NCBI GenBank assembly: GCA_029863605.1
Contig: JAOTVB010000002.1
Location: forward strand, 186,001 to 250,000
Length of the DNA stretch: 64,000 nucleotides
From: Myxococcales bacterium
Lineage (GTDB): Bacteria; Myxococcota_A; Polyangia; Polyangiales; Houyiibacteriaceae
Reading direction: 5' to 3'
Each line of letters opens with the position of its first letter. The stretch's first letter is position 1. Shown here in pieces: positions 1 through 64,000 of this stretch. The position numbers were made by a program, and so were the translations under genes. The notes under the pieces are model-generated. The model was not told where the DNA came from, did not search any database, and worked only from the letters and a program-made list of their open reading frames with translations.

Positions 1-1176
1 GGGAATGCGGGCACCGCGGCCATCGGCCGAAACATCGAGACCGACCCAACCGATGCTGAACGCGTGGTTGCTTTGGCGAAGCAGGAGTCCGTCGATCTCG
101 CCGTTGTAGGACCGGAAGCGCCGCTTGTTGCTGGGGTGGTCGATGCCCTTCAGGCGAACGGGATCGACGCGTTTGGGCCGGATCGAGAAGCAGCGCAGCT
201 CGAGGGCTCCAAGATCTTTTCGAAGGAGTTCATGGCGCGACACGACATTCCGACCGCCGGCTTTCGCGTCTTCGATGATCCCGACACAGCCTCTCGATAC
301 ATCGAGGAGGCTGGCCGTCCATTGGTGGTGAAGGCGGACGGGCTTGCCGCAGGCAAGGGTGTCATCGTGGCGAGCTCGGCCGCCGAGGCGATCGCGGGAG
401 TCGACCGCATCATGCGCGACCGTGCTTTTGGCAACGCTGGCGATCGGGTGCTGATCGAGGAGTGCCTCGTCGGCCAGGAGGTGAGCTATCACGTCGTGGC
501 GGACGGTAAGCGGTTCATTCCCCTGGCGCCGGCGCAGGACCACAAGCGGGCCTTCGACGGAGACAAGGGGCCCAATACTGGTGGCATGGGTGCGTACTCC
601 CCTCCGCCCGTGGTGACCCCGGAGGTCGAGCAGAAGATCCTTGATCGCGTGATCGAACCGACGCTAGGGGGCATGGCGCTGGAGGGCAGGCCGTTCCGCG
701 GAGCTCTTTTCGTAGGTTTGATGATCGTCGAGGGGGAGCCTTGGGTGCTCGAATACAACGTTCGATTCGGTGACCCGGAGTGCCAGACGCTGGTCACTCG
801 CTGGGCGGGATCGATCCTTCCCCTCGTCCTCGGCTCTGCACGAGGGGACTTGGGCGATCTGCGCCCGCGGTGGGAAGCGCCGGCCTCGCTGTGTGTGGTG
901 CTGGCATCGGGCGGCTACCCCGGAAGCTACGAAAAAGGAAAGCCTATCGCCGGTCTCGAGGCCGCTGCCGCGCTTCCGAACGTGACAGTTTTTCAAGCGG
1001 GCACTCGCCTCGAGGGTGACAGGGTGGTCACTTCGGGAGGTCGCGTGTTGTCGGTCACCGCCATCGGGGCCGACGTCGATGAGGCCGCCGCTCGCGCTTA
1101 CGAAGCTGCCGCCAAGATCGGCTTCGAAGGAAAGCAACTCCGCCACGATATCGGCTGGCGTGCGCGCACCCGCTGA
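1..1176 (+). CDS. purD: Phosphoribosylamine-glycine ligase (GARS), 5'-truncated by window edge
   Basis: Cytoplasmic ATP-grasp enzyme of purine synthesis that joins glycine to phosphoribosylamine. The reading frame is open from base 1 and begins at the GNAGTA segment, which normally lies about 25-30 residues into PurD, so only the extreme N-terminus is missing. Visible family features are the ATP-grasp motif KADGLAAGKGV, the metal/substrate segment NTGGMGAYSP and the carboxylate-rich NVRFGDPECQ. The C-terminal domain is complete. The stop overlaps the next start by one base (TGATG), so purD and tsaC are probably co-transcribed. The assignment is secure. Confidence 0.97.
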   Translation, partial: GNAGTAAIGRNIETDPTDAERVVALAKQESVDLAVVGPEAPLVAGVVDALQANGIDAFGPDREAAQLEGSKIFSKEFMARHDIPTAGFRVFDDPDTASRYIEEAGRPLVVKADGLAAGKGVIVASSAAEAIAGVDRIMRDRAFGNAGDRVLIEECLVGQEVSYHVVADGKRFIPLAPAQDHKRAFDGDKGPNTGGMGAYSPPPVVTPEVEQKILDRVIEPTLGGMALEGRPFRGALFVGLMIVEGEPWVLEYNVRFGDPECQTLVTRWAGSILPLVLGSARGDLGDLRPRWEAPASLCVVLASGGYPGSYEKGKPIAGLEAAAALPNVTVFQAGTRLEGDRVVTSGGRVLSVTAIGADVDEAAARAYEAAAKIGFEGKQLRHDIGWRARTR

Positions 1177-1757
1177 TGGACGACATCGCAGCCCTCGTCG
1201 AAGTCCTGCGCCGCGGTGGTGTCGTGGCCTGCCCGACCGAAACCTGGCTCGGCTTGTTGGCCGATGCACGAGACGAGATTGCGATCCAACGTGTGGCAGA
1301 GCTCAAACAGCGGCCGGGTGGCCTGCCGATCGCTTTGCTGCTGCCGAATGTCGAAGCGTTGGACGAAGTTGCCGCCGAACCCCCCTCGGTCGCTTCGCGG
1401 TCACTGATGGAGCGGCACTGGCCCGGTCCTCTTACGATCTTGGTGAAGGCGGCGCCGAGCCTCAGCCCCCAGCTCACCCGAGATGGAAAGGTCGGCGTCC
1501 GGGTGCCCGGGCCGAGCCCTGCGGCCGAGCTGGTCCGCGCGTTCGGTCACCCGCTGACCGCGACCAGCGCCAATCGGACTGGAGAGCCACCAATACGGAG
1601 CATCGACGACCTTCCTATCTTGCTCCGGGAGGGGGTCGATGCCCTCGTCCCAGGCCTTTCACCGGGTGGTCCTCCTTCGACCCTGGTCGATGCCACCACC
1701 GACCCGATGCAGATCCTTCGCGCCGGGGCCATCGAGATTCAAGCGGCTGGTCTTTGA
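1176..1757 (+). CDS. tsaC: Threonylcarbamoyl-AMP synthase (TsaC/Sua5/YrdC family)
   Basis: Makes L-threonylcarbamoyl-AMP from threonine, bicarbonate and ATP, the first step of the universal t6A37 tRNA modification. At 193 aa it is the short TsaC type without the C-terminal Sua5 domain. Family signatures are PTETWLGL near the N-terminus, the KQRP segment, HWPGPLTILV in the middle and TSANRTG for the nucleotide. The ATG overlaps the purD stop by one base, which fixes the start and suggests translational coupling. Pairing with purD is a genomic habit rather than a pathway link. Confidence 0.93.
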   Translation: MDDIAALVEVLRRGGVVACPTETWLGLLADARDEIAIQRVAELKQRPGGLPIALLLPNVEALDEVAAEPPSVASRSLMERHWPGPLTILVKAAPSLSPQLTRDGKVGVRVPGPSPAAELVRAFGHPLTATSANRTGEPPIRSIDDLPILLREGVDALVPGLSPGGPPSTLVDATTDPMQILRAGAIEIQAAGL

Positions 1758-1801
1758 CAGGGGTGGTCGCGCTGCGTCACTCTTAGGCGCACGGAGGACT
1801 G

Positions 1802-2065
1802 ATGGCCCTTATCGAAACCGAAGAAGCTGCGCGTCGCTTGGCTAGAGCGATCTCGAGCGACCTTGCCCTTTACAACGAGGACAAGATCGCGGAGGGCATC
1901 AGGAACGACAACCTTTTCGAGGTCATGCAAGACGAAATTCAGGAGGGACGCGATCTTTTCGAAAGCCGCGTGGCGCCCGCCCTGCTCGAGCGAAACCAGT
2001 ATGACCGTGCGATCGTCGACCTTTTGGTCCGCTCGAAGGCTCACGTCGAATCCTCGATGTGGTGA
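1802..2065 (+). CDS. Small conserved hypothetical protein
   Basis: An 87-aa soluble, acidic, predicted all-helical protein with no membrane segment or signal peptide. The central part (YNEDKIAEGIRNDNLFEV) looks like a conserved helical core and I have the impression of related short proteins in other deltaproteobacteria, but no function is known to me. It follows tsaC by 44 bp on the same strand, and a purine-rich stretch (GGAGG) just upstream of the ATG supports the start. Its end touches the next reading frame, so it may be in the same transcript. Confidence 0.7.
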   Translation: MALIETEEAARRLARAISSDLALYNEDKIAEGIRNDNLFEVMQDEIQEGRDLFESRVAPALLERNQYDRAIVDLLVRSKAHVESSMW

Positions 2066-2088
2066 GCCGTGCTAAGCCACCTATCAAC

Positions 2089-2931
2089 ATGAGGCGAACC
2101 GAGCTTTGCTTGTTGCCCGCAGTCGTTGCCTGCCTGGGCGCGGTCCTGATCGGCTGTATCGACACTAGACAGTCCGGGGGGTCGAACGCGGCCGTTTATT
2201 ACGGGCGGCTCCCCGGGGCGTACGAGATCTGCTTTTACCAGGGCGATGATCTCGCGACCCTCACCCCGAGCGTCGCGTGCGACCGCGACGGGGCAACCGC
2301 CTACTCGTTCAACATCATAGTCCAAGGAGGCAGTGACCCGAACGGCGCATCTTGCGAGTTCGAGTTCGCCTATGAAGGGCCGATCGGGATCGCGGAGGAC
2401 GGAACTTTCCAAGTGCCGCCCCTAGGCGAGAATGCCGAGTTCTCGATCTCGGGCACGATCGAAAGTGGGGCGGCCGACGGGTCCGCAAGAAGAATCGGGA
2501 CTCCGGAGGGGGATTGTGAAATCCTTTGGACCGCTAGCATAGGGCCAGTTTGCAGGGAGGATGACGAGGCGATGTGCGCCTTGCTCTTCGATTGCTGCGA
2601 CTCGATCCTCCTGGTTCCACCGATTCTCGAGGAGTGTCTGGGCGTCGTGGATCAATGTGATGGCACCGCCTGTCGGGAGGTGCTGTCAGGCTATACCCAA
2701 TGCCCACAGCCGGCCCTTTGCCCGGCGGACGAGGATCCCTTGGGCGCCTGCGAGCTCTTGAACGAGTGTTGTAGCTCGATTGGCATCTCGAAACCCGACC
2801 TCGAAACGTGTTTGGAGACCGCTGCGGCATGCGATCCAAACGCGTGCGAGCCATTGTTGGCCATGTACGCACAATGCACTCAATCGCCCGATGCCGGGGT
2901 GCCCGATGCGTCCTCAGGCCTCGCGCAGTGA
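2089..2931 (+). CDS. Lipoprotein with tandem cysteine-rich repeats
   Basis: The chosen ATG gives a classical lipoprotein signal peptide (hydrophobic stretch ending in LIGC); an upstream GTG at 2059 would add ten residues that do not fit a signal sequence. After a beta-rich middle domain, the C-terminal half carries two copies of a unit of about 65 residues. Its cysteine spacing is C-x2-LL-x2-CC-x12-CL-x6-CD-x3-C-x8-C, seen as ALLFDCC...QC and ELLNECC...QC. Such disulfide-rich units fit an extracytoplasmic location. The last 18 bp overlap the convergent rluD-type gene. Function is unknown. Confidence 0.75.
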   Translation: MRRTELCLLPAVVACLGAVLIGCIDTRQSGGSNAAVYYGRLPGAYEICFYQGDDLATLTPSVACDRDGATAYSFNIIVQGGSDPNGASCEFEFAYEGPIGIAEDGTFQVPPLGENAEFSISGTIESGAADGSARRIGTPEGDCEILWTASIGPVCREDDEAMCALLFDCCDSILLVPPILEECLGVVDQCDGTACREVLSGYTQCPQPALCPADEDPLGACELLNECCSSIGISKPDLETCLETAAACDPNACEPLLAMYAQCTQSPDAGVPDASSGLAQ

Positions 2932-3852
2932 CGCGAGCGCCTGTTGGAAGTCCTCTGGTGGCTCGGTCTCGAAACGCATGGGCGCGCCGGTGATCGGGTG
3001 CGCAAACGCCAGCAGGGTGGCGTGAAGCGCCTGGCGACCGAGCTCGGTGGACACGCGGCGTAGCGCTCGGTCTCCGATCGACTTTCCGTAGAGGGGGTCG
3101 CCGAGCACAGGGTGTCCATGCTCTGCCAGGTGCACTCGGATCTGATGCGTGCGCCCGGTCTTCAAGCGACATCGCACGAGCGAGGCACCGTGGAGTGGTT
3201 CGATCCTCTCGAGGTGAGTCACCGCTCGGCGCCCACGGTCACCTTTGGACGTAAACTTCTTTCGATTGCCGGGATGGCGTGCGTGGAAGGTGTCGTAGGC
3301 GGCGGTCAGGGGTGGTCTGCCGAGCACGATTGCGAGATACGCCCGTTCGAGGTCGTGGTTTTGAAACATCTCGACCAAGCGTTCGTGCGCGGCAGGGGAT
3401 TTCGCGACCACCATCACCCCGCTAGTGTCTTTGTCCAATCGGTGGACGATCCCAGGACGGATCGGGTCAGACCCCCCCTCAACCGCTGCGTGGTAGAGGA
3501 TCGCGTTCACCAAGGTCGCGTCGGGGTGCCCCGGCGCCGGGTGCACGACGAGCCCGGCGGGTTTGTCGACGGCGAGCAGGTACTCATCTTCGTAGAGGAT
3601 GTCGAGCGGGATCGGCTGGGGCTCGGCGCTCAGTGGCTCCGGTGGGGCGGGCTGAATCGTGACTTCGGCTCCCGCCAAAGCTTTGGTCTTCCGAGAGACG
3701 ACCTCGCCGGCTTGCTCGATGCGGCCCTGCTCGATCCAGCGCTGCAACGCGCTCCTCGAGAACTCGGGACAGCGTTTCGCGAGAACTCGATCGATCCGGT
3801 ACCCCGCATCCTCGTCCGTGACCACTACCACGGTCGGCGACGGCGCCGACAT
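2914..3852 (-). CDS. rluD: RluD-type 23S rRNA pseudouridine synthase
   Basis: 312 aa: an N-terminal S4 RNA-binding domain (about residues 15-70) followed by the RluA-family catalytic domain. The catalytic aspartate is D140 in HRLDKDTSG, matching the D139 region of E. coli RluD, and the C-terminal TGRTHQIRVH segment is present. By family it isomerises uridines of 23S rRNA helix 69 and acts in late 50S assembly. RluD rather than RluC is inferred from the S4 domain and motif numbering; substrate specificity is not proven. The stop lies inside the 3' end of the convergent lipoprotein gene. Confidence 0.9.
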   Translation of the reverse strand: MSAPSPTVVVVTDEDAGYRIDRVLAKRCPEFSRSALQRWIEQGRIEQAGEVVSRKTKALAGAEVTIQPAPPEPLSAEPQPIPLDILYEDEYLLAVDKPAGLVVHPAPGHPDATLVNAILYHAAVEGGSDPIRPGIVHRLDKDTSGVMVVAKSPAAHERLVEMFQNHDLERAYLAIVLGRPPLTAAYDTFHARHPGNRKKFTSKGDRGRRAVTHLERIEPLHGASLVRCRLKTGRTHQIRVHLAEHGHPVLGDPLYGKSIGDRALRRVSTELGRQALHATLLAFAHPITGAPMRFETEPPEDFQQALASLREA

Positions 3853-3855
3853 CGA

Positions 3856-4503
3856 CTACTCGAGTCTCTTGATGAGTTGGTGGGCGTTCGTCTGCATGTC
3901 GATATTGCAGAACACGCAGATCCCGAGCTCGGGAGTCAACTTGTTGCAATGCTCGGCGAGCTCGGCGATGGCGGCTTCGTCGTAGCGTGACCGATGGCCT
4001 GCCGGCCCCGCGAGTCGGATGTAGACCATGTTCGAAGGGGGAGGGGGATCGTCGGTCAAAGGGTCGTAGGCTGCGATTGCAGGGCGGTCGCCACAGGCGG
4101 CGACGATGTCGCTCGGCTTCCATGCCTCTAGATCGAAGACAACCGGGGGCATTTTGGAGGGTAGGAACCCGAGAAAGGCGCGTAGCGCCGCCCGGTTCGC
4201 CTTGCCGTGTTTAAACTTCTCGTCCGCGCTGAAGATCACGGCCTTGGCCTTGAGCTCGCTGGCAAGCTTGGCCACTGCCTCACAGGTCGCTTTGTTCTCT
4301 TTGGTGCGTCGGAATCCGGACTCGCTCACGGATTTCGGCGCGACGACCGTGAAGACATACCCCTCTGGCGCCTCTCGGATCCATCGGCGCACCGTACCCG
4401 CGCCCGGGATGGCGATCTCCGTATCCGAGATTTCCACCGCCGCAAACTCGCGCCAGTAACGGCTGACTGGAACGGGAAATCCCGAACAAGCGACCACAAA
4501 CAT
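3856..4503 (-). CDS. DUF72 (YecE-like) protein
   Basis: Chosen ATG gives 215 aa beginning MFVVACSGFPVP; the frame is open upstream to 4740 but the extension is low-complexity and would run antisense to the next gene. The sequence follows the DUF72 TIM-barrel pattern: an N-terminal CSGFPVPVSRYW motif, WIREAPEGYVFTVVAPK in the middle, a cysteine-containing strand ending ICVFCNIDMQTNAHQL. The family's biochemical role is undefined. It lies 3 bp from the RluD start, so the two minus-strand genes may be co-transcribed with this one first. Confidence 0.8.
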   Translation of the reverse strand: MFVVACSGFPVPVSRYWREFAAVEISDTEIAIPGAGTVRRWIREAPEGYVFTVVAPKSVSESGFRRTKENKATCEAVAKLASELKAKAVIFSADEKFKHGKANRAALRAFLGFLPSKMPPVVFDLEAWKPSDIVAACGDRPAIAAYDPLTDDPPPPSNMVYIRLAGPAGHRSRYDEAAIAELAEHCNKLTPELGICVFCNIDMQTNAHQLIKRLE

Positions 4504-4600
4504 TGCGGCGAAGTATACTGGTTTTGGGCCAGAAGGCCCGGCCTCGGTGCCTTTGGCGGGAATTCCGGATTCAGGAGGCGCCTCTGATAGAATCGCGGGC

Positions 4601-5932
4601 GTGTCGGATTTCGGTTTCGATGCATATGCGCTGGACGATCTGGATCCAACGGGGGAACCACCTTCGCTGGAAGTTGCACGCGATCTGATCTTGACTGGGA
4701 AACCCAGATCCGCGCTCGAAATCTTGGCTGAATACCACAAGCGTCTAGCCGATGATCCGGACTACTTGATGCTCTGCGGAGAGGCATGGGGAGCGGCAGG
4801 TGATGCGCCGCGTGCACAGCATGCGTTTCTCGGGGCGATTCGGGTCGCGCCAAAAGACCCGCGCCCGCTACGGCTCTTGGGCGATCTGTTGGTCGAACGC
4901 GGCGAAGGGGCCCGCGCGCGGCGCGCGTTCGGCAAGGCCAGGCGTCTCGAGCTCGCCGAGGCCTCGGGAACCGAACAGTTCGAAGAGGCTGACATCCCCG
5001 ATGACCTCATCGCGGCCGCCGAGCGCGAGGAGCGAACCCGTCAAACCCCGGTCAACCCTCGCCAACTCTTTCTTGTTGTCGCGGTCATCTTGGGCATCGG
5101 TCTCCTGATGTCCGGCATCGCGTTGCTCGTCACGCCCGCTCCGCCGGTCGCGAAGGAACCGTCAACGGCCCCGGTGGTCGCCACGCCGACTCTGGAGGTC
5201 GAGATCGCGACTCCGACTCAAAAACCGTTGCCGGCGGAACCAGCCACCGTTCAAGTCGTTCGCGACCCGACGGCGGTAACCGTCGAGACCGCGTCGGTGA
5301 CCGCGCCCGTCGTTGTGCGAAGCACCCAGGCGTCGTCGCAGCCAACGCCTCCGGTTGCGCCACGTGCGACCAAGCGTCCACGGCCCTCTCCCCCGCCCGG
5401 AAAGAAAGTCGAGAGCCCACCGGTCCCGACCGAGGTCGACCTCGACGCTGAGCTCGCGGCATCGACCGATGCAGCCGCACTCACGAGGCGTGCGGATTCA
5501 CTAAGCGCCCGTGCGGAACCCGCATCGGCCGCACAATTCTACCGTCGTGCTTTGGAGATCGACCCCGACTATGCGCCCGCTCTCGTCGGAATCGGGCGGA
5601 GCCTCCTCCGCGCCGAGAAATATGCCGAGGCAATGCGCAACGCGACCCGAGCTTTGGAGCTCGCCCGCGGTGTGGATGCCCGCCCGGGCCTCGAGGCCGA
5701 AGCGCTCTATCAGATGGGCCGGGTTCACCATCAGCGAGGCGAGGAGGACGCCGCTCGACGCCTTCTTCGACAATCGATATCGCTGCCCAGAGTCCCAGCC
5801 GAGGCCTGGTTCTACCTCGGAGAGTCACTGTCAGAGGACAACTCTCCGGCCGCCAGGGACGCCTACGAGCAATACTTGGAGCGCAAGCCCAGCGGCCATT
5901 TGTCCGATCGAGCCCGCCGCGCGATTCAGTAG
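4601..5932 (+). CDS. Membrane-anchored TPR protein
   Basis: About 443 aa from a GTG start; an ATG at 4547 would add 18 residues and lies within the divergent gene's upstream region, so the start is uncertain. N-terminal TPR-like helices (residues about 20-125) are followed by one transmembrane helix (FLVVAVILGIGLLMSGIALLV). Next comes a long Pro/Thr/Val-rich linker of about 110 residues, then three or more C-terminal TPR units (AAQFYRRALEIDPDYAPAL...). Opposite sides of the membrane therefore carry separate TPR modules. This is a scaffold or assembly-factor type architecture; no specific role is visible. Confidence 0.72.
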   Translation: MSDFGFDAYALDDLDPTGEPPSLEVARDLILTGKPRSALEILAEYHKRLADDPDYLMLCGEAWGAAGDAPRAQHAFLGAIRVAPKDPRPLRLLGDLLVERGEGARARRAFGKARRLELAEASGTEQFEEADIPDDLIAAAEREERTRQTPVNPRQLFLVVAVILGIGLLMSGIALLVTPAPPVAKEPSTAPVVATPTLEVEIATPTQKPLPAEPATVQVVRDPTAVTVETASVTAPVVVRSTQASSQPTPPVAPRATKRPRPSPPPGKKVESPPVPTEVDLDAELAASTDAAALTRRADSLSARAEPASAAQFYRRALEIDPDYAPALVGIGRSLLRAEKYAEAMRNATRALELARGVDARPGLEAEALYQMGRVHHQRGEEDAARRLLRQSISLPRVPAEAWFYLGESLSEDNSPAARDAYEQYLERKPSGHLSDRARRAIQ

Positions 5933-5944
5933 TACACTCCCGCC

Positions 5945-6262
5945 ATGGCGAAGAGAAAGAACGAGCGGCGAGACGCTCGCAAAGAGCGCGCAAAAGCCGC
6001 AAAAGAAGCCAGGCGCGAGGCCGAAGCAGAAGCGTCGAGGACGAGACAGCGCTGGCGTCTCGCGTCGATCGCGGTCGCGGCGTTGAGCATTGCTCTCGCC
6101 GCGCTGTCGTACTGGGTCTTGGACGACCGAAGACTGGTGGGTGTGTCCCTATTAGTCGGCGGCGTTCTGTTCCTTCTGCTCGCGCTCGGGTCACTCGGTG
6201 CTGGGGTCAAGCCACGCGACAGACGCACTGCAGGCTCAATCGATTTCGGCAAGCGGGATTGA
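5945..6262 (+). CDS. Small membrane protein with basic N-terminus
   Basis: 105 aa. The first 35 residues are extremely Lys/Arg/Glu/Ala-rich and probably form a charged cytoplasmic helix. Two hydrophobic segments follow (LASIAVAALSIALAALSYWVL and LVGVSLLVGGVLFLLLALGSL), giving a predicted hairpin in the inner membrane. It sits 12 bp after the TPR protein and 10 bp before the next TPR gene, so the three are likely one operon. No family recognised. Confidence 0.6.
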   Translation: MAKRKNERRDARKERAKAAKEARREAEAEASRTRQRWRLASIAVAALSIALAALSYWVLDDRRLVGVSLLVGGVLFLLLALGSLGAGVKPRDRRTAGSIDFGKRD

Positions 6263-6272
6263 GGCGAGCCGG

Positions 6273-6791
6273 GTGGACGACTCGCAATCGAAGCGCTGGG
6301 AAGCCGCGGAAGAGGGGATGGAGCTTCTTCACGCGGGCGAAATCGACCAGGCTGTCGCCGAGCTGTTGCGCGTAGCGCGCGAGGACTCCCACAACGAATA
6401 TGCGTTTCACTTCCTCGGCCACGCCTATTTCCAAAAGGAAGCCTATCCTGAGGCGCTCAAAAGCTACATCGAGGCTCTCCGGCTCGCTCCGGAATACGTG
6501 GGCGCGATGATCGGCGCAGGTCAGGCGCTTCGCATGATGGGCGAGTACGACCGCGCCATTCGCATGGGGCAACGTGTGCTCCAAAAAGACCAAGACGATT
6601 CAGACGCACTCTTCCTGGTCGGGGCGGCCCATTTTCAAAAAGGCGAAAATCAGGCGGCGAAACGTTATCTCGAGCGCTATCTCGAGACCGGGCCGGAGCT
6701 CGAAGTCGCGCTCGAAGTCGAGGGAATGCTGCAGGTCGTGCGTGGCGAAACGTTGCCTTTCCCAACGGCCGAAGACACGGTAGACAACTAG
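6273..6791 (+). CDS. TPR protein
   Basis: 172 aa if the GTG at 6273 is used, which has an AGGCGA ribosome-binding site nine bases upstream; the frame is open further upstream inside the preceding gene. At least four TPR units are visible (EEGMELLHAGEIDQAVAEL, HFLGHAYFQKEAYPEALKSY, GAGQALRMMGEYDRAI, LVGAAHFQKGENQAAKRYL). No signal peptide or membrane segment, so cytoplasmic. Third gene of a probable TPR/membrane operon that ends just before the mutase gene. Confidence 0.72.
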   Translation: MDDSQSKRWEAAEEGMELLHAGEIDQAVAELLRVAREDSHNEYAFHFLGHAYFQKEAYPEALKSYIEALRLAPEYVGAMIGAGQALRMMGEYDRAIRMGQRVLQKDQDDSDALFLVGAAHFQKGENQAAKRYLERYLETGPELEVALEVEGMLQVVRGETLPFPTAEDTVDN

Positions 6792-6800
6792 GAGGAGGCA

Positions 6801-8519
6801 GTGGTGACTGCAGACCCGGCCAAGACCCTCGGATCTCGAGGCGAGTCAGAAAGCGACGACAAGACGCGTCTGCAGGACGACGCAAAACGGTGGCGCGAAC
6901 AAGACGTTCAACGTGCCGTTCACCAGCACCCCCTTCGAAAAGAAAGGTTTGCAACGCACAGCGACCAAGTGGTGCCGGACCTTCTCACCCCGGCCGACCT
7001 CGACGACAGCTATCTGCGCGACCTCGGATTTCCTGGTCAGTTTCCGTACACGCGCGGGGTGCAGCCGACGATGTACCGAGGTCGGCTTTGGACGATGCGC
7101 ATGTTCGCCGGGTTCGGCACGCCTCGACAGACGAACGAGCGGTTTCGATATCTGCTCAGTCAGGGCCAAACCGGGCTATCGACGGCCTTCGATTTTCCGA
7201 CGCTCATGGGCTACGACAGCGATTCACCTCGGTCGCTCGGGGAGGTCGGGATGGTCGGGGTGGCCGTCGACACGCTGCGCGACATGGAGATCCTGTTCGA
7301 CCAAATCCCGCTCGATCGCGTGACGACGTCGATGACGATCAACGGCCCTGCCGCGGTCTTGTTGGGCTTCTACGTGGCGTTGGCCGACAAGCGCGGGATC
7401 CCGCGTGACAAGATCGGCGGCACTGTCCAAAACGACTGCCTCAAGGAGTTCATCGCGCAGCATGCCTGGGTGGTCCCGCCACGCCCCGCGATGCGCATCG
7501 TCACCGACAGCATCGAGTTCTGCGCGGCCGAGGTCCCTCGATGGAACAGTGTCAGCATCAGCGGCTATCACATCCGCGAAGCGGGTTCGACCGCGGCGCA
7601 AGAGCTTGCGTTCACGATCGCAGACGGTCTCGAGTACGTGAAGTGGGCGGTAGCGCGCGGTTTGGACGTCGACGATTTCGCTCCGCGGCTCTCGTTCTTC
7701 TTCGATGTCCACAACGATTTCTTCGAAGAGGTGGCGAAGTTCCGAGCGGCGCGCCGGATGTGGGCTCAGTTGATGAGAGATCGCTTCGACCCGAAGAACC
7801 CAAAGTCGCTCATGCTTCGGACCCATGCCCAGACCGCGGGAGTCTCTCTCACCGCGCAACAGCCCTACAACAACGTCGCACGCGTTGCGCTTCAAGCTTT
7901 GGCCGCTGTCCTCGGCGGTACGCAGTCGCTGCATACCAACAGCCTCGACGAGACGTTTGCCCTCCCAACCGAGGAGGCCGTGACGGTAGCGCTGCGCACC
8001 CAGCAGATCATCGCTGAAGAGTCGGGCGTGACCAACACCATCGATCCCCTTGCTGGCAGCTACTTCGTCGAGTGGATGACCAACAAGCTCGAAGAGGACG
8101 CGATGGGCTACATTCGCAAGATCGACGATTTTGGGGGAATGGTCGAAGCGGTAGAGCGCGGGTACCCCCAGCGCGAGATCGCGGCCTCTGCCTACCGACT
8201 TCAGCGTCAGATCGAAAGCGGCGAGAAGACGGTCGTCGGCCTGAACAAGTACGAGCAAGAAGAAGAGGCGCAGATCCCTACCCTGCGGATCGACGAATCG
8301 ATCCAGCGGGAGCAGATCGAGGGGTTGTTAAAAGTCAAAGCCGAGCGAGACGACAAAGAAGTCACGCGGACGCTTGGATTGATTCGCGAAGCCTGCAAGA
8401 GTGACCACAACGTCATGCCTGCCATCGTCGAGGCGGCCAAGGCGTATTGCAGCGAGCAAGAGATCTGCGACGTGTTCCGAGAGGTCTTCGGCCAGCACCA
8501 AGACCGACCGGAGTTTTAG
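6801..8519 (+). CDS. icmA: Acyl-CoA mutase large subunit, isobutyryl-CoA-mutase-like
   Basis: 572-aa B12-dependent acyl-CoA mutase catalytic (TIM-barrel) subunit lacking the C-terminal cobalamin-binding domain; no DxHxxG motif is present, so a small B12-binding partner is needed and is not in this window. Conserved segments include [39 protein letters not shown] and LHTNSLDE. Two positions separate methylmalonyl- from isobutyryl-CoA mutases: Tyr89 and Arg207 of the P. shermanii enzyme correspond here to Phe102 and Gln220, the isobutyryl-CoA mutase pair. Isobutyryl-/n-butyryl-CoA interconversion is therefore more likely than methylmalonyl-CoA. Start: GTG with GGAGG six bases upstream. Confidence 0.85.
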
Positions 8520-8570
8520 GACCCGGCCCTTGGTCGGACGTCGAGGCCGACCATTCACGAGAGGAATATA

Positions 8571-9044
8571 ATGAGAATCGTTTCATCGTTACTGATCGCT
8601 TTGTCACTGGTCATTGGCAGCTCAGCCGTGACCACAGGGACGGCAAGCGCCGACCGCCACGAAGCGGTAAAGCGCGAAGCCAATGAGAAGGGCGAGGAGG
8701 GTAAGGAAAAGTCCGAAGACGCAAAGGAAGAAGTCGACAAAGACGGCAACCAGGCCAGAGACGACGCCAAGGCCAAAGCCGAAGCTCGCAAGGAAGCTCA
8801 GAAAGCCAAAGCCGAAGCTCGCAAGGAAGCTCAGAAAGCCAGGGTCGAGGCCCTCAAGGCGGCGCGAAAGGAGCGCTTGCTCAAACAAGAAGAGAAGCGC
8901 CATGCCGGCCAGATGAAGGAGATAGAAGGGAGACGCGCCCGGGTGATCGAGCTACGCGAAAAGCAGCTCAAGAACGTTGATACGGCGGAGGCCAGGGAAA
9001 AGGCACGGCATGAGAAGCGTGTTGAGCAGATCAACGCGCAGTAG
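8571..9044 (+). CDS. Secreted Lys/Glu/Ala-rich helical protein
   Basis: 157 aa. An N-terminal signal peptide (about residues 1-27, ending near TASA) precedes a highly charged, almost entirely helical mature part. Residues about 65-95 hold an 11-residue tandem repeat (KAKAEARKEAQ twice, then a diverged third unit), mirrored at DNA level by a direct repeat around 8770-8840. The charge pattern predicts a single alpha helix or coiled coil, presumably periplasmic. A good ribosome-binding site (AGAGGA) supports the start. Function unknown. Confidence 0.65.
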   Translation: MRIVSSLLIALSLVIGSSAVTTGTASADRHEAVKREANEKGEEGKEKSEDAKEEVDKDGNQARDDAKAKAEARKEAQKAKAEARKEAQKARVEALKAARKERLLKQEEKRHAGQMKEIEGRRARVIELREKQLKNVDTAEAREKARHEKRVEQINAQ

Positions 9045-9071
9045 CGGAGCTTCAGTGCTTCGTCCCTGAGA

Positions 9072-9497
9072 CTACTGGCCGGTCATCCGCAGCCACATGG
9101 CTACCAGCATCGCAGTCACCAACACCGCCAGCCCGACGATACCGACCGCTTCTTCGATGCGTCGAAGTCGTGGTTGGTCTTCGTTCCACTCATGCGGAAG
9201 GGAGTCGTCGGGCAGTGGCTCAGAAGGGAGTGGGGCCGGAGGGGGAATTCTGCGGTGTAGCGGCGGGTCGGGAAGTGGGGGTGCGTCGTTCGCAACCCGC
9301 GCCCAAAGCTCCTCTTGCATGGTCTCATCCCCGCTACCGTCGGAGGCGTCGTCCGTGGATCGCCGGACGCGCAGGACCTTCGTCGTGCTGTCCTTACGGC
9401 TTTTCCGAATGTGACTCCAACGTCGCCTCTTGTTTTTGGGAGCGTCCGAGTCGTTTTCGGGGTGCGGCACCGGGTTCATTCCTTTCACCGCCCCCAT
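9072..9497 (-). CDS. Proline-rich protein with C-terminal membrane anchor
   Basis: 141 aa (an internal ATG at codon 7 is an alternative start). A basic N-terminal third, a proline-rich middle (PPLPDPPLHRRIPPPAPL) and a single C-terminal hydrophobic helix (VGIVGLAVLVTAMLVAMWL) followed by only a few residues. This is tail-anchor topology with the bulk in the cytoplasm. No family recognised. It is convergent with the preceding secreted helical protein and divergent from the genes that follow. Confidence 0.5.
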   Translation of the reverse strand: MGAVKGMNPVPHPENDSDAPKNKRRRWSHIRKSRKDSTTKVLRVRRSTDDASDGSGDETMQEELWARVANDAPPLPDPPLHRRIPPPAPLPSEPLPDDSLPHEWNEDQPRLRRIEEAVGIVGLAVLVTAMLVAMWLRMTGQ

Positions 9498-9577
9498 CGG
9501 CTACATCGAGTATACAGCGCATGGGTTCAGTGTCACTCGTCCGCTCGACTTTTCGAGAGTTCGCTCACAATTCCGAC

Positions 9578-9814
9578 ATGCAGTTGGCAAATGCGGTAAT
9601 GACTATCGACGGCGACCCCGATGGGTGCATCGTGCTGGCCTGCGAGCACGCCGGAGACACACTTCCGAGAAAAGAAGGGCTGGCCTATTTTCCCATTCTC
9701 CATGCCGACGAGGTCGGGCGACACGAGCTCGAAATCGAAGCACGTCGAGACTTGATTGTCGACGAGGCATTTGCGACGCGTTTAGCAGGGGCGGTTCGGG
9801 GCTTCTTCTCATGA
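9578..9814 (+). CDS. Small hypothetical protein coupled to hydrolase
   Basis: 78 aa from ATG 9578 (ATG 9521 and ATG 9599 are also in frame). Its stop overlaps the start of the downstream alpha/beta hydrolase as ATGA, which argues for real, translationally coupled coding. The segment CIVLACEHAGDTLPRKEG faintly recalls the N-terminus of N-formylglutamate amidohydrolases, but the rest does not, so I make no functional claim. It could be a small regulatory protein or a truncated remnant. Confidence 0.4.
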   Translation: MQLANAVMTIDGDPDGCIVLACEHAGDTLPRKEGLAYFPILHADEVGRHELEIEARRDLIVDEAFATRLAGAVRGFFS

Positions 9815-10680
9815 GCTTGCGCGACATGCGGCCACTGCGTTCTGAAGAGACGGGCATGTCCTATCTCTTGACCGGAGAGGCCGATGCTCCGTTGGTGGTG
9901 TGTCTGCATGGGTTCCCCGACATTCCACGCACTTGGGACCCGCTGACGAACGCGCTCGTTCGCGCGGGCTTTCGGGTGGTCTCGCCATGGCTCCCAGGTT
10001 ATGCGCCCTCCTCGCTCGAGGGTTCTCTCGACCCGCCAGCCGTGGTCCGTCGACTGCTGGCGCTCATCGGGGAGCTCTCGCCCGACGCTCCCGTTCGACT
10101 CGCGGGCCACGATTGGGGCGCGATCCTCGCACATGTCGCGTTGTCGCAAAGGCCTGAGCTATTCCGCGCAGCGGCTATCCTATCGATACCCCACCCGTTG
10201 GTACTCAGAAGAAACGTCGGCGATTTTCCGCGTCAGTTGCTCCGAAGCTCCTACATGGCCTTGTTTCAGCTTCCGGCCGTCCCGGAGAGGGTGATTCGTG
10301 CGCGAGACTTCGCATTCGTCGAGTGGCTATGGAACATCTGGTCGCCGGGCTTCAGTCCCGGCGCCGACTACTTCGACGAGCTGAAGCAGTGTCTTCGAGC
10401 GAGCCTGCCCGCCCCTCTTTGCTATTATCGTTCGCTTCGCTCACCTGAGATCATCCGCGAGCTCGGCGCGATACTCCAGACCGATCCGATTCCGGTGCCA
10501 AGCCTCTACCTGCACGGCGAGCGCGACGGCTGCATGGGAGTGGAGCTCATCGACGGTCAAGAGCGATACTTCAGCGCTTTGTTCAAAACCGTTCGCCTCG
10601 CCGAAGCCGGGCACTTCGTTCACCTCGAGCGCCCTGAAGAAGTCAATCGAGCCATCGTTGAATGGTTCCTCGCCCACTAG
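9811..10680 (+). CDS. Alpha/beta hydrolase, epoxide-hydrolase/dehalogenase type
   Basis: 289 aa. The oxyanion motif HGFPD (about residue 35) and the nucleophile elbow GHDWGA, with aspartate as nucleophile, are those of epoxide hydrolases and haloalkane dehalogenases. YLHGERDGCM supplies the expected acid region and EAGHFVHLERPEEVN the catalytic histidine. A helical cap lies between. A soluble cytoplasmic hydrolase acting on an epoxide or halide is the best guess; substrate unknown. Start fixed by the 4-nt overlap with the upstream small gene. Confidence 0.82.
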   Translation: MSLRDMRPLRSEETGMSYLLTGEADAPLVVCLHGFPDIPRTWDPLTNALVRAGFRVVSPWLPGYAPSSLEGSLDPPAVVRRLLALIGELSPDAPVRLAGHDWGAILAHVALSQRPELFRAAAILSIPHPLVLRRNVGDFPRQLLRSSYMALFQLPAVPERVIRARDFAFVEWLWNIWSPGFSPGADYFDELKQCLRASLPAPLCYYRSLRSPEIIRELGAILQTDPIPVPSLYLHGERDGCMGVELIDGQERYFSALFKTVRLAEAGHFVHLERPEEVNRAIVEWFLAH

Positions 10681-10685
10681 ACGAA

Positions 10686-10702
10686 AAGGGGACAGTCTCC
10701 TT
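10686..10702. repeat. Short inverted repeat between convergent genes
   Basis: AAGGGGAC and GTCTCCTT arms (7 of 8 paired) separated by one base. They lie exactly in the 24-bp gap between the hydrolase stop and the purF stop. Too small a loop for a standard hairpin terminator on its own; it may be a protein-binding palindrome or a fragment of a dispersed repeat. Confidence 0.35.
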
Positions 10703-10704
10703 AT

Positions 10705-12153
10705 CTAGACGCCGACGAGAGGGAGCTGGCGTCGGGGCGTGGCTTCGTCGGTGATCGGAACCGGGTAGTTGCCGCTGAAGCAGGCGTCGCAAAACCCCTC
10801 CCCACCGACGGCACGCCGTAGCCCCTCGAGCGAGAGATAACCGAGGCTGTCTGCTGTGACGTAATCGGCGACATCTTCGACGCCATGGTGCGCCGCGATC
10901 AACTCCTCACGAGTGGGGGTGTCGATCCCGTAGAAGCAGGGCCACCTCGTCGGGGGCGAGCTGATTCGCAAATGCACTTCGCTTGCGCCTGCGTCGCGAA
11001 TCATCTTGACGATCTTGCGGCTGGTCGTTCCACGCACGATCGAGTCATCGATGACGACGACACGTTTGCCCTCGAGAATGCTCTGCACGGGATGGAGTTT
11101 CAGCCTCACGCCGAAGTGGCGAATCGACTGGGCCGGTTCGATGAACGTTCGGCCGACGTAGTGACTCCGAATCAAGCCAAGCTCGAACGGGAGGCCCGAC
11201 GCCTGAGCATAACCTATGCCGGCGGCGACCCCGCTATCGGGAACCGGAACGACAACGTCTGCGGGTGCCGGTTGATCTTCTGCGAGGGCATGCCCCATTC
11301 GCTTGCGGGCGTCGTAGACGCTGATTCCGTCGAACGTTGCGTCCGGTCGCGCGAAGTACACGTACTCGAAAATGCACATGTGGCGGCGATCCGGATCGGT
11401 ACGGAAAGGGCGCAGGCTGTTCAGCCCCGACTGGTTGACGACGATCATCTCGCCTGGCTCGACATCGCGGACGAATTTGGCACCGATGAGGGTGAAGGCG
11501 GGGGGCTCCGATGCAACTAGATACGCATCATTGAGCTTGCCGAGGCACAGCGGACGAAAGCCGTGGGGATCGCGCACCGCGATGAGCTCTTGCGGCGAGA
11601 GAAACACGAGCGAGTACGCACCTTCAACCTGGTGCAGTGCGTCCGCCACACGGTCGACCATAGTCTCCTTCTGCGAGCGGGCGACGAGGTGTACCAGGAC
11701 CTCGGTGTCGCTGTCCGAGGAGAAGATCGAGCCGCTCGTTTCGAGCTGCTCGCGGAGAGCCAGCCCGTTCGTGAGGTTACCGTTGTGGGCTACCGATATC
11801 GAGCCGTGCCCGCAATCGACGGCCAGAGGTTGTGCGTTCTTGATGTGACTCCCGCCTGCCGTCGTGTAACGAACATGGCCGATTGCGCTTGAGCCTGGGA
11901 GCTTGGCGATGCGGTCGGCCGTGAAGACATCCTGGACGAGACCCATACCCCGGTGAACGAACAGCTGCTCGCCGTTGCTCGAGACGATGCCGGCCGCTTC
12001 TTGACCTCGATGCTGCAGAGAATGCAACCCGAGGTAGGTCAAGTTCGACGCTTCTTCCGCGCCGAAAACCCCGAATACACCGCATTGATCATGAAAATGA
12101 TCGTCGTTCAAGCCCACGGCGGTTTCATAGCGCTGCGGGCTCGTTCCGTCCAT
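10705..12153 (-). CDS. purF: Amidophosphoribosyltransferase
   Basis: 482 aa, first enzyme of purine synthesis (PRPP + glutamine to phosphoribosylamine). The Ntn-hydrolase nucleophile is C24 (CGVFGVFG) after a short propeptide that must be removed. The PRPP-binding loop [16 protein letters not shown] is intact. Four cysteines at positions typical of the Bacillus-type enzyme ([33 protein letters not shown]) indicate the [4Fe-4S]-containing class. The promoter must lie in the 47 bp shared with the divergent dikinase gene. Confidence 0.97.
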
Positions 12154-12200
12154 AGCTCCCGCATGCGAGTCGTGCAGGCCTGAGCTAGAACCGTCCCGGC

Positions 12201-14834
12201 ATGCCGCGGGTACTCAAGCGAATCGAATCGGTTGTCCCTCGAAGGGCCGCTGGATACGGGGGCAAGGCCCGAGGTCTCGCGACACTTGCGCGGGCAGGCT
12301 TTCCGGTGCCGGCGGCGTATGCCATGCCTGGTTGGGTAGGGGATTCGTTTTTCACGAGCGTGCTCGACATGGCAGATCGCCCGCGTGCGCTCCTGCGCTC
12401 AGCGTACGTCACGGACGCGCGCCTGCGTGCGATCCGCGAACGGGTGCGCGACTCGACTTTGCCGCAGGATGTCGTGCGCAGCGTCAGTGATGCATTGCTA
12501 GCCATGAGAGACGAGGGCGCGATGGGCTTCGCGGTGCGATCTTCGGCGATCCATGAAGACCAGGAGGGCGCTTCAGCCGCCGGGATGCATTCGACCCTTC
12601 TCAACTTGATTCGCGAGGACGAAGTGCTCGATGGCATCAAGATGTGCTGGGCTAGTTTTTTCCAACCGCGAGTCTTTTCGTACCTGCGTGCGCTTGGCGA
12701 AGATGTGCAGGTTTCGCTGGGCGTGGTGATTCAGGCGATGGTCCCGGCCGAAGTCTCCGGAGTTTTGTTCACGTGCAATCCGCTCACCGGTGATCCGGGT
12801 GAAATCGTCATCAATGCTTCGTACGGCCTTGGGTCATCGGTCGTTGATGGTCGGGTGACGCCCGACACCTATCGTATCGATAAAGCGACAGGACAACTCC
12901 GCGACCAGATCATTGGAGGCAAGGCGCAACAAACCGTGCTCGCCCCGTCGGGCGGAGTGCGCGAGGTGCAGGTAGAGTCGGCAGAACGCGAGCGAGCCGC
13001 ACTCAGCGAACAACATCTCCTTCATCTTCGCGAGCTCGCGGAGCGTATTGAAGAGCACTTTGGAGGAAATCGGGACGTCGAGTGGGCGATCGCCGGCCAG
13101 CAGGTGTTCGTTCTTCAGGCGCGACCGGTCGTCGTGCCACACACACGCGGGAGACGAGCCTCGCGCCGTGAGCAACCGAGGGACCGCAGGAAGATCGTGT
13201 GGAGCAACGCCAATATCGGAGAAGCGCTGCCCGGCGTTGCGACGCCGCTTACCTGGTCCGTCTTGAGTCACTTCAGCAACCTCGGCTTTCGAAGGGCCTT
13301 CGGTGCGCTTGGTTGCACGGTTCCGCGTGACGCTGAGCTCGTCGGTGACTTTCGGGGGCGCATTTACGTGAACCTGACGGAGTTCACGTCGATCCTGTCT
13401 CAGATCCCGTGGATCCATCCCTCGGCGCTGGTTCAGCTGGGTGGCGGCCGCTACGCCTCTGAGCTCGACGAGGTCGTGGCGCGCCGGAGCTCGACCGGTT
13501 TTCTTCTGCGGTTGCCGCAGACAGTTACTCGGTACGTACGCGAGAACTTCCGGCTCCAAGCGAGAATTGCTGAATTCGAGGAATACTTCGCGGAGGAGCG
13601 CATCCGAATGGTTTCGGTCGACCCGCGGCTCCTCGAACCGACGGGGCTCGACCGAATGCTCAGTGACGCGGAGCACCTTCTGGACGAGACGGGCTCCATC
13701 ATGTTGACCGCCTATGCGAACCTGCTCACTGCGGTGCTCGTGCTGATCGGCGTCCTACGCACGTTTGCACCGGATGCTGGCAAGGGGCTCTACCGAGATC
13801 TGCTGTCGGGGCTCCAAGACGTCGATAGCGCGCGCCCGGGCTTCATGCTTTGGCGAATCGCGCAACTGGCGAAGAACGAGCCGGCAGCTGCCGATCGCAT
13901 TCGTGAAGCCAATAACACCAAACTTTCGGTAAAGGAACTGCCGGCCGGCCCAACGCGCGACGCCCTCCTTCGCTTCATCGAGGAGTTTGGCTACCGTGGG
14001 GTGCGCGAGGCGGAGATCGCAGAACCGAGGTGGGCGGAAGACCCAACGCTGATGTTTGCCGCGCTGCGGTCGCATCTCGCAGGAAATCTCGATCTCGGAC
14101 AGCGCGAGTCGAGGTTGGCTCGAGCGAGGCAGGATGCGGAGCAAAAGGTCGAGGCACACGTTCCTCTGCTACTTCGGTCTGCGGTCCGCCGACTGCTAGA
14201 TGCGGTTCGAAGATTTACGCGAATGCGAGAGCGCCTGCGGGGCAATGTGGTGGAAGTGCTCGGCATGTTCCGCCGCGTGGCGCTCGAGAGCTCGCGGCGA
14301 ATCCGGGCGCGCGAGCCGGAGGCAGGTCCTGATGCCGCGTTTTTTCTTTCGGTGGCCGAGCTTCGGCGCGTTCTTCACGACGACAACGAGCGGGTGGCGA
14401 TTCGCGTCCAGCGCCGTCGGCTCGAATACGAGCGCAATAAAGCACTTCCCGAACCCCCGACGACGTTCGTCGGCTTCCCGCCTGCTGAAACGATGTCGAT
14501 TCCGAAATCGAGACGCCTCCATGGCCTTGCGGCAAGTGGAGGGGTTGCCGAGGGAAGGGCGCGCATTCTCCGAGACCCTCGTCAGGCAGCTGACCTCGCG
14601 CCGGGCCAGATCCTGGTCGTTGCTGCGGCGGACACGGGTTGGGCGCCCTTGTTCTTGGCGGCGGCCGGCGTCGTGACTGAGCTTGGCGGACCGCTATCCC
14701 ACGCGGCGATCATTCTTCGTGAGTATGCCGTACCTGCAGTGGTCAACGTGACGAACGCGACGAGAGCTCTGCAAGAGGGCGATTGGATTCGCGTTGATGG
14801 TGATGCTGGAACGGTCGAGATCCTCGGTGCGTGA
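12201..14834 (+). CDS. PEP-synthase-like dikinase, rifampicin-phosphotransferase architecture
   Basis: 877 aa. N-terminal PPDK-type ATP-grasp domain ([56 protein letters not shown]), then a helical middle region of about 450 residues. It ends with a mobile phosphohistidine domain, H834 in [14 protein letters not shown], a few residues before the C-terminus. There is no C-terminal PEP/pyruvate-binding barrel, so this is not a true PEP synthase. The order ATP-binding, substrate-binding middle, swivelling His domain is that of rifampicin phosphotransferase and related phosphotransferases. The acceptor substrate cannot be read from sequence. It overlaps the next gene by 8 nt. Confidence 0.78.
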
Positions 14835-15555
14835 TCGTGTCACAGCGCAGCCAGAGATCGTTTACCAGGACGACCACCTCCTGGTCGTCCACAAACCCCC
14901 CGGACTGCCCACTACATCACCGGATGCGAGCGAGGCCTGCCTCGTGAGATGGGTGGCGGCTCAGCTGCCCCGCCGTACGAACATGCACGCAACCTCGCGC
15001 CTCGACGGACCGGTCAGCGGGCTGGTCACCTTCGCGCTGACCTCGTTAGCGAACCGGCACCTGCTCGACGCACGTCGCGCCGGAAACTACGTGCGTACCT
15101 ATCTGGGGATCACGACGCGCGACGTCTCGTTCACCGAGCGCGCGTGGACCTGGCCCATTTCGATCGACCCGTCCAACCGAAAGCGGCGGGTCGCGGGGCC
15201 TGGAAAAGGGGAGCGCGAGGCGTCGACGCGCTGTGAGCTCGCGGCCCGAAGCGATCGCGCTGCCTTGCTGCGTCTCATGCCGGCGACAGGCAGAACCCAC
15301 CAGCTACGCGTGCATGCTGCCAAAGCGGGCGTTCCGCTGTTTGGCGATGATGCTTACGGCGGGGATCGGCGGGTCGTTTTGTCAGGAGGGACTGTCGTCA
15401 CGGCGCGGCGGATCATGCTCCACTGTGCTGGAGTACAATTCCCGAAGATGACCGGAGACGGCCTCACGGAGGTGACGGCGTTGCCTCCAGAGGACATGGC
15501 TGCCGTTTGGCTCGAGCTCGGGGGCGACCCAAACGAGCTACGCGTAGGCCGCTAG
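14827..15555 (+). CDS. RluA-family pseudouridine synthase
   Basis: 242 aa from the GTG at 14827, chosen because the upstream ATG lies deep inside the dikinase gene; the 8-nt overlap suggests coupling. No S4 domain: the protein starts directly with the catalytic domain (IVYQDDHLLVVHKPPGLPT). The catalytic aspartate sits in SRLDGPVSG, a variant of the usual HRLDxxTSG, and the TGRTHQLRVH motif is intact. The RNA target is unknown; domain content resembles RluA or TruC. Confidence 0.82.
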   Translation: MRDRVTAQPEIVYQDDHLLVVHKPPGLPTTSPDASEACLVRWVAAQLPRRTNMHATSRLDGPVSGLVTFALTSLANRHLLDARRAGNYVRTYLGITTRDVSFTERAWTWPISIDPSNRKRRVAGPGKGEREASTRCELAARSDRAALLRLMPATGRTHQLRVHAAKAGVPLFGDDAYGGDRRVVLSGGTVVTARRIMLHCAGVQFPKMTGDGLTEVTALPPEDMAAVWLELGGDPNELRVGR

Positions 15556-16559
15556 GGCTTGGCGGCGCCTGGGCCCTTGCTAAAATGCGCTTCTAGCTCG
15601 CGACGCAGCACCTCGAGGACATCTTGCTGAAGCTCCAAGGGATGACGGATGAGCCGTTCGAGGTTCCGCTGGTACACGAAGAGTCGGCGTTGCTCGCTCG
15701 AGCTCTTCTCGGCCTGCATTTCGTCGAGGAGCATAGGGGTACGCGGGTCTACGCCTTCAGCGACGACCTCGACGCCTGGAAGGTCGGTCACCATGATCAA
15801 ATTGCCCTCGAGTCGGAGCGTGAGCTCTTCTGGAAGCTCTCGGAGTGCAGCCTGGACCACTTTCTCGAAGCGCGCGGGGGAGGGCGACCAAGGTGGCCGA
15901 GGAAGCTGACCATCGAGGTGCCGCGTCTTCAGAAAGGCCAGGGATGCCTCGGCGGTGCGCCCCTGACGTTCGCGCAAGAGGCCAAGATAGTAGAGCACGT
16001 CGGGGGTCGCCTCGGAGTGCTCGGACGCGCGCTCGATGAGGACGGCGGCCGGCTCGAGCTGATCGAGCTCGAAGTGGGCTCGGCCGATCAGGAAATCGAG
16101 CTGCTGGTTTTCGAATGGCCCCTCGGGAAGGCCAAGCAGAAGCTCGGCGGCTGCGGCGCGATCGCCCTGCTGCAAGAGCGCGTCCACTTTGAGCACGGAA
16201 GCGTCGGCGATGTCGTCGGCCGTCTGGCAGCTCTCGAGAGCCTGGTCGAGGATGCGGATTGCATCAGCGAAGCTTCCTAGGGGGTGAATCAGCAGCTCTG
16301 CGGCGTTGAGCATTGCCTCGAGGTAGTGCTCGTCGAGATCGATCGCCTGGCGGTAGTGCTCGAGCGCCATCTCGAGGTTGCCGTTGGCAGCGTGGATATA
16401 GCCGATGAGATTGTGTGCATCCGGGGAGTCGCCATCGAGCTCGAGCGTTTGTTCAGCGGAGGCCATGGCGCCGATCAAGTCGCCCCGCGTGACGAGTTCC
16501 CACCCTCGGTCCAGGTGTGCACTCAAACGATCCATGAAGCCTTCGATTTGCTCAGTCAT
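15552..16559 (-). CDS. TPR protein with degenerate minimal-metalloprotease domain
   Basis: 335 aa. Residues about 15-215 form TPR repeats (AHNLIGYIHAANGNLEMALEHYRQ...). Residues about 225-325 resemble the small zincin family (PF06262-like): LPEELTLRLEGNLIMVTDLP, a LFVYQRNLERL strand, and a final helix. Where that family has the zinc motif HEIGHHF, this protein reads RRELEAHF, so the HExxH site is absent and protease activity is unlikely. Family assignment of the second half is from pattern memory and moderate. The gene is divergent from the murein endopeptidase gene and its stop overlaps the preceding pseudouridine synthase by 4 nt. Confidence 0.65.
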   Translation of the reverse strand: MTEQIEGFMDRLSAHLDRGWELVTRGDLIGAMASAEQTLELDGDSPDAHNLIGYIHAANGNLEMALEHYRQAIDLDEHYLEAMLNAAELLIHPLGSFADAIRILDQALESCQTADDIADASVLKVDALLQQGDRAAAAELLLGLPEGPFENQQLDFLIGRAHFELDQLEPAAVLIERASEHSEATPDVLYYLGLLRERQGRTAEASLAFLKTRHLDGQLPRPPWSPSPARFEKVVQAALRELPEELTLRLEGNLIMVTDLPGVEVVAEGVDPRTPMLLDEMQAEKSSSEQRRLFVYQRNLERLIRHPLELQQDVLEVLRRELEAHFSKGPGAAKP

Positions 16560-16631
16560 TTTGTGGCTGAGGTGAAACTTACGTGGCGCGTTTAGGACGT
16601 CAAGTGGAAGCGTACGCTATCATGCCAAGGA

Positions 16632-17525
16632 ATGGTTAGGATTCTTACGACCTTGGCAATCGCCGCGATCTGCGCGTGCGTGAGCAAGCCGCTACCGGCA
16701 GGTCAGACGATCTCGATCGGCACATCCGATCAGGGATATCTTCATCATGCGGTCTCACTTCCCGATCGAGGAGAAGGTTACCACCGGCTGCGCCCCCGAG
16801 AAGAGACGCGCTATGGAACGGCGACTTTGATCGAGGCCATCGAACGTGCCGCCAAAGCGGTAGCAGATGCGTTTCCTGGCGGGTATCCACTGCGTGTCGG
16901 GGACTTATCCAATCGACGCGGAGGCGCACACCAGAGGCATCTGAGCCATCGTGCGGGACGGGATGCAGACCTCATGTTCTACGCGCGCGACGCCGGAGGT
17001 ATGGCCGCGGACAGCGGCAGCTGGATGCGTTTCGATCGTTACGGCCTGGCGGTGCGAAACGACCGCGTGTTTTCGTTCGACGAAGCACGGAACTGGCATC
17101 TGGTGCGAACCTTGCTGATGGATCCCGGGGCTCGGGTCAAGTGGCTCTTCTGCTCAGACGACATCAAGGCGCGTCTTCTCCGATATGCCGCGCGGCATGA
17201 GCCTTCACCGCAAGCCGTGTTTCGCGCGACTTGGGTATTACACCAACCAGGAAGCGGCGCTACCCATGCCGATCATTTTCATGTTCGTGTCGGATGTGGC
17301 CCTGCCGAGCGAACCCTTGGATGCAGGGAGCAAGCGCCATTTTGGCCTTGGCATGGCGACAGGGCCAGCAAGGAAGAAGACCATGCGCGGGTGGCCGCGA
17401 GTGACGGGCGATTGGTGGGCTGGCTATTCGCCGAGGAGCATCCGGATCAAAGCCGCCACGTCTTCCGGGGAAGCTTCGGCATCGCACCGCAACCAGCCAC
17501 GATCGCGCGTCGCTACGTCGACTAG
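16632..17525 (+). CDS. mepA: Penicillin-insensitive murein endopeptidase (MepA, M74)
   Basis: 297 aa. The short N-terminus with AICACVSK suggests a lipoprotein or secreted protein. The M74 zinc site is present: H103-x2-H106 and D113 in HLSHRAGRDAD, and a distal HADHFHVRVG histidine pair. By family it cuts D-Ala-DAP cross-links in peptidoglycan in the periplasm. The C-terminal ~60 residues after CREQAPFWP are not family-like, and the last 102 bp overlap a convergent gene, so the functional end may effectively be near 17340. Confidence 0.85.
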   Translation: MVRILTTLAIAAICACVSKPLPAGQTISIGTSDQGYLHHAVSLPDRGEGYHRLRPREETRYGTATLIEAIERAAKAVADAFPGGYPLRVGDLSNRRGGAHQRHLSHRAGRDADLMFYARDAGGMAADSGSWMRFDRYGLAVRNDRVFSFDEARNWHLVRTLLMDPGARVKWLFCSDDIKARLLRYAARHEPSPQAVFRATWVLHQPGSGATHADHFHVRVGCGPAERTLGCREQAPFWPWHGDRASKEEDHARVAASDGRLVGWLFAEEHPDQSRHVFRGSFGIAPQPATIARRYVD

Positions 17526-18248
17526 CTTTCGGTGGTCATCGGTCGCGCCCCAGAGCAAGACTCCCGAGCCTTTGGGTAGCTCGTGGGCCAGTGTGGCGAT
17601 CGTCGACGGTTGCACTGAAGCTTCGACACAATCGATCACGATCAGTGGGCTCAGCGAAGCGGTGGCTTTGAGATTATCCAAAAAACCGACCACGTCTTCG
17701 ATCTGCTGGACAGCCGCAGCCTCCTTTAAATGCGCTTTGATCCCAGCGCATCGAGCCTGACTGCTAGTCGCGACGAAGACCATCGGCAATGCCGACCCGA
17801 GCGGTTGCACCGTCGGGTACTTCGAAGTGTCGGTGTCGGATTCGGTCCCCAACACCTGTTTCTTGGGGGAGACCCCAGAGTGCTGGCGTTCGCGTCCCAT
17901 TCGTTGCGTTGGTTCACGCCGGTCCGCCCGACGGTGCGGCGGCCGCGAAGCCATTTCCTGTGCGAGTGATACGAGTGGTTCCAAGTTCTTCATGACCGCC
18001 TCGGCCGCTTCGTTGCCGAGGTAGAAAGCGGTAGCCGCGCGCAGGTGCTTGTCGACAAAGGTCCGGAGCGGCTCCCCCGATTGGGGAATCTCATGCGCAC
18101 GCGACATGTGACGTGCGCGATGCATGATTTGGAGACGTACATCGGGTGCGGCGACGGCTTCGATCGCCTCGCGGATGATTCGCGCGATCGGGCTCTCGTT
18201 CTCCACCGATCCCTCCTCGTCGGAGGGCGCACGTGACCGAGCTACCAT
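17424..18248 (-). CDS. Hypothetical protein with receiver-like C-terminal domain
   Basis: 274 aa. A helical N-terminal region (about 1-95), a polar linker, and a C-terminal alpha/beta domain beginning PMVFVATSSQ. The latter alternates hydrophobic strands and helices in the order of a response-regulator receiver (strand PLIVIDCVEAS, later GVLLWGAT). The usual acidic pocket and phospho-acceptor aspartate are not clearly in place. A pseudo-receiver is my reading, not certain. An AT-rich inverted repeat sits at the start codon. Confidence 0.5.
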   Translation of the reverse strand: MVARSRAPSDEEGSVENESPIARIIREAIEAVAAPDVRLQIMHRARHMSRAHEIPQSGEPLRTFVDKHLRAATAFYLGNEAAEAVMKNLEPLVSLAQEMASRPPHRRADRREPTQRMGRERQHSGVSPKKQVLGTESDTDTSKYPTVQPLGSALPMVFVATSSQARCAGIKAHLKEAAAVQQIEDVVGFLDNLKATASLSPLIVIDCVEASVQPSTIATLAHELPKGSGVLLWGATDDHRKLVDVATRDRGWLRCDAEASPEDVAALIRMLLGE

Positions 18249-18262
18249 AATATCATAATATT
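18249..18262. promoter_or_regulatory. AT-rich inverted repeat in divergent promoter
   Basis: AATAT and ATATT arms separated by four bases, in a 17-bp run without any G or C except one. It stands out in this GC-rich genome and abuts the start of the minus-strand gene at 18248, in the 85-bp gap to the divergent RNase HII-like gene. A promoter -10 region or operator is plausible. Confidence 0.35.
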
Positions 18263-18333
18263 ACCGTGATTTGGCCGACGGTCCAACTGGGTCGGAGTGG
18301 CGCCGCGTTGGTGGTCTATGATACACGGCGAAC

Positions 18334-19287
18334 ATGCTCGTGGTGGGGGTCGACGAGAACGGTTTGGGGCCTCGTCTAGGCCCCCTGGTCGCCACCTCCG
18401 TCGTCCTCGAGACGCCTCGATACAGACGGGCAGCGCTCTGTGACCGGGGCCTCGAGCTAGGCCTCACCGACAGCAAGGAAACTGGGGGTTTCGGGCGAAT
18501 GGGATTCATCGAGTCGGTGGCTCTGGCCCTCCTGGGTTGGGCAAGGCGGTGCGGCGGGGCCCAAGCCTCGGTGTCGCGGGAGCTCCCGCGTTCGGCCGAC
18601 GATCTGCTGGATCGCCTTTCGCCTGCGTCGAGAGTCGAGCTGCGAGCCTGCTGTCCGAACGATCAGACCGCGGCCCAGTGCTGGGCCGTCGACTTTCCGC
18701 TCCCGGCGTTCGGCGGGGACCCGGCTCTCGGGACGACCCTGCTCCGAAAGCTCGCCGGAAGGTCCAAGCTCAGAGTCGTCGACGTGCAGAGTCGACTCGC
18801 TTGCGCAGGCATGTTGAATGCGATGCAAGCGGCCGGGCAAAACAAGCTTGCGGTCGACCTCGAGCTCTTTCAGGAGCTGATCGCCACAGCTCGCCAACTT
18901 CACCAAGGTTCGTTGTTGGTCATCTGCGGAATGGTCGGCGGCATTCGCGACTATTCTTCGCGCCTCCCCCGGCTGGAATTCGATCGCGTCCACAACCTTC
19001 GAGGGCGCCGCGGCCAACGCCGATACGCTGTCGACGGGCTAGGGGAGATTCGTTTCGAAGTGGACGCCGACGCTCGCCATTTACCCGTAGCCCTCGCGTC
19101 GATCGTCGGGAAATACCTTCGGGAGATCTGCATGCTTCGGATCGGCGAGTTTTACCGTCGCGACGTTCCGGGGTTGGAACTCGCGAGCGGCTATCACGAC
19201 CCGGTAACCAGTCGGTTCATCGAGCAGACGCAACCCTCGCGCCACCACCTAGGGATCGTGAGCGATTGCTTCCAGCGTCATGCGTGA
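18334..19287 (+). CDS. Divergent RNase HII-like protein
   Basis: 317 aa. The N-terminus VVGVDENGLGPRLGPLV parallels the RNase HII opening GxDExGrGP with the catalytic D7-E8 pair. LTDSKE (46-48) matches the DSK motif, and ASIVGKYLRE matches the late AASIxAKxxRD segment. It is about 100 residues longer than typical RNase HII, with an insertion in the middle. A second acidic residue is available in VDADARH. I infer an RNase H-fold nuclease on RNA-DNA hybrids or single ribonucleotides, but specificity is unproven. RNase HI lies 2 kb downstream. Confidence 0.62.
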   Translation: MLVVGVDENGLGPRLGPLVATSVVLETPRYRRAALCDRGLELGLTDSKETGGFGRMGFIESVALALLGWARRCGGAQASVSRELPRSADDLLDRLSPASRVELRACCPNDQTAAQCWAVDFPLPAFGGDPALGTTLLRKLAGRSKLRVVDVQSRLACAGMLNAMQAAGQNKLAVDLELFQELIATARQLHQGSLLVICGMVGGIRDYSSRLPRLEFDRVHNLRGRRGQRRYAVDGLGEIRFEVDADARHLPVALASIVGKYLREICMLRIGEFYRRDVPGLELASGYHDPVTSRFIEQTQPSRHHLGIVSDCFQRHA

Positions 19288-19308
19288 CCTCTGTGTTAGA
19301 AGGCTTCC

Positions 19309-20430
19309 ATGACCGACCGTGACTCCGTGCCCCGTTGGTTGCTGTGGTTGACCGCGTCCGTGGCGGCCGGCTGGCTGCTCTACACGCTTCGGGGCGTGCT
19401 CGCGCCGGTCTTTTTTGCCTTTCTGATCGCGTACATGCTCGACCCGCTCGTCGATCGCATCGAAGCGATGCCATTCCTGCGGAACAGCCGGATCGCCCGT
19501 GGGACCGGGATTGCAGTTCTTCTAGTCGGCGTCTTCGCAGTTACCGCCGTACTTATTTTCGTCGTTGCGCCCATGGTGTTCGAGCAGGTCTCGAGCTTCG
19601 TCCAGAGACTTCCGGCTTTGCTCGAGCGAAGCCGGGCCGAATGGGAGCCCCTCCTCGCCCAGTACGGGCTGACGATGCCGACGTCGGTAGCCGAGGGCCT
19701 AGAGGATCTGCACCTCGATTTTCAACAGATCGTCGCGAAAAGCTACACGCCGGTCTCCGCAGCGGTGAAATGGGTCCTCGGTGGCACCGCCTCTGCGTTG
19801 GGCGCGATGCTGGCGGCTTTGATCGTGCCGGTCTTCGCCTTCTATCTCACGTACGACTTCGACAACATCGTGACGAGGGTTGCCAACCTCGTGCCGCCGC
19901 GCCACCGACTGCAGACGTATTCGTTCTTTCGCGACATCGACGCGGTGCTGGGTCAGTTCTTTCGAGGCCAGTTCACGGTCATGGCGATCCTCGCCGTGCT
20001 CTACAGCCTCGGCTACGGACTGATCGGCGTCCCGCTAGCTCTTCCGATTGGCATCATGGCAGGCTTTCTTTCCTTCATTCCGTACGCCGGCAGTCTCACC
20101 GCGTTGGGCGCCGCGTTGCTGATGACCGCGCTCGACTGGCAGGGCTGGACACAGGTGCTCTGGGTCGTCGGCGTCCACTTCACCATTCAGGGTCTCGAGG
20201 GGTTCGTGATCACCCCGAAGATCATGGGCGACACCGTCGGGATATCGGCAATTGCGGTCATGTTCGCGTTGTTGGTTGGCGGCGAGCTCCTCGGGTTCAC
20301 CGGTGTCTTGCTCGCCATCCCTGCGGCTGCAGTGGCCAAGATTCTGATTCAGCGCTTCGATGACCAATATCGGAGGTCTCCATTTTTCGTCGGCGGCGAT
20401 GCAGCCTCTAGTGACGCTTCGGAAGACTAG
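19309..20430 (+). CDS. AI-2E family transporter (PerM/UPF0118)
   Basis: 373-aa polytopic inner-membrane protein, about eight helices, with the family's long soluble segment between the third and fourth helices. A conserved C-terminal region carries GVPLALPIGIMAGFLSFIPYAG and VITPKIMGDTVGIS. Members export small molecules or act as Na+/H+ antiporters; the autoinducer-2 label is historical. It follows the RNase HII-like gene by 21 bp. The 3' end overlaps the convergent gene by 23 bp. Confidence 0.88.
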   Translation: MTDRDSVPRWLLWLTASVAAGWLLYTLRGVLAPVFFAFLIAYMLDPLVDRIEAMPFLRNSRIARGTGIAVLLVGVFAVTAVLIFVVAPMVFEQVSSFVQRLPALLERSRAEWEPLLAQYGLTMPTSVAEGLEDLHLDFQQIVAKSYTPVSAAVKWVLGGTASALGAMLAALIVPVFAFYLTYDFDNIVTRVANLVPPRHRLQTYSFFRDIDAVLGQFFRGQFTVMAILAVLYSLGYGLIGVPLALPIGIMAGFLSFIPYAGSLTALGAALLMTALDWQGWTQVLWVVGVHFTIQGLEGFVITPKIMGDTVGISAIAVMFALLVGGELLGFTGVLLAIPAAAVAKILIQRFDDQYRRSPFFVGGDAASSDASED

Positions 20431-21370
20431 AAGCATCGAGCGTGACGGTGATCCAGGGCCCGTCGACGTCGATATGGGCCGACCGGGCCAGGTCGACTAG
20501 ATAGGGTTCGACCGTTTCGGGCGGCGAGTCGGTCCAGGCCTTCATCAGCGCAGCGTCGCGTCGAGCGGTGTCGGCGTCCGTGACCTCGACCATCACCTTG
20601 AGCGCAGTCGGGATCCTGGCGCGGGTGGTGAGCCCGAGGCTTTTCACACCGGTGAAGGCCGAGGCCTGGTCGCCGAAGGCGCCGATTCGCTCGAATGCGG
20701 ACTGCCAGCGGGGTGGGGCGACGAACACCCCAGCGATGGCCGCATCCCCCGCCACGCGCGACCAAAGGTCACGAAAGCCGGCTGCTTCTATCAACGATGG
20801 GACCGTGCCGCGCGCGACAGCCATGAACTCGGCAACCGTCTCGCTCGATCCGGTTACAACCGTGTAATCGTCGACCTTCGCCAGCGCGCTCGCGCCATCG
20901 CGGCTTCTGAGTATTGGTCCGGTCGGAGTAGTGACCCGGTCGATCGCGCTCCCTCGTGCCTCGACCAAGCTCCGGTAGCATTGCGCAATGGTCTCGGCGT
21001 CCGCTGTGCGTCCGCGAAGCAACAGTCCGACCGACTGGAAAGGTTCGCCCTCTGGGCCGCCAACCCAGACAGTCGCATCGCGGAGCGCAGCAAGTGGGGC
21101 GAGTCCGCATCCGGCTTCGATTTCACTCAGGCGTTCTGGCGGGGCGAGCCAGTCGAAAAGCGCCTGGGCGGACTGGCTATCGGCGAGTGCTACGGCGTCG
21201 ATTCGAAGAACGGCGCAGGCGGTCTTGGGAAGCTCGTAAAGGATTCGGTTGGTGCGTAAGGTTCGCCCGTGTTCAATGATCGCATACAGGAGGACGACAG
21301 TCGCAATCGCAGCCGTCCCTGCCACTTTGGTGGATCGAGACACGAGCCGAGCGTAGGAAGTTCTTTTCAC
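20408..21370 (-). CDS. Membrane-anchored periplasmic protein, unknown
   Basis: 320 aa. One N-terminal transmembrane helix (TKVAGTAAIATVVLLYAII) and a large presumed periplasmic domain with repeating alpha/beta pattern (CAVLRIDAVALADS, ATVWVGGPEGEPFQSVGLLLRG, DYTVVTGSSETVAEFM). The layout recalls DUF3352-like proteins that score substrate levels, but the similarity is weak. The start is only 30 bp from the divergent RNase HI gene. Confidence 0.55.
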   Translation of the reverse strand: MKRTSYARLVSRSTKVAGTAAIATVVLLYAIIEHGRTLRTNRILYELPKTACAVLRIDAVALADSQSAQALFDWLAPPERLSEIEAGCGLAPLAALRDATVWVGGPEGEPFQSVGLLLRGRTADAETIAQCYRSLVEARGSAIDRVTTPTGPILRSRDGASALAKVDDYTVVTGSSETVAEFMAVARGTVPSLIEAAGFRDLWSRVAGDAAIAGVFVAPPRWQSAFERIGAFGDQASAFTGVKSLGLTTRARIPTALKVMVEVTDADTARRDAALMKAWTDSPPETVEPYLVDLARSAHIDVDGPWITVTLDASSLPKRH

Positions 21371-21400
21371 CTAGCAAGCGCTCGTGCTAACGCGTCCACC

Positions 21401-22096
21401 ATGCCATGGCGCCGTATGCGGCTTCGCAACGCCGAAGTGCTCGTTCGTTGCGACGACCAGGGGGAGCTCGCCTCCAACGGAGGGCGCGTCGAAATTCGCT
21501 ACAAGCCCGGCGATGGGCGCGCGTACTTCGCGGGCGTCTCCAACCTGAGCCCTACCGAAGGCCCGATCCAGATCGAGCCGGACTCGTTCTGCGGCGAAGC
21601 TGAACCAGTCAAGCAAGGACGAAAGCCTTCCAAGAAGAAGGCCGGGACCGTGCACGCCCCCGACAAACCCGAGGCTGACGAGCTCTTGGTCTACGCTGAC
21701 GGAGCATGTAGCGGAAATCCGGGTCCTGCTGGCGTGGGGGTAGTCGCGCTTTGGGACGACCAACGCCGCGAGCTCAGCGAGTACATCGGCGAGGCCACGA
21801 ACAACATCGCCGAGCTCACCGGTGTCCTCCGCGCGATCCAGTTGGCGCATGAGCTCGACAGACCGCTTCGGCTATACACGGACTCCAAGTACGCGATGGG
21901 TGTGTTGACCCAGGGTTGGAAAGCCAAGGCGAACAAAGAGCTCATCGCCGAGATAACAGAGTGGCTCCAGGGTCACCCCGACACCGAGCTATTTCACGTG
22001 CGCGGTCATCAGGGGGTCACGCTCAACGAAGTGGCGGACGAGCTCGCCGTGCAGGCAGTGACGAGCCGTTCGTCTAAGGGCTGGACGTCTCGCTGA
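21401..22096 (+). CDS. rnhA: Ribonuclease HI with N-terminal extension
   Basis: 231 aa from ATG 21401 (ATG 21416 is equally possible). Residues 1-85 are an extension: a short beta-rich segment and a Lys-rich linker that may bind nucleic acid. The RNase HI domain follows with all four catalytic acids: YADGACSGNPG, NIAELTG, YTDSKYAMG and a final NEVADELA, plus the HVRGHQG loop. It degrades RNA in RNA-DNA hybrids. The last 23 bp overlap the convergent deacetylase gene. Confidence 0.9.
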   Translation: MPWRRMRLRNAEVLVRCDDQGELASNGGRVEIRYKPGDGRAYFAGVSNLSPTEGPIQIEPDSFCGEAEPVKQGRKPSKKKAGTVHAPDKPEADELLVYADGACSGNPGPAGVGVVALWDDQRRELSEYIGEATNNIAELTGVLRAIQLAHELDRPLRLYTDSKYAMGVLTQGWKAKANKELIAEITEWLQGHPDTELFHVRGHQGVTLNEVADELAVQAVTSRSSKGWTSR

Positions 22097-23009
22097 GCCG
22101 ACGTGCGACCTCTTTCAATGGAAGGAGCTCGTAGCCTGCCTGCCGAATCATGTCGATCACACCGCGTATCACCGAGACTTTCTCGGCCGCCGTTCTCTTT
22201 AGATCGGGTCGGTGGGTCGCGAGGGGCTGCAGGCCGTCGAGCGCGACATCGGCGACGTCGAATCCATGAAGTTCCAGGTGGATGAAGTCTCGACCGAGCA
22301 TCTGCCGCGTCAGCGCTCTTGCACCTCGGTCACCCCACAGAACGAGTGATGTGCCGATGTAGGGAAGGCCCCAACGAGTCACCCCGATCGGAAGCTCGAG
22401 CAGACCCGTGCCTTCGCGCCAATACGGTCGCCCTACTCGGTACGGTCGTTTCGGAGACCGCAACACCAATGGCGTATCGACGATGCTCTGGCTTTTTCTA
22501 CCCTTGAGCGCCATCATACCGAGCACCGAAACCTTTGCGGCGTAGTAGCTCGGGCACGGAAAGACACTCGAATCATACTCGACCTCCGACGCTTCGAGCC
22601 CGTCGAACATCGTGTCGTTGATCGTGTAGCCGGGAGCTCGGAATCCCACGGGACGAGCGCCGCACGCCTCGTGAATGGCCGACGCTCCAAGACCGATGTC
22701 TTGGAGAATATCTTCGGCAGAACGACGACTGAGATCGTAGTGGTGATGAAACGAGTGGTTTCCTATCTCGTGGCCTGCCGCGTGCAGGGACGCGACGACG
22801 TCACGATTGTGTGCGTGCTCGAGGTCGGAGCCGATGGCAAAGAAGGTGGCGCGGATCGACTCGGCCTCGAAAAGCTCTGCCAATCGGGGTACGCAGCGAT
22901 CGTAGACGGCGTGGAGGGCAGGACCTTCCGGGATCTCGATGCCATGGATGGCGCCGTAGCAATCCACCTCATCCAAATCGACCGATATCGACGCGAGCTT
23001 TCGCTTCAC
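22074..23009 (-). CDS. Polysaccharide deacetylase (NodB-like), NaxD/ArnD-type context
   Basis: 311 aa. NodB-type metal site: the aspartate pair in SVDLDEVD (motif 1) and [11 protein letters not shown] (motif 2, HxxxxH), then [10 protein letters not shown] (motif 3). The C-terminal half ([21 protein letters not shown]) matches deacetylases acting on lipid-linked sugars. It overlaps the upstream glycosyltransferase gene by 4 nt. The pair resembles ArnC-ArnD and FlmF2-NaxD, in which a sugar on undecaprenyl phosphate is deformylated or deacetylated before transfer to lipid A. That role is inferred from context. Confidence 0.85.
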
Positions 23010-23728
23010 TTTCCCAACCGAATCGCGAGGAACAGCTTAGCGAGGTTTCTCAAAACGTTGGGCACTCGCCGCACCAAGCCTACCGTCGGGGGGCGCTTTT
23101 CGAGGACCCGCACCGGAATTTCGCGGATGTCGAGCCCTGCACGCTGGGCGCGAATCACGAGCTCGGACGCAAATAGATCTCGGTCGACGAGGCAAGCCTG
23201 CACGATCGGCTGGAGCGTGCGCTGGCGGAACGCTTTGAGCCCGTGGGTGTCGGTTCCCCGGAAACCCAGCGTTAGGCGTAAAAGGCCGTTGATGATGTGC
23301 GTCCCGAGCCGGCGAAACAAGGGTCGTTCGTCGCTTGCACCCTTCATGGCTTTCGACCCGACGACCATGTCGACCGGCTCGGCTTCGAGCAAATCGAGCG
23401 CCCGCCTGAGAAAATCGATATCACAGAGATCGATTTCTTCGCAGATCACGATATCGCCTTTCGCATCTAAGATGCCATCACGGAGCGCTTTGCCGTAGTT
23501 TGGTTCGTCGGTGTGTCGCGAACGCACCTGCCCGAAGCGGACCCTGAGCTCCTTTGCGACGTCCACGGTTGCGTCCGTCGAACCATTTTCCGCGAGGACG
23601 ATCTCGTATGGTCTTCCAAAGTCGCTGAGCCGATCGACCAAGTCGAGTATGGCGGCGTGGAGAATCGCCTCCTCGTTGTACACGGGGATGACGATTGAGA
23701 GATACGGTTCGGCGCGCGATTCGACCAC
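23006..23728 (-). CDS. Family-2 glycosyltransferase, polyprenyl-phosphate sugar synthase type
   Basis: 240 aa, GT-A fold: [10 protein letters not shown] at the N-terminus, [13 protein letters not shown] for the nucleotide-sugar site, and an acidic ICEEIDLCD segment in place of the DxD. There are no C-terminal membrane helices, so it is of the soluble dolichyl/undecaprenyl-phosphate glycosyltransferase type with a basic amphipathic end. First gene of a two-gene operon with the deacetylase (GTGA-type 4-nt overlap). Confidence 0.85.
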
Positions 23729-23765
23729 GGCAGGCGCGGCAATGTCTTACGCGCGCACTCGGGCG

Positions 23766-24842
23766 TCAAGCCAAGGAGCATATAATTGCATGGGCGCGGT
23801 CGAGCGTCACGGGCAGTGGCCCTAGGCAAGTTGGGAGGGCAGCGGTTTGGCCTCGCCGGACTTCGAGCTCGGTCTCATCGTCGCCGATGACGACGCGCCC
23901 CCCGAGCACGGTGAGCGAACGCAGAGTGTCGCTTGTTGGCAGGGTGGCTCGTCCTGTGCCGCTCAGTCGGTTCGCTCGAAAGACAGCCGATTGGAGAGGT
24001 CCCTGCCCAGAGATCAGTAGTTCGAGATCGGCGTTCCCGTCAACCGCGGCCGGGCCTGCGCGGTGGCGGATCTCTTCGAGAAGCGAGCCTTCGCGTGGGC
24101 CCCGCCATCGGGTGACGTCGAGGGCGCGATCCAGGTGAAGCGTCCTTAGCGCACCCGAAGGATCTCGATTCCCCTCGGCATCGTATCGGCGATTCCAGTC
24201 CCAATAGCGATAGGTGATTCCGCGCTTTGCGGGAGATACGCGTTGTGGCTCGAGCAGCATGACGCCCCGTCCGACCGCGTGTGGCGTCCCGGGCTCGATG
24301 ACAAACACGTCGCCGGCTGAAACGGGGACGAAACGCATCAAGGCGCTGACGTCATCCTCCTCGTCGATCGCATTCTTGACGACGTCGCGCGACACGCCCT
24401 CCAGGAACCCGAGATAGAGACCGGAGCCCGGTTCCGCGTCGATGATGTACCACGCCTCGGGCTTTCCGCTTTCATCGTCGGCCAGCATGGGATCGGACTC
24501 TTCGGGATGGATCTGCACCGAAAGATCGTCAGCGGCGTCGAGGAGCTTGACGAGGAGCGCCGTTGACCCGAGCGGGGACTCGGCGCCGAGCAAAGCGGGT
24601 GGATCCGAGCGCAAGACCTCATCGAGGGTCGGCCCGTCGACCAGTTGGCTCGGAAAGTCCGGTTCGACCGAAAGCTCCCACGCCTCACCCACGACTACGT
24701 CTCCGTGGGTCAGCCCGAGCTGACTCTTCAAATCTCCCACGATTCTCTTGCCACCCCACGGAGTCCGCTCTGGCGGCGTGAAGTTGTCGGGACGCAGGAG
24801 GAGCGGCCTCCGCCAGTTTTTTGGACCTACTTTATCCCACAT
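23766..24842 (-). CDS. manA: Mannose-6-phosphate isomerase, type I
   Basis: 358 aa cupin-fold zinc enzyme interconverting fructose-6-P and mannose-6-P for GDP-mannose and surface polysaccharide synthesis. Zinc ligands and active-site segments visible: LSVQIHPEES, GKPEAWYIID, and EPGTPHAVGRG, followed by YRYWDWNR. It is 37 bp upstream (in transcription order) of the glycosyltransferase pair, consistent with a small envelope-sugar operon. Start ATG at 24842; a short divergent intergenic region follows. Confidence 0.92.
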   Translation of the reverse strand: MWDKVGPKNWRRPLLLRPDNFTPPERTPWGGKRIVGDLKSQLGLTHGDVVVGEAWELSVEPDFPSQLVDGPTLDEVLRSDPPALLGAESPLGSTALLVKLLDAADDLSVQIHPEESDPMLADDESGKPEAWYIIDAEPGSGLYLGFLEGVSRDVVKNAIDEEDDVSALMRFVPVSAGDVFVIEPGTPHAVGRGVMLLEPQRVSPAKRGITYRYWDWNRRYDAEGNRDPSGALRTLHLDRALDVTRWRGPREGSLLEEIRHRAGPAAVDGNADLELLISGQGPLQSAVFRANRLSGTGRATLPTSDTLRSLTVLGGRVVIGDDETELEVRRGQTAALPTCLGPLPVTLDRAHAIICSLA

Positions 24843-24888
24843 GTAAGGTGGCTCTAAATCCTATGGTAGCGCCCAAGGGAGGTTTGAG

Positions 24889-25206
24889 ATGGGCTATTTG
24901 GGCAAGGAACGCCGAATTCATCGTGTCTTCGTAACCCGCAACAGCGAATACCACGTTCGCCGGAACGTGTGTGTAGGGGTTCGGGATCGCCGCAGCGGCG
25001 AATGGCTTGCCGGTCATCTCGCGCTCCGAAGCACGGTCTCGGGAGGGCTGAAATTCCATGACAACGGCGCGATCAGCGCTTCGGAAGGGCTGCCCACCGT
25101 TGGCGAGTCGCTTTTCTTCATCGCGGCAGGTCGTGATTTGATTACGAGCCCGGTCCTCAACGTTCAGCGGCCTGCGCGGCAGGTCGTTCACAGCTATCCG
25201 ATGTAA
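24889..25206 (+). CDS. Small conserved hypothetical protein
   Basis: 105 aa, mostly beta-strand by pattern, basic N-terminus, no signal peptide. The centre (RRSGEWLAGHLALRSTVSGGLKF) and the end (LITSPVLNVQRPARQVV) look constrained. No domain recognised. An upstream GGGAGG and AAGGGAGGTTTGAG ribosome-binding site lies just before ATG 24889. Divergent from manA by 46 bp. Confidence 0.55.
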   Translation: MGYLGKERRIHRVFVTRNSEYHVRRNVCVGVRDRRSGEWLAGHLALRSTVSGGLKFHDNGAISASEGLPTVGESLFFIAAGRDLITSPVLNVQRPARQVVHSYPM

Positions 25207-25240
25207 GCAGCAGGAACGGCAGAGTGCTATATCGCCCCTG

Positions 25241-25642
25241 GTGTCTTCCGACCGGAAATCCATTCGTGTCGTGGCCGCGCTCATAGCGCGCGGTGGTCGC
25301 TACCTGATCACCCAGCGCCGCGAAACCGCAGTGCTCCCATTACTTTGGGACTTTCCCGGCGGCCGTGTCGAGGACGGTGAGACCGATGAAGCGGCGCTCG
25401 CCCGCGAGGTCATGGAGCGTCTCGGAGTTAGGGTTGACGTCGGTCAGCTGATCTCGTTCGTCAACCACCCATACGAGAACTACGCGGTGGACCTCTATTT
25501 GTACGAGTGCAAGCTTCAAGACGATCGCTTGAGCTGTCGCGCGGTCAAGGACTACGCGTGGGTGACCTCGGAGGAGATGGAAAAATATTCCTTCACTCCC
25601 GTCGACGAAGCGTCGATGACCAAGCTCCTCGGCGAAGCCTAG
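25241..25642 (+). CDS. Nudix hydrolase, MutT-like
   Basis: 133 aa from a GTG start. The Nudix box is present as GGRVEDGETDEAALAREVMERLGV: the REUxEExGU core reads REVMERLGV, so the second of the paired glutamates (MutT Glu57 position) is arginine. The other metal ligands are kept. The order of strands and the ending AWVTSEEMEKYSFTPVD match 8-oxo-dGTPase/NTP-hydrolase members. Sanitising of oxidised nucleotides is the family role; activity could be altered by the Arg. Confidence 0.8.
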   Translation: MSSDRKSIRVVAALIARGGRYLITQRRETAVLPLLWDFPGGRVEDGETDEAALAREVMERLGVRVDVGQLISFVNHPYENYAVDLYLYECKLQDDRLSCRAVKDYAWVTSEEMEKYSFTPVDEASMTKLLGEA

Positions 25643-25699
25643 CGCCTAAACTGCCTTCGACCGTTAATCGAGTAGTTTGTGAGCGAAAAGATCCACAAA

Positions 25700-26656
25700 C
25701 TACACGTCGTAGAACATCGGGGGGCGCTGCCGGACAAACCGAAGCGCCAGCTCACGCGCTTGGCTCGAGAGCCCTTCGAATTGGATGCCCATTCCCGGTT
25801 CAGATTCCGAGGCAAAATCCAGTGGGTCACGAACGAAGCGCACGTACCCGTCGCACTCGAACTCAAAGCCGCCGGGTAGGGTGACGAGCATCGACACGGA
25901 GGTGTCCTTGGCAAGCGCCTCGTAGGTCGCGAGAAAAACACCGCCATGGGAGATCTCGCCGCTAAACCCGACGTAGAAGTTCGATTGCGTCGTGGCCCCG
26001 AGGTTGGCTTCGATCCGACGTCGTTCGCCCTTTGGCACGGGCGCTGGCGGAGGCAGCATCGACGGGGGGAGCATGTTTGGCTTGGGCGCGCTGGACCCGG
26101 GCGAAGAGCTCGGCTTCCCAGTCACGGGCTTCTTTTTTGGCGCAGGTCGCTCCGAGGGACGCACGCTTGGTGGCTCCGAAGCGAAAGACGAGCTCGGCGC
26201 TGCAGAAGGGGGTTTGCTCGACACGGGCCGCTCCAAAGGACGCACGCTCGCGGGCGGCTGGCTCAATGCCTTTGACGGCGCGGGCGGGGACCCCTTGGGA
26301 GGCCCCGAGTCCGTGGGTGCGGGCCGAGTACTCGGTTTGCTGGTGAGCGGAAAAAGGATGCTGATCACGTCGGCAATGTTCTCCGTTGCCGTCAGGACAC
26401 CATCGTGTTCGCTCTTGACGTCTTGGAGGAGCGCGAGAGTTTGACTCAGCGTGCTTAGGGCGCTCTTGACGCACGTCTTGCCGTCCGGTTCGGTGGAGGC
26501 GTGCTCTGCTTCGAAGAGTGCCCTAATCGCTTGTGCGACGTTCTGGATGACAGCGAGGACTTCTTCCGGCACGTCAGCTTCCTGCTGCAGAACCTCCAGC
26601 GCCTTGCCGAGCGATTCGCGAGCGTTCCGTGCGTCATCCGCCCCTGAGTAGCCCAT
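25700..26656 (-). CDS. PilZ-domain protein with helical N-terminus and Pro/Ser linker
   Basis: 318 aa in three parts: helices (about 1-105), a Pro/Ser/Ala-rich linker of about 105 residues (KPSTRPAPTDSGPPK... MLPPSMLPPPAPVPK), then a C-terminal PilZ domain. The domain starts ERRRIEANL and continues GFSGEISHGGVFLAT, FECDGYVRFVRDP and GMGIQFEGLS. The D/NxSxxG loop that contacts cyclic-di-GMP is replaced by ISHGG and the RxxxR motif is only partly kept, so ligand binding is doubtful. Linker codons are repetitive. Likely cytoplasmic signalling or motility adaptor. Confidence 0.75.
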   Translation of the reverse strand: MGYSGADDARNARESLGKALEVLQQEADVPEEVLAVIQNVAQAIRALFEAEHASTEPDGKTCVKSALSTLSQTLALLQDVKSEHDGVLTATENIADVISILFPLTSKPSTRPAPTDSGPPKGSPPAPSKALSQPPASVRPLERPVSSKPPSAAPSSSFASEPPSVRPSERPAPKKKPVTGKPSSSPGSSAPKPNMLPPSMLPPPAPVPKGERRRIEANLGATTQSNFYVGFSGEISHGGVFLATYEALAKDTSVSMLVTLPGGFEFECDGYVRFVRDPLDFASESEPGMGIQFEGLSSQARELALRFVRQRPPMFYDV

Positions 26657-26709
26657 CGTCGATTCCCCCCGCTTACCTCGCTCTCAGAATACCGGGAGTC
26701 GTGCGCAGG

Positions 26710-27147
26710 TCAAAGCTCCTTGACGAATACGATCCGCGACCGCCCCGGGCCCGCATAGTCAGGCACTTCGGTGCTCTTGAAGCCCATCGACTCGTGAAAT
26801 CGGACCGGCCCCTCATGCCCCTCCGCCGCGAGAGACTTGATGCGCTTCATCCCCGCGGCCCTACAGCGCTCCGTGAATTGCTCGTAAAGCCTCTTTCCAA
26901 CGCTCCGCCGCCGGTGATCCGGGTGAATCCCGACCAGATGAACGTATCCGCTGGCTGCTGGAGCGGGAATCATCACACCCAATAGAAAGCCGACGACCTG
27001 ACCATCCTCCTCCGCGACGAGCGCGTGCTCGCCGAACTCGTAGAAGAACATGGGATCGGCACGTTGCCCGGCGGGCCCACCCCACCATTGGTCGAGCACC
27101 GAGATGATATAGTCGAAGTCGACTTTGGTAAGACCCCTGATCTGCAT
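26710..27147 (-). CDS. GNAT-family N-acetyltransferase
   Basis: 145 aa. The acetyl-CoA motif A is clear (VHLVGIHPDHRRRSVGKRLYEQF, of the Q/RxxGxG/A type with RRSVGK), followed by a typical RFHESMGFK motif B. Acceptor substrate unknown. Its start codon abuts the TTG start of the divergent gene, so both promoters must lie inside the neighbouring coding sequences. Confidence 0.85.
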   Translation of the reverse strand: MQIRGLTKVDFDYIISVLDQWWGGPAGQRADPMFFYEFGEHALVAEEDGQVVGFLLGVMIPAPAASGYVHLVGIHPDHRRRSVGKRLYEQFTERCRAAGMKRIKSLAAEGHEGPVRFHESMGFKSTEVPDYAGPGRSRIVFVKEL

Positions 27148-27764
27148 TGCCCGGGGGAGCGGATATCACGAACGCAACCAAAACGCACGAGCCCGATCGG
27201 GGGAGGCCTTCGGCCAGTGAGTCTTCGATTCACGGTATCCTCTTTTGCCCCTTTTGCAGGGAAGCCTTCGAAGGGATGGACGAATGCCCGGCACACGACC
27301 TGACCTTGGTTTCAGTCGATAGGCTGCCTCGTCCGGTAGGCCGCGGTTCAGGCGGTGTTTCCTTCTTCGCGGACCCTCGCCACGGACGCGGTGGCGTCCT
27401 GGTTGGTGCGTCGCTGGTGATCTTGGGTTTCATGCTTCCACTCGTCGAATCGCGGGGCTTCATAGCTTCTGCGTTGGGAGTGGCGATCGATGGCGCCGCC
27501 AATCTTTGGCTGACGCCCGGTGCGGCGATCGCTCAGCTCTGGATTCTGTGGTCGCGACGCACGAGGGCCCCTATGCGTGCCGCGCGCGTTGCAATCTTCG
27601 GGTTGGCCGTCGGGGGAGGGCTTCCGCTTCTCTACACGACACGCCGTATCGCGACGATGGCCGCTGCCCACGCCGCCGACGCCCACTGGCTGGCCGGGCT
27701 CTGGATCATGGCCGCCGGTCTCTCCTTGGCTGGCCTTTCCAGTTATCGCCTCGGTGCGCGATGA
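27147..27764 (+). CDS. Zinc-ribbon membrane protein
   Basis: 205 aa, TTG start because no other in-frame start precedes the conserved part. An N-terminal zinc-ribbon-like motif (CPFCREAFEGMDECPAHD) is followed by about four hydrophobic helices (VLVGASLVILGFMLPLV, AAIAQLWILW region, AIFGLAVGGGLPLL, LAGLWIMAAGLSLAGL). Inner-membrane protein with a small cytoplasmic metal-binding head. Function unknown. Convergent with the response regulator 20 bp downstream. Confidence 0.6.
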   Translation: MPGGADITNATKTHEPDRGRPSASESSIHGILFCPFCREAFEGMDECPAHDLTLVSVDRLPRPVGRGSGGVSFFADPRHGRGGVLVGASLVILGFMLPLVESRGFIASALGVAIDGAANLWLTPGAAIAQLWILWSRRTRAPMRAARVAIFGLAVGGGLPLLYTTRRIATMAAAHAADAHWLAGLWIMAAGLSLAGLSSYRLGAR

Positions 27765-27784
27765 TGGCGTCCCATCGGTCTACG

Positions 27785-28762
27785 CTAGGCGGCACCAGGC
27801 AAGGTGGGCCGGAATATATAGCCTTGCTGCTGCACGACGCAGACCCGGTTCGGTCCCGCGACCCTTGCCCGTGTGACGGCGATGCTCGCGGCGTCCAACA
27901 ATTCGCTGTGCGAGCGCACATTCGCGCTCGGATACAGGCCGACTCCGATCGAAATCTGCAAACTCGTGTTTGCGCCAGCCACATCGAATGGCTTGAAGGC
28001 TACTTCCGCGACGATGCGGTCGGTAAGAGTCAGTGCGCGCGCTGGGCTCGTATTACGCATCAAGAGACCAAAATCTGCCGTACGGAACTGCGCCACGATG
28101 TCCGTCTCGCGAACAGTGCGCTGAAGCCGTTCCGATATCCTGTTTAGAAGCTCGTTCGCGGAATCAGGGCCTCGCTCTTCGGCAAGCCTCCGGAAGTCGT
28201 CGATCGCGATGATGCAGCACGCCATCGGTTCCAGATTACGCTGCGCATCCTCGAAGCCCCGTTCTAGGCTATCGTGAAAGTAGCGATGGTCGGGCAGAGC
28301 CTGAAACTCGCGCAGAGACGGATAGCGGAGCTTGCTCCGAGCGACCTGCACGTCGTCGTGGGTACGCTTGACGCGCAGCATGTTCTGGACCCGCGCCACG
28401 AGCTCGGCATCGTCGATTGGTTTCGCGATGTAGTCGTCGGCCCCGGTCCGAAGAACTTGCGCCGACCCACTGAGCTCATCATGCGTCGTCAACAGCATGA
28501 CCGGCACGAATCGATCGTCGGTGATGGTCTTCACCACACGACATGCGGCGACCCCGCCAAGTCCCGGCATTCCGACGTCGAGAATGACCAGGTCCACGGG
28601 GCGCGCACGAACTGCATCGACCGCCTTCTGACCACCATGGGCCCGCACGACCTCCAACCCACGCGCTCGAAGCAAGTCCGCGATGTGGTCGCATGTTGCT
28701 CGATCGTCGTCCGCAACGACCACTACCGCCTTCGGAAATGGCAGCGCATCCACCACGTCCAT
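27785..28762 (-). CDS. Response regulator with degenerate GGDEF domain
   Basis: 325 aa. Receiver domain (residues about 10-130) with acidic pocket VVADDD, phospho-acceptor D62 (LVILDVGMPG) and K114 (IAKPID). A C-terminal domain follows the GGDEF fold (CCIIAIDDFRRLAEERG, LNRISERLQRTVRETDIVAQF) but the signature loop is RTADF (227-231) instead of GGDEF. Diguanylate cyclase activity is therefore not expected; it may sense or bind nucleotide or act by protein contact. Divergent from rpoN by 106 bp. Confidence 0.8.
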   Translation of the reverse strand: MDVVDALPFPKAVVVVADDDRATCDHIADLLRARGLEVVRAHGGQKAVDAVRARPVDLVILDVGMPGLGGVAACRVVKTITDDRFVPVMLLTTHDELSGSAQVLRTGADDYIAKPIDDAELVARVQNMLRVKRTHDDVQVARSKLRYPSLREFQALPDHRYFHDSLERGFEDAQRNLEPMACCIIAIDDFRRLAEERGPDSANELLNRISERLQRTVRETDIVAQFRTADFGLLMRNTSPARALTLTDRIVAEVAFKPFDVAGANTSLQISIGVGLYPSANVRSHSELLDAASIAVTRARVAGPNRVCVVQQQGYIFRPTLPGAA

Positions 28763-28820
28763 AGGGTAGCGGACCCACAGGCTGCCCGCGAGCCTCTTCG
28801 TCGAGTTTCCCCCCGACCCT

Positions 28821-28830
28821 TAGACGTCTA
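28821..28830. promoter_or_regulatory. 10-bp perfect palindrome upstream of rpoN
   Basis: TAGACGTCTA, followed closely by an AT-richer stretch, in the 106-bp region between the divergent response-regulator and rpoN genes. Position fits an operator or promoter element; a single short palindrome can occur by chance. Confidence 0.25.
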
Positions 28831-28868
28831 TACTGACAACCGACGATCCGCAAGAACGCAGGACCTGG

Positions 28869-30287
28869 ATGGAGCTCAAACAGCAACTCAAACTATCGCA
28901 GCAGCTGATCATGACGCCGCAATTGCAGCAGGCGATCAAGCTGCTGCAGATGTCGAGGATGGAGCTCAGCGAGCTCGTGCAAGAGGAGTTGCTCGAAAAT
29001 CCGATGCTGGAAGAGGGTGCCGAAGCGCGCGATTCTCGAAGCTCGCCTGCCGAAGAGGCGGAATCGGTACCGCTCAATCCAGGCGAGGCGAAAAAGGACG
29101 AGATCGACTGGGAGCGCTACATCGAGAACTACACCCAGCAGGCGCCCATGCCCTCGGTTCGTCGCAACGACGACGACATGCCCGGACTCGAGTCGACCCT
29201 GTCGACCGTCGAAGATCTGACCGACTATCTCGGGTGGCAACTCCGAATGGGCGAGTTCATGGAGGACGAGCGGCGCTTTGCCGCGCTTGTCATCGGCAAC
29301 CTGGACGACAACGGCTACCTCAGGGTCGACGGCATGGATCCGAGCGAGGTCGTTCCCCGTTTGTCGGCAGAGGCAGGGTTGAACGCGGAGGACGCCGAAG
29401 AGGTCCTCGGGATGATCCAGCAGTTCGATCCGGTGGGCGTGGCGGCCAGGTCGCTCGAGGAATGTCTCACGATCCAAGCCAAGCAGTTCGGGATGGACGA
29501 CTTGGTCCTCAAAGTAATAGGCAATCATTTAACCGATCTTGAAAAGCGGCATTATCCAGCGATAGCCAAAGCGCTCGGTTGTCCGCTCGAGGAGGTGTAT
29601 GATGTGGCGCAGATCATCGCAGAGCTGGAGCCACGCCCGGCGCGTCGCTTTCAGACCGAAGAGCCGCGCTACATCGTTCCGGACGTATACGTTCACCGCG
29701 TAGGTGACGAATACTATGTCGTCGCCAATGACGATGGGATGCCCAAGCTCAAAATCAGCGGCTTTTATCGATCGGCCATGGCCGACAACCCGAAAGCCAA
29801 AGAATACATTCAGGACAAGCTCCGGAGCGCCCAATGGCTAATTCGAAGCATCGATCAGCGGCGCAAGACTATCGTTCGGGTGACCGAATGTATAGTCGAG
29901 AAGCAACGCGACTTCTTCGACAAGGGCATCGAGTATCTCAAGCCGATGATCTTGCGCGATATTGCCGAGGCGGTCGGGATGCACGAGAGCACAATCTCTC
30001 GGGTGACCAGCAACAAGTACGTCCATACGCCGAGGGGCACATTCGAGCTGAAGTACTTTTTCAACAGCGCTATAAGGCGCGATCATCAAACCGATATCGC
30101 GTCGGAGAGTGTGAAACAGGCCATCAAGAACATCATCGGGGGCGAGGACGAGAGAGCCCCATTGTCAGATCAACGAATCGTTGAAATACTTGCTCAAGAC
30201 GACATCAAGATCGCTCGTCGGACGGTCGCAAAGTACCGCGACATACTCGGTATATTGAGCTCTTCGAAACGCAAGAAATACTTTTAG
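28869..30287 (+). CDS. rpoN: RNA polymerase sigma-54 factor
   Basis: 472 aa, complete. Region I is the glutamine-rich activator-contact segment (KQQLKLSQQLIMTPQLQQAIKL), region II is acidic, and region III contains the core-binding and helix-turn-helix parts (MHESTISRVTSNKYV). The RpoN box near the C-terminus reads ARRTVAKYRDILGI. It recognises -24/-12 promoters and needs AAA+ activators. It heads a cluster with hpf, ptsN, hprK, rapZ, ptsH and ptsI on the same strand, 14 bp before hpf. Confidence 0.97.
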   Translation: MELKQQLKLSQQLIMTPQLQQAIKLLQMSRMELSELVQEELLENPMLEEGAEARDSRSSPAEEAESVPLNPGEAKKDEIDWERYIENYTQQAPMPSVRRNDDDMPGLESTLSTVEDLTDYLGWQLRMGEFMEDERRFAALVIGNLDDNGYLRVDGMDPSEVVPRLSAEAGLNAEDAEEVLGMIQQFDPVGVAARSLEECLTIQAKQFGMDDLVLKVIGNHLTDLEKRHYPAIAKALGCPLEEVYDVAQIIAELEPRPARRFQTEEPRYIVPDVYVHRVGDEYYVVANDDGMPKLKISGFYRSAMADNPKAKEYIQDKLRSAQWLIRSIDQRRKTIVRVTECIVEKQRDFFDKGIEYLKPMILRDIAEAVGMHESTISRVTSNKYVHTPRGTFELKYFFNSAIRRDHQTDIASESVKQAIKNIIGGEDERAPLSDQRIVEILAQDDIKIARRTVAKYRDILGILSSSKRKKYF

Positions 30288-30301
30288 ACGATGGAGGTTC
30301 G

Positions 30302-30628
30302 ATGCGTATCAGCTACTCATTTCGCAACATGGAGTCCTCGGACGGAGTCAAAAACTACGCATCGGAGAAAATTGCAAAGATCCAGAAGTACATAAGAGCC
30401 CCGCTTCACGCTGAGGTGACCTTCTCGATGGAGCGACACCTTCATCGGGTCGACCTGACGCTGACCGGAGACGGCCATCAGTACGCCAGCCACGGCAACT
30501 CTGAAGACATGTACGCCACGATCGACCTCGTCATCGACAAGATCGACCGACAGGTTCGTGACATGAAGGCGACCGAGACCCATCGCAGAAGGCATAGTGG
30601 AGAGTCCTTGCGCCACACCAAGGACTGA
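30302..30628 (+). CDS. hpf: Ribosome hibernation promoting factor (short HPF/RaiA)
   Basis: 108 aa, the short form with only the dsRBD-like ribosome-binding domain. Typical features are the N-terminal ISYSFRNMESSDGVKNYASEKIAKIQKY segment and the ...DMYATIDLVIDKIDRQVRDMK helix. It binds the 30S subunit in stationary phase and, in short-form organisms, promotes dimerisation or inactivation of ribosomes. The position after rpoN is the classical one. A GGAGG ribosome-binding site precedes the ATG. Confidence 0.93.
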   Translation: MRISYSFRNMESSDGVKNYASEKIAKIQKYIRAPLHAEVTFSMERHLHRVDLTLTGDGHQYASHGNSEDMYATIDLVIDKIDRQVRDMKATETHRRRHSGESLRHTKD

Positions 30629-30672
30629 CCCGCGTTGCGTCCCGCTAGCGGGTGCGGTATCGCCTGCCCTCG

Positions 30673-31119
30673 ATGTTGGCCGAACTGCTTCATCCCGAGC
30701 GCGTGAACATTGCCCTCGAGGCGACCGACAAAGAGGCTGCGGTGCGAGCCCTTGCCGCTTTGCTCGTCAGGCCCGAGAGCGAGGCGAACGAAGAGAGCGT
30801 ACATGACGTGTTGATGGAGCGGGAGCGGCTCGCGAGCACCGGGGTCGGAAGTGGTGTCGCGATTCCCCATGGCCGCTTCGACGGCGTGGTCGAGCTTCGA
30901 GCAGCAGTAGCGGTTTGTGCGGACGGAGTGGACTTCGACGCGGTGGACGGTCTGCCCGTGAAGATTCTGGTCGCCATCGTCGGGCCGCGCTCGATGCCAC
31001 AAAAACATCTAGCCGCCTTGGCTGGGGTGTCCCGTGTGCTCCGTAATAGCGCGGTGCGCGACGCGCTGATCGCTGCCGACGACAACGCGGAGGCATACCA
31101 CCTACTCGTCGAGTCCTGA
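30673..31119 (+). CDS. ptsN: PTS IIA-Ntr regulatory protein
   Basis: 148 aa from ATG 30673 (a GTG at 30652 is possible). Mannitol/fructose-class EIIA fold with phospho-acceptor H66 in GVAIPHGRFD. No EIIB or EIIC is fused or nearby, which marks this as the regulatory nitrogen-PTS component rather than a sugar transporter part. Phosphorylated via EI and HPr encoded just downstream; in other bacteria it controls K+ transport, nitrogen and stress functions. Confidence 0.92.
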   Translation: MLAELLHPERVNIALEATDKEAAVRALAALLVRPESEANEESVHDVLMERERLASTGVGSGVAIPHGRFDGVVELRAAVAVCADGVDFDAVDGLPVKILVAIVGPRSMPQKHLAALAGVSRVLRNSAVRDALIAADDNAEAYHLLVES

Positions 31120-31150
31120 CACCGACGGGCCACTCGCGTATGATGCTTGG

Positions 31151-32155
31151 ATGACTCAACCTTTCTCTCCGCGACGCGCCGGCGACCTAGCCAGCATGCG
31201 TGTCGAGCGTGGTATCACGGTCGCGCACATGCTTGGCGAGCCGCGGCTGAGCGCGATGATGAAGATCGTCGCGGGAGCCGAAGGGGTGAATCGCGTGCTC
31301 GATCACCCTCGCGTCCAGAAGCCCGGTCTCGCACTTGTCGGTCATACGCACGGAGTCGTTCCTACGCGTGTTCAGATCTTGGGGGAGACCGAGATCACCT
31401 ATCTCGAGGGATTGTCGTCGGACGACCAACTGCGCCGCGCGAGTGGGCTGTTCAAGCTTGGCCTCTCGCTGGTCGTCGTGACCCGCGGAGTTGAACCCCC
31501 CGCAGCACTCTTGCAAGCCGCGCAGGAGACAGCCACCCCGCTCGTCGTCGCACAATGGCGGTCGAGCCGCACGATTCAGGCCATCCACTCGGTTTTGGAC
31601 GCGCTACTCGCACCCTCCGAAACTCGTCATGGCGTGTTGATGGATGTTCACGGCATCGGCACCCTGCTGTTGGGACCTAGCGGGATCGGAAAGAGCGAAT
31701 GCGCACTCTTTCTGGTCGAGCGAGGCCATCGATTGGTGGCGGACGATCAGGTGCTCCTGTCCTTGCTGCCTTCCGAGCAGATCGTTGGACGCGCGCCTCC
31801 TTTGCTGCGCAATCATCTCGAGCTGCGCGGAATCGGCATCATCAATGTTCGCGACTTGTTCGGGGCGAACGCGGTGCGTCTCGAAAAGACCATCCAACTC
31901 GTCGTCGAGCTCTGCCCTTGGGACTCGGAAGAGCCATTCGAACGCTTGGGGTTGGACGATTCCACGCTAGAGATCCTCGGGATGTCGATTCCAATGCTGC
32001 GGATCCCCGTTCGTCCGGGTCGCAACATGGCAGTCATCCTCGAAGTCGCGGCGCGCAATTACATCCTCAAGGCTGCGGGGCAGCATGGCGCGCAGAAGTT
32101 CATACAAACGCTGATGGGGGAGATCGAGGACACGGAGACCGGACAGGAGCCATGA
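31151..32155 (+). CDS. hprK: HPr kinase/phosphorylase
   Basis: 334 aa, full length, with the N-terminal MurF-like domain (VAHMLGEPRLSAMMKIVAG) and the C-terminal kinase domain. H160 in HGVLMDVHGIG, Walker A GPSGIGKS (175-182) and the HprK signature LELRGIGIINVRDLFG are all intact. It phosphorylates and dephosphorylates the regulatory serine of HPr. The substrate gene lies 0.9 kb downstream. Its stop overlaps the rapZ start (ATGA). Confidence 0.95.
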   Translation: MTQPFSPRRAGDLASMRVERGITVAHMLGEPRLSAMMKIVAGAEGVNRVLDHPRVQKPGLALVGHTHGVVPTRVQILGETEITYLEGLSSDDQLRRASGLFKLGLSLVVVTRGVEPPAALLQAAQETATPLVVAQWRSSRTIQAIHSVLDALLAPSETRHGVLMDVHGIGTLLLGPSGIGKSECALFLVERGHRLVADDQVLLSLLPSEQIVGRAPPLLRNHLELRGIGIINVRDLFGANAVRLEKTIQLVVELCPWDSEEPFERLGLDDSTLEILGMSIPMLRIPVRPGRNMAVILEVAARNYILKAAGQHGAQKFIQTLMGEIEDTETGQEP

Positions 32156-33021
32156 CCGAGCAACTCCGCATCGTGGTCGTGACTGGGCTCTCGGGGGCGG
32201 GTCGAAGCACGGCGCTCAGGGTGTTGGAAGATGCCGGTCTCTTCTGTGTAGACAATCTTCCGCCGATGCTTGCGCCGGAGCTCCTCGCGCTCATCGGTCG
32301 CGACGAAAAGCTCGACCGGGTCGGGCTCGGTATCGACGTTCGAACCGGGGCATTCTTGAGTGGTGCCGAAGAGACGCTCCGAGCGCTCGAAGCCTCCGGC
32401 CACCGCGTAGAGGTAGTCTTCCTCGACTGCTCCGACGAAGTCTTAGTGCGTCGCTTCAGCGAGACACGGCGCCCGCATGCGTTGGCTCGCGACGGCGATT
32501 TGCAGGCCGCGATCAGCACCGAACGACAACGACTTGCGGGTCTTCGCGACCGCGCCGACGTCGTGATCGACACGACCGGACTGAGCGTTCACGACCTCAG
32601 GCGCCGCCTGATCGAGTACATCGGTCGCGATCTCAGCCGTGCATCGATGGTGATCCGACTGGTTTCTTTTGGTTTCAAGTACGGCATTCCCACGCACGCG
32701 GACTTGGTCTTCGACCTTCGCTTTCTGCCCAATCCCCACTTCGTCGACGCCCTTCGACCACAAACGGGCATGGATCCAGAAGTGGCTTCGTACGTGCTCG
32801 AGGCGCCCGAAACGCATGAGCTTCTGTTGCATTTGGGACCATTGCTCGACTACGTGCTGCCCCGGTACGCCCAAGAAGGGAAGGCGTACTTGACGATTGC
32901 ACTCGGATGCACGGGCGGGCGGCATCGGTCGGTTGCGTTGGCCGAGGAGCTCGGTCGTCGGTTGAAGAACGAGCACGAAGTAGTGGTTTCGCATCGCGAC
33001 GTGGAGCGAGCCGGCTCGTGA
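32152..33021 (+). CDS. rapZ: RapZ/YvcJ-family nucleotide-binding protein
   Basis: 289 aa. P-loop GLSGAGRS (12-19, with Arg in place of the usual Lys), CVDNLPPML, HTxFLDCSDEVLVRRFSETRRPHAL, and a conserved C-terminal domain ending IALGCTGGRHRSVALAEEL. In enterobacteria RapZ delivers the sRNA GlmZ to RNase E; in others it links cell-wall precursor levels to metabolism. The start overlaps hprK and the end overlaps ptsH by 4 nt each, so the genes are translationally coupled. Confidence 0.93.
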   Translation: MTEQLRIVVVTGLSGAGRSTALRVLEDAGLFCVDNLPPMLAPELLALIGRDEKLDRVGLGIDVRTGAFLSGAEETLRALEASGHRVEVVFLDCSDEVLVRRFSETRRPHALARDGDLQAAISTERQRLAGLRDRADVVIDTTGLSVHDLRRRLIEYIGRDLSRASMVIRLVSFGFKYGIPTHADLVFDLRFLPNPHFVDALRPQTGMDPEVASYVLEAPETHELLLHLGPLLDYVLPRYAQEGKAYLTIALGCTGGRHRSVALAEELGRRLKNEHEVVVSHRDVERAGS

Positions 33022-33296
33022 CGGATCCCTTCGTCGCAACGGTCGAGGTTCCAAACCGACTTGGGCTCCACGCACGGGCTGCGGCGAAGCTGGTCCACGT
33101 CGCCAACCGCTACGAGGCCGAGATCCAAGTGAGCAAAGACGAGCAAGTCGCGGATGCCAAGAGCATCATGGGAGTTCTCCTGTTGTGCGGCCAGCGGGGC
33201 GCAAGGCTGACCATTCGGGCGATCGGGGTCGATGCCGAGGCCGCGCTCGAGGCGCTTTGTGACCTCGTGACCAGCGGGTTCGGAGAGACGCAATGA
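33018..33296 (+). CDS. ptsH: Phosphocarrier protein HPr
   Basis: 92 aa from GTG 33018, fixed by the 4-nt overlap with rapZ. Active-site H18 lies in RLGLHARAA, and the HprK target serine S49 lies in AKSIMGVLLL, so both phosphorylation sites are present. It relays phosphate from EI to PtsN, and S49 phosphorylation by HprK can gate this. The stop overlaps the ptsI start. Confidence 0.95.
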   Translation: MTDPFVATVEVPNRLGLHARAAAKLVHVANRYEAEIQVSKDEQVADAKSIMGVLLLCGQRGARLTIRAIGVDAEAALEALCDLVTSGFGETQ

Positions 33297-34993
33297 CCCG
33301 CCCGGCTCGAATCAAGGGGATCGCCGCGTCGGTCGGCATCGGCGTCGGTCCAGCTCGGCTTTCGGCTCGGGAACGCCAAGGGCTCACGTACCGTCGCATC
33401 TCGCAAGACGAAATCGCGGACGAGCTGACCAGTTTCCAACGGGCTGTCACCGCGTCGCGCGAGGAAATCGAGCTCGCCAAGCAGAAGCTCACCCAACAAC
33501 ACGGGCCCGCGTATGCTCCGATTTTGGACGTCTACCTCTTGATGCATACGGATGCGCTCCTGATCGACGCGATCGTGGACGAGATTCGTGGCCACAAGAT
33601 CAATGCGCCATGGGCCCTTGGTCGCGTCGTCGAAAGACTCAAAGCACCCCTTCTCAACGATAGTTCGTCCTATTTTCGGGAACGGGCAAGGGATATCGAT
33701 CACGTCAAAGAGCACTTGCTCCGCCACCTCTCAGGGAAGGGTCGCGGTGAAAGTCTCGCGAGCCATCCTACGATTCTTGTCGCGCGCGACCTCACGCCGG
33801 CGGACGCAGTTCACATGTTGGCTCCACCTACGGTGGGCCTCGTCACCGAGATGGGGGGCGCCAACAGTCATACGGCGATCTTGGCACGGACCTTCGGTGT
33901 TCCCGCGGTAGTCGGGACCGGCCCCCTGCCAGTGTCGGTCGAGCAGGACGAAATGATCGTCGTCGACGGGTTCTCTGGCGAAGTCACGATCGGCGCGCCC
34001 CCAAAGGAGCAACGCGTCGCCGCGGCGCGCAGAGACCGCTTCGTTTCGTTTCTCAAGTCCGAACGCACCACCAATGCCGTAACCCTCGACGGCGTTTCGA
34101 TCTCGGTTGCGGCAAACATCGAGCTGCCTAGCGAAGTCCAAGCCGCGATCGAGAACGGCGCAGAGGGCGTCGGCCTCTACCGGACCGAGTTCATGTGCCT
34201 CGATCGCTCGGAACCTCCGTCGGAGGAGGAACAAGTCGAGCTTTACCGGACCGTCGCTATGGCAGTCGCGCCGAACACAGTGATCTTCCGGACGTTCGAC
34301 TGGCGGGGTGACAAACGTCTTCAATCGGATCGTGTTGGGGAACACCAGCATGATTGGCTGAAGACCCAGATTCGGGCCGTCCTTCGCGCCAGCACAGAAG
34401 GGTCGGTCGCGTTGATGTTTCCGATGGTCGCAACCCTCCAGGAGCTCGAGAACGCACGCTCGCTGGTCGACGAGTGCAGGGGTGAGCTCGACGACGACAG
34501 CGCGCGTTTGGTGTCTCTTCCGATTGGAATGATGGTCGAGGTTCCGTCCGCCGCGCTTCTAGCCGAGCAGTTCGCAGCGCACGCCGACTTTTTCGCCGTC
34601 GGAACGAATGATCTCGTGCAGTACACGCTTGGGGTCGATCGGCGTGATCATCGAGCCGCCGCCAGTCCGTTGAACCCCGCCGTTTTGCGGTTGCTGGACC
34701 AGATTATCGTCGCTGCGAGGAACACCGATACTCCCTGTTCGATGTGCGGCGACATGGCCGCCGACCCCATTGGTCTCGGGCTAGCGCTGGGGCTTGGTTA
34801 TCGAAAGGTTTCTGTGCCGGCGAGCGTGGTGCCGCTGGCACGGGCGGTCATTCGCAACGTCGATCTCGAGACCGCGACCGAGGCTGCGCGAGGGGCGCTC
34901 GACTGCGCATCATCGAAGGAGGTGCGCGACCTCGCCCTCCGTCGCTTCGGCAACGAGCTCGGCGCTCTGTGGCGGAGGCAGGGCATCGTTTAG
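33293..34993 (+). CDS. ptsI: PTS enzyme I
   Basis: 566 aa, PtsI length without an N-terminal GAF domain (so not PtsP). Phospho-accepting H193 in GGANSHTAILAR, the PEP-binding arginine segment RTEFMCLDR, FRTFDWRGDK, GTNDLVQYTLGVDR, and the catalytic cysteine in CSMCGDMAADP. It starts the phosphorelay EI to HPr to PtsN. No sugar permease is encoded nearby, so the cascade here is regulatory. Confidence 0.96.
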   Translation: MTRPARIKGIAASVGIGVGPARLSARERQGLTYRRISQDEIADELTSFQRAVTASREEIELAKQKLTQQHGPAYAPILDVYLLMHTDALLIDAIVDEIRGHKINAPWALGRVVERLKAPLLNDSSSYFRERARDIDHVKEHLLRHLSGKGRGESLASHPTILVARDLTPADAVHMLAPPTVGLVTEMGGANSHTAILARTFGVPAVVGTGPLPVSVEQDEMIVVDGFSGEVTIGAPPKEQRVAAARRDRFVSFLKSERTTNAVTLDGVSISVAANIELPSEVQAAIENGAEGVGLYRTEFMCLDRSEPPSEEEQVELYRTVAMAVAPNTVIFRTFDWRGDKRLQSDRVGEHQHDWLKTQIRAVLRASTEGSVALMFPMVATLQELENARSLVDECRGELDDDSARLVSLPIGMMVEVPSAALLAEQFAAHADFFAVGTNDLVQYTLGVDRRDHRAAASPLNPAVLRLLDQIIVAARNTDTPCSMCGDMAADPIGLGLALGLGYRKVSVPASVVPLARAVIRNVDLETATEAARGALDCASSKEVRDLALRRFGNELGALWRRQGIV

Positions 34994-34996
34994 CTG

Positions 34997-35545
34997 CTAT
35001 CTGCGCGTGGCGCTCGCGTTCACCATCTGGTCGAGCTGCGAGGCGCTCTGATAGCCCGTCGCACGCTCGAGCTCGTAGCCCTGGCTGTCGTACAAAATGT
35101 ACGTCGGAACCCTTTCGATCTTACCCAACGCGCTTCTGCCGTTTTCCACGCTGCCATAGGGATCGGCTCCAACGACGAATGGCGGGTCGAGCGCATAGGC
35201 CCACGCCTCGACGAGCTGCGTCGCCCGAGGCTCGGACGCGACTCCGATCACGAGCACCTCGGGATGTTCTTGTATAAACGGTCGAAGCGCCTTGAGGGAT
35301 GCCTGACTCACCATGTCGAAGGTTGCGAATACGAAAAGGAGTACCGGATTACCGCGGAGGTCACCGAGCTCGAGCCAGCGCCCATCCGACAGGCGAAGCC
35401 CGAGCTCCAAGCGCCCCCCTTGGGGCAGGGACGCAGGCGTCGTCGTCTCGGTGCTTTTCGATGACTCGCGCGCACAACCAATGCTCAGCGCCAGTGCAAT
35501 GCTGATCGCGCAGATGCCGTTTCTTAAGAAACTCCTGGTAACCAT
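34997..35545 (-). CDS. Thioredoxin-fold lipoprotein lacking CxxC
   Basis: 182 aa. Lipoprotein signal with lipobox SIGC, then a TlpA/AhpC-like domain (LRGNPVLLFVFATFD..., VPTYILYDSQG with the cis-proline). Where TlpA-type proteins carry WCxxC, this one reads FDMVSQAS, so no redox-active cysteines exist. It is anchored to a membrane facing the periplasm and likely has a binding or structural role. It is convergent with ptsI (3 bp gap) and divergent from the next gene. Confidence 0.7.
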   Translation of the reverse strand: MVTRSFLRNGICAISIALALSIGCARESSKSTETTTPASLPQGGRLELGLRLSDGRWLELGDLRGNPVLLFVFATFDMVSQASLKALRPFIQEHPEVLVIGVASEPRATQLVEAWAYALDPPFVVGADPYGSVENGRSALGKIERVPTYILYDSQGYELERATGYQSASQLDQMVNASATRR

Positions 35546-35583
35546 TGCAGTTGGGTCGACAATATAGCAAGAACTACAGCGAA

Positions 35584-36468
35584 ATGGATTCTATCGGTGA
35601 ACGCTTGGAAGCGCTGCTTCATGACTGCGATTCAGGGCTACGCCGCCGGCAGGATCCCGTGGACTTCATTCATCGCTACGATGAGCCTGTCGACCAGGAG
35701 ATAGCTGGGTTGGTGGCATCGAGCCTTGCATTCGGCAATGCCGTGACCGCAAGGCGTAGCGTCGAGCGTGTGCTTTCGGCGCTTGGAGAAAGCCCGGCAA
35801 CGACCATCGTCGAGGCCGACCACGACGAGATTTTCGACCGGCTGCGTGGCTTCGTTCATCGAATCTACCGAGATGAGCACCTTGCAGTGATGTTGTGGCG
35901 CGCCGCTGCTCTCGTTCGCGCACATGGAAGTCTCGGGCGCGCGTTTGTTGGTTTCTATGAAGCCGCCAGTGGTGATTTTCGAGAGTCGATGGCTCGTTTC
36001 GCCGACGCGCTTCGTGGCGACGCGCAGACCCGCAATCTACGGCACCTAGTCAGTGATCCTCGAGCGGGGAGCGCCTGCAAGCGACTCTTGCTCTACGCAC
36101 GCTGGATGGTGCGCCCCGCGGACGGCGTGGACCTGGGGCTTTGGCCCGTCGCCCCGTCAAACCTCGTGATCCCGGTCGACACGCACATCCATCGGATCAG
36201 CCGAAACCTGGGGCTAACGGACCGGCGCACCGCCACATGGGCGACCGCCGAAGAGATCACCGCCGCGCTCAGGCGCTACGACCCCGACGACCCGGTCAAG
36301 TATGATTTCGCGCTGTGCCATCTCGGCGTCTCCCGCGAGTGTCCGAGTCGGCCAGACCCGGCCAAGTGCGAGCGCTGCGTCCTTCAAGACGTGTGCAGAG
36401 TATGGACCAGCGGTTTAAGGATCTCAAACGCGACGTCAGCGCAAAAAGCCGGTCAGCTTCGGCTCTAG
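35584..36468 (+). CDS. TIGR02757 (DUF2400) family protein with 4-Cys cluster
   Basis: 294 aa. Matches the TIGR02757 pattern: YDEPVDQEIAGLVASSLAFGN near the N-terminus, LVIPVDTHIHRISRNLGL in the middle. The C-terminus carries C253-x8-C262-x2-C265-x5-C271 (RECPSRPDP..CERC..C), close to the endonuclease-III [4Fe-4S] loop spacing, with helix-hairpin-helix-like helices before it. This suggests an HhH-GPD relative that lost or changed its glycosylase role. The last 33 bp overlap the convergent acyltransferase gene. Confidence 0.78.
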   Translation: MDSIGERLEALLHDCDSGLRRRQDPVDFIHRYDEPVDQEIAGLVASSLAFGNAVTARRSVERVLSALGESPATTIVEADHDEIFDRLRGFVHRIYRDEHLAVMLWRAAALVRAHGSLGRAFVGFYEAASGDFRESMARFADALRGDAQTRNLRHLVSDPRAGSACKRLLLYARWMVRPADGVDLGLWPVAPSNLVIPVDTHIHRISRNLGLTDRRTATWATAEEITAALRRYDPDDPVKYDFALCHLGVSRECPSRPDPAKCERCVLQDVCRVWTSGLRISNATSAQKAGQLRL

Positions 36469-39036
36469 GGCGTGGAGGTCAGCGACGCTGTCGACATCGA
36501 CGCCACGTTCGAGGGTGTCGCCGGTGATCTGGACGAGCTTGTAGTCTTCGAGCGCCTTGAGCGCGGTTTCGAGCTTGAGCTTAGAAAGCGACTCCCGCCT
36601 TTCGATTTCGCCGGCTAGGTACATCTGCTGGCCGAGAGCGAGGGTGCGTTTGTACCAGTCTTTCTTTGGAATCGGGCCATCGAGCACGATATCAGCGCCG
36701 CGAAGCGCGAGAAGGTAGCTCTCGAAAAAGGTCTGCAGCATGTTGGCATATCGCTCTAGGCGTTGGCGGCGAATGCCTTCGGTGGCCTGTACCTGACCAT
36801 CGCGGATTTCAACCTCGCCCGCGCCTTCCATCGACTTCAGGGCATCGTCGAAGATCCGATCAAAGGTTGCGTCGGTGCGGAAGATGAACTCGTGTTTGAA
36901 GAGTCGAGAAAGCTGCCGCACCCGGTCATTCAGACGGGAAACATCGACCCATTCCTCTCGGTCCACCAAGAGCGCCGAGGCGATCAGTGCGTTTGGGACG
37001 AAGAAATGAATGGTCGTGTTCTGGTAATACTCGAGCGCGATGCGCCGCTCGGAGTCGATCGTGTAGATCGGCTCGGGGCCAGTGTCGTGACCAACGATCA
37101 GACGGGCGTCGACGAAGAGACGAAGGGCTTCCTCGATCGTGTCCTCGCGAATGCGGTCATCGCCGATGCGGAGTTGGTGCGCAATTCGCGCGCCCATCGT
37201 TGCAAGCGTCGACAACAGGTCCTCGCACGTGGCGATCAAAGCTGACCTCGTCATGCCTCGCTTTCGATGGCTCAACAGCGCGGTGGCGACGAGCGCGGCT
37301 GGGGTGACGACCGTGACCTCGTTGATAGAGTACATCACCTTGTGGGCAAGGGCTCGCACGGCCGCCCGCTGCTGGTTGGGACTGAGATCATCGATGGTGT
37401 GAAGCCCGCTCGCCGACCGTCGACGAGTGCTCGCGAGAAACTCGTCGAAGTCGATTATGTTGCCGAACTGCACGTAGAGCCGGCCCCATTTGGAGCGAAG
37501 GATGCTCGAGCTCTTGATGAGGTCACCCACGTTCTCCGATTGTTTCTCACCCCCGCCGAGCTCATGCACGAAGGAACGCTCTTCGATAATCCGCTCGTAT
37601 CCGATCGAGATGGGAACGAGGCGCACCTTGGTCGCGGGAAGCTTTCTCGCGGAATCGAACAGCATCGAGAGCAGCCCGTACTTCGGTGGCAGCGCCTTAC
37701 CCGTGCGCGAGCGCCCGCCCTCGAGGAAGAACTCCGTAGTGAATCCCTCGGCCAGAAGCTTGCGCATGTACGCCTCGACGAGCGCGGGGTAGAGCCGGTC
37801 GCCCTTGAAGGTACGGCGAATGAAGAACGCGCCAGCGCGCCTCAGTACGGGACCAATCGGCCAAAAGCTCAAGTTCTCCCCGGCCGCGATCAGCGGCGCC
37901 ATGAGCGCGTTGGCGTAGAGCATGTCGCTGAGGACCAAATAATCGATGTGACTCTTGTGACTCGGCAGGAGGACGAGGGACGAATCTCGTGCGGCGTCGC
38001 GCAGCCGCTCGAGGCCTTCCTTGTCCATCACCACGCCGTCGTACATGCGGGCCCACACCCATGTCAGGAACCGGTGCAAGATGTCGACGACGAAGGGGCT
38101 TTGCTTGGCGCACAAATGCCGCAGGTGCTTCCGGGCAATTCGCTCGGCCTTGGCTCGGGAGATCCCCTTTCGAGTTGCGTAGCTCTGGATTTCGGCCCTT
38201 ACGCGCTGCCCCCGCAAAAGCTCTTCTTGGATGCGCGCGGTGGTCTTTTTCATCGGGCCGAGGACGACTGCTCGGTCTCTCTCCATGCGGCGGAGGAGGG
38301 CGTATCGAACCTTGTCTGCCACCTGGCTGTCGGTGAGATCTTCGTTTCGATCCAGAAAGGCCTTGAGGTCGAAGGGTTCGCCGGACCGAAGCTTGGCGTT
38401 TCGGTAGTTGAGCAGGAACTGACAAAAGACCCGCACGCGCCCCGGCCACTGGACCGGCCCGAACAGCAAATCGAGCAAGCCCGGGCTCGCGCTCCCGGAC
38501 TGCTTGCTCCATACGAACGTCTGAGGGACGAGGAGGATCGGCTGCGCCGTCGAGCGCTGCTTGTGGACTAGCGTTCGAATCAGATCTGCGTCCAGCTTTC
38601 GACCGCGTCTCGCCTGGCGCCCGAGCTGGGGAGGCCGTCGCAGGAAGAGAAGTGCGCTGTACCCGTCACCCACGGTGCGTTCGAGCGCCTCTGCCTCCGG
38701 GACTTGTCTGCGGAGGCTGAGTCGCCGTTCGCCCTTGCCGAACGGCTCGAGAATCGAGAGCCCGAGGTCGTTCACGAACCGAACCAGCGGCAGCCCGAAC
38801 TTCTTCAGCAAGAAATCGAGGCACAGGAAGTCGAGGAAGGAGAGCGATCGCATCACGTAGACGACCACGCCCTTGCTAGCGGCCTCCCGGACGCCTCGGC
38901 TCCAGTTCTCGTCCACGAAAATGTGGGCGAAGAACCGACGATAAAGCCACCGCAGAATCGCATTGGGGGTGTACGGCGCAGGCGTTGGTGAGCGCCGCGC
39001 AAGCTCCGGCACGTTGGTCATCGGCTCGTCAGACAC
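36436..39036 (-). CDS. plsB: Glycerol-3-phosphate acyltransferase, PlsB type
   Basis: 866 aa, similar in size to E. coli PlsB. The catalytic H360-x4-D365 lies in PSHKSHIDYLVL; the downstream motifs ENLSFWPIGPVLRRAGAFFIRR, FFLEGGRSRTGK and VRLVPISIGYERI match acyltransferase motifs II-IV. It makes lysophosphatidate from glycerol-3-P at the inner membrane. The N-terminal 300 residues are divergent from enterobacterial PlsB. A single-gene transcript by layout. Confidence 0.88.
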   Translation of the reverse strand: MSDEPMTNVPELARRSPTPAPYTPNAILRWLYRRFFAHIFVDENWSRGVREAASKGVVVYVMRSLSFLDFLCLDFLLKKFGLPLVRFVNDLGLSILEPFGKGERRLSLRRQVPEAEALERTVGDGYSALLFLRRPPQLGRQARRGRKLDADLIRTLVHKQRSTAQPILLVPQTFVWSKQSGSASPGLLDLLFGPVQWPGRVRVFCQFLLNYRNAKLRSGEPFDLKAFLDRNEDLTDSQVADKVRYALLRRMERDRAVVLGPMKKTTARIQEELLRGQRVRAEIQSYATRKGISRAKAERIARKHLRHLCAKQSPFVVDILHRFLTWVWARMYDGVVMDKEGLERLRDAARDSSLVLLPSHKSHIDYLVLSDMLYANALMAPLIAAGENLSFWPIGPVLRRAGAFFIRRTFKGDRLYPALVEAYMRKLLAEGFTTEFFLEGGRSRTGKALPPKYGLLSMLFDSARKLPATKVRLVPISIGYERIIEERSFVHELGGGEKQSENVGDLIKSSSILRSKWGRLYVQFGNIIDFDEFLASTRRRSASGLHTIDDLSPNQQRAAVRALAHKVMYSINEVTVVTPAALVATALLSHRKRGMTRSALIATCEDLLSTLATMGARIAHQLRIGDDRIREDTIEEALRLFVDARLIVGHDTGPEPIYTIDSERRIALEYYQNTTIHFFVPNALIASALLVDREEWVDVSRLNDRVRQLSRLFKHEFIFRTDATFDRIFDDALKSMEGAGEVEIRDGQVQATEGIRRQRLERYANMLQTFFESYLLALRGADIVLDGPIPKKDWYKRTLALGQQMYLAGEIERRESLSKLKLETALKALEDYKLVQITGDTLERGVDVDSVADLHALEPKLTGFLR

Positions 39037-39106
39037 TAGCAGCGGCCCCCATGCGGTCGAGTATACGCCGTTCGCGATGGCACCGCGGATAGACCCGGAA
39101 ATTCCG

Positions 39107-39679
39107 TTAAAATTGGGCTCTTACGAGGCGGCGCTGTCCTGGACGGAGGTCGACCGTGTAGCGCCGTTCCTGACCTCCGTAGCGGACGACTACTTCGTAG
39201 ATCCCCGCGCTTAACTGGGCAGCAACGCCAGCCCCGAGCGTGCCGATCCGCTTCGAGCCACGGTTGACGGTTACCATTCCGGTCCCCGATGCTCCCTTCG
39301 CCTCGATCCGAACCTCGAGAACCCCGGTTTGGAAATCGACGCGGACGGGCGTGGCTTTTCCGGTCGTCACGGTGACCTCGACCTTCTTTGACGGATTGTC
39401 TAGCGCGCCGTCCAGCCGCACCGTCGCCGTCCATTTTCCGGCCGGAACGGAGATGGTGGTCCCACACGATCCACCGGCGGCGTCTCGCCCATCGCGCTCG
39501 ACGACGATCGTGCCGCTGGCAGGGGCCCCGTTCGTCGTTACCGAGCAACGGATCTCCCCCGTCTGCGCCGCCGCCCAGACTGGGGCCGACCAGAGGGCCG
39601 CCGCAGCGACTATGGGCCCAACCATCCTCGCGGTGAGCGCGTCGCTGGTGTGTCTAGCGGTTTGGGTAAGGATTCTCAC
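39107..39679 (-). CDS. Secreted beta-rich protein
   Basis: 190 aa. Signal peptide (about residues 18-38, ending near WAAAQ) followed by two beta-sandwich-like segments rich in Thr, Val and Gly (GTIVVERDGRDAAGG, VEVTVTTGKATPVRVDF, YEVVVRYGGQERRYTVDL). Such modules occur in myxobacterial periplasmic proteins of unknown function. No catalytic motif seen. Divergent from rplM. Confidence 0.6.
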   Translation of the reverse strand: MRILTQTARHTSDALTARMVGPIVAAAALWSAPVWAAAQTGEIRCSVTTNGAPASGTIVVERDGRDAAGGSCGTTISVPAGKWTATVRLDGALDNPSKKVEVTVTTGKATPVRVDFQTGVLEVRIEAKGASGTGMVTVNRGSKRIGTLGAGVAAQLSAGIYEVVVRYGGQERRYTVDLRPGQRRLVRAQF

Positions 39680-39711
39680 CTCTTACCCTTTTTAGCGCAA
39701 AACACGCCAGC

Positions 39712-39740
39712 TTGACACTGTGGGCCTCCACGGCTACGAA
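39712..39740 (+). promoter_or_regulatory. Sigma-70-type promoter for rplM-rpsI
   Basis: TTGACA at 39712-39717, 17-bp spacer, TACGAA at 39735-39740; the ATG of rplM follows after about 33 bp with a clear AGGAGCG ribosome-binding site. Perfect -35 and correct spacing; -10 is a partial match. Confidence 0.6.
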
Positions 39741-39773
39741 ACGCGCCCTGAAACGAGGGCTTAGGAGCGAATC

Positions 39774-40202
39774 ATGGCTACTGTGAGTGCCAAAGCGTCA
39801 GAGATCGAACGCAAGTGGTACGTCGTCGACGCGGCGGGCCAACCGCTCGGGCGCCTTGCGTCCAAAGTGGCGCACGTGCTCCGGGGCAAGCACCGGCCGC
39901 AGTACACCCCACACGTCGATACCGGTGACTTCGTGATCGTCACCAATGCGGCTCAGGTGCACCTCACTGGGAACAAGCGTACAGACAAGAATTACCATCG
40001 GCACTCCGGCTATCCCGGTGGCCTCAAGTCCGAGAGCTACGGCCACCTCCTCGAGCGCAAGCCCGAGTTCGTCGTCGAGCGTGCCGTCAAAGGGATGCTG
40101 CCGAAAAACAGCCTCGGCCGACAGATGTTTCGCAAGTTGAAAGTTTACCCGGAAGGGGTTCACCCCCACGTGGCGCAGAAGCCTGAGCCTCTTCCGTTCT
40201 GA
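39774..40202 (+). CDS. rplM: 50S ribosomal protein L13
   Basis: 142 aa, standard length. Conserved segments include [32 protein letters not shown], and [24 protein letters not shown]. Early-binding large-subunit protein; in E. coli it also represses its own operon. Directly upstream of rpsI as in most bacteria, with its own promoter 34 bp before the ATG. Confidence 0.98.
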
Positions 40203-40220
40203 TTTCGAGAGATATTTTGC

Positions 40221-40628
40221 ATGACACATTCTAAAGTCATCGACGGACGCCACTACGGCACGGGTAAGCGCAAGAACGCAATCGCCCGCGTCTTCCTCAG
40301 CCCTGGAGCAGGCACCGTGACGGTGAACGGGCGCAGCTTCGAGAACTACTTTCCGCGCGAGATTCTTCGAATCATCGCCATGCAGCCGTTCGCAACGCTC
40401 GCCAAGCAAGGTCAGTACGACGTGGAGGTCAACGTGGTTGGCGGCGGGGTCTCCTCGCAGGCCGAAGCGGTTCGTCACGGTATCGCACGGGCGCTCGTCG
40501 GCTTGGATGAGAGCCACAAGCCGGCCCTCAAGCGCGCGGGCTACCTGACCCGTGACGCCCGCAAAAAAGAGCGTAAGAAGCCAGGGCAGCCCGGCGCACG
40601 CAAGAAGTTTCAGTACTCCAAGCGCTGA
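40221..40628 (+). CDS. rpsI: 30S ribosomal protein S9
   Basis: 135 aa. GTGKRKNAIARVFLSPGAG at the N-terminus and the typical C-terminal RKKFQYSKR tail that reaches toward the P-site tRNA. 18 bp after rplM and followed by a strong terminator, so the two genes form a complete transcription unit. Confidence 0.98.
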   Translation: MTHSKVIDGRHYGTGKRKNAIARVFLSPGAGTVTVNGRSFENYFPREILRIIAMQPFATLAKQGQYDVEVNVVGGGVSSQAEAVRHGIARALVGLDESHKPALKRAGYLTRDARKKERKKPGQPGARKKFQYSKR

Positions 40629-40648
40629 GACCTTCGTTTTTCGATTCG

Positions 40649-40679
40649 AACCGCGGCGCCCTTGTGCCGCGGTTTTTTT
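40649..40679 (+). terminator. Rho-independent terminator of rplM-rpsI
   Basis: Perfect 9-bp GC-rich stem (AACCGCGGC / GCCGCGGTT) with an 8-base loop, running into seven T residues, 20 bp after the rpsI stop. Confidence 0.95.
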
Positions 40680-40741
40680 GCTTAAGCTTGAGCCTCGTGA
40701 CGTACACAATGAACCAACCTTCCTGATGGGGGAGTCGACCA

Positions 40742-41794
40742 ATGGCCTCGAAAACAATACGCGCGATCGTTGTAGGCGGAACCGGTTACACCGGGGCAGA
40801 GCTCGTGCGTCTTGCGCTCGGCCATTCGTCGATCGAGCTCGTGGCAGTCGTCGGTAACACCACGGCGGAGCGTTCCATCGCGGACGTTCTTCCCAGCCTG
40901 CGCGGCGTCTTCGAAGGAAGAGTCGAGTCGTTCGATGCCGACTCGATCGCGGCGCGCGCCGATGTCGCGTTTTGCGCTTTGCCGCATGCGGCGAGCGCGG
41001 AGGCGGTGAGCGCGTTGCGTGAGCGCGGCCTCAAGGTGTTCGATCTGTCGGCAGATTTTCGTTTCGACGACCGCGCGGTGTACGAACGGCTGTACGGCAC
41101 CCATCCTGTTCCCGAGTTGCTGTCGGATGCCGTCTACGGGCTCGTCGAGCTTCATCGTGGGGAGCTCAAAACCGCCGATCTCGTTGCCGTGCCCGGTTGT
41201 TATCCCACCGCGTCGACGCTCGCCCTTGCCCCCCTGGTAAAAGAGGGTCTCATCGGTACCGAGGGGATCGTGGTCGATGCGAAATCGGGTGTTTCTGGGG
41301 CCGGGCGGGGCTTGTCGGAGAGTACGCACTATCCCGAGACGGCGGAGGGGGTTCGTGCGTACAAGGCAGGGGTGCATCGGCATGGCCCGGAAATCGAGCA
41401 AGAGCTGAGTCGCCTCGCAGGAAGCGCGATTCGCATCACCTTCGTCCCACACCTCGTACCGATGAACCGAGGCATTCTCTCGACGTGCTATGCCGAGCCT
41501 GCAGGCGCCGGCACGACTGCGTCGAGCTGCACCGAGGCTGCGCGCGAGCTCTACGCGGGCTCGCCTTCGGTGTTGGTGCTCGATCCGGGGGATCATCCCG
41601 ACACTTTGTGGGTCCGCGGCTCCAACCGCGCACACTTGGCCTATACCCAGGACCCTGGCACCGGAAGGATCATCGCGATGAGCGCAATCGACAACTTGGT
41701 CAAAGGTGCCGCCGGCCAAGCGCTGCAATGCCTGAACGTGCGCTTCGGGCTACGAGAGGGTGAGGGGTTGGGCGCGTCGGCCGGGTGGCCGTGA
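40742..41794 (+). CDS. argC: N-acetyl-gamma-glutamyl-phosphate reductase
   Basis: 350 aa. NADP-binding GGTGYTGAELVRL at the N-terminus, catalytic C153 in VPGCYPTA, and conserved AKSGVSGAGRG and HRHGPEIEQEL segments. It reduces N-acetylglutamyl phosphate in arginine biosynthesis. No other arg genes are adjacent. Its stop overlaps the following gene start (GTGA), implying coupling with an unrelated-looking phosphoesterase. Confidence 0.96.
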   Translation: MASKTIRAIVVGGTGYTGAELVRLALGHSSIELVAVVGNTTAERSIADVLPSLRGVFEGRVESFDADSIAARADVAFCALPHAASAEAVSALRERGLKVFDLSADFRFDDRAVYERLYGTHPVPELLSDAVYGLVELHRGELKTADLVAVPGCYPTASTLALAPLVKEGLIGTEGIVVDAKSGVSGAGRGLSESTHYPETAEGVRAYKAGVHRHGPEIEQELSRLAGSAIRITFVPHLVPMNRGILSTCYAEPAGAGTTASSCTEAARELYAGSPSVLVLDPGDHPDTLWVRGSNRAHLAYTQDPGTGRIIAMSAIDNLVKGAAGQALQCLNVRFGLREGEGLGASAGWP

Positions 41795-42690
41795 CTCGCG
41801 TCTTACACATCAGTGACCTTCATCTCGAGGACGGTTTTCCGGGCGTCCCTTGGACGAGCTTCATCAACAAACGGCTGGTGGGTCTTGCCAATCTAGGGCT
41901 ACGACGGCGCCCGCTTTTTGCTCGAGCCGCGGAGAAAGTCGATGCGCTTTCCGACTTCGTCAAAGATCAGGGCGTCGACCTCGTCGTGTGCACAGGCGAC
42001 TACACGGCACTCGGGACCGACCCGGAGATCGCGTACGCGAGGCGCATAGTCGAGCCGCTCACCCATGCCCCGCAAGGTTTCTTCACTGTTCCCGGCAATC
42101 ACGACCTCTATCTCGAGGACACAGTGCGCGCGGGCTGGTTCGAGAACCATTTTGGAGAATTTCTGCGGACGGATCTTCCCGAGTACGCCGTCGAAGGACC
42201 GTGGCCGCAGGTTTGGCTTTCGGTAGACGGCCTGGCCCTCATCGGGCTCAACAGCGCGATACCAAACCCGAGCCCTACGATCTCGAGCGGACGTATTCCG
42301 GATGCGCAATTGGATGCATTGGCGCTCATCCTCGATGACGAGCGCGTTCGCGATCGCTTCGTCATGATCGCGACCCACTATGCGCCCCGCCTTGCAAGCG
42401 GCCAACCCGACAGACCTTATCACGGGCTCGAGAACGCCGACGCGCTTCTCGACATCAGTTGTGCCGCGGAGCGAGGGGTGATCGTGCACGGGCACGTCCA
42501 TTGGCGTTACCAGGTCGAGGTTCCGGAATCGCGGTTGCCCTTGTACTGCTCGGGCAGCACGACGCACGAGGGTCGCGAAGGGCTCTGGATGTTCGACATC
42601 GAGGACCACCGTGCGGTCGCCACTCCAGGTCGCTGGGATCAATCGCGCTACATCCTCGAACCGGACCAGGCCCTTGATATCGTCGCGTAA
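41791..42690 (+). CDS. Calcineurin-like metallophosphoesterase
   Basis: 299 aa from GTG 41791 (GTG 41785 also possible). All metal-binding motifs are present: DLHLED, GDYTALG, GNHDLYLE, ATHYAPR and GHVHWRYQ. The layout is that of class III 3',5'-cAMP phosphodiesterase-like and 'metallophosphatase' proteins of the ICC family. A two-metal cytoplasmic phosphoesterase with unknown substrate. Confidence 0.87.
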   Translation: MTRVLHISDLHLEDGFPGVPWTSFINKRLVGLANLGLRRRPLFARAAEKVDALSDFVKDQGVDLVVCTGDYTALGTDPEIAYARRIVEPLTHAPQGFFTVPGNHDLYLEDTVRAGWFENHFGEFLRTDLPEYAVEGPWPQVWLSVDGLALIGLNSAIPNPSPTISSGRIPDAQLDALALILDDERVRDRFVMIATHYAPRLASGQPDRPYHGLENADALLDISCAAERGVIVHGHVHWRYQVEVPESRLPLYCSGSTTHEGREGLWMFDIEDHRAVATPGRWDQSRYILEPDQALDIVA

Positions 42691-42727
42691 CTTGCCGGCC
42701 TAAGGTCGGCTCGCTTACAAGCGAGGC

Positions 42728-43348
42728 ATGGCACTGCGCCAGTTTGGGGCCACGCGCGAAGCGCGCAGAGCCGTTCGACGCCTAGTCGATCTGGAGTGCG
42801 GGGTTTTCTCTGATGTCTGGGGCGAGGCGATCCTCCACCGGGTAACCGATGTGAGCGAGGACGGGCTCTGGATCGAAACGGACTTGCTGCTCGAGGTGGG
42901 GAGCGAAGTCACGCTCTCTTTCTATCCTCCGGACTGGGAGGAGCCGCTCTACGTGGCGGGGCAGGTACACAGAGTGGAGCTCGAACGGGGCCCCGAGCAA
43001 ACGAGCTCCATCGGCATGGGGATCGCCTTCGAAACACTCCGAACCGACGAACGCCGCCAGCTCACGCAGAGCATGCGGTGCTTGAGACCGGACGATTCGT
43101 ACATTCTCGACCAGCGGACGCTCGTTGGGGTTCCGGTCGGACCCGACGAGCGTCTCGAATCCTTCGAGCCGGTGCCCGACCCGTCGAGAACCGTCGTGGG
43201 GTGGTCTGCTCCCGCACAACCGCTCTCGAGCAAGCCCGCGCGAAAACCTTCGGAGGGGGAGAGCCCGAAGCCCGACCCGGACTCGCCGGCATTTCAGGGC
43301 GGTCTCGATCTCGCGACGTCGGTATTTTCGGGCTCCTGTTCCGACTAG
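42728..43348 (+). CDS. PilZ-domain protein
   Basis: 206 aa. The PilZ domain occupies residues about 10-115 with the cyclic-di-GMP signature intact: RRAVRRLV (RxxxR) and DVSEDGLWIET (DxSxxG). A polar, Pro/Ser-rich C-terminal tail follows. Unlike the PilZ protein at 25.7 kb, this one should bind cyclic-di-GMP. The final 4 bp overlap the convergent glycosyltransferase gene. Confidence 0.82.
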   Translation: MALRQFGATREARRAVRRLVDLECGVFSDVWGEAILHRVTDVSEDGLWIETDLLLEVGSEVTLSFYPPDWEEPLYVAGQVHRVELERGPEQTSSIGMGIAFETLRTDERRQLTQSMRCLRPDDSYILDQRTLVGVPVGPDERLESFEPVPDPSRTVVGWSAPAQPLSSKPARKPSEGESPKPDPDSPAFQGGLDLATSVFSGSCSD

Positions 43349-45666
43349 CGGACGTGGAGGAGGCCGACCCGAGCTCGGTTGGCGCCGTCTTTCGGCCCGG
43401 ATACGACATCGAGACGCTGGTCGCCCTTGAACAACCCGACGTAGATCACGTAGTCGCCGGCCGGGTAGTTTGCCGGAACCGTGAGTTCCTGCGGGTCCAC
43501 GATCAGGTCTCCTTGTTCCCAATACTTGATCGGATACTCCCCATTGACCGGGACGTGGTCTCCATTCATGCGCTGTCCGTACCCGTCGATGTGTACGAAA
43601 ACCCGATAACCCTTGGGGGGGGCTCCGGTCACCCGCCAAAACCAAGTCACCGAGAAGCGCTGGCCGGCACCTACGTAGTCTCCTCCGGGCAAGTCGAGGT
43701 CGTAGCCGAGGAGCTCGACTCGGTCGGCGAAGCTCACGCCGATAGGGTGCTCGATCTCCGGGACTTGGGTGACCACGTGGTTGGCGATGAAGTTCCTGTT
43801 CGGCCGTTCGTCGATAGGCACGGCTGCGACCAAGAGAAGACGTGCACTCCGTCCATCCGCGACATAGAGGTGGCGCCCCGTTCGTCGACGGTACTCCCGA
43901 TTGACCCCCGCCAAGTCCTCCGATGGCACCACCGCCCAGCGCTGGCCTGGCTCCAGGAGATACTCGATGAGCCTCGACCGCGCCTCGATCTCTTCGCTCG
44001 GGGCATGGGTGTAGTATCGCGCGGCGGTCGGTGCCGACCGATATGAGGCGAGCGGCTCGCCGCTGTCCCCGGCGAGCTCCTCATAGGCGTCGTACACGGC
44101 TTTCGGCGAGAAGTGTTGGCCCAGCGCAGGCTGAAGCGACCCGGTCACATACACTGCGACCACGAGTCCGGCGAAAAGCACGGGCACTGCTCGCGCGCTT
44201 CCAAGTCGACTGTAGGTGTACCGCATCCACGGGGCACCTAACACGATGGCCACGAGCACGATCGGCAGGAAGAACAGAGCGCGGCCGACGCGCACCGCGA
44301 CCGATGCGAGTCGGAGGTCGGCCACGAGACACAGGAAGCCGAAGACCAGGCAAGCGATGAGAAGAAGCGCCGCGATGGACAACCAACCGCGTTCCACCGG
44401 CCCCCGCACCCACTGAGATCGAAGCCAAGCTTCGACACGGCGCGCGTTCGGCTTTTCGGTCGCGGTGGGGCTGACGAGGAAAAGCAAGAACGTCAGGGCG
44501 GCGAGCCCTAAGACACCCGTCCATGACCCGGCCGTTCGCACGACCGAGGGCACATCGAGGCCGTCCACCGCGAGGCCGCGGAGCGCACTCTCCGGATAGA
44601 GTGCGTAGTCCCGTACCAACAACGCCGTCAGGAGCACTACGACCACCGCCGCGGGCCATCGGGCCGCGGGCTCCTCTGTGATTTCGAGTAACCAGAGCGC
44701 CGTGATGGCGGCGAGTGGAACCACCGCGAGGTACGGTGGATTGCCGTAGCGCGACGCGAAAATCGTCCACGCGACGTACGCGAACGTGGCCCACAGCAGC
44801 AACATCCATCCGAAGTCTTGCGCACCCGTGTTTCGTTTGACTCGCGGCGCCAACACCCACAGAGCAGCCACAGGGAGCGCTGCGCTCCAGGGCGCGAAAC
44901 CGTGGAACACCAGCTCGAGCGCCTTGTCATGAACCGGAGGATTCCCGCCAACGGCGCCGCCGCCGATCCAGAAGCTGAAGTCGGTGGCGTCGTGAATCAC
45001 CGCGGGGATGACGCCGACGACCAATGCTGCGCCGGTCGCGATCACGAGCGAGCGCCCTAACGAATCGCTGCGCCTGCCATCGGTATCCTTGGCGAGCAGG
45101 CTCCAGACTGCAACCGCGAGAAGAGGAGGCAAAGGACCGAGGAGAACGCCGCTTGCGAGCGCGCTGACGCCGACACCTCCGCCGAGCGACGCGTACGACG
45201 CCAGACGACGCCGATTGCTCACCGAGCTCGTGCAGGCGCCAAATGCTGCCAGCCCCACCCACGTTTGGGCGGCAAAGCCGAGGCCTTCGCCCACCATCAA
45301 TCGGGCGTTCAGCAAGAATAGCGGTGAAGTTCCGAGAACGACGACTGTGATGATCGCCGCGCGACGACCAGCGTACCGGCGCACCAGCCAGAACGCGAGA
45401 ACGCAGGTCAAAAGCCCTCCGAGGACCCCGGGCAGTCGCCCGACCCACGCGTGGACCCCTAGCGTTGCAAAGCCCGCGCCGATCAACCAGGCACGCAGGG
45501 GCGAGCCGTCCGCGGTTACGGTACCGGCCTCTCGAAACGTACGCGCAGCTTCGGCGGTCTCGAGCTCCCAGGGGTCCCAGATGCCCGACGACCAGATCCC
45601 CCAAACGAGCAGCAGCGGGATGAGGGCGACCACCAACCGTTCGAATGCGACGGACCGGTTCAACAC
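43345..45666 (-). CDS. ArnT-like GT-C membrane glycosyltransferase
   Basis: 773 aa. About 12 hydrophobic helices in the first 530 residues. The first periplasmic loop contains DPWELETAEAARTF, matching the catalytic acidic loop of ArnT/PMT-type enzymes. A C-terminal soluble domain (about residues 560-773) ends with a beta-sandwich (VELLGYDLDLPGGDYVGAG...FVHIDGYGQR). Such enzymes transfer a sugar from a polyprenyl phosphate to lipid A or protein in the periplasm. Acceptor is unknown; the GT2-deacetylase pair at 22-23.7 kb could supply the donor, an inference only. Confidence 0.78.
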   Translation of the reverse strand: MLNRSVAFERLVVALIPLLLVWGIWSSGIWDPWELETAEAARTFREAGTVTADGSPLRAWLIGAGFATLGVHAWVGRLPGVLGGLLTCVLAFWLVRRYAGRRAAIITVVVLGTSPLFLLNARLMVGEGLGFAAQTWVGLAAFGACTSSVSNRRRLASYASLGGGVGVSALASGVLLGPLPPLLAVAVWSLLAKDTDGRRSDSLGRSLVIATGAALVVGVIPAVIHDATDFSFWIGGGAVGGNPPVHDKALELVFHGFAPWSAALPVAALWVLAPRVKRNTGAQDFGWMLLLWATFAYVAWTIFASRYGNPPYLAVVPLAAITALWLLEITEEPAARWPAAVVVVLLTALLVRDYALYPESALRGLAVDGLDVPSVVRTAGSWTGVLGLAALTFLLFLVSPTATEKPNARRVEAWLRSQWVRGPVERGWLSIAALLLIACLVFGFLCLVADLRLASVAVRVGRALFFLPIVLVAIVLGAPWMRYTYSRLGSARAVPVLFAGLVVAVYVTGSLQPALGQHFSPKAVYDAYEELAGDSGEPLASYRSAPTAARYYTHAPSEEIEARSRLIEYLLEPGQRWAVVPSEDLAGVNREYRRRTGRHLYVADGRSARLLLVAAVPIDERPNRNFIANHVVTQVPEIEHPIGVSFADRVELLGYDLDLPGGDYVGAGQRFSVTWFWRVTGAPPKGYRVFVHIDGYGQRMNGDHVPVNGEYPIKYWEQGDLIVDPQELTVPANYPAGDYVIYVGLFKGDQRLDVVSGPKDGANRARVGLLHVR

Positions 45667-45694
45667 CGCGCGCAGCCTAACCCTGGGCTACGGA

Positions 45695-47182
45695 TCAGTC
45701 CATGATTTCGTCGACTTGCTCGACGAGCGGTTCGTCGGCGCCTGCCACGAGCGCAGGTGCATCGGCGATGCTACTCAGCTGAGTCTTTCTTGCTGCGACC
45801 TCCTCGTTGAACGCGGGGAGGTCGCGGGCTGGCATGCGTAGGCCGGGGCCGTTGAGCTCGGTGCTCGGATCGATGTACCGGCTGTACTTTTTGAGGCCAA
45901 AGTGCAGGTGCGGCCCGGTCGAACGACCCGTCGAGCCCACGAACCCGATCAACTCACGCTGCTTCACGAACGCGCCGGGTCGGATCCCGCCTTTGATGCG
46001 GTGCAAATGCGCATAGTGGCTTTCGAAGCCTCCGCTGTGACGGATGGTGACCAGATTCCCGTTCGGACCTTTGCGTCCTGCGAACTTCACTCGACCGTCC
46101 GCGGCAGCCCATACGGGGGTGCCGGTGCTCGCCGCATAGTCGATCCCGAGGTGCGGCATCATTCGCTTCAAGATCGGATGAAAGCGTCGTGGGTTGAAGC
46201 GAGATGAGAGGCGATCGTAGCGAAGCGGCGTGCGGAGCCATCCCCCTTGCATGGCGCGCCCGGTGTCGTCGTAAAACTGCCCGGGAACGTTGGGAGCTTC
46301 GTAGTAGAAGGCCTGGGCGTTGCCCGTGCGCTGACCGTCGTATTCGAGCGCGTGCACCCGTCCGTAACGCAAGAACTCCCCGTCGACGCGCTCCTCGTCG
46401 ATGATGACTCGAAACACATCGCCCTCGCGCGCCTGGAGCGGAAAGTTGATCCTGCCCTCGAATGCCTCGGTGAAAAAGGTGGCGAGACCCGCGGGAAGGC
46501 CGATCTCCACCAGGCCATCGCCGATCGACGTTTGCACCGAGGCGGCCCGTGCGACCGGCTCTCGTTCGACTTTGATCCGGATTTGCTCGGCACGGAAGTG
46601 TCCGTCTTCGCCTCGGGAGACTTCTACGAATTCCGTGGCCGAAGGATGATACTCGAAGTGCTTCAGCGCTCCGTTTTCGTCCCGCTCGACCACGAGCCTG
46701 TGCTCGGGGCGACAGCGCCGGAAGTCGACGATGTGTTGCAGCACTTGCTCGATCTGGTTGCACTCCTCGGCCTCGAGGCCAGCATTCAGCAGAGCGCCGC
46801 GAAAGCTCGGCACGCCGCCAAAGAGCGTTTCGTAGCGCGCATTGGGACGCGAGCGTTCGAGGGCGAGGCGCTCTTCGGGGCTTGGCTCTCGTTCGATACC
46901 GCCGTCGACAGTCGCCGTCACGATGTCGCCTGTTGGTGCCGTGGCGAGCGCCGCCGCTGTGTCGTCGGGATCGAAGGTCGCTTCGACCCAAGCCCAGGTT
47001 TCGGGGAGCACACCGCGGACGAGCCAGACGAAGACGAAGCCCAAGACGATCGCAGCGACCACGCTGCCCACGACGAGGCGCTTGTTACGCCTCGCCCGAA
47101 GCTCGTTCGGTAAGAGCGCCATCTGTACCGAGGGCAAAGGCCGCAGGGCGGGCTTCTTTTCACTGCTGGAGTCGGCACTCAT
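45695..47182 (-). CDS. M23 (LytM/lysostaphin-type) metallopeptidase
   Basis: 495 aa. One transmembrane helix near the N-terminus (37-57), then a periplasmic part with an OapA-like LysM-related middle region. The C-terminal M23 domain has zinc ligands H344 and D348 (HLGIDYA) and the H425-x-H427 motif (GPHLHFG). Catalytically complete, so it probably cleaves peptidoglycan cross-bridges; anchoring and length resemble MepM. A tail of about 60 residues rich in Ala/Glu follows the domain. Confidence 0.9.
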   Translation of the reverse strand: MSADSSSEKKPALRPLPSVQMALLPNELRARRNKRLVVGSVVAAIVLGFVFVWLVRGVLPETWAWVEATFDPDDTAAALATAPTGDIVTATVDGGIEREPSPEERLALERSRPNARYETLFGGVPSFRGALLNAGLEAEECNQIEQVLQHIVDFRRCRPEHRLVVERDENGALKHFEYHPSATEFVEVSRGEDGHFRAEQIRIKVEREPVARAASVQTSIGDGLVEIGLPAGLATFFTEAFEGRINFPLQAREGDVFRVIIDEERVDGEFLRYGRVHALEYDGQRTGNAQAFYYEAPNVPGQFYDDTGRAMQGGWLRTPLRYDRLSSRFNPRRFHPILKRMMPHLGIDYAASTGTPVWAAADGRVKFAGRKGPNGNLVTIRHSGGFESHYAHLHRIKGGIRPGAFVKQRELIGFVGSTGRSTGPHLHFGLKKYSRYIDPSTELNGPGLRMPARDLPAFNEEVAARKTQLSSIADAPALVAGADEPLVEQVDEIMD

Positions 47183-47247
47183 CGGACGCTCGGCTTATCA
47201 GCGCCCGGGTTTTTGCGCAAAGGCCACGTCACGGAGCTGGCCCCGTG

Positions 47248-47270
47248 GACGACGCAAAGCGTCGTCTTTA
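47248..47270 (+). terminator. Hairpin (possible terminator) between M23 gene and tRNA
   Basis: Perfect 8-bp stem GACGACGC / GCGTCGTC with loop AAA followed by TTTA. The T-run is short and no plus-strand gene ends just before it, so it may instead be a regulatory hairpin upstream of the minus-strand gene. Confidence 0.4.
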
Positions 47271-47275
47271 CGGGG

Positions 47276-47304
47276 TTGACACCCCTGAGGGTCAGGGTTA
47301 GGAC
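47276..47304 (+). promoter_or_regulatory. Promoter of tRNA-Val
   Basis: TTGACA at 47276-47281, 17-bp spacer, TAGGAC at 47299-47304; the mature tRNA starts about 31 bp later. Confidence 0.5.
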
Positions 47305-47334
47305 GCCCTTCCACCGTGGGTGGTCATCGACAAC

Positions 47335-47850
<516 letters not shown>

Positions 47851-47914
47851 TCGCCCTTGCTTCGCCTATTCGCGCGTCTTGAAGTGTTGCGCAGGTCGTG
47901 CGATCAACCTTGTG

Positions 47915-48808
47915 ATGCAATACGTGCTCTCTCTGATGATCGTCCTCTCCCTCACTATGTTCACTGGCGGCTGCAATGATACTGGTGGCACCGGCGGCTC
48001 GGCGGGCACCGATGGATCGGCCGGCACGGGTGGCTCGGCGGGCGCGGGCGGGCTGGGCGGTCAGGGTGGCACCGGTGGCGTTGCCTCCGCGTGCGGTCCG
48101 ATTCCATCCAACGTGATCGATGTGACGGACGAGGACGAGCTCTTCGCGGCGCTCACGTCGGCGCCGGCCGGCTCCACCGTTCGCTTGCCTGCGGGAACCT
48201 TCACGCCGCCGATTCGCAATTGGCCGCTGCCTGAAGAACAAAACACCGGAGAATGGCCCACCCAAGTGCTGGTTAAGAATGTCACGCTGATTGGGGCCGG
48301 CAACGGGCAAACGACGCTCGCCATGCTCGGCGACGAGTTTGGCAGCGTGGGGTTGACGACGTTCGGTGATGCGATCCTTCGCGACCTCGAGATCGATGCG
48401 GGGGCGTTCTGGGGTGTCACGGCCATCGGCGCGAAGAGCCTCACGCTCTGCAACGTCACGGTCAAAACGGATGGGGCTGACGGTGTGCAGTTCTCGCAGT
48501 GGCCCGGCGGTGGTGACGGCTTCGTTGGTATCTACGACTCTGAGATCGCTTACCTAGGTAGCACCGAACGCCATGTGGGCATCGACCTCTACTGCCTCGA
48601 CCAGTCGGGCGACATCAGCGCCGAAATTCGCAACAGCCGAATCTCCGGCTGGTACGTCGGCGTCTCTTACACAAACCTCACCACCGAGAGCTGCTCCGTC
48701 AGCCTCACCGCCGACTGCAAAGGCTTCACCAACAACGAGCTCGCCAACGTCATGTACACCGAATGCACTCCCCCCGACTGCACGCAGTTCGTGGAGGAAT
48801 GCCCGTGA
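47915..48808 (+). CDS. Glycine-rich lipoprotein with beta-helix-like domain
   Basis: 297 aa from ATG 47915; lipobox FTGGC. The mature N-terminus has a Gly/Ser/Thr/Ala repeat tract (GGTGGSAGT type, about 35 residues) common in surface lipoproteins of myxobacteria. The rest reads like a right-handed beta helix (LIGAGNGQTTLAM, AILRDLEIDAGAFWGVTAIG, LTLCNVTVKTDGADGVQ, AEIRNSRISGWYVGVSY) and ends in a Cys-rich stretch. Probably exposed on the cell surface; a carbohydrate-active or adhesin role is possible. First cargo gene of the island. Confidence 0.75.
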   Translation: MQYVLSLMIVLSLTMFTGGCNDTGGTGGSAGTDGSAGTGGSAGAGGLGGQGGTGGVASACGPIPSNVIDVTDEDELFAALTSAPAGSTVRLPAGTFTPPIRNWPLPEEQNTGEWPTQVLVKNVTLIGAGNGQTTLAMLGDEFGSVGLTTFGDAILRDLEIDAGAFWGVTAIGAKSLTLCNVTVKTDGADGVQFSQWPGGGDGFVGIYDSEIAYLGSTERHVGIDLYCLDQSGDISAEIRNSRISGWYVGVSYTNLTTESCSVSLTADCKGFTNNELANVMYTECTPPDCTQFVEECP

Positions 48809-48960
48809 CGAAGGCGGCGCGCCTGTCGCTTGTGCGGGGTTTGAGATAGAAGGACCTGCATGATGCGCACTCGATTGATTCCGATTCTCCGGGGGCAGAA
48901 GTCGTGGGTGCGCTCGGCTTCACCTGCGCACTGCGCCTGTATTGTGGTAGAACGGACGGC

Positions 48961-49364
48961 ATGAAGTACGTCAAGCTGATCGCGGCACTGGCGTTCGTCA
49001 GTGCCTGTGGGAACGGGGAGGATGGGCTCCCGATGTTCGGCGATGACCCCTCATGTAATCAAAGACTCGCTTTCGATTTGTTGTGCCCCGGGGACATATC
49101 CGTGGGCGCCACGGGGCAGGTCACGGTTCAGGGTTACACCGCCAGTAACATCAATCAGCTATCGTTTGGCGCGGCCGGTGGCGGGAACATCGACCCGCCC
49201 GCGTTTCAGGTGCCTGAGTTTGCCGACTCTAGTACCAACATACCAGAGCCCCCCTACGTGTTTACCTTCACGGGGCTGACTCGATCCTCACGATGACCAC
49301 GTTCGATCTCTCCGAGCCAGACTGCTCGCTCTCGAAGGCATGCAACTTCGACGTCGTGCCCTGA
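48961..49364 (+). pseudogene. Small lipoprotein gene with probable frameshift
   Basis: ATG 48961 encodes a lipoprotein signal (FVSACGNG) and a beta-rich domain; the reading frame stops at 49296. One base shift near 49270 lets it continue to 49364 in a plausible way (GADSILTMTTFDLSEPD...SKACNFDVVP), restoring a natural Cys-containing ending. Either the gene is broken by an indel or the sequence has an error. As written the product is 111 aa. Confidence 0.5.
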
Positions 49365-49383
49365 ATGGCACTCCGTGTAGGCC

Positions 49384-49468
49384 GCTCACGCAGCTCCTGA
49401 ATTGCGCAGAACCTCTTACCTGTCTGCTTTCGGTTTCGGCAAAGAAGGCGTTTGTAGTGGCTATCAGC
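49384..49468 (+). repeat. Dispersed repeat, type 2, copy 1
   Basis: Left end of the 509-bp element. The first ~35 bp match the type-1 repeats; the remainder differs and ends GCGTTTGTAGT...CTATC.GC, a tail shared with the type-2 copy at 51.85 kb. Confidence 0.6.
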
Positions 49469-49475
49469 CGAGTAG

Positions 49476-49772
49476 CTAGTCATTTGAAGGCTGATCGTTC
49501 GTGAGTTCGCTCAGGTTCTCCATGAAGTCCGCCAGCAACTCATCCGGCCCATCGAAATCCGGTCGCTCCCAGATTCTCCAATGCTTCCCGTTTGCCATCA
49601 GCCCGATCTCATCGGCGTAGATGTAGACTTCGAAAGAGTCTGCTCCAAGATCGAAGGCCGCTCGGAAGTAGGCTTCCCTGTTCCCTTGCACGGAAGCGAA
49701 CTCGACGTTGATTCCCGCATTCTGAAGCGATTCCCCTATACGCTGCGAACTCCCGTGCTGGAAATCGTTCAC
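49476..49772 (-). CDS. Small acidic protein inside the 509-bp element
   Basis: 98 aa from GTG 49772, chosen because the frame upstream lies within the repeat; AGGGCGGA precedes it. Strongly acidic, alpha/beta pattern (NVEFASVQGNREAYFRAAFDL, SFEVYIYADEIGLMANGKHW, WERPDFDGPDELLADFMENL). No signal peptide. Size, acidity and cassette location recall immunity proteins of polymorphic toxins, and an RHS-like tail occurs beside another repeat copy at 59.8 kb, but there is no direct evidence for that function. Confidence 0.6.
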   Translation of the reverse strand: MNDFQHGSSQRIGESLQNAGINVEFASVQGNREAYFRAAFDLGADSFEVYIYADEIGLMANGKHWRIWERPDFDGPDELLADFMENLSELTNDQPSND

Positions 49773-49809
49773 AACGGTCCGCCCTTGAAGATGTCGATCT
49801 TGCGATCCG

Positions 49810-49892
49810 GAGCATAGGCGAAACAAAGGCCCTTTTTCAGTCTCGCAAAGTTAGCTTATAAGAGGTTCTCCGCAATTCAGTGGCTGAGTGAG
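49810..49892 (-). repeat. Dispersed 83-bp repeat, type 1, copy 1
   Basis: Reverse-oriented full copy; about four differences from the copy at 55.6 kb. Forms the right end of the 509-bp element. Contains a short AAAGG.CCTTT inverted repeat and ends TATGCTC. Confidence 0.85.
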
Positions 49893-49945
49893 ATACGCTG
49901 AAGCAAACTGTGGTTGGGTTCGTCGCTTCTTCTTGCAAACCGGAG

Positions 49946-50137
49946 GCGAACCATGCACTGATCGAAACTGCCAAACTCAACGGCGTTGATCCGCAAGCCT
50001 GGCTCACCGACACGCTGAGCCGCATCGCCGATCACAAGATCACCCGTCTTGAGGATCTGATGCCCTGGCGTTACGGTCAGACCTGAGCGCAACTGCTGAC
50101 TGCCGATCCCGATAGAGCGGCTTCACCGGACGGATAC
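49946..50137 (+). mobile_element. IS66-family remnant (transposase C-terminus and right end)
   Basis: Frame through 50086 encodes HALIETAKLNGVDPQAW...TRLEDLMPWRY, the C-terminal end of IS66-type TnpC. 30 bp later GCGGCTTCACCGGACGGATAC (50117-50137) closely matches the IS66-family terminal inverted repeat. The rest of the element is missing; the left break is about 50 bp from the repeat at 49.89 kb. Confidence 0.85.
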
Positions 50138-50156
50138 TGATAGGATCACTTTCACA

Positions 50157-51770
50157 ATGAAGATCATCTCTAAGCGGGCTTCCCTTCAAGTTGGTGGCTT
50201 GGTCGTGCTACTGATCCTGCTTGCGTACACAATATTTTCGACCGTGCGTCTGTCTGGTGGACATATGTTCTACACACTCGATGACGCTTATATTCATCTT
50301 GCCGTCGCTGAAGAGATCTCTCGAGGTGGATACGGAATAAACTCCGGCCAGTACGCTTCTCCATCGTCTTCAATGATATATCCATATTTACTTTCATATG
50401 GAATTGGTTTTGGCATCTCTGATTTAACGCCGATCATCATACTGTCGGTTTTTGGCCTATTTAGCGTATGGATGTTTGTAGGTTTTTATTGGGAGCATGC
50501 CGTCAACAGGAAGTGTCCCGCTAGTGTTATATTTGCTTTTGTGTCTCTTCCTTTTATAGTTACTATGATTAACGCAACTGGTCTGATAGCGACCGGCATG
50601 GAGCACATGATTCATGTGTTCGCAACTATTGCTGCTATCGTTGGTGTTTCAGAAATTGGTCGCAGAAGAAGTTCAAGTCTTTCTCTAGCATTACTAGGCG
50701 CGGCCATTGCCCCACTAGTTCGCTTCGAAGGTTTGGCGCTGTCTTTCGGTGTTTTGCTAATTCTTTTATACCGTCGGCATTTCATTTCGAGCCTCTTGCT
50801 TGTGTCTGTTATTGGTTTGTTTTTTCTTACATACTTTTCTTGGACGCAATCTGTTGGCCTGCCAATGCTTCCGAGTCCCATTTTGGTAAAATCATCGGCA
50901 ATTTCGGCGGCAGCCGGAGGTCATATAGAATCTATTTTTTTCGCAGTTTTTCAGAATATTAAAGAAGCTATCTTGGGATACAGGGGTGGTCGCTCAAGTT
51001 ATTTACTACTCTTTTTTCCCGTTGTTGCGATGTTTACGTTAGGTGCAGGGATCGTGGATTCAGCACCCAAAGTAAATGTCTTGATGGTTACCTTGATTGT
51101 TGTTTTAGCTCACTTGTCTCTAGGAGACTATGACGGATGGTCCCGCTATGAGGTATATGTGATCGCCGCGATCGCCATGGCTACCATTTTGGTTTTTTCC
51201 GATTTTTTGATAAGTGGCGATTGTCGCTCAAGCTGTCTAAAAAGCTTTGCACTTCTGGGCGCTGTCTTTCTAATCGCCGCAAACTATTTTAGTGATACCA
51301 AATCGAGTCCAGACGCGTCTCAAAAAATATACTCACAGCAATATCAAATGCACAGATTTGCAACAAAGTTTTTTCCAGAACCAGTCGCGGTCAATGACTT
51401 GGGTTGGGTGTCTTATAACAATGACAACTACGTACTTGATCTTTGGGGCCTCGGTTCGGAGGAAGCGAGAATTATTAGGACCCATCAGGGGTATTCAGCG
51501 AAGACACTCAATCAGCTGGTTGAAAACCACAGTATTCCTTTTGCCATGATATTTGAAGAGTGGTTTGTTGGAGCGATACCGGAAAAGTGGTGCAGGGTGG
51601 CTACGCTAAGCTCGCCAGAAGTTTCACCAGGAGATGCAGATGTAGCGTTTTTTGTCGTTGATGTCAGTCGTGAATCGGAGGTTCGGGCAGCGATTTCCTT
51701 GTTCGCGGAGGGCGTTCCAGAGACGACAATCATTCGCCATTCGAGTTGTGAAGAACGCAAGTTTCGGTGA
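50157..51770 (+). CDS. Polytopic GT-C-like membrane protein, low GC
   Basis: 537 aa, about 10-12 hydrophobic helices, then a soluble C-terminal domain of about 130 residues. The first loop carries YTLDDAYIHLAVAEEISRGGYG and SGQYASPSSSMIYPYLL, an acidic-pair loop typical of GT-C glycosyltransferase-like proteins. Base composition and codon use are strikingly unlike the neighbours: many AT-ending codons, T-runs, GC near 45 %. This indicates recent acquisition from a lower-GC source. Flanked by the IS66 remnant and a type-2 repeat. No polyprenyl-sugar specificity can be inferred. Confidence 0.75.
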   Translation: MKIISKRASLQVGGLVVLLILLAYTIFSTVRLSGGHMFYTLDDAYIHLAVAEEISRGGYGINSGQYASPSSSMIYPYLLSYGIGFGISDLTPIIILSVFGLFSVWMFVGFYWEHAVNRKCPASVIFAFVSLPFIVTMINATGLIATGMEHMIHVFATIAAIVGVSEIGRRRSSSLSLALLGAAIAPLVRFEGLALSFGVLLILLYRRHFISSLLLVSVIGLFFLTYFSWTQSVGLPMLPSPILVKSSAISAAAGGHIESIFFAVFQNIKEAILGYRGGRSSYLLLFFPVVAMFTLGAGIVDSAPKVNVLMVTLIVVLAHLSLGDYDGWSRYEVYVIAAIAMATILVFSDFLISGDCRSSCLKSFALLGAVFLIAANYFSDTKSSPDASQKIYSQQYQMHRFATKFFPEPVAVNDLGWVSYNNDNYVLDLWGLGSEEARIIRTHQGYSAKTLNQLVENHSIPFAMIFEEWFVGAIPEKWCRVATLSSPEVSPGDADVAFFVVDVSRESEVRAAISLFAEGVPETTIIRHSSCEERKFR

Positions 51771-51849
51771 TGCGTAATGACCTGAGCCCCTGAATCTTTT
51801 CCAGTCTTGTGTAGAGTCCGACCAATCAAAGGCGGACAAATGAAGCAGA

Positions 51850-51932
51850 GCAGATAGTAACTACAAACGCTCTCTCTTAGGCTCAAAGAGTGAACTTATA
51901 AGAGGTTCTGCGCAATTCAGTAGCTGAGTGAG
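51850..51932 (-). repeat. Dispersed repeat, type 2, copy 2
   Basis: Reverse-oriented. The outer 40 bp (CTCACTCAGCTACTGAATTG...) match the type-1 repeats almost perfectly; the tail (…GCGTTTGTAGTTACTATCTGC) matches copy 1 of type 2. Its partner end was not found. Confidence 0.7.
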
Positions 51933-51960
51933 CTAAGATTGTTGGGAGAGGATGTAATGA

Positions 51961-52305
51961 ATGGCAACCAAGAAGAAGAGGGTACGTAGTAAACCTCGGA
52001 AACGCGAGGTGAATAAGAGTAAGGCGATTCGCGAGTTCAAGTCCGCTCATCCGAAGGCTGGCCCCACGGAAACTTCTCGTGCTCTCTTGCGCAAGGGCAT
52101 CAAGGTCACGCCCGTCTACGTGAGCACCGTGCTTTCTAATGCGAGCAAGGCAAGCGGTCGCAAGAGACGCGGACGAGCCAAGGCCGCTCGCGGGGGTGAT
52201 CAGTTCTCCGTTAGTGCCCTGGTCAAGGCCAAGAAGTTTGCCGAAGAGATGGGTGGAATCGCTCAGGCAAAGGCCGCGATCGATGCCGTGGCCAAGCTCC
52301 TTTAG
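51961..52305 (+). CDS. Small basic HTH-like DNA-binding protein
   Basis: 114 aa, very Lys/Arg-rich first 25 residues (KKKRVRSKPRKREVNKSKAI). A helix-turn-helix-like core (IREFKSAHPKAGPTETSRALLRKGIKVTPVYVSTVLS) is followed by a basic linker and a C-terminal helix. The pattern 'KSKAIR...P.A.P.E....L..KGI.V....VS' is one I associate with planctomycete proteins, so horizontal origin is possible. Cytoplasmic; target unknown. Sits alone between two repeat-family segments. Confidence 0.65.
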   Translation: MATKKKRVRSKPRKREVNKSKAIREFKSAHPKAGPTETSRALLRKGIKVTPVYVSTVLSNASKASGRKRRGRAKAARGGDQFSVSALVKAKKFAEEMGGIAQAKAAIDAVAKLL

Positions 52306-52332
52306 CTTTGCTCCTCGACTTTGTCGGCATCG

Positions 52333-52349
52333 GCAGATAGTAACTACAA
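52333..52349 (-). repeat. Type-2 repeat tail fragment
   Basis: 17 bp identical to the tail of the 51.85-kb copy (GCAGATAGTAACTACAA), 16 bp before the next gene start. The small HTH gene thus lies between two copies of this sequence. Confidence 0.6.
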
Positions 52350-52364
52350 CTAGCGCGACCCCGC

Positions 52365-53780
52365 ATGGACAACAACTACGATCTCATACTCGTTGGTTCG
52401 AGCTTCGCGTCGTCGTTCTTCTTGTTGGAGTACCTTAGGCGATTTGGCCCCGACAGGCGTGTGCTGGTCCTGGAGTGGGGGCGTCGACGTTCCCACCAGG
52501 AGAACATCGAATCGCGGCGCCACAGCGACTTCGACTTCGAGGATATTGCGCACAATCCGCATCCGACGAAACAGTGGGTGTCAAACATCGTATTCGGCGG
52601 CAACTCGAACTGCTGGTGGGCGTGCACTCCTCGGATGCTTCCGTCGGATTTCGAATTGAATTCGAAATATGGCGTGGGTGTCGATTGGCCGATCGGCTAC
52701 GACGACCTCGAGCCCTTCTACGCGAAGGCGGAGCAGATCATGTCGGTATCGGGCCCCGACGATGGCTCGCCTTTCCCGCGGAGCACGCCGTATCCCCAAC
52801 CCCCCCACCGCTTTTCGGAGCCGGATCGCGTTCTCAAACAGGCAAATCCCGACACGTTCTTCGTGATGCCAACAGCGAGAGCACGGGTAGCCACGAAAAA
52901 CCGTCCGGCCTGCTGCGCAACGTCGACATGCCACCTCTGTCCAATCGACGCCAAGTTCACGGTTCAGAACGAGCTTGCCTGGCTGTACGAGGATCCCCGC
53001 GTCGAGTTGCGTCTGAACGCAAAAGTGACGCATCTCGAGTTGGCCGCCGGTGTCGCCAAAGGGGTGCACTACGAGAAGGATGGGAGGACGCACCGAGTGG
53101 CCGGCGACTTGATCGGGCTCTGCGCCAACGCACTCATGAATCCATCCATCTTGCTTCGGTCAGGCGTCTCTCACCCGTGGGTAGGCGGAGGTCTCAGCGA
53201 ACAGGTGAGCAACTCGGCGAAAATCTACCTCGACAATCTGGACGCCTTCCAGGGGAGCACGAGTCTCACCGGGCACGGGTACATGCTCTACGACGGAATG
53301 CATCGACGCGAAAGGGCTGCGTGCCTGATCGAATTCTCGAACAAGCCCGTGCTTCGCCCCGAGTTCGGTCGCTGGCGTCAGATCTTGCCTGTGAAGCTCA
53401 TCTACGAGGACCTGCCCAAGCTCGAGCATAAGATCGATATCGACTCGGGAGATGGCAAACCAAGGACGATCTTCGGTCGCCACAGCGACTATACGCAGCG
53501 CGCCATCGACGAGAATCGCCAGCTTCTTGCACGAGCGGTATCGGCCCTGCCGGTGGAGAGCATCGAGTACGAAGGACAGGTATCACGCACGGAGGCTCAT
53601 ATACTCGGAACCGCACGCATGGGGACTGATCCGAGCACCAGCGTCGTCGACCCGGGACTGACCATGCATTCCCATCGTAATGTCCTGGTCCTGGGTGGCA
53701 GCGCATTCCCGACTTGCGCGCCGGCGAATCCAACGTTGACCATCTGCGCGCTGTCTCTACGCGCCGCGAGCATGCTGTGA
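52365..53780 (+). CDS. GMC-family FAD oxidoreductase
   Basis: 471 aa. N-terminal FAD-binding segment DLILVGSSFASS (a variant of GxGxxG), FGGNSNCWWACTPRM near the substrate side, a cysteine-rich patch (CCATSTCHLCPID) seen in membrane-dehydrogenase relatives. The GMC C-terminal motif HILGTARMGTDP and GGSAFPTCAPANPTLT are present. Catalytic His lies in the SRTEAH region. Likely oxidises an alcohol or sugar, passing electrons to a carrier. Coupled by a 4-nt GTGA overlap to a twin-arginine protein, as in gluconate/sorbitol dehydrogenase-type complexes. Confidence 0.82.
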   Translation: MDNNYDLILVGSSFASSFFLLEYLRRFGPDRRVLVLEWGRRRSHQENIESRRHSDFDFEDIAHNPHPTKQWVSNIVFGGNSNCWWACTPRMLPSDFELNSKYGVGVDWPIGYDDLEPFYAKAEQIMSVSGPDDGSPFPRSTPYPQPPHRFSEPDRVLKQANPDTFFVMPTARARVATKNRPACCATSTCHLCPIDAKFTVQNELAWLYEDPRVELRLNAKVTHLELAAGVAKGVHYEKDGRTHRVAGDLIGLCANALMNPSILLRSGVSHPWVGGGLSEQVSNSAKIYLDNLDAFQGSTSLTGHGYMLYDGMHRRERAACLIEFSNKPVLRPEFGRWRQILPVKLIYEDLPKLEHKIDIDSGDGKPRTIFGRHSDYTQRAIDENRQLLARAVSALPVESIEYEGQVSRTEAHILGTARMGTDPSTSVVDPGLTMHSHRNVLVLGGSAFPTCAPANPTLTICALSLRAASML

Positions 53781-54283
53781 CGGGGGCTCTTCTCGGTCGG
53801 CGTGCGTTCCTTGTCGGTATCACGGCGGCTGGCGGTGCGGTACTCGCGACCGGCGCCTCATTAGTGCTGAGTGATCCGGCCGCCTCCATCCATGCGATCA
53901 TTGCCAAGCGGCTGGGTGTGCTCACATTTGAACCGGAGGGTCTCGGAAAATTCGTGGGCGACTACGTGGAACAGAATGAAGCACGGATCTCGGATCGCCG
54001 ATGGCAGTTCTTTCGGGCAGTCCTGCCACTGTACCGGCACACTGGCTTGCTCAAAGCCACACCGATGGCCAGGTATCTCTACAGACGTGAATCCGAAGTA
54101 GTCTCGGCTCTGCTGCTTTCGTCGGATTTCTTCATGCGAGCCGACCAGTCGCCGGAATCCACGAAAATCACACCGATTCGTTACCTTGGCTGGTATGAAG
54201 ACAATCTCTGTACGTCGAGGAATCCGTTCGCGCGCTTCGATTTTCCGTCCGATCGAAGTCGAGATGGCGCCCGAGGGCACTGA
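53777..54283 (+). CDS. Twin-arginine small subunit of GMC dehydrogenase
   Basis: 168 aa from GTG 53777, fixed by overlap with the GMC stop. N-terminal Tat signal GRRAFLVGITAAGGAVL. The mature part (HAIIAKRLGVLTFEPEGLGKFVGDYVEQNE, ...YLGWYEDNLC) resembles the gluconate-2-dehydrogenase subunit-3 type of helper protein by size and context. It probably carries the GMC subunit across the inner membrane as a hitchhiker and anchors it in the periplasm; the family call is moderate. Confidence 0.62.
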   Translation: MTGALLGRRAFLVGITAAGGAVLATGASLVLSDPAASIHAIIAKRLGVLTFEPEGLGKFVGDYVEQNEARISDRRWQFFRAVLPLYRHTGLLKATPMARYLYRRESEVVSALLLSSDFFMRADQSPESTKITPIRYLGWYEDNLCTSRNPFARFDFPSDRSRDGARGH

Positions 54284-54373
54284 AGAATCCCGCCTGCTTC
54301 TCGTTGTCTGCTAACTTCATCCTCGCCGACCGAGCTGGGCACTTGGCCGCACAGCGCGCGTTCGACCCGCCCG

Positions 54374-55312
54374 TTGTCGAGCGCCATGACGGATCACCAC
54401 CCTCGCTATTGCAGTCGGACGCTCGTTCGTGGATCTACATCCGCTTCCGCCGATGAAACGACCGAGACCCTTGCCGACCCGGTCGCCGACCCAATGGCAC
54501 TCGACAACAGCAGGCCGCCTCCAAAAACCAAGGCCACCCTGGCCCAACCGCCCAACATCGAGTGGTCGCTCTGGGCCGAGCTCGGCTTTCTCGTCGTCGC
54601 CAGCCACATCGTTCAGCTCGGCGACGACGGCACACGCTTCGATTATCGAAAAGAGGGCGGTCAAGACATCCTCTTTCCGTTCTTCCGGTTGAGCACTGAC
54701 CTCAAGTTCAAAGGCCGGCACACCGTCGTCTTTCTCTACCAGCCGCTGAAGCTCAGCGGTGAGACCGTGCTGACTGAGGACACCGTGTTTGACGGCATCG
54801 TCTTTCCTGCGGACACGGCTGTCAACAGCACGTATGGTTTTCCGTTTTGGCGGATCAGCTATCTCTATGATTTCCTCCGCCGTGCGGGCGACGAGGCCTC
54901 GGTCGGGTTTTCACTGCAGATTCGAAACGCGACGATCACGTTTACGTCGGCGGACGGCATGCTGCGTGCCGATCGTCGTGACGTCGGCCCCGTGCCAGCG
55001 CTCAAATTCCGGGGTCGATGGGGATTCGAAAGCGGTGTCTGGTGGGGTGCGGAGGTCGACGGGATCTACGCGCCGATCAGCGTGATCAACGGCAGCAGCA
55101 GCGAGGTCACGGGCGCCCTGCTCGATGCGAGCCTACGCGTCGGCTACGATTTCACGAACCGGATCTCTGGCTTTTTCAACGTGCGGTACCTCGGTGGCGG
55201 CGCCGTTGGCGACGAAAACAATCCTGACCCACAAAGCGACGGCTTCACCAAGAACTGGCTACACTTCGTTACGGTGAGCCTCGGTGTCGAGTTCCGCGCG
55301 GTCTCGCGTTAG
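54374..55312 (+). CDS. Outer-membrane beta-barrel-like protein
   Basis: 312 aa as annotated; the N-terminus lacks a signal peptide and an ATG at 54494 is an alternative, so the 5' end may be damaged. From residue 60 on, alternating beta strands with aromatic girdles (WSLWAELGFLVVASHI, HTVVFLYQPLKL, FPFWRISYLYDFL, VGFSLQIRNATITF, LRVGYDFTNRISGFFNVRYLG) indicate an outer-membrane barrel. Follows the GMC pair by 90 bp on the same strand. Confidence 0.58.
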   Translation: MSSAMTDHHPRYCSRTLVRGSTSASADETTETLADPVADPMALDNSRPPPKTKATLAQPPNIEWSLWAELGFLVVASHIVQLGDDGTRFDYRKEGGQDILFPFFRLSTDLKFKGRHTVVFLYQPLKLSGETVLTEDTVFDGIVFPADTAVNSTYGFPFWRISYLYDFLRRAGDEASVGFSLQIRNATITFTSADGMLRADRRDVGPVPALKFRGRWGFESGVWWGAEVDGIYAPISVINGSSSEVTGALLDASLRVGYDFTNRISGFFNVRYLGGGAVGDENNPDPQSDGFTKNWLHFVTVSLGVEFRAVSR

Positions 55313-55371
55313 ACGCCAAGCCGCTCACTGTCCTGCCGTCACGGTCACGCGCAGCGAACGCGTCAAAGAAG

Positions 55372-55400
55372 AAAGCCGGTTCTCTTTCGAGACGGGCTTT
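55372..55400 (-). terminator. Hairpin terminator downstream of 5S rRNA fragment
   Basis: Imperfect inverted repeat AAAGCC...CTC / GAG...GGCTTT with a short loop, followed on the minus strand by a T-rich run (TTCTTT). It lies immediately downstream of the 5S 3' end, as rRNA operon terminators do. Confidence 0.65.
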
Positions 55401-55407
55401 CATAGTT

Positions 55408-55457
55408 CCGGCAGCGTCCTACTCTCCCACAGGGCTGCCCCTGCAGTACCATCGGCT
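55408..55457 (-). pseudogene. 5S rRNA gene fragment (3' ~50 nt)
   Basis: The minus strand reads GCCGATGGTACTGCAGGGGC and GTGGGAGAGTAGGACGCTGCC, the conserved 3' third of bacterial 5S rRNA (loops D/E and helix I 3' strand). Similarity stops abruptly at about 55457; no 23S or 16S sequence is nearby. With the adjacent terminator it is the end of an rRNA operon left by a rearrangement or insertion. No function is expected. Confidence 0.85.
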
Positions 55458-55593
55458 CTGATGGTTGAGACTCTTAGCGTTCGTTGAGGTTTCGAAAACG
55501 GGCCTCTGCAGGGCGCAGTCCCTGCTACTCGAGATCCGCGTCGAGCTCGTGGATGGCGGCTTTTTCCTTGACGAGCTCGATGAAGCGCGCGAG

Positions 55594-55676
55594 CTCACTC
55601 AGCTACTGAATTGCGCAGAACCTCTCATAAGTTAACTTTGCGAGACTGAAAAAGGGCCTTTGTTTCGCCTATGCTC
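55594..55676 (+). repeat. Dispersed 83-bp repeat, type 1, copy 2
   Basis: Full copy; differs from the copy at 58.5 kb at only two of 83 positions. With the 5S fragment and terminator it occupies most of the 504-bp gap 55313-55816; I see no gene in the remainder of that gap. Confidence 0.88.
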
Positions 55677-55816
55677 GAAGAGACTATAGGACGTCGACCA
55701 CGAAGCGAGACCAACGCCTCCAAGAACACGCCCTGCTGACGGCGACACGCTCGATGTCGGCGCGTTTCGACAGACACGCCCCGCGGCTAGCTCTTCGGAT
55801 AGACAACGCAAAGGAC

Positions 55817-56527
55817 CTATTCTGGCTTGCGAGCGGTGACGATCTCCGATGGGAAAAGACACTGTTGATGGTACTCGGTCTCGTCCACGGCAAACCCATG
55901 GTGCGGCAGTTTACGTGCAACTTCGACGCCACGACAACCTCCAAGAGTGCGTGGTGACCATCGGGAGATGTGCTCGTAGAGGCGACTCATCGGGGTCCGA
56001 CCGCGAGCCATGTTCACGAGCACGATTCTGCCTCCGGGCCTGAGAACCCGCGCGAACTCGCCGAGCGCCTCCGCCGTGTCTTCCGCGGAGAGCAGATCGA
56101 ACATGTAGGTGTTGATCAACAGATCGATACTTTCGCTTTGGAAGGGGAGATCGAGCGCGCTGCCGAGACTCAGCTCGTAGTCGACCTTTGCATGTTTGCT
56201 GGCGCGCTCTTTCGCCTTCGCCAGCATACCCTCGGAGAGGTCGATCCCCATGTTCTTTCCGTGCGGATTTCGTCGAAGGACTTGCTCGAACATCAGGCCC
56301 GTCCCAACGGCGACTTCGAGGATCGCTTCACCGTCCTGAATCCGCGCGAGCTCCAGGGCCCGCTTTCTCGCCTTCGATTCCGTGGCAAATGCCCAGACGT
56401 CGTAGGCGGGAGCGAGAGAATCATAGAGTGCCCCGATCTGCTCCTGAGGCACAGGGGCTGCCTCCGCCTGCCCCTGCGAGCGGTCCGAAGTTGGTGAGCC
56501 GGGGGTGCAGCACGATCGAATTTCCAT
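55817..56527 (-). CDS. SAM-dependent methyltransferase (UbiE-like class I)
   Basis: 236 aa. SAM motif I ILEVAVGTGLMFEQV, motif post-I MGIDLSEGML, motif II/III (DLPFQSESIDLLINTYMFDLL, ARVLRPGGRIVLVNM). N-terminal tail of about 30 residues with CC near residue 6, then the helix LYDSLAPAYDVWA typical of UbiE/ArsM-type enzymes. Acceptor unknown; a quinone or thiol/metalloid substrate would fit the operon. Last gene of the AhpD-like/ECF/quinone-reductase operon (31 bp after the reductase). Confidence 0.82.
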   Translation of the reverse strand: MEIRSCCTPGSPTSDRSQGQAEAAPVPQEQIGALYDSLAPAYDVWAFATESKARKRALELARIQDGEAILEVAVGTGLMFEQVLRRNPHGKNMGIDLSEGMLAKAKERASKHAKVDYELSLGSALDLPFQSESIDLLINTYMFDLLSAEDTAEALGEFARVLRPGGRIVLVNMARGRTPMSRLYEHISRWSPRTLGGCRGVEVARKLPHHGFAVDETEYHQQCLFPSEIVTARKPE

Positions 56528-56558
56528 ATCTCTGTCTCCTTTTTAGACCCACTTGTTT

Positions 56559-57296
56559 CTAGAATTCTTTCCCTAGGACGTACGCCCGGCTCAAATACTC
56601 CTGCCGCGTCGCGGCACTGACGGCGTTGACGGCATGGAAGTAGACGTGCTCCACGTCGTTGATTCCCGGGTATCGAAATCCCCAGCTGTCTATCACCTGC
56701 GCCATCGCCTCCCCCAACGCGGCCTTGTAGGCATCTTCGCTGAAGAATGTCGTGTTGATGATCAACGCTTTGTCGTGCTTCAACAGCGGGACTCGTCCGT
56801 CCACGTCGCCTTGCCACCCCTCGGGCGTCAACGAATAGGCGAAACCGTAGGTGAAAACCCGGTCGATCCAGCCTTTCAGGATGGCAGGAAAATGCATCCA
56901 AAAGACGGGGGCGATGAAAGCCAGCCCTTGCGCGCCGGAGACTTGTTCTTGTTGCTCCCGCACGTCTTTGGGCTTGTTTCTCTTGATCAATCTCACGACG
57001 TCGGAAAGCGTCTTGTCTTGCATCCATCGCTTCGCGAGCAATCTTTTCAGAGGCCCACCACTGAGTTGCAGCACTTGCTGTTTGAGGTTCATGCCTTCCA
57101 GCACATGATCGGGGACAGTCTCGTCGGCAAAGAAGGCATAGTCATTCATGTTGAAGACCGGATCAAATCCGATCTCGTACAGATCGATGACTCGTGACGT
57201 GTGCCCGCCATCTTTGAGTCCTTTGGTGAACTGCTCAAGGATGGCGTGACAAAAGGACTTAGGGTTTGGGTGCGCGTACACTGTCAAAACTCTCAT
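56559..57296 (-). CDS. Flavodoxin-fold NAD(P)H:quinone oxidoreductase
   Basis: 245 aa from ATG 57296 (upstream frame overlaps the sigma-factor gene). N-terminal RVLTVYAHPNPKSFCHAIL is the FMN/FAD phosphate loop of the NQO1/KefF/MdaB family; FIAPVFWMHFPAILKGWIDRVFTYGFAY is the family's central signature. Two-electron reduction of quinones or related electrophiles in the cytoplasm is the usual role. The start overlaps the sigma-factor 3' end by 38 bp. Confidence 0.87.
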   Translation of the reverse strand: MRVLTVYAHPNPKSFCHAILEQFTKGLKDGGHTSRVIDLYEIGFDPVFNMNDYAFFADETVPDHVLEGMNLKQQVLQLSGGPLKRLLAKRWMQDKTLSDVVRLIKRNKPKDVREQQEQVSGAQGLAFIAPVFWMHFPAILKGWIDRVFTYGFAYSLTPEGWQGDVDGRVPLLKHDKALIINTTFFSEDAYKAALGEAMAQVIDSWGFRYPGINDVEHVYFHAVNAVSAATRQEYLSRAYVLGKEF

Positions 57297-57909
57297 CGTC
57301 TCGTCCCTCCGGTTTGCAGGAGTCACCCTGTTGCTTCCTATCACAAGGCACGGTGTCCTCTTCGAGAGAGAGCACACAGCCTTCTCGGAGACTCGCTTTG
57401 AGCGCGGCGCGGCCACGATGTAGTAAGACTCGGGAATTGGACTCCGAAATATCTAGTTGGGCCGCGATCTCCTTGTGTTTCAGGCCAGCCATGTCGTGAA
57501 GCGCGATGACGTTACGTTGGGGCGGGGGCAGGCGAAAAACGAACTCGGCGACACACGCCGACATTTCGTCACGCAACAGCTCGTCCTCTGTGTCCACCGC
57601 AGAAGCGAAACGCTCGACCTCGCCGCCGGTCTCGTCCGGTGCACGGGTGCCTTTTCGCAAGTGGTCTTTCGCGACATTCATCGCGATCGAGATCAACCAG
57701 GTTTTCTCGGAGGCGTCGCCGCGAAAAGACGCCCGCCCTGTGTGCGCCTTCAGGAAGGTCACCTGCGTCAGGTCCTCTGCCAACGTCGCGTCACCCAACA
57801 TCCGCGTCAGGAAGGCGCGCACAGCCGACCGATGCTCGCTCCACAGGTCAGGGCGCACAGCCGCAACCGCTGTCTCTCTTCTGGTTCTTGCTCGCCGCTT
57901 GGTTCCCAT
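57259..57909 (-). CDS. ECF-type RNA polymerase sigma factor
   Basis: 216 aa from ATG 57909 (GTG 57858 would shorten the overlap with the upstream gene to 11 bp). Sigma-2 region LTRMLGDATLAEDLTQVTFLKAH and TWLISIAMNVAKDHLRK; sigma-4 region FRLPPPQRNVIALHDMAGLKHKEIAAQLDISESNSRVLLHRGRAAL. A C-terminal extension of about 40 residues contains three cysteines (GCVLS, PCDRK, SCKPE) that might sense redox or metal. No anti-sigma gene is adjacent. Probably drives its own operon. Confidence 0.85.
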   Translation of the reverse strand: MGTKRRARTRRETAVAAVRPDLWSEHRSAVRAFLTRMLGDATLAEDLTQVTFLKAHTGRASFRGDASEKTWLISIAMNVAKDHLRKGTRAPDETGGEVERFASAVDTEDELLRDEMSACVAEFVFRLPPPQRNVIALHDMAGLKHKEIAAQLDISESNSRVLLHRGRAALKASLREGCVLSLEEDTVPCDRKQQGDSCKPEGRDDESFDSVRAPKP

Positions 57910-58111
57910 TGCCAATGATCTCTTCGACGTAGCCGCTGGTCTTGGATGCGGCCCCGCGGGCCACCATAAGGCCGACTTCGACCGCTGTCTGCACGTCCGC
58001 GCGATCGATGCCAAGGCGATCGCAGGTCTCCAGATGATGCTGCAGGCATGGCCTGCAATTCACCGCAGCAGAAGCTCCAATTGCAACTAGCGCTTTGATT
58101 TGCTCATCCAT
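57848..58111 (-). CDS. AhpD-like carboxymuconolactone decarboxylase family protein
   Basis: 87 aa from ATG 58111, preceded by an excellent ribosome-binding site (GGAGGAG). AhpD/CMD fold with the redox motif CRPCLQHH (CxxC..H) in an all-helical protein, followed by a Cys-rich tail DSGCGCAP. By family it acts as a thiol peroxidase or disulfide reductase. The C-terminal CGC tail is unusual and could bind metal. First gene of the operon; overlaps the sigma-factor start. Confidence 0.82.
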   Translation of the reverse strand: MDEQIKALVAIGASAAVNCRPCLQHHLETCDRLGIDRADVQTAVEVGLMVARGAASKTSGYVEEIIGNGNQAASKNQKRDSGCGCAP

Positions 58112-58143
58112 GTTCTCCTCCAAAGTGGCCCTAACCACCTTGA

Positions 58144-58170
58144 GACGATCCCGCGGATCAGAACGTTACA
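58144..58170 (-). promoter_or_regulatory. ECF-type promoter of the AhpD-sigma operon
   Basis: Minus strand: TGTAAC (58165-58170), 17-bp spacer, CGTC (58144-58147), about 33 bp upstream of the first start codon. This is the textbook ECF pattern (-35 with AAC, -10 CGTC) and suggests autoregulation by the operon's own sigma factor. Confidence 0.6.
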
Positions 58171-58531
58171 CCATGGCTCTACCGAGCTCAGGTGCCCGGG
58201 CGTCGGATCGAGACAACGACGGTCCTCATACGGGCCGCAACTATCAACTCGCGGCAGGGCTTTTCGTATTCGAGAGCCACGCAGCTAGCCGCACCCACCG
58301 ATCACGATCCGGAGCGACGGCGAAGAGAAGCTACGCAAGCTGGCGCTCGCTACGCCGACGCGTCCGACCTGATCGCAACCGACCACTGGTAAGTCGCATC
58401 CAAGCTCGATGCTATGCGTCGCCGCTGCGACGAGGTTGGATTCAATGCTGATGGCATTGTCATAAGAATGCCCGGTAACGCGTTTTCCTCGTGTTCTTTG
58501 GACGTGTTCTTATCGCTACCTGTCCGCGAAA
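58171..58531. other. Gene-free stretch
   Basis: About 360 bp between the ECF promoter and the next repeat. Short open frames exist on the plus strand but show no coding character, start signal or recognisable similarity. Confidence 0.5.
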
Positions 58532-58614
58532 CTCACTCAGCTACTGAGTTGCGCAGAACCTCTCATAAGTTAACTTTGCGAGACTGAAAAAGGGCCCTTG
58601 TTTCGCCTATGCTC
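58532..58614 (+). repeat. Dispersed 83-bp repeat, type 1, copy 3
   Basis: Full copy, 81/83 identical to the copy at 55.6 kb; here the inner palindrome is AAGGGCCCTT. Lies 133 bp upstream of the barrel gene at 58748. Confidence 0.88.
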
Positions 58615-58747
58615 CCGGTTGCCGCGCTCCACGCCTTCGGCTTATTCGCGATGGGGAGCGAGTCGAACGAAGCAGCGTAATTTTGCGCACGCAACCGAAG
58701 TTCTATACCGTGGCTTCGGGGGATGACGCGTCCAGGGGGAGGTTGAG

Positions 58748-59692
58748 ATGAGAAGGTGGATCACTCCGGTGTGCGCCGCCACGATCGCGGGCGGGTGTGT
58801 GATTCCAAGCCTGGTGTTCGCCGAGGAAGAGGCTGGCGAAACGCCGCCTTCCTTGGTGGCCGATGAGGCGCCGCCTCCCGCAGTAGAAGCGGCAAGCGTG
58901 GAAGCCACGAGCAAGGACGCTGCCGACAACTACGGGCTCGCCTATGCCGGGCGAGAGCTGACGATGCCGCGAGGTATGGTCCGAGGCACGTTTGACGTGA
59001 GTACTTTGCACCTTGGCCTGGGTCTCTTCAGTCAAAACTTCGTTTCGCTCAACTTCGGGGCAGCGATCTCGCCGGTCGACGATCTCGAGCTCGGTTTCTC
59101 ACGCTACCGGATGGGCTCGTATCCAGGCATTAACTTTATCGACCTAGTGAACTTGGGAGGGTCAGGGCTCATCTCTGCCTTTGTCTCGCCTGAAGGCGAT
59201 TTCGGCGACATTCCATTCTACGTACGATACCAGCCCATGAGTGGAACTGCGGACGTAGCGCTCGAGTTCCGTCTTAGGATCCCAACCCTATCCGAGTTCG
59301 GCCTTGCGTTCGGCGTCCCGGTGAGAATCCATGCGGGCGACTCCGTCGCGATCGACACCGGTTTCGATCTCACGCTTGACGATCCGGGTGGCGTTAACAT
59401 TCTCAGCGTGGGTGTGCCATTTCAGATCGTTGGCAATGTTTCGGACAACTTCTTCTTGGAGCTACAGACAGGCGTCAGCCTTCCAGACATCACGACAGAT
59501 CCGGTCGTCACCGTGCTACCCCTCGGTTTTACATTGGGCGGCTCGGTCGATGCTGGTCCGGTAATGCTCGACGCCTTCTTCAATTTCCGGTTTCCAACGT
59601 TTGCGGCGTTTGCTAGCGGAAACTCTGAAATCACCACCGAAATTTGGACGATCACCATCGGCATCAACGTCTACTCGCCTGTGCTTTTTTGA
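58748..59692 (+). CDS. Outer-membrane beta-barrel protein
   Basis: 314 aa. Signal peptide (about 1-25, ending VFAEE), an acidic, Pro/Ala-rich linker, then regular beta strands (STLHLGLGLFSQNFVSLNFG, DIPFYVRYQP, VALEFRLRIP, FGVPVRIHAG, FFLELQTGVSLP, VMLDAFFNFRFP). It ends on phenylalanine (YSPVLF), the usual outer-membrane assembly signal. GGGGGAGGTTGAG precedes the ATG. It is flanked by type-1 repeats in the same orientation, as if on a 1.2-kb module. Confidence 0.75.
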   Translation: MRRWITPVCAATIAGGCVIPSLVFAEEEAGETPPSLVADEAPPPAVEAASVEATSKDAADNYGLAYAGRELTMPRGMVRGTFDVSTLHLGLGLFSQNFVSLNFGAAISPVDDLELGFSRYRMGSYPGINFIDLVNLGGSGLISAFVSPEGDFGDIPFYVRYQPMSGTADVALEFRLRIPTLSEFGLAFGVPVRIHAGDSVAIDTGFDLTLDDPGGVNILSVGVPFQIVGNVSDNFFLELQTGVSLPDITTDPVVTVLPLGFTLGGSVDAGPVMLDAFFNFRFPTFAAFASGNSEITTEIWTITIGINVYSPVLF

Positions 59693-59767
59693 CATGCATC
59701 ACCTGAGCTCCCCGGATGTCGCCGACGAGCAGGTTCATGCCGCGCACACCGCTCCTACCGCTCCGGG

Positions 59768-59835
59768 ATTGCGCAGAACGTCTTATAAGTTAACTTTGCA
59801 AGACTGAAAAAAGGGCCTTTGTTTCGCCCATGCTC
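59768..59835 (+). repeat. Dispersed repeat, type 1, copy 4 (left end diverged)
   Basis: Matches the other copies from ATTGCGCAG onward with one extra A in the A-run; the first ~15 bp are replaced. The ATGCTC at its end opens the RHS-like fragment. Confidence 0.8.
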
Positions 59836-59985
59836 TTCGGATGGCAACATGATGAGCTTCGACGACGGCAATCCACGCGCAGCTACAGTTTCGGTCTTTA
59901 CAGCTACGTCTATTCGGACCCGAGCGGCCAGCAGTTCGAGGTGCTGGACTACTGGGTCAACCAGGTTGCCAACAACGCGCCTTGA
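59830..59985 (+). pseudogene. RHS/YD-repeat-like C-terminal fragment
   Basis: 51 codons starting at the ATG in the repeat end. The segment SYSFGLYSYVYSDPSGQ resembles the end of an RHS core (xYxYVxxDPxG), followed by a short unrelated tail and stop. Too short to be a functional toxin; a remnant or a chance match. Confidence 0.35.
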
Positions 59986-60071
59986 GTCTGCACAGCCGAT
60001 AGAAGTCGTGGCATGGGTTGCGAACACTCGTCAGGCGGCGCGGGGCGCCTCAGAAGAAGCCGCATCAGTCG

Positions 60072-60226
60072 TTAGGGAGTGATGACGACTCTCCCCTGGG
60101 GCTCACCCTCCATGAGATAACGGATGGCCTCGGACGCCTCGCTGAGGGGATACGCTCTATCGATGACCGGCGTGATTTTGCCCGCTGCGAGAAACTCCTG
60201 GAAGACCGCCATCGTGTCCTTGAAGG
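60072..60226 (-). pseudogene. Zinc-type (MDR) dehydrogenase C-terminal fragment
   Basis: Minus-strand frame encodes TMAVFQEFLAAGKITPVIDR and LSEASEAIRYLMEGEPQGR then VVITP-stop, the standard C-terminus of MDR alcohol dehydrogenases/quinone reductases. Everything upstream is missing; similarity begins within a few bases of the TolC gene stop. Not functional. Confidence 0.75.
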
Positions 60227-60227
60227 G

Positions 60228-61643
60228 TTAGCGGCAACGCGCTCCCGTCGTCGTGGTCCAGCGCACCTGCTCGATCTCGGCAACCGCGAGTGCCTCGATG
60301 AGGCGAACACGAGCCAGCGCCGCCTGCTGCTCCCGAAGGTTGACGAAGATCAGGTTGCTCGAGCCAACGTCGAATCGGCGCCGTTCCCCTTCGGAAAGGG
60401 TCGCGGCGGTCTCGACGAGCTCGGCATTGAGGCGCACTCGTTCTCGCGCCGCACGAACCGCGGATGCCGCATCGCGGACCCGAGCGCGTAGCTGATCCTC
60501 GATGAAGCGAACCTCGGCCCGCTGTGCCGCAGCCTTTGCTCGAGCAGCGCTTGCGCGACCTCGCTCGTCTCGAAAGAGAAGCGGCATCGAGAGCTGAATT
60601 CCCGCCTCGAAGACGTTACCTGGAAGCGTGAAATCGAGATCCGTGCCGGTGAGCTGGCCGAGGTCTCTCGAGTACTCGAACGCGGCCTCGAGCTCGGGGG
60701 CGAGCTGATTCTTCGTGAGCCGCACGTCTACATCGAAAGCGCGGAGCTCCGCGCGCACGCGCTCGACCTCTGGATGACAAGCGAGGACTTGGTCGATCAC
60801 CGCGTCTTCGGACAAATCGGGATCGTCCCCGAGGCTGACGGCGGCGGGAAGCCGTTCGGGTGCCGGAACGATCGACCGGCCCTGCTCGTCCCTCAGGAAA
60901 AGCGACAGCTCGAAGGCCGCCTGCTCGAAGCCTCGCTGCGCAGTGACCAGCAACGCCCGGCGTTCGAGCAGAATGCGCTCGTTGTCCGTTATGTCGAACT
61001 CCGCAATCGAGCCGGCCGCGAGGCGACGACGAAGCTGAGAATCTCGCTGCTCGGCCAAATCGAGCAGCGCCTTGGTGACCTCCGACGTCTGCCCCGCGCT
61101 CACCCACTTCCAGTAGGCGCTTGCGGCGGCGACCTCGAGGTCGAGTGCGGTGCTGTCGAGGACGCTTCGCGCAGCGTCTTCAAGCTCGAGCGCGCGGGCC
61201 CGTCTCGCCCGCGCCTCGTCGATGAGCCCGTTTCGCCAGATCGGAATCTCGATGCCTGCACGGACCTCGCCGCCCGAGAGAGTCTGGTTGTCGAAGTACG
61301 TGGGCCAGCGTTGATTGACTCCGCGCCCGACCCGGTAACCTGCATAGATCTCGGAGCCCCAAAGCGTGGTCGCCTGCCGCAGCTCGGCGTCCGCCTCTCG
61401 AAGGTCGTAGTACGCACCGGTGGTGAGAGCGGCGTCGCCTTTCAGCCGTGGGTCGAACGCGCCTCGAGCCTCCATCGTGTTGCCCTCTGCGCGGCGGAGA
61501 TCCTCGACCGCCTTCCGGATGCGGGGGTCGTGCACCGTGACTGATTCCATGACCTCGTCGAGGCGAAGCGGCGATGGATCGGCCTGGGCGACGTGCGGCG
61601 CAACCAACCCGATGAGAAAGGCCCAACGGGCTAGCCGAGTCAC
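60228..61643 (-). CDS. TolC-family outer-membrane efflux protein
   Basis: 471 aa. Signal peptide (to about residue 21), then two homologous OEP halves made of long coiled-coil helices (RAEGNTMEARGAFDP, ARRARALELEDAARSVLDSTALDLEVAAASAYW; second half VRLTKNQLAPELEAAFEYS...). Outer-membrane channel of a tripartite export system. It overlaps the HlyD gene by 4 nt and is last in an ABC-HlyD-TolC operon. Stop codon lies against the dehydrogenase fragment. Confidence 0.9.
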   Translation of the reverse strand: MTRLARWAFLIGLVAPHVAQADPSPLRLDEVMESVTVHDPRIRKAVEDLRRAEGNTMEARGAFDPRLKGDAALTTGAYYDLREADAELRQATTLWGSEIYAGYRVGRGVNQRWPTYFDNQTLSGGEVRAGIEIPIWRNGLIDEARARRARALELEDAARSVLDSTALDLEVAAASAYWKWVSAGQTSEVTKALLDLAEQRDSQLRRRLAAGSIAEFDITDNERILLERRALLVTAQRGFEQAAFELSLFLRDEQGRSIVPAPERLPAAVSLGDDPDLSEDAVIDQVLACHPEVERVRAELRAFDVDVRLTKNQLAPELEAAFEYSRDLGQLTGTDLDFTLPGNVFEAGIQLSMPLLFRDERGRASAARAKAAAQRAEVRFIEDQLRARVRDAASAVRAARERVRLNAELVETAATLSEGERRRFDVGSSNLIFVNLREQQAALARVRLIEALAVAEIEQVRWTTTTGARCR

Positions 61644-62977
61644 TTCAAAGCCTCCGTGGGGTCAGCCAACGGCGGCGGCGCGGTCGTCGGCGGAAAGCCG
61701 TTGAACTGCCGCCACACCTCGAAGCCCAGCCGGACTTGATTCAGTAGAATCCAACCCTTGGCGAGAACACCCTGGCGAAGATAGCTGGCAGCAGGCCACG
61801 GCCCATCCTCTGGGTCGGGCACTACGACGATGCGAAAGTCGCCGCGGCCGTCGTCCGCCGGATCGACGAAGGCCACGCGCCCGCCAAAGGTGCCCACTGC
61901 AACTGACGGCCAGCCCGAGAACTGCACGGCCGGCCAACCTTCGAACTGAAGCCGAACCTCGCTACCCCGCTTGATCAGGGCGGCATCGTTGCCGTCGACG
62001 TAGAGCTCGACCGCCCGATCATCGGTTCGTGGGACGAGCAACGCCAGAACATCACCGCGGGTGACCTGCTCCCCGCCTAGCCGTCCGATGACGCGGAGGA
62101 TGGTCCCATCGATTGGGGCCAAGATCACCTGGGCTTCCTGACGGGCGATATCGACTTCGAGCCGCGCAAGACTCACATTGGTGGACGCCACCTCGGTCTC
62201 GGCGCTCCTAAGACCCGCTTCCGCGTTTTCGAGCTCAGCTTCGGTCGAGGCAACGACTCGGCGAAGTGCCGCTCGGCTCTGCGCGAGCTTGTTCTCGGCA
62301 GCTTTCAACTTGGCTCGGGCCGATGCCACCTTGGCTCGGCTCTGGCGCGCTGCGAGCTCCGCGAGCTCGAGCTCGCGCTGTGATGCGAGACCGTCACGGC
62401 GAAGGTCTTCCTGGCGGCCGAGATTGACCTCGTTGGTCTCGAGCTCGGCGAGCGCAGCCGTCAGCTCTTGTTGGGCCGCTGCGACGTCCTGCCTCGCGAT
62501 CGCGACCGAAGCTTCAGCGCCATTGATCTCGGCACTCTGGGAGCGCCGCAGCGATTCGATTCGAGCGCCCAGAGTCTCGAGACGCTGCGACTGCGCGGTG
62601 CGCTGAAGCTCGACCGCGGTACGCTGGGAGCCAAGCCGGTCGAGGATTCGCGGGTCGTTGTCCTCGAGCTGAACGATGGGATCGCCCTTGGACACGCTCG
62701 AGCCCTCTTGGACGAACCACCGCGAGACGCGGCCCGAGATCGTCGCTTCGATCGGTTGTTGGCGTTGGTCCGGGGAATACGCCACGACGCGCCCGCTGCC
62801 TCGGATGTTTTGGGTCCATGGCGCGAACATGGCGGCCGCCGCGAAAAGGAAGAACACGGTCACGAGCAGCCTTGCGACCGTGCCCGCACGCTGCGGTGAT
62901 GGCACCTCCAAGCCCTTCGGGAGCCTGGCTTGCTCGAAGCCGTTCCATGGCTGCACGTTTCCTCGGGTGTCACTCAT
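61640..62977 (-). CDS. HlyD-family membrane-fusion (adaptor) protein
   Basis: 445 aa from ATG 62977, fixed by the 4-nt overlap with the ABC gene. Cytoplasmic N-terminal ~30 residues, one transmembrane helix (VARLLVTVFFLFAAAAMF), a biotinyl-lipoyl-like half motif (ATISGRVSRWFVQEGSSVSKGDPIVQL), and a long coiled-coil hairpin of about 150 residues. The second half of the lipoyl domain (ILAPIDGTILRVI...GDVLALLVP) and a beta-barrel follow. Links inner-membrane transporter to TolC. Confidence 0.92.
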   Translation of the reverse strand: MSDTRGNVQPWNGFEQARLPKGLEVPSPQRAGTVARLLVTVFFLFAAAAMFAPWTQNIRGSGRVVAYSPDQRQQPIEATISGRVSRWFVQEGSSVSKGDPIVQLEDNDPRILDRLGSQRTAVELQRTAQSQRLETLGARIESLRRSQSAEINGAEASVAIARQDVAAAQQELTAALAELETNEVNLGRQEDLRRDGLASQRELELAELAARQSRAKVASARAKLKAAENKLAQSRAALRRVVASTEAELENAEAGLRSAETEVASTNVSLARLEVDIARQEAQVILAPIDGTILRVIGRLGGEQVTRGDVLALLVPRTDDRAVELYVDGNDAALIKRGSEVRLQFEGWPAVQFSGWPSVAVGTFGGRVAFVDPADDGRGDFRIVVVPDPEDGPWPAASYLRQGVLAKGWILLNQVRLGFEVWRQFNGFPPTTAPPPLADPTEALK

Positions 62978-64000
62978 GCGTCCTCCTCGTGTGCGGTCTT
63001 GAGGGTCGAAAGGTCGAAGTGGTGGTCGGCCCGCGCGAGCAGCTCGGGATCGTCGGAGATCAAGAGCACCGTGACGTCTCGCCGCGAGGCCAGCGCATCG
63101 AAGAGCCGGAGCCGCTCCGAAGGCCCGACCTGATCGAGCGTGCGATCCAAGATCAACACCGACGGTTTGCCGGCCAAACCACGTGCAATGGTGAGCTCCA
63201 AAGACTGTGTGCGCGAAAGCGGCGAGCCGTCTGCTAACAGATCGGTGCGCAGCCCTTCTGGCGTGCCCCTCACCCACTCGGCGAGACCCACTCGGCTGAG
63301 GACGTCCCAGGACTCCTCCGCCGTGAGATCGGGATTGGCGGCCCTGAGGTTGTCCGCAACGCAACCAGGGAGAATTTCCGTTTCACGCACGATGGCGATG
63401 CGCTTTCGTAGCTCCCGAAGAGACAAGTCGCGGGAGTCGTGACCGTCGATCTCGATGGTGCCCGCCCGCGGCGGCACGAGACCGAAAATCGCGTCGACGA
63501 GGTCGGAGGTCACGCGCTCCGACGCGCCGCTCACCACGGTCCACTGCCCTGGCTGCAGCCGAAGGTCGATGGCATCGAGCGTTTCTTGGTCATGAAGATC
63601 GAGCTCCACCCCCTCGAGAGTCAGCTCGCCGCGGTCACGCTCGCCTCGCGGCGGGCTCTCCCCTCCCGACCGCTCCAGAGGAAGGTCGAAGATCTCTCCG
63701 AGCTTGTCGACGGCCGCGACGAGATCGTAGAAGATCTCGACCTTGCCCCCGAGCTTGGCGATCGATGCGACGACGGCGGTTACGATGAGCTCCGCGGCGA
63801 CGAGTTGCCCGATGGAAAGCTGCCGCTCGATGACCAGGAGACCGCCCACGGCGAGGAGCGCGACACTAGCGACCACTTCGATCGTCAGCGCACCCATGAG
63901 CTGGCGGAAGACGACACGGAAGTGCTTGTCCCGTTTCACCAAGTAGGCCTTCGCGAGCGATTCCGCCCGTGCTCGCGCGAACTGCTCGCCCCCGGCGAGC
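62974..64000 (-). CDS. ABC exporter with degenerate ATPase domain (partial)
   Basis: The frame stays open to the window edge, so the 5' part with most membrane helices is missing. Visible are the last transmembrane helices (VVASVALLAVGGLLV) and a complete NBD-like domain. All catalytic motifs are altered: Walker A reads GASERVTS (no Lys), the Q-loop Gln is Arg (IAIVRETE), the signature is LSRTQ, Walker B ends LILDR (no Glu), and the switch His is Asp (LISDDP). The fold is kept but ATP hydrolysis is improbable. It may pair with an active NBD encoded upstream. Operon with HlyD and TolC. Confidence 0.82.
   Translation of the reverse strand, partial: LAGGEQFARARAESLAKAYLVKRDKHFRVVFRQLMGALTIEVVASVALLAVGGLLVIERQLSIGQLVAAELIVTAVVASIAKLGGKVEIFYDLVAAVDKLGEIFDLPLERSGGESPPRGERDRGELTLEGVELDLHDQETLDAIDLRLQPGQWTVVSGASERVTSDLVDAIFGLVPPRAGTIEIDGHDSRDLSLRELRKRIAIVRETEILPGCVADNLRAANPDLTAEESWDVLSRVGLAEWVRGTPEGLRTDLLADGSPLSRTQSLELTIARGLAGKPSVLILDRTLDQVGPSERLRLFDALASRRDVTVLLISDDPELLARADHHFDLSTLKTAHEEDA

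Follow-up and report, generated by a model that had tools for sequence, protein, structure and literature searches.

Copies of the repeat in the window

The window, that is, the whole 64,000-nt stretch that was analysed (Myxococcales bacterium, contig JAOTVB010000002.1), contains a tRNA-Val gene with a partial integrase ORF beside it, and six full copies plus one truncated end of a short repeat, whose presence was confirmed by both repeat search and profile search. The features are as follows.

47335-47409, plus strand: tRNA-Val(GAC), Rfam/tRNA match
47360-48310, minus strand: partial tyrosine integrase ORF (C-terminal part, PF00589) of the island type, beside the tRNA
49384-49468, plus strand: putative oriIS mini-element, type 2; starts with GCTC, right end AGGCGTTTGTAGTGGCTAT, then CAGC (49465-49468)
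49810-49892, minus strand: putative oriIS mini-element, type 1; right end GGGCCTTTGTTTCGCCTAT, then GCTC at the low-coordinate end
51850-51933, minus strand: putative oriIS mini-element, type 2; right end GAGCGTTTGTAGTTACTAT, then CTGC
51961-52305, plus strand: 114-aa ORF without Pfam match, candidate cargo and sole gene of the 483-bp unit
52333-52349, minus strand: truncated right end only, reading ..GTTGTAGTTACTATCTGC on the reverse strand; probably a cut-off copy
483-bp unit bounded by 51850-51933 and 52333-52349: on the minus strand, begins with CTGC and ends with CTAT|CTGC
55593-55676, plus strand: putative oriIS mini-element, type 1; then GCTC
58531-58614, plus strand: putative oriIS mini-element, type 1; then GCTC
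58615-58656, plus strand: second dispersed motif, ..GCCGCGCTCCACGCCTTCGGCTTATTCGC.., abutting the right end of the preceding copy
59752-59835, plus strand: putative oriIS mini-element, type 1; left end diverged; then GCTC

A preliminary description of the repeat had placed every copy correctly except the last, which starts at 59752 rather than 59768, its left end being present and diverged. The copies at 55.6 and 58.5 kb show 98% identity over 83 nt, and type 1 copies end in TATGCTC, both as described. Types 1 and 2 have a common left part (GCTCACTCAG...AATTGCGCAGAAC) and both finish with GGGCSTTTG....CTAT plus 4 nt, the right ends being TTTCGCCTAT|GCTC in type 1 and GTAGTNACTAT|CWGC in type 2. 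The two types had been taken for the two ends of a module; they are instead variants of one oriIS right end behind the same left part.

Distribution and subfamilies of the element

The 13-nt core AATTKCGCRGWAC generated 155 matches in 18 of the 19 genomes of the genus, while the reversed-pattern control generated 0. Up to 30 core matches were found per genome, and 13 in the genome of the window, where the element also occurs at C4:78 kb, C17:155-172 kb, C24, C28 and other places. Because the window copies were recovered by profile search with E values of 1e-11 to 1e-25, and because the core pattern had these counts against zero reversed-pattern matches, the repeat is beyond chance. Outside the genus, the core was present in only two of 15 other genomes of the family. 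A stricter pattern for family B (see below) in a GTDB scan hit Myxococcota or unclassified deltaproteobacterial metagenome-assembled genomes (MAGs), mostly of the same group, and had no match in IMG/VR. The genus, one of sediment myxobacteria, has about 150 copies in total; most of the genomes compared are fragmented MAGs. A Desulfobacterales MAG also has one family B element, on a contig of 3 kb (L298, CAMYLH010000532.1), either by transfer or because the contig is mis-binned.

Two families were distinguished by sequence and length. Family A, to which the window copies belong, reads GCTCACTCAGCTCCTGAATTGCGCAGAACGCCTTATAAGTTAACTYTG... and is about 84 bp long; family B reads (GC)TCTCTTAGCCCATCGGG...GCGCCGAATTKCGCGGTACTANNNNGTTATGTCG... 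and is ~105 bp long. A/B mosaics are present, some copies are truncated, and the right end common to both families is GGGCSTTTGNNNNNNCTA[TC] plus four bases. A further repeat, AATTTCGCAGAACGTATATTATGTAAACTT, was observed at L214:6377 (plus), L225:7345 (plus), L148:9896 (plus) and L165:1513 (minus); it has only the core in common with the element and is possibly a third subfamily or another transposon.

The right end matches the oriIS of ISCR elements

In ISCR/IS91 elements, the Y2 HUH transposase presumably nicks at the oriIS. Over its last 19 nt, the element agrees with the terminal sequences of ISCR1, ISCR2 and another two elements of ISCR type. The known ISCR ends were read from plasmid records as the point of divergence after the transposase, which lay at +235 for ISCR2/ISVsa3, +232 for ISCR1 and +246 for an ISCR3-like element, directly after ..GTGAAAAGGGCGTTTATTCTTCCTATACGT, ..AAAAAGGTGGTTTATACTTCCTATACCC and ..GAAAAGGGCGTTTGAACTTCCTATACGC, respectively; the element ends in ..TGAAAAAGGGCCTTTGTTTCGCCTAT|GCTC and ..ACAGGGCGTTTGAATTTACTAT|CTGC. 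The ISCR1 end as read agrees with the published 22-bp oriIS GTGGTTTATACTTCCTATACCC (PMC13023784), and the published oriIS sides are 232 bp for ISCR1 and ~240 bp for ISCR2 (PMC6218425, PMC2725981). A matrix built from the four ISCR ends selected the 19 nt that precede the final tetranucleotide in six of six window copies. Its score was matched by 1-33 of 2000 shuffles across these copies, the two most diverged ones scoring modestly (15 and 33 of 2000 shuffles). This terminal sequence sits at the boundary with variable DNA.

Four genes for Y2 transposases (Y2_Tnp, PF04986) were found in sister genomes (G017:C12, G018:C126, G018:C344 and G006:C311), and after the stop codon of all four a family A or B element is located at +111 to about +215. 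The oriIS-like end is kept behind three of the four genes, the G006 copy being broken inside the element. The G018:C126 transposase has ~41% identity to that of ISVsa3/ISCR2. On the side of the putative left end (terIS) of the full element, homology upstream of the transposase gene reaches about -520, but this stretch includes a motif also found without the gene.

Based on the matching right end and the place 3′ of the Y2_Tnp genes, the sequence comparison identifies the repeat as the terminal ~100 bp of an ISCR2-like, IS91-family transposon of the genus, mostly standing alone. It had been considered beforehand that the repeat might be only part of a known IS; this proved correct insofar as the element corresponds to the 3′ end of an ISCR-like IS, and incorrect insofar as most copies are solo, without a transposase. 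No Y2_Tnp was found in 12 of the 19 genomes of the genus, including that of the window, so the window copies would be relics, or would have moved in trans or arrived with islands.

Boundaries, flanks and junctions with gene fragments

The left ends of the element are constant, mostly GCTC, whereas the right tetranucleotide varies. Among 73 copies, the 4 nt after CTAT were CAGC in 21, GCTC in 21, CTGC in 12 and GCCC in 5; the first, second and third together account for 54 of the 73, and 59 with GCCC. There is no target duplication, the constant left GCTC standing against the varying right tetranucleotide. As described previously for the copies at 55.6 and 58.5 kb, flanks are unrelated: among 93 copies compared after removal of identical orthologous copies, one pair has a common left flank and one pair a common right flank, too few for the direction of capture to be read from one-sided common flanks. 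Joining of flanks gave no clean or informative empty site in the fetched loci, and flank searches at C4:78 kb and C24 led to rearranged rather than empty sites.

In the window the element never lies inside large genes, as had been stated; in relatives, it cuts gltA, a uvrA-like gene and an esterase gene, and intact relatives place the junction at the left end of the element. The clearest trace of capture, a single case on a 9.8-kb MAG contig, is a ~140-bp piece of gltA in G016, which runs ..GGATC|GCTC into the element. At the same point of gltA, six relatives have ..GGAT[CT]| followed by GCCC in five and by GCGC in the sixth. At its start, the piece has GCCC in the fragment and in one intact relative, a short match beside a 3-nt indel. 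In G011, a truncated uvrA-like gene and a truncated hspQ-like gene meet at a single element, and an intact uvrA-like gene is found elsewhere in the same genome. A 605-aa gene 97% identical between G016 and G007 has different elements at its edges (cassette exchange), and homology in the region of a 770-aa gene begins exactly at the right end of the element in G000, the gene being located elsewhere in G017. The gene-fragment junctions fit one-ended rolling-circle capture. As the direction of the gene-element units is inconsistent, some of the pattern may be due to copies recombining with one another once inserted.

Proposed mechanism and alternatives

One-ended transposition has been described for IS801, where it yields right-end fragments of 229-679 nt and recruits upstream DNA that ends in a tetranucleotide, the transposase acting in trans (PMC3189936), and about 100 bp of oriIS was reported to be sufficient for ISCR1 (PMC13023784). 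From the sequence comparisons, each copy is probably a miniature ISCR2-like oriIS end, and one-ended capture by a transposase acting in trans probably left the element-bounded cargo. The earlier suggestion that the element bounds mobile modules is supported. In the mechanism we propose, a Y2 transposase supplied in trans would nick at CTAT|NNNN and replication would proceed leftwards through the element, either stopping at its own left GCTC or running into upstream DNA up to another GCYC/CWGC-like tetranucleotide. The product, captured DNA plus element, would then go in 5′ of a similar tetranucleotide. Repeated rounds could give rise to series of element-bounded cargo in tRNA-linked integrase/relaxase islands, that in the window included, where the element would also serve as homology for ordinary recombination. 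It is conceivable, although we put it forward tentatively, that this amounts to an integrase-free gene-cassette system, in which each cassette ends in a ~100-bp oriIS mini-element and is moved by an ISCR-like transposase in trans through one-ended rolling-circle copying with GCYC/CWGC at start and end, giving element-punctuated arrays at tRNA genes.

The main rival is that the copies are dead scars, i.e. solo right ends that were produced by deletion, spread for the most part through homologous recombination and the vertical inheritance of islands, and no longer have a cassette function. The 12 genomes without Y2_Tnp (the window's own among them), the truncated copies, and the observation that most natural IS801 fragments are reorganisations (PMC3189936) are in its favour. 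However, the fixed lengths of 84 and 105 bp with one left end common to dozens of unrelated places, the all-different flanks and the near-identical copies are better explained by repeated and fairly recent movement than by random deletion. We regard it as unlikely as a full account, although shuffling of solo-end relics by homologous recombination may be true in part.

Movement as REP-like elements by the RAYT/Y1-like transposases of the same islands is very improbable. Some twelve of the loci fetched contain RAYT-like genes, and a short stem (AGCCCATCGGGCT) is present at the left of family B, but the elements have no constant arrangement around these genes, whose product matches Y1_Tnp weakly, and instead keep a constant position downstream (3′) of Y2 transposases. 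It is equally improbable that the elements are oriT-type sites of the islands' MOB relaxase: a relaxase gene (PF03432) and a NikA-like RHH gene do adjoin family B copies in several genomes, but at these loci the element follows the relaxase operon on its 3′ side, whereas an oriT would be expected upstream of the operon; moreover, most copies have no relaxase nearby, and the right end matches oriIS.

A role as attC-like sites, whether in an integron or in a cassette system run by a tyrosine recombinase, is very improbable too. Genes do sit between copies, many copies are near tyrosine integrases, and one island of G017 contains a same-strand series. Nevertheless, none of the 19 genomes passed the integron-integrase cut-off (TIGR02249), single strands fold no better than shuffles (RNA-parameter folds, both strands, three copies), the boundary sequence matches ISCR ends, and the junctions are at the outer ends rather than at one internal core site. 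The preliminary description had likewise seen no attC features, and the test for conserved RNA structure that it suggested gave no support, the element having no Rfam match and no fold beyond shuffles in the three copies.

Other candidates were rejected. Neither repeat search nor boundary comparison found terminal inverted repeats in the element, which speaks against a MITE bounded by them, and MITEPsy1 (PMC3189936) is of similar size but IS5-like with inverted repeats; only the tRNA matched in the window at gathering score, against an Rfam RNA or a tRNA/rRNA leader; and the region has two promoter-like sites, a lower number than shuffles give, with none inside the element, against an outward sigma-70 promoter.

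Comparison with known systems

Like the oriIS of ISCR2 (ISVsa3) and other ISCR/IS91 elements, the element has terminal GGGCGTTTxxxxxTNCTAT at the boundary, follows the gene for a Y2 HUH transposase at about 100-240 bp on the 3′ side and is found beside shuffled genes. It differs in being mostly solo, 84 or 105 bp long and present at up to 30 core matches per genome, in being followed by GCTC, CAGC or CTGC, and in its host, a sediment Myxococcota clade with a transposase ~41% identical. The miniature fragments of IS801 in Pseudomonas syringae (PMC3189936) are likewise tetranucleotide-bounded right ends that recruit upstream DNA, with the IS801 transposase acting in trans; those are 229-679 nt long and derive from a resident IS801, whereas the element here has a fixed short length and its own conserved left end, and its tetranucleotides are CAGC/GCTC/CTGC/GCCC, not GAAC/CAAG. 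With integron cassettes it has in common a short repeat beside many exchangeable genes and, in one island, a same-strand series; unlike them, it has no integron integrase, no attC fold and junctions at the repeat ends, with cargo of up to several kb in either orientation. In Myxococcota, the miniature ISCR/IS91 oriIS ends bounding exchangeable genes are a real, high-copy and apparently undescribed variant of known elements. The new part appears to be a high-copy, oriIS-only element found between the cargo genes of tRNA-linked islands in uncultured Myxococcota.

ISCR elements have been linked to the spread of antibiotic-resistance genes. As of 2018, no ISCR transposition had been shown experimentally (PMC6218425). 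A lineage with ~150 short oriIS copies, transposase-bearing sisters and readable junctions could show which ~100 bp is needed, which tetranucleotides are used and by which route genes upstream are taken up. Such a lineage further suggests that gene capture of the ISCR type takes place in the environment as well as in the clinic.

Island setting and neighbouring motifs

At the tRNA-Val locus corresponding to that of the window, an island of 5 kb in G017 contains one copy of the element. This island (L064:6445-11651, compared with window positions 47335-47451) is bounded by a complete, divergent tRNA-Val on one side and by a remnant of the 3′ half of the original tRNA on the other. The C17 series in the genome of the window and the G017:C12 series, whose copies all have the same orientation, occupy the same hypervariable locus beside tRNA-Leu as alternative contents. 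Genes for an integrase, a MOB relaxase and a NikA-like RHH protein, as well as RAYT-like genes, are present in related islands. A mobilisation module (MOB relaxase PF03432, NikA-like RHH and a third small ORF) with a family B element at its 3′ end was observed at L189:285-2118, L191:134-1967, L051:1998 onward and L178, and a RAYT/Y1-like family with a weak Y1_Tnp match, common in the islands, at L226:5024-5893, L191:10431-11318, L051:10863-11780 and L218:9036-9944.

The second motif, GCGCTCAACGCCTTCGGCTTATTCGC, was found at 58615-58656 in the window, at L050:18244, L191:6153, L187:2258 and L189:6262, and at ~45 places in the genus, with one match of the reversed control in the 19 genomes. It is often preceded by GACATCGAAGATGTC or a TTTTG...CAAAA hairpin, and is located near island integrases and, elsewhere, upstream of IS91-like transposases.

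Follow-up and report, generated by a model that had tools for sequence, protein, structure and literature searches.

For SigZ of B. subtilis we know of no assigned signal or regulon. A precedent for direct sensing by an ECF sigma factor through a cysteine tail is CorE, which carries CRD cysteines at positions 181, 184, 192 and 194 and a CXC in its linker (PMC3107203, PMC8999054). ECF41 sigma factors recognize a −35 element TGTCACA, commonly stand in a COE-ECF gene order, and have neighbouring COE proteins that showed no role in signalling (PMC3426412). Here we compare these systems with a four-gene unit on the minus strand (58170–55817) of a 64,000-nucleotide stretch of DNA, referred to as the window, in which a promoter is followed by genes for an AhpD-like protein (CMD), an ECF sigma factor, a quinone reductase and a methyltransferase (Table 1). 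The comparisons are drawn from samples of one phylum, and the neighbouring genes are open reading frames (ORFs) throughout, without curated annotation.

A four-gene unit behind an ECF promoter

The first-pass annotation of this DNA had placed the operon genes and their promoter correctly, and all four reading frames are intact. It had described the four genes as overlapping, which holds for CMD and sigma and for sigma and reductase, whereas a gap of 31 nt separates the reductase from the methyltransferase. The sigma frame begins at ATG 57909, with an alternative GTG at 57858, and ends with a stop at 57259.

The promoter that had been assigned to the operon itself is confirmed as the single exact match in the window, where dinucleotide shuffles lead one to expect 0.17 matches to TGTAAC-N16/17-CGTC. 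The suggested scan for further promoters of this type returns no other in the 64 kb, but related motifs do appear at other loci of the sigma subclade. A second exact match to the extended motif in the window's genome sits within a coding frame, and therefore no further target is identified there. The proposed lack of an adjacent anti-sigma factor also stands: no anti-sigma domain is present in the five larger flanking ORFs (52365–61643), the small ORFs being covered in part. On the level of sequence comparison, the architecture and the autoregulation of the operon are well supported.

Table 1 Features of the operon and its flanks
Feature	Position	Strand	Evidence
ECF-type promoter TGTAAC-N17-CGTC	58144..58170	−	upstream of CMD; exact match unique in window
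CMD: AhpD-like, CxxC..H, tail CGCAP	57848..58111	−	Pfam CMD 28.2 bits vs cut-off 23
ECF sigma, SigZ sister lineage; linker C119, tail C178, C189, C199	57259..57909	−	Sigma70_r2 + r4_2
Flavodoxin-fold NAD(P)H quinone reductase	56559..57296	−	Flavodoxin_2 128.6 bits; PDB matches are quinone reductases
UbiE-like SAM methyltransferase, N-terminal CC, not ArsM	55817..56527	−	Methyltransf_25 72.3 bits
83-nt repeat, upstream of operon	58532..58614	.	sequence comparison
83-nt repeat, downstream of operon	55594..55676	.	direct copy, 98% identical to upstream repeat

The repeats on either side of the operon belong to an intergenic family with 12 matches in the genome. A search of 18 same-genus genomes did not turn up the operon itself; in G001 similarity resumes at 58665, just beyond the repeat, and G013 has the left flanking gene followed by a different segment. 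Presumably the operon was gained or lost by recombination at the repeats. Within the window, copies at 51863–51934, 55594–55676, 58532–58614 and 59752–59834 occur in both orientations, close to or at points where synteny with same-genus genomes breaks off. As candidates for structured RNA the flanking repeats do no better than shuffles, and this idea was discarded.

A cysteine-tailed sister lineage of SigZ

The best named match of the sigma factor is SigZ (TIGR02959), the score of 92.4 bits lying below the family cut-off of 168.65. Relatives at 47–50% come from G333, G141 and G383; G343, G367, G514 and G415 supply more distant ones. In a tree calculated with the tail left out, comprising 8 subclade sigmas, 30 SigZ sigmas and 25 other ECFs, the subclade and SigZ group together (97.9 SH-aLRT) apart from the other ECFs, and the window sigma is sister to SigZ rather than nested inside it. 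Its grouping with the three closest relatives receives 100 SH-aLRT; support for the eight subclade members as a single group is only 69. Plasmid searches returned distant sigmas only and no match to a relative's CMD.

The cysteine-bearing tail noticed at first pass is real: it spans about 40 aa and includes C178, C189 and C199. A cysteine at column 178 is found in all eight subclade sigmas, in 30/30 SigZ sigmas and in 1/25 other ECFs. A cysteine tail also marks the SigZ sigmas of the same phylum. The linker residue C119 is likewise present in all eight subclade sigmas. C189 is invariant in a first alignment (n=6); in a larger one its column is shifted in four members, each of which has a second tail cysteine nearby. 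In a low-confidence predicted structure, C178 and C189 lie on two short strands of the tail. The earlier interpretation is upheld in part, and neither the kinship to SigZ nor the phylum-wide family with cysteine tail and self-promoter had been part of it.

Promoter words follow the region 4.2 helix

All eight subclade loci show an ECF promoter ahead of CMD or its operon. TGTAAC-N16/17-CGTC occurs in 3/5 subclade loci (0.07 expected), the remaining loci having TGTATC..CGTC ahead of CMD or its operon. Among the SigZ loci (L028–L057), 21 of 30 carry a self-promoter TGCGTCCTT-N12-14-CGTC that is seen 0 times in shuffles, and neither this motif nor TGTAAC-N16/17-CGTC is found at the 25 other ECF loci. 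The class of −35 word tracks the region 4.2 helix of the respective sigma: TGTAAC goes with an SRVLLHRGR-type helix, TGTATC with a VKVRLHRAR-type helix and TGCGTCC with a GMKSRVQRGR-type helix. A finding in its own right is that the strong SigZ promoter of this phylum mostly lies ahead of arsM.

A conserved CMD-sigma core

The complete four-gene order, whose conservation had been proposed as a check, was found in the window's genome alone; what is kept among relatives is the CMD-sigma core, without the reductase and the methyltransferase. A CMD gene lies nearby in 8/8 known subclade members. It precedes the sigma gene on the same strand in the window, L088, L117 and L118, follows it in L089 and L087, and is divergent in L085 and also in L086, there at a distance of 2.7 kb. 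In L088 the ECF promoter stands ahead of a longer run of genes that ends in CMD-sigma.

Window CMD has the motif C19-R-P-C22-L-Q-H-H and a C-terminal tail CGCAP. C19, C22 and the terminal C83 are invariant in eight relatives, while the histidine is missing in some of them and the protein varies between one and two domains. With 17.1 vs 27.8 on TIGR00778, CMD falls outside the AhpD peroxidases, and at the position which we take to be the proton-relay glutamate of AhpD it has a different residue.

A search of 376 other genomes gave no reductase match at E<=1e-22, and the top methyltransferase matches (50%, G355 and G327) are not adjacent to the sigma gene; both genes look like local additions.

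Some relatives show further features. In L088, an open frame (7267–6710, minus strand) upstream of CMD-sigma has an in-frame TAG (VISC*GGCFRGEIARVAAHM), which may encode pyrrolysine or else stem from a sequencing error or mark a disrupted gene. L087 encodes a short cysteine-rich protein (6141–6327, plus strand) behind a TGTAAC-N17-AGTC promoter and divergent from CMD. In L086 a gene for an MMPL-type exporter (7076–9478, minus strand) separates a TGTAAC-N17-CGTC promoter from the sigma gene and is likely a further target.

Arsenic genes next to the sister sigmas

A link to metalloids had been suggested for the operon, and it gains substance from the relatives: arsenic genes adjoin the sister SigZ sigmas and one subclade member. 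An ArsM-like methyltransferase is a neighbour at 20/30 SigZ loci of the phylum, among which fall 17 of the 21 loci with the SigZ self-promoter. Two of these methyltransferases were scored and are true ArsM, that is, arsenite methyltransferase (336 and 351 bits vs a cut-off of 263), and the others aligned have the same cysteines. In the subclade member L117 a set of ArsR, ArsM, ACR3 and ArsC-like (LMWPc) genes is found directly upstream of CMD-sigma; an MddA-like methyltransferase follows the sigma gene in L117, with its own promoter, and in L118. These neighbours hint at the trigger for the SigZ-like group. In the literature searched, which did not include the main ECF classification paper, we found no paper linking SigZ to arsenic methylation.

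The window methyltransferase, evaluated as ArsM (NF008823), was rejected with 62.1 bits vs a cut-off of 263 and two cysteine positions missing. The window's genome does have arsM and acr3, at separate sites outside the operon, and no promoter of the kinds described above was found near its arsM. Since these genes lie elsewhere and the operon's methyltransferase is not ArsM, arsenic need not be the trigger, which may be another thiol-reactive compound.

On a Vibrio plasmid (L120, 3194–4046, plus strand) a gene read by eye as ArsR-like is followed by a SigZ-like sigma with a cysteine tail. The arsenic link may therefore reach Pseudomonadota.

A putative one-component switch and its alternatives

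How could such an operon be controlled? The reading towards which we lean, with some reserve, is a one-component ECF switch free of an anti-sigma factor: its cysteines would detect a metalloid or electrophile that reacts with thiols, and the sigma would induce a local cassette for thiol-redox chemistry, reduction and methylation. We infer its trigger and sensing step from the conservation of the cysteines and from analogy to CorE and ECF41 (PMC8999054, PMC3107203, PMC3426412). A soft metalloid (As/Se/Te) or a thiol-reactive electrophile would bind to, or react with, C119 in the linker and C178, C189 and C199 in the tail, upon which the sigma, now active, would transcribe its own operon from TGTAAC-N17-CGTC. 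To remove the stress, CMD would contribute a dithiol for redox chemistry or binding, the flavoprotein would reduce quinone-like compounds by two electrons, and the methyltransferase would methylate the product; the switch would reset once the trigger is gone.

CMD is the sole constant partner of the sigma (8/8) and has a conserved terminal cysteine of its own, so it might instead be the sensor or co-regulator, using its dithiol to hold the sigma as an anti-sigma factor would, while the sigma tail only docks to it. We regard this as unlikely: CMD may have one or two domains and may sit 2.7 kb away or on the opposite strand, the COE neighbours of ECF41 showed no part in signalling (PMC3426412), and SigZ sigmas retain the tail though a motif search found no CMD in their 1.5-kb flanks. 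A similarly low probability goes to a generic operon against oxidative or quinone stress in which transcription, or an anti-sigma factor encoded elsewhere, controls the sigma, and the cysteines hold a structural zinc without sensing anything. Zinc sites of this structural kind are common, both the reductase and CMD would suit general redox stress, and the operon has no metalloid gene; yet the larger flanking ORFs are devoid of anti-sigma domains, and cysteine tails and neighbouring arsenic genes are recurrent in the SigZ lineage. That the locus is a decayed or passenger cassette without a working switch, moved by recombination at its repeats, would fit the direct repeats and the 18 same-genus genomes in which the operon was not found. 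With four intact frames, and a promoter and cysteines that match those of distant relatives, we consider it very improbable.

Extending the one-component switch to the whole lineage is tentative, though possible: SigZ-lineage sigmas might be widespread one-component thiol or metalloid sensors, each with the −35 word of its 4.2 helix, that control cassettes for arsenic, selenium or electrophile methylation. If true, this would assign a function to the SigZ group. The sigmas, with their matched promoter words and neighbour genes, lend themselves to direct tests (arsenite, selenite, tellurite, quinones, diamide), and direct sensing as in CorE could prove to be shared by a larger group.

Comparison with known systems

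The operon shares features with several described systems. With the ArsM-AhpD fused selenoproteins (NF041537) it has in common a methyltransferase and an AhpD-like domain that work together; in contrast, these are separate genes in the window, no selenocysteine is seen, and both proteins score below the cut-off. CorE/CorE2 of Myxococcus xanthus (ECF44, now ECF238) are similar in their short cysteine-bearing C-terminal extension, linker cysteine and lack of a linked anti-sigma factor. The window's C-x10-C-x9-C with a single C119 differs from the CorE cysteine pattern with its linker CXC, and membership is rejected.

The layout had also been likened to ECF41 clusters without the SnoaL extension, and this description was accurate. 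The COE neighbour gene is there in the form of CMD, and the absence of an anti-sigma factor, the CGTC −10 element and the promoter ahead of the COE gene agree as well; however, Pfam finds only sigma domains and no SnoaL, and the −35 element is TGTAAC vs TGTCACA, by which ECF41 membership is rejected. The SigZ family (TIGR02959, B. subtilis SigZ type) differs in its −35 word (TGCGTCC vs TGTAAC), in its 4.2 helix and in having ArsM rather than CMD as a neighbour. It nevertheless lies on the same side of the tree against the 25 other ECFs, and shares with the window sigma the cysteine tail, the CGTC −10 element and a self-promoter ahead of the operon.
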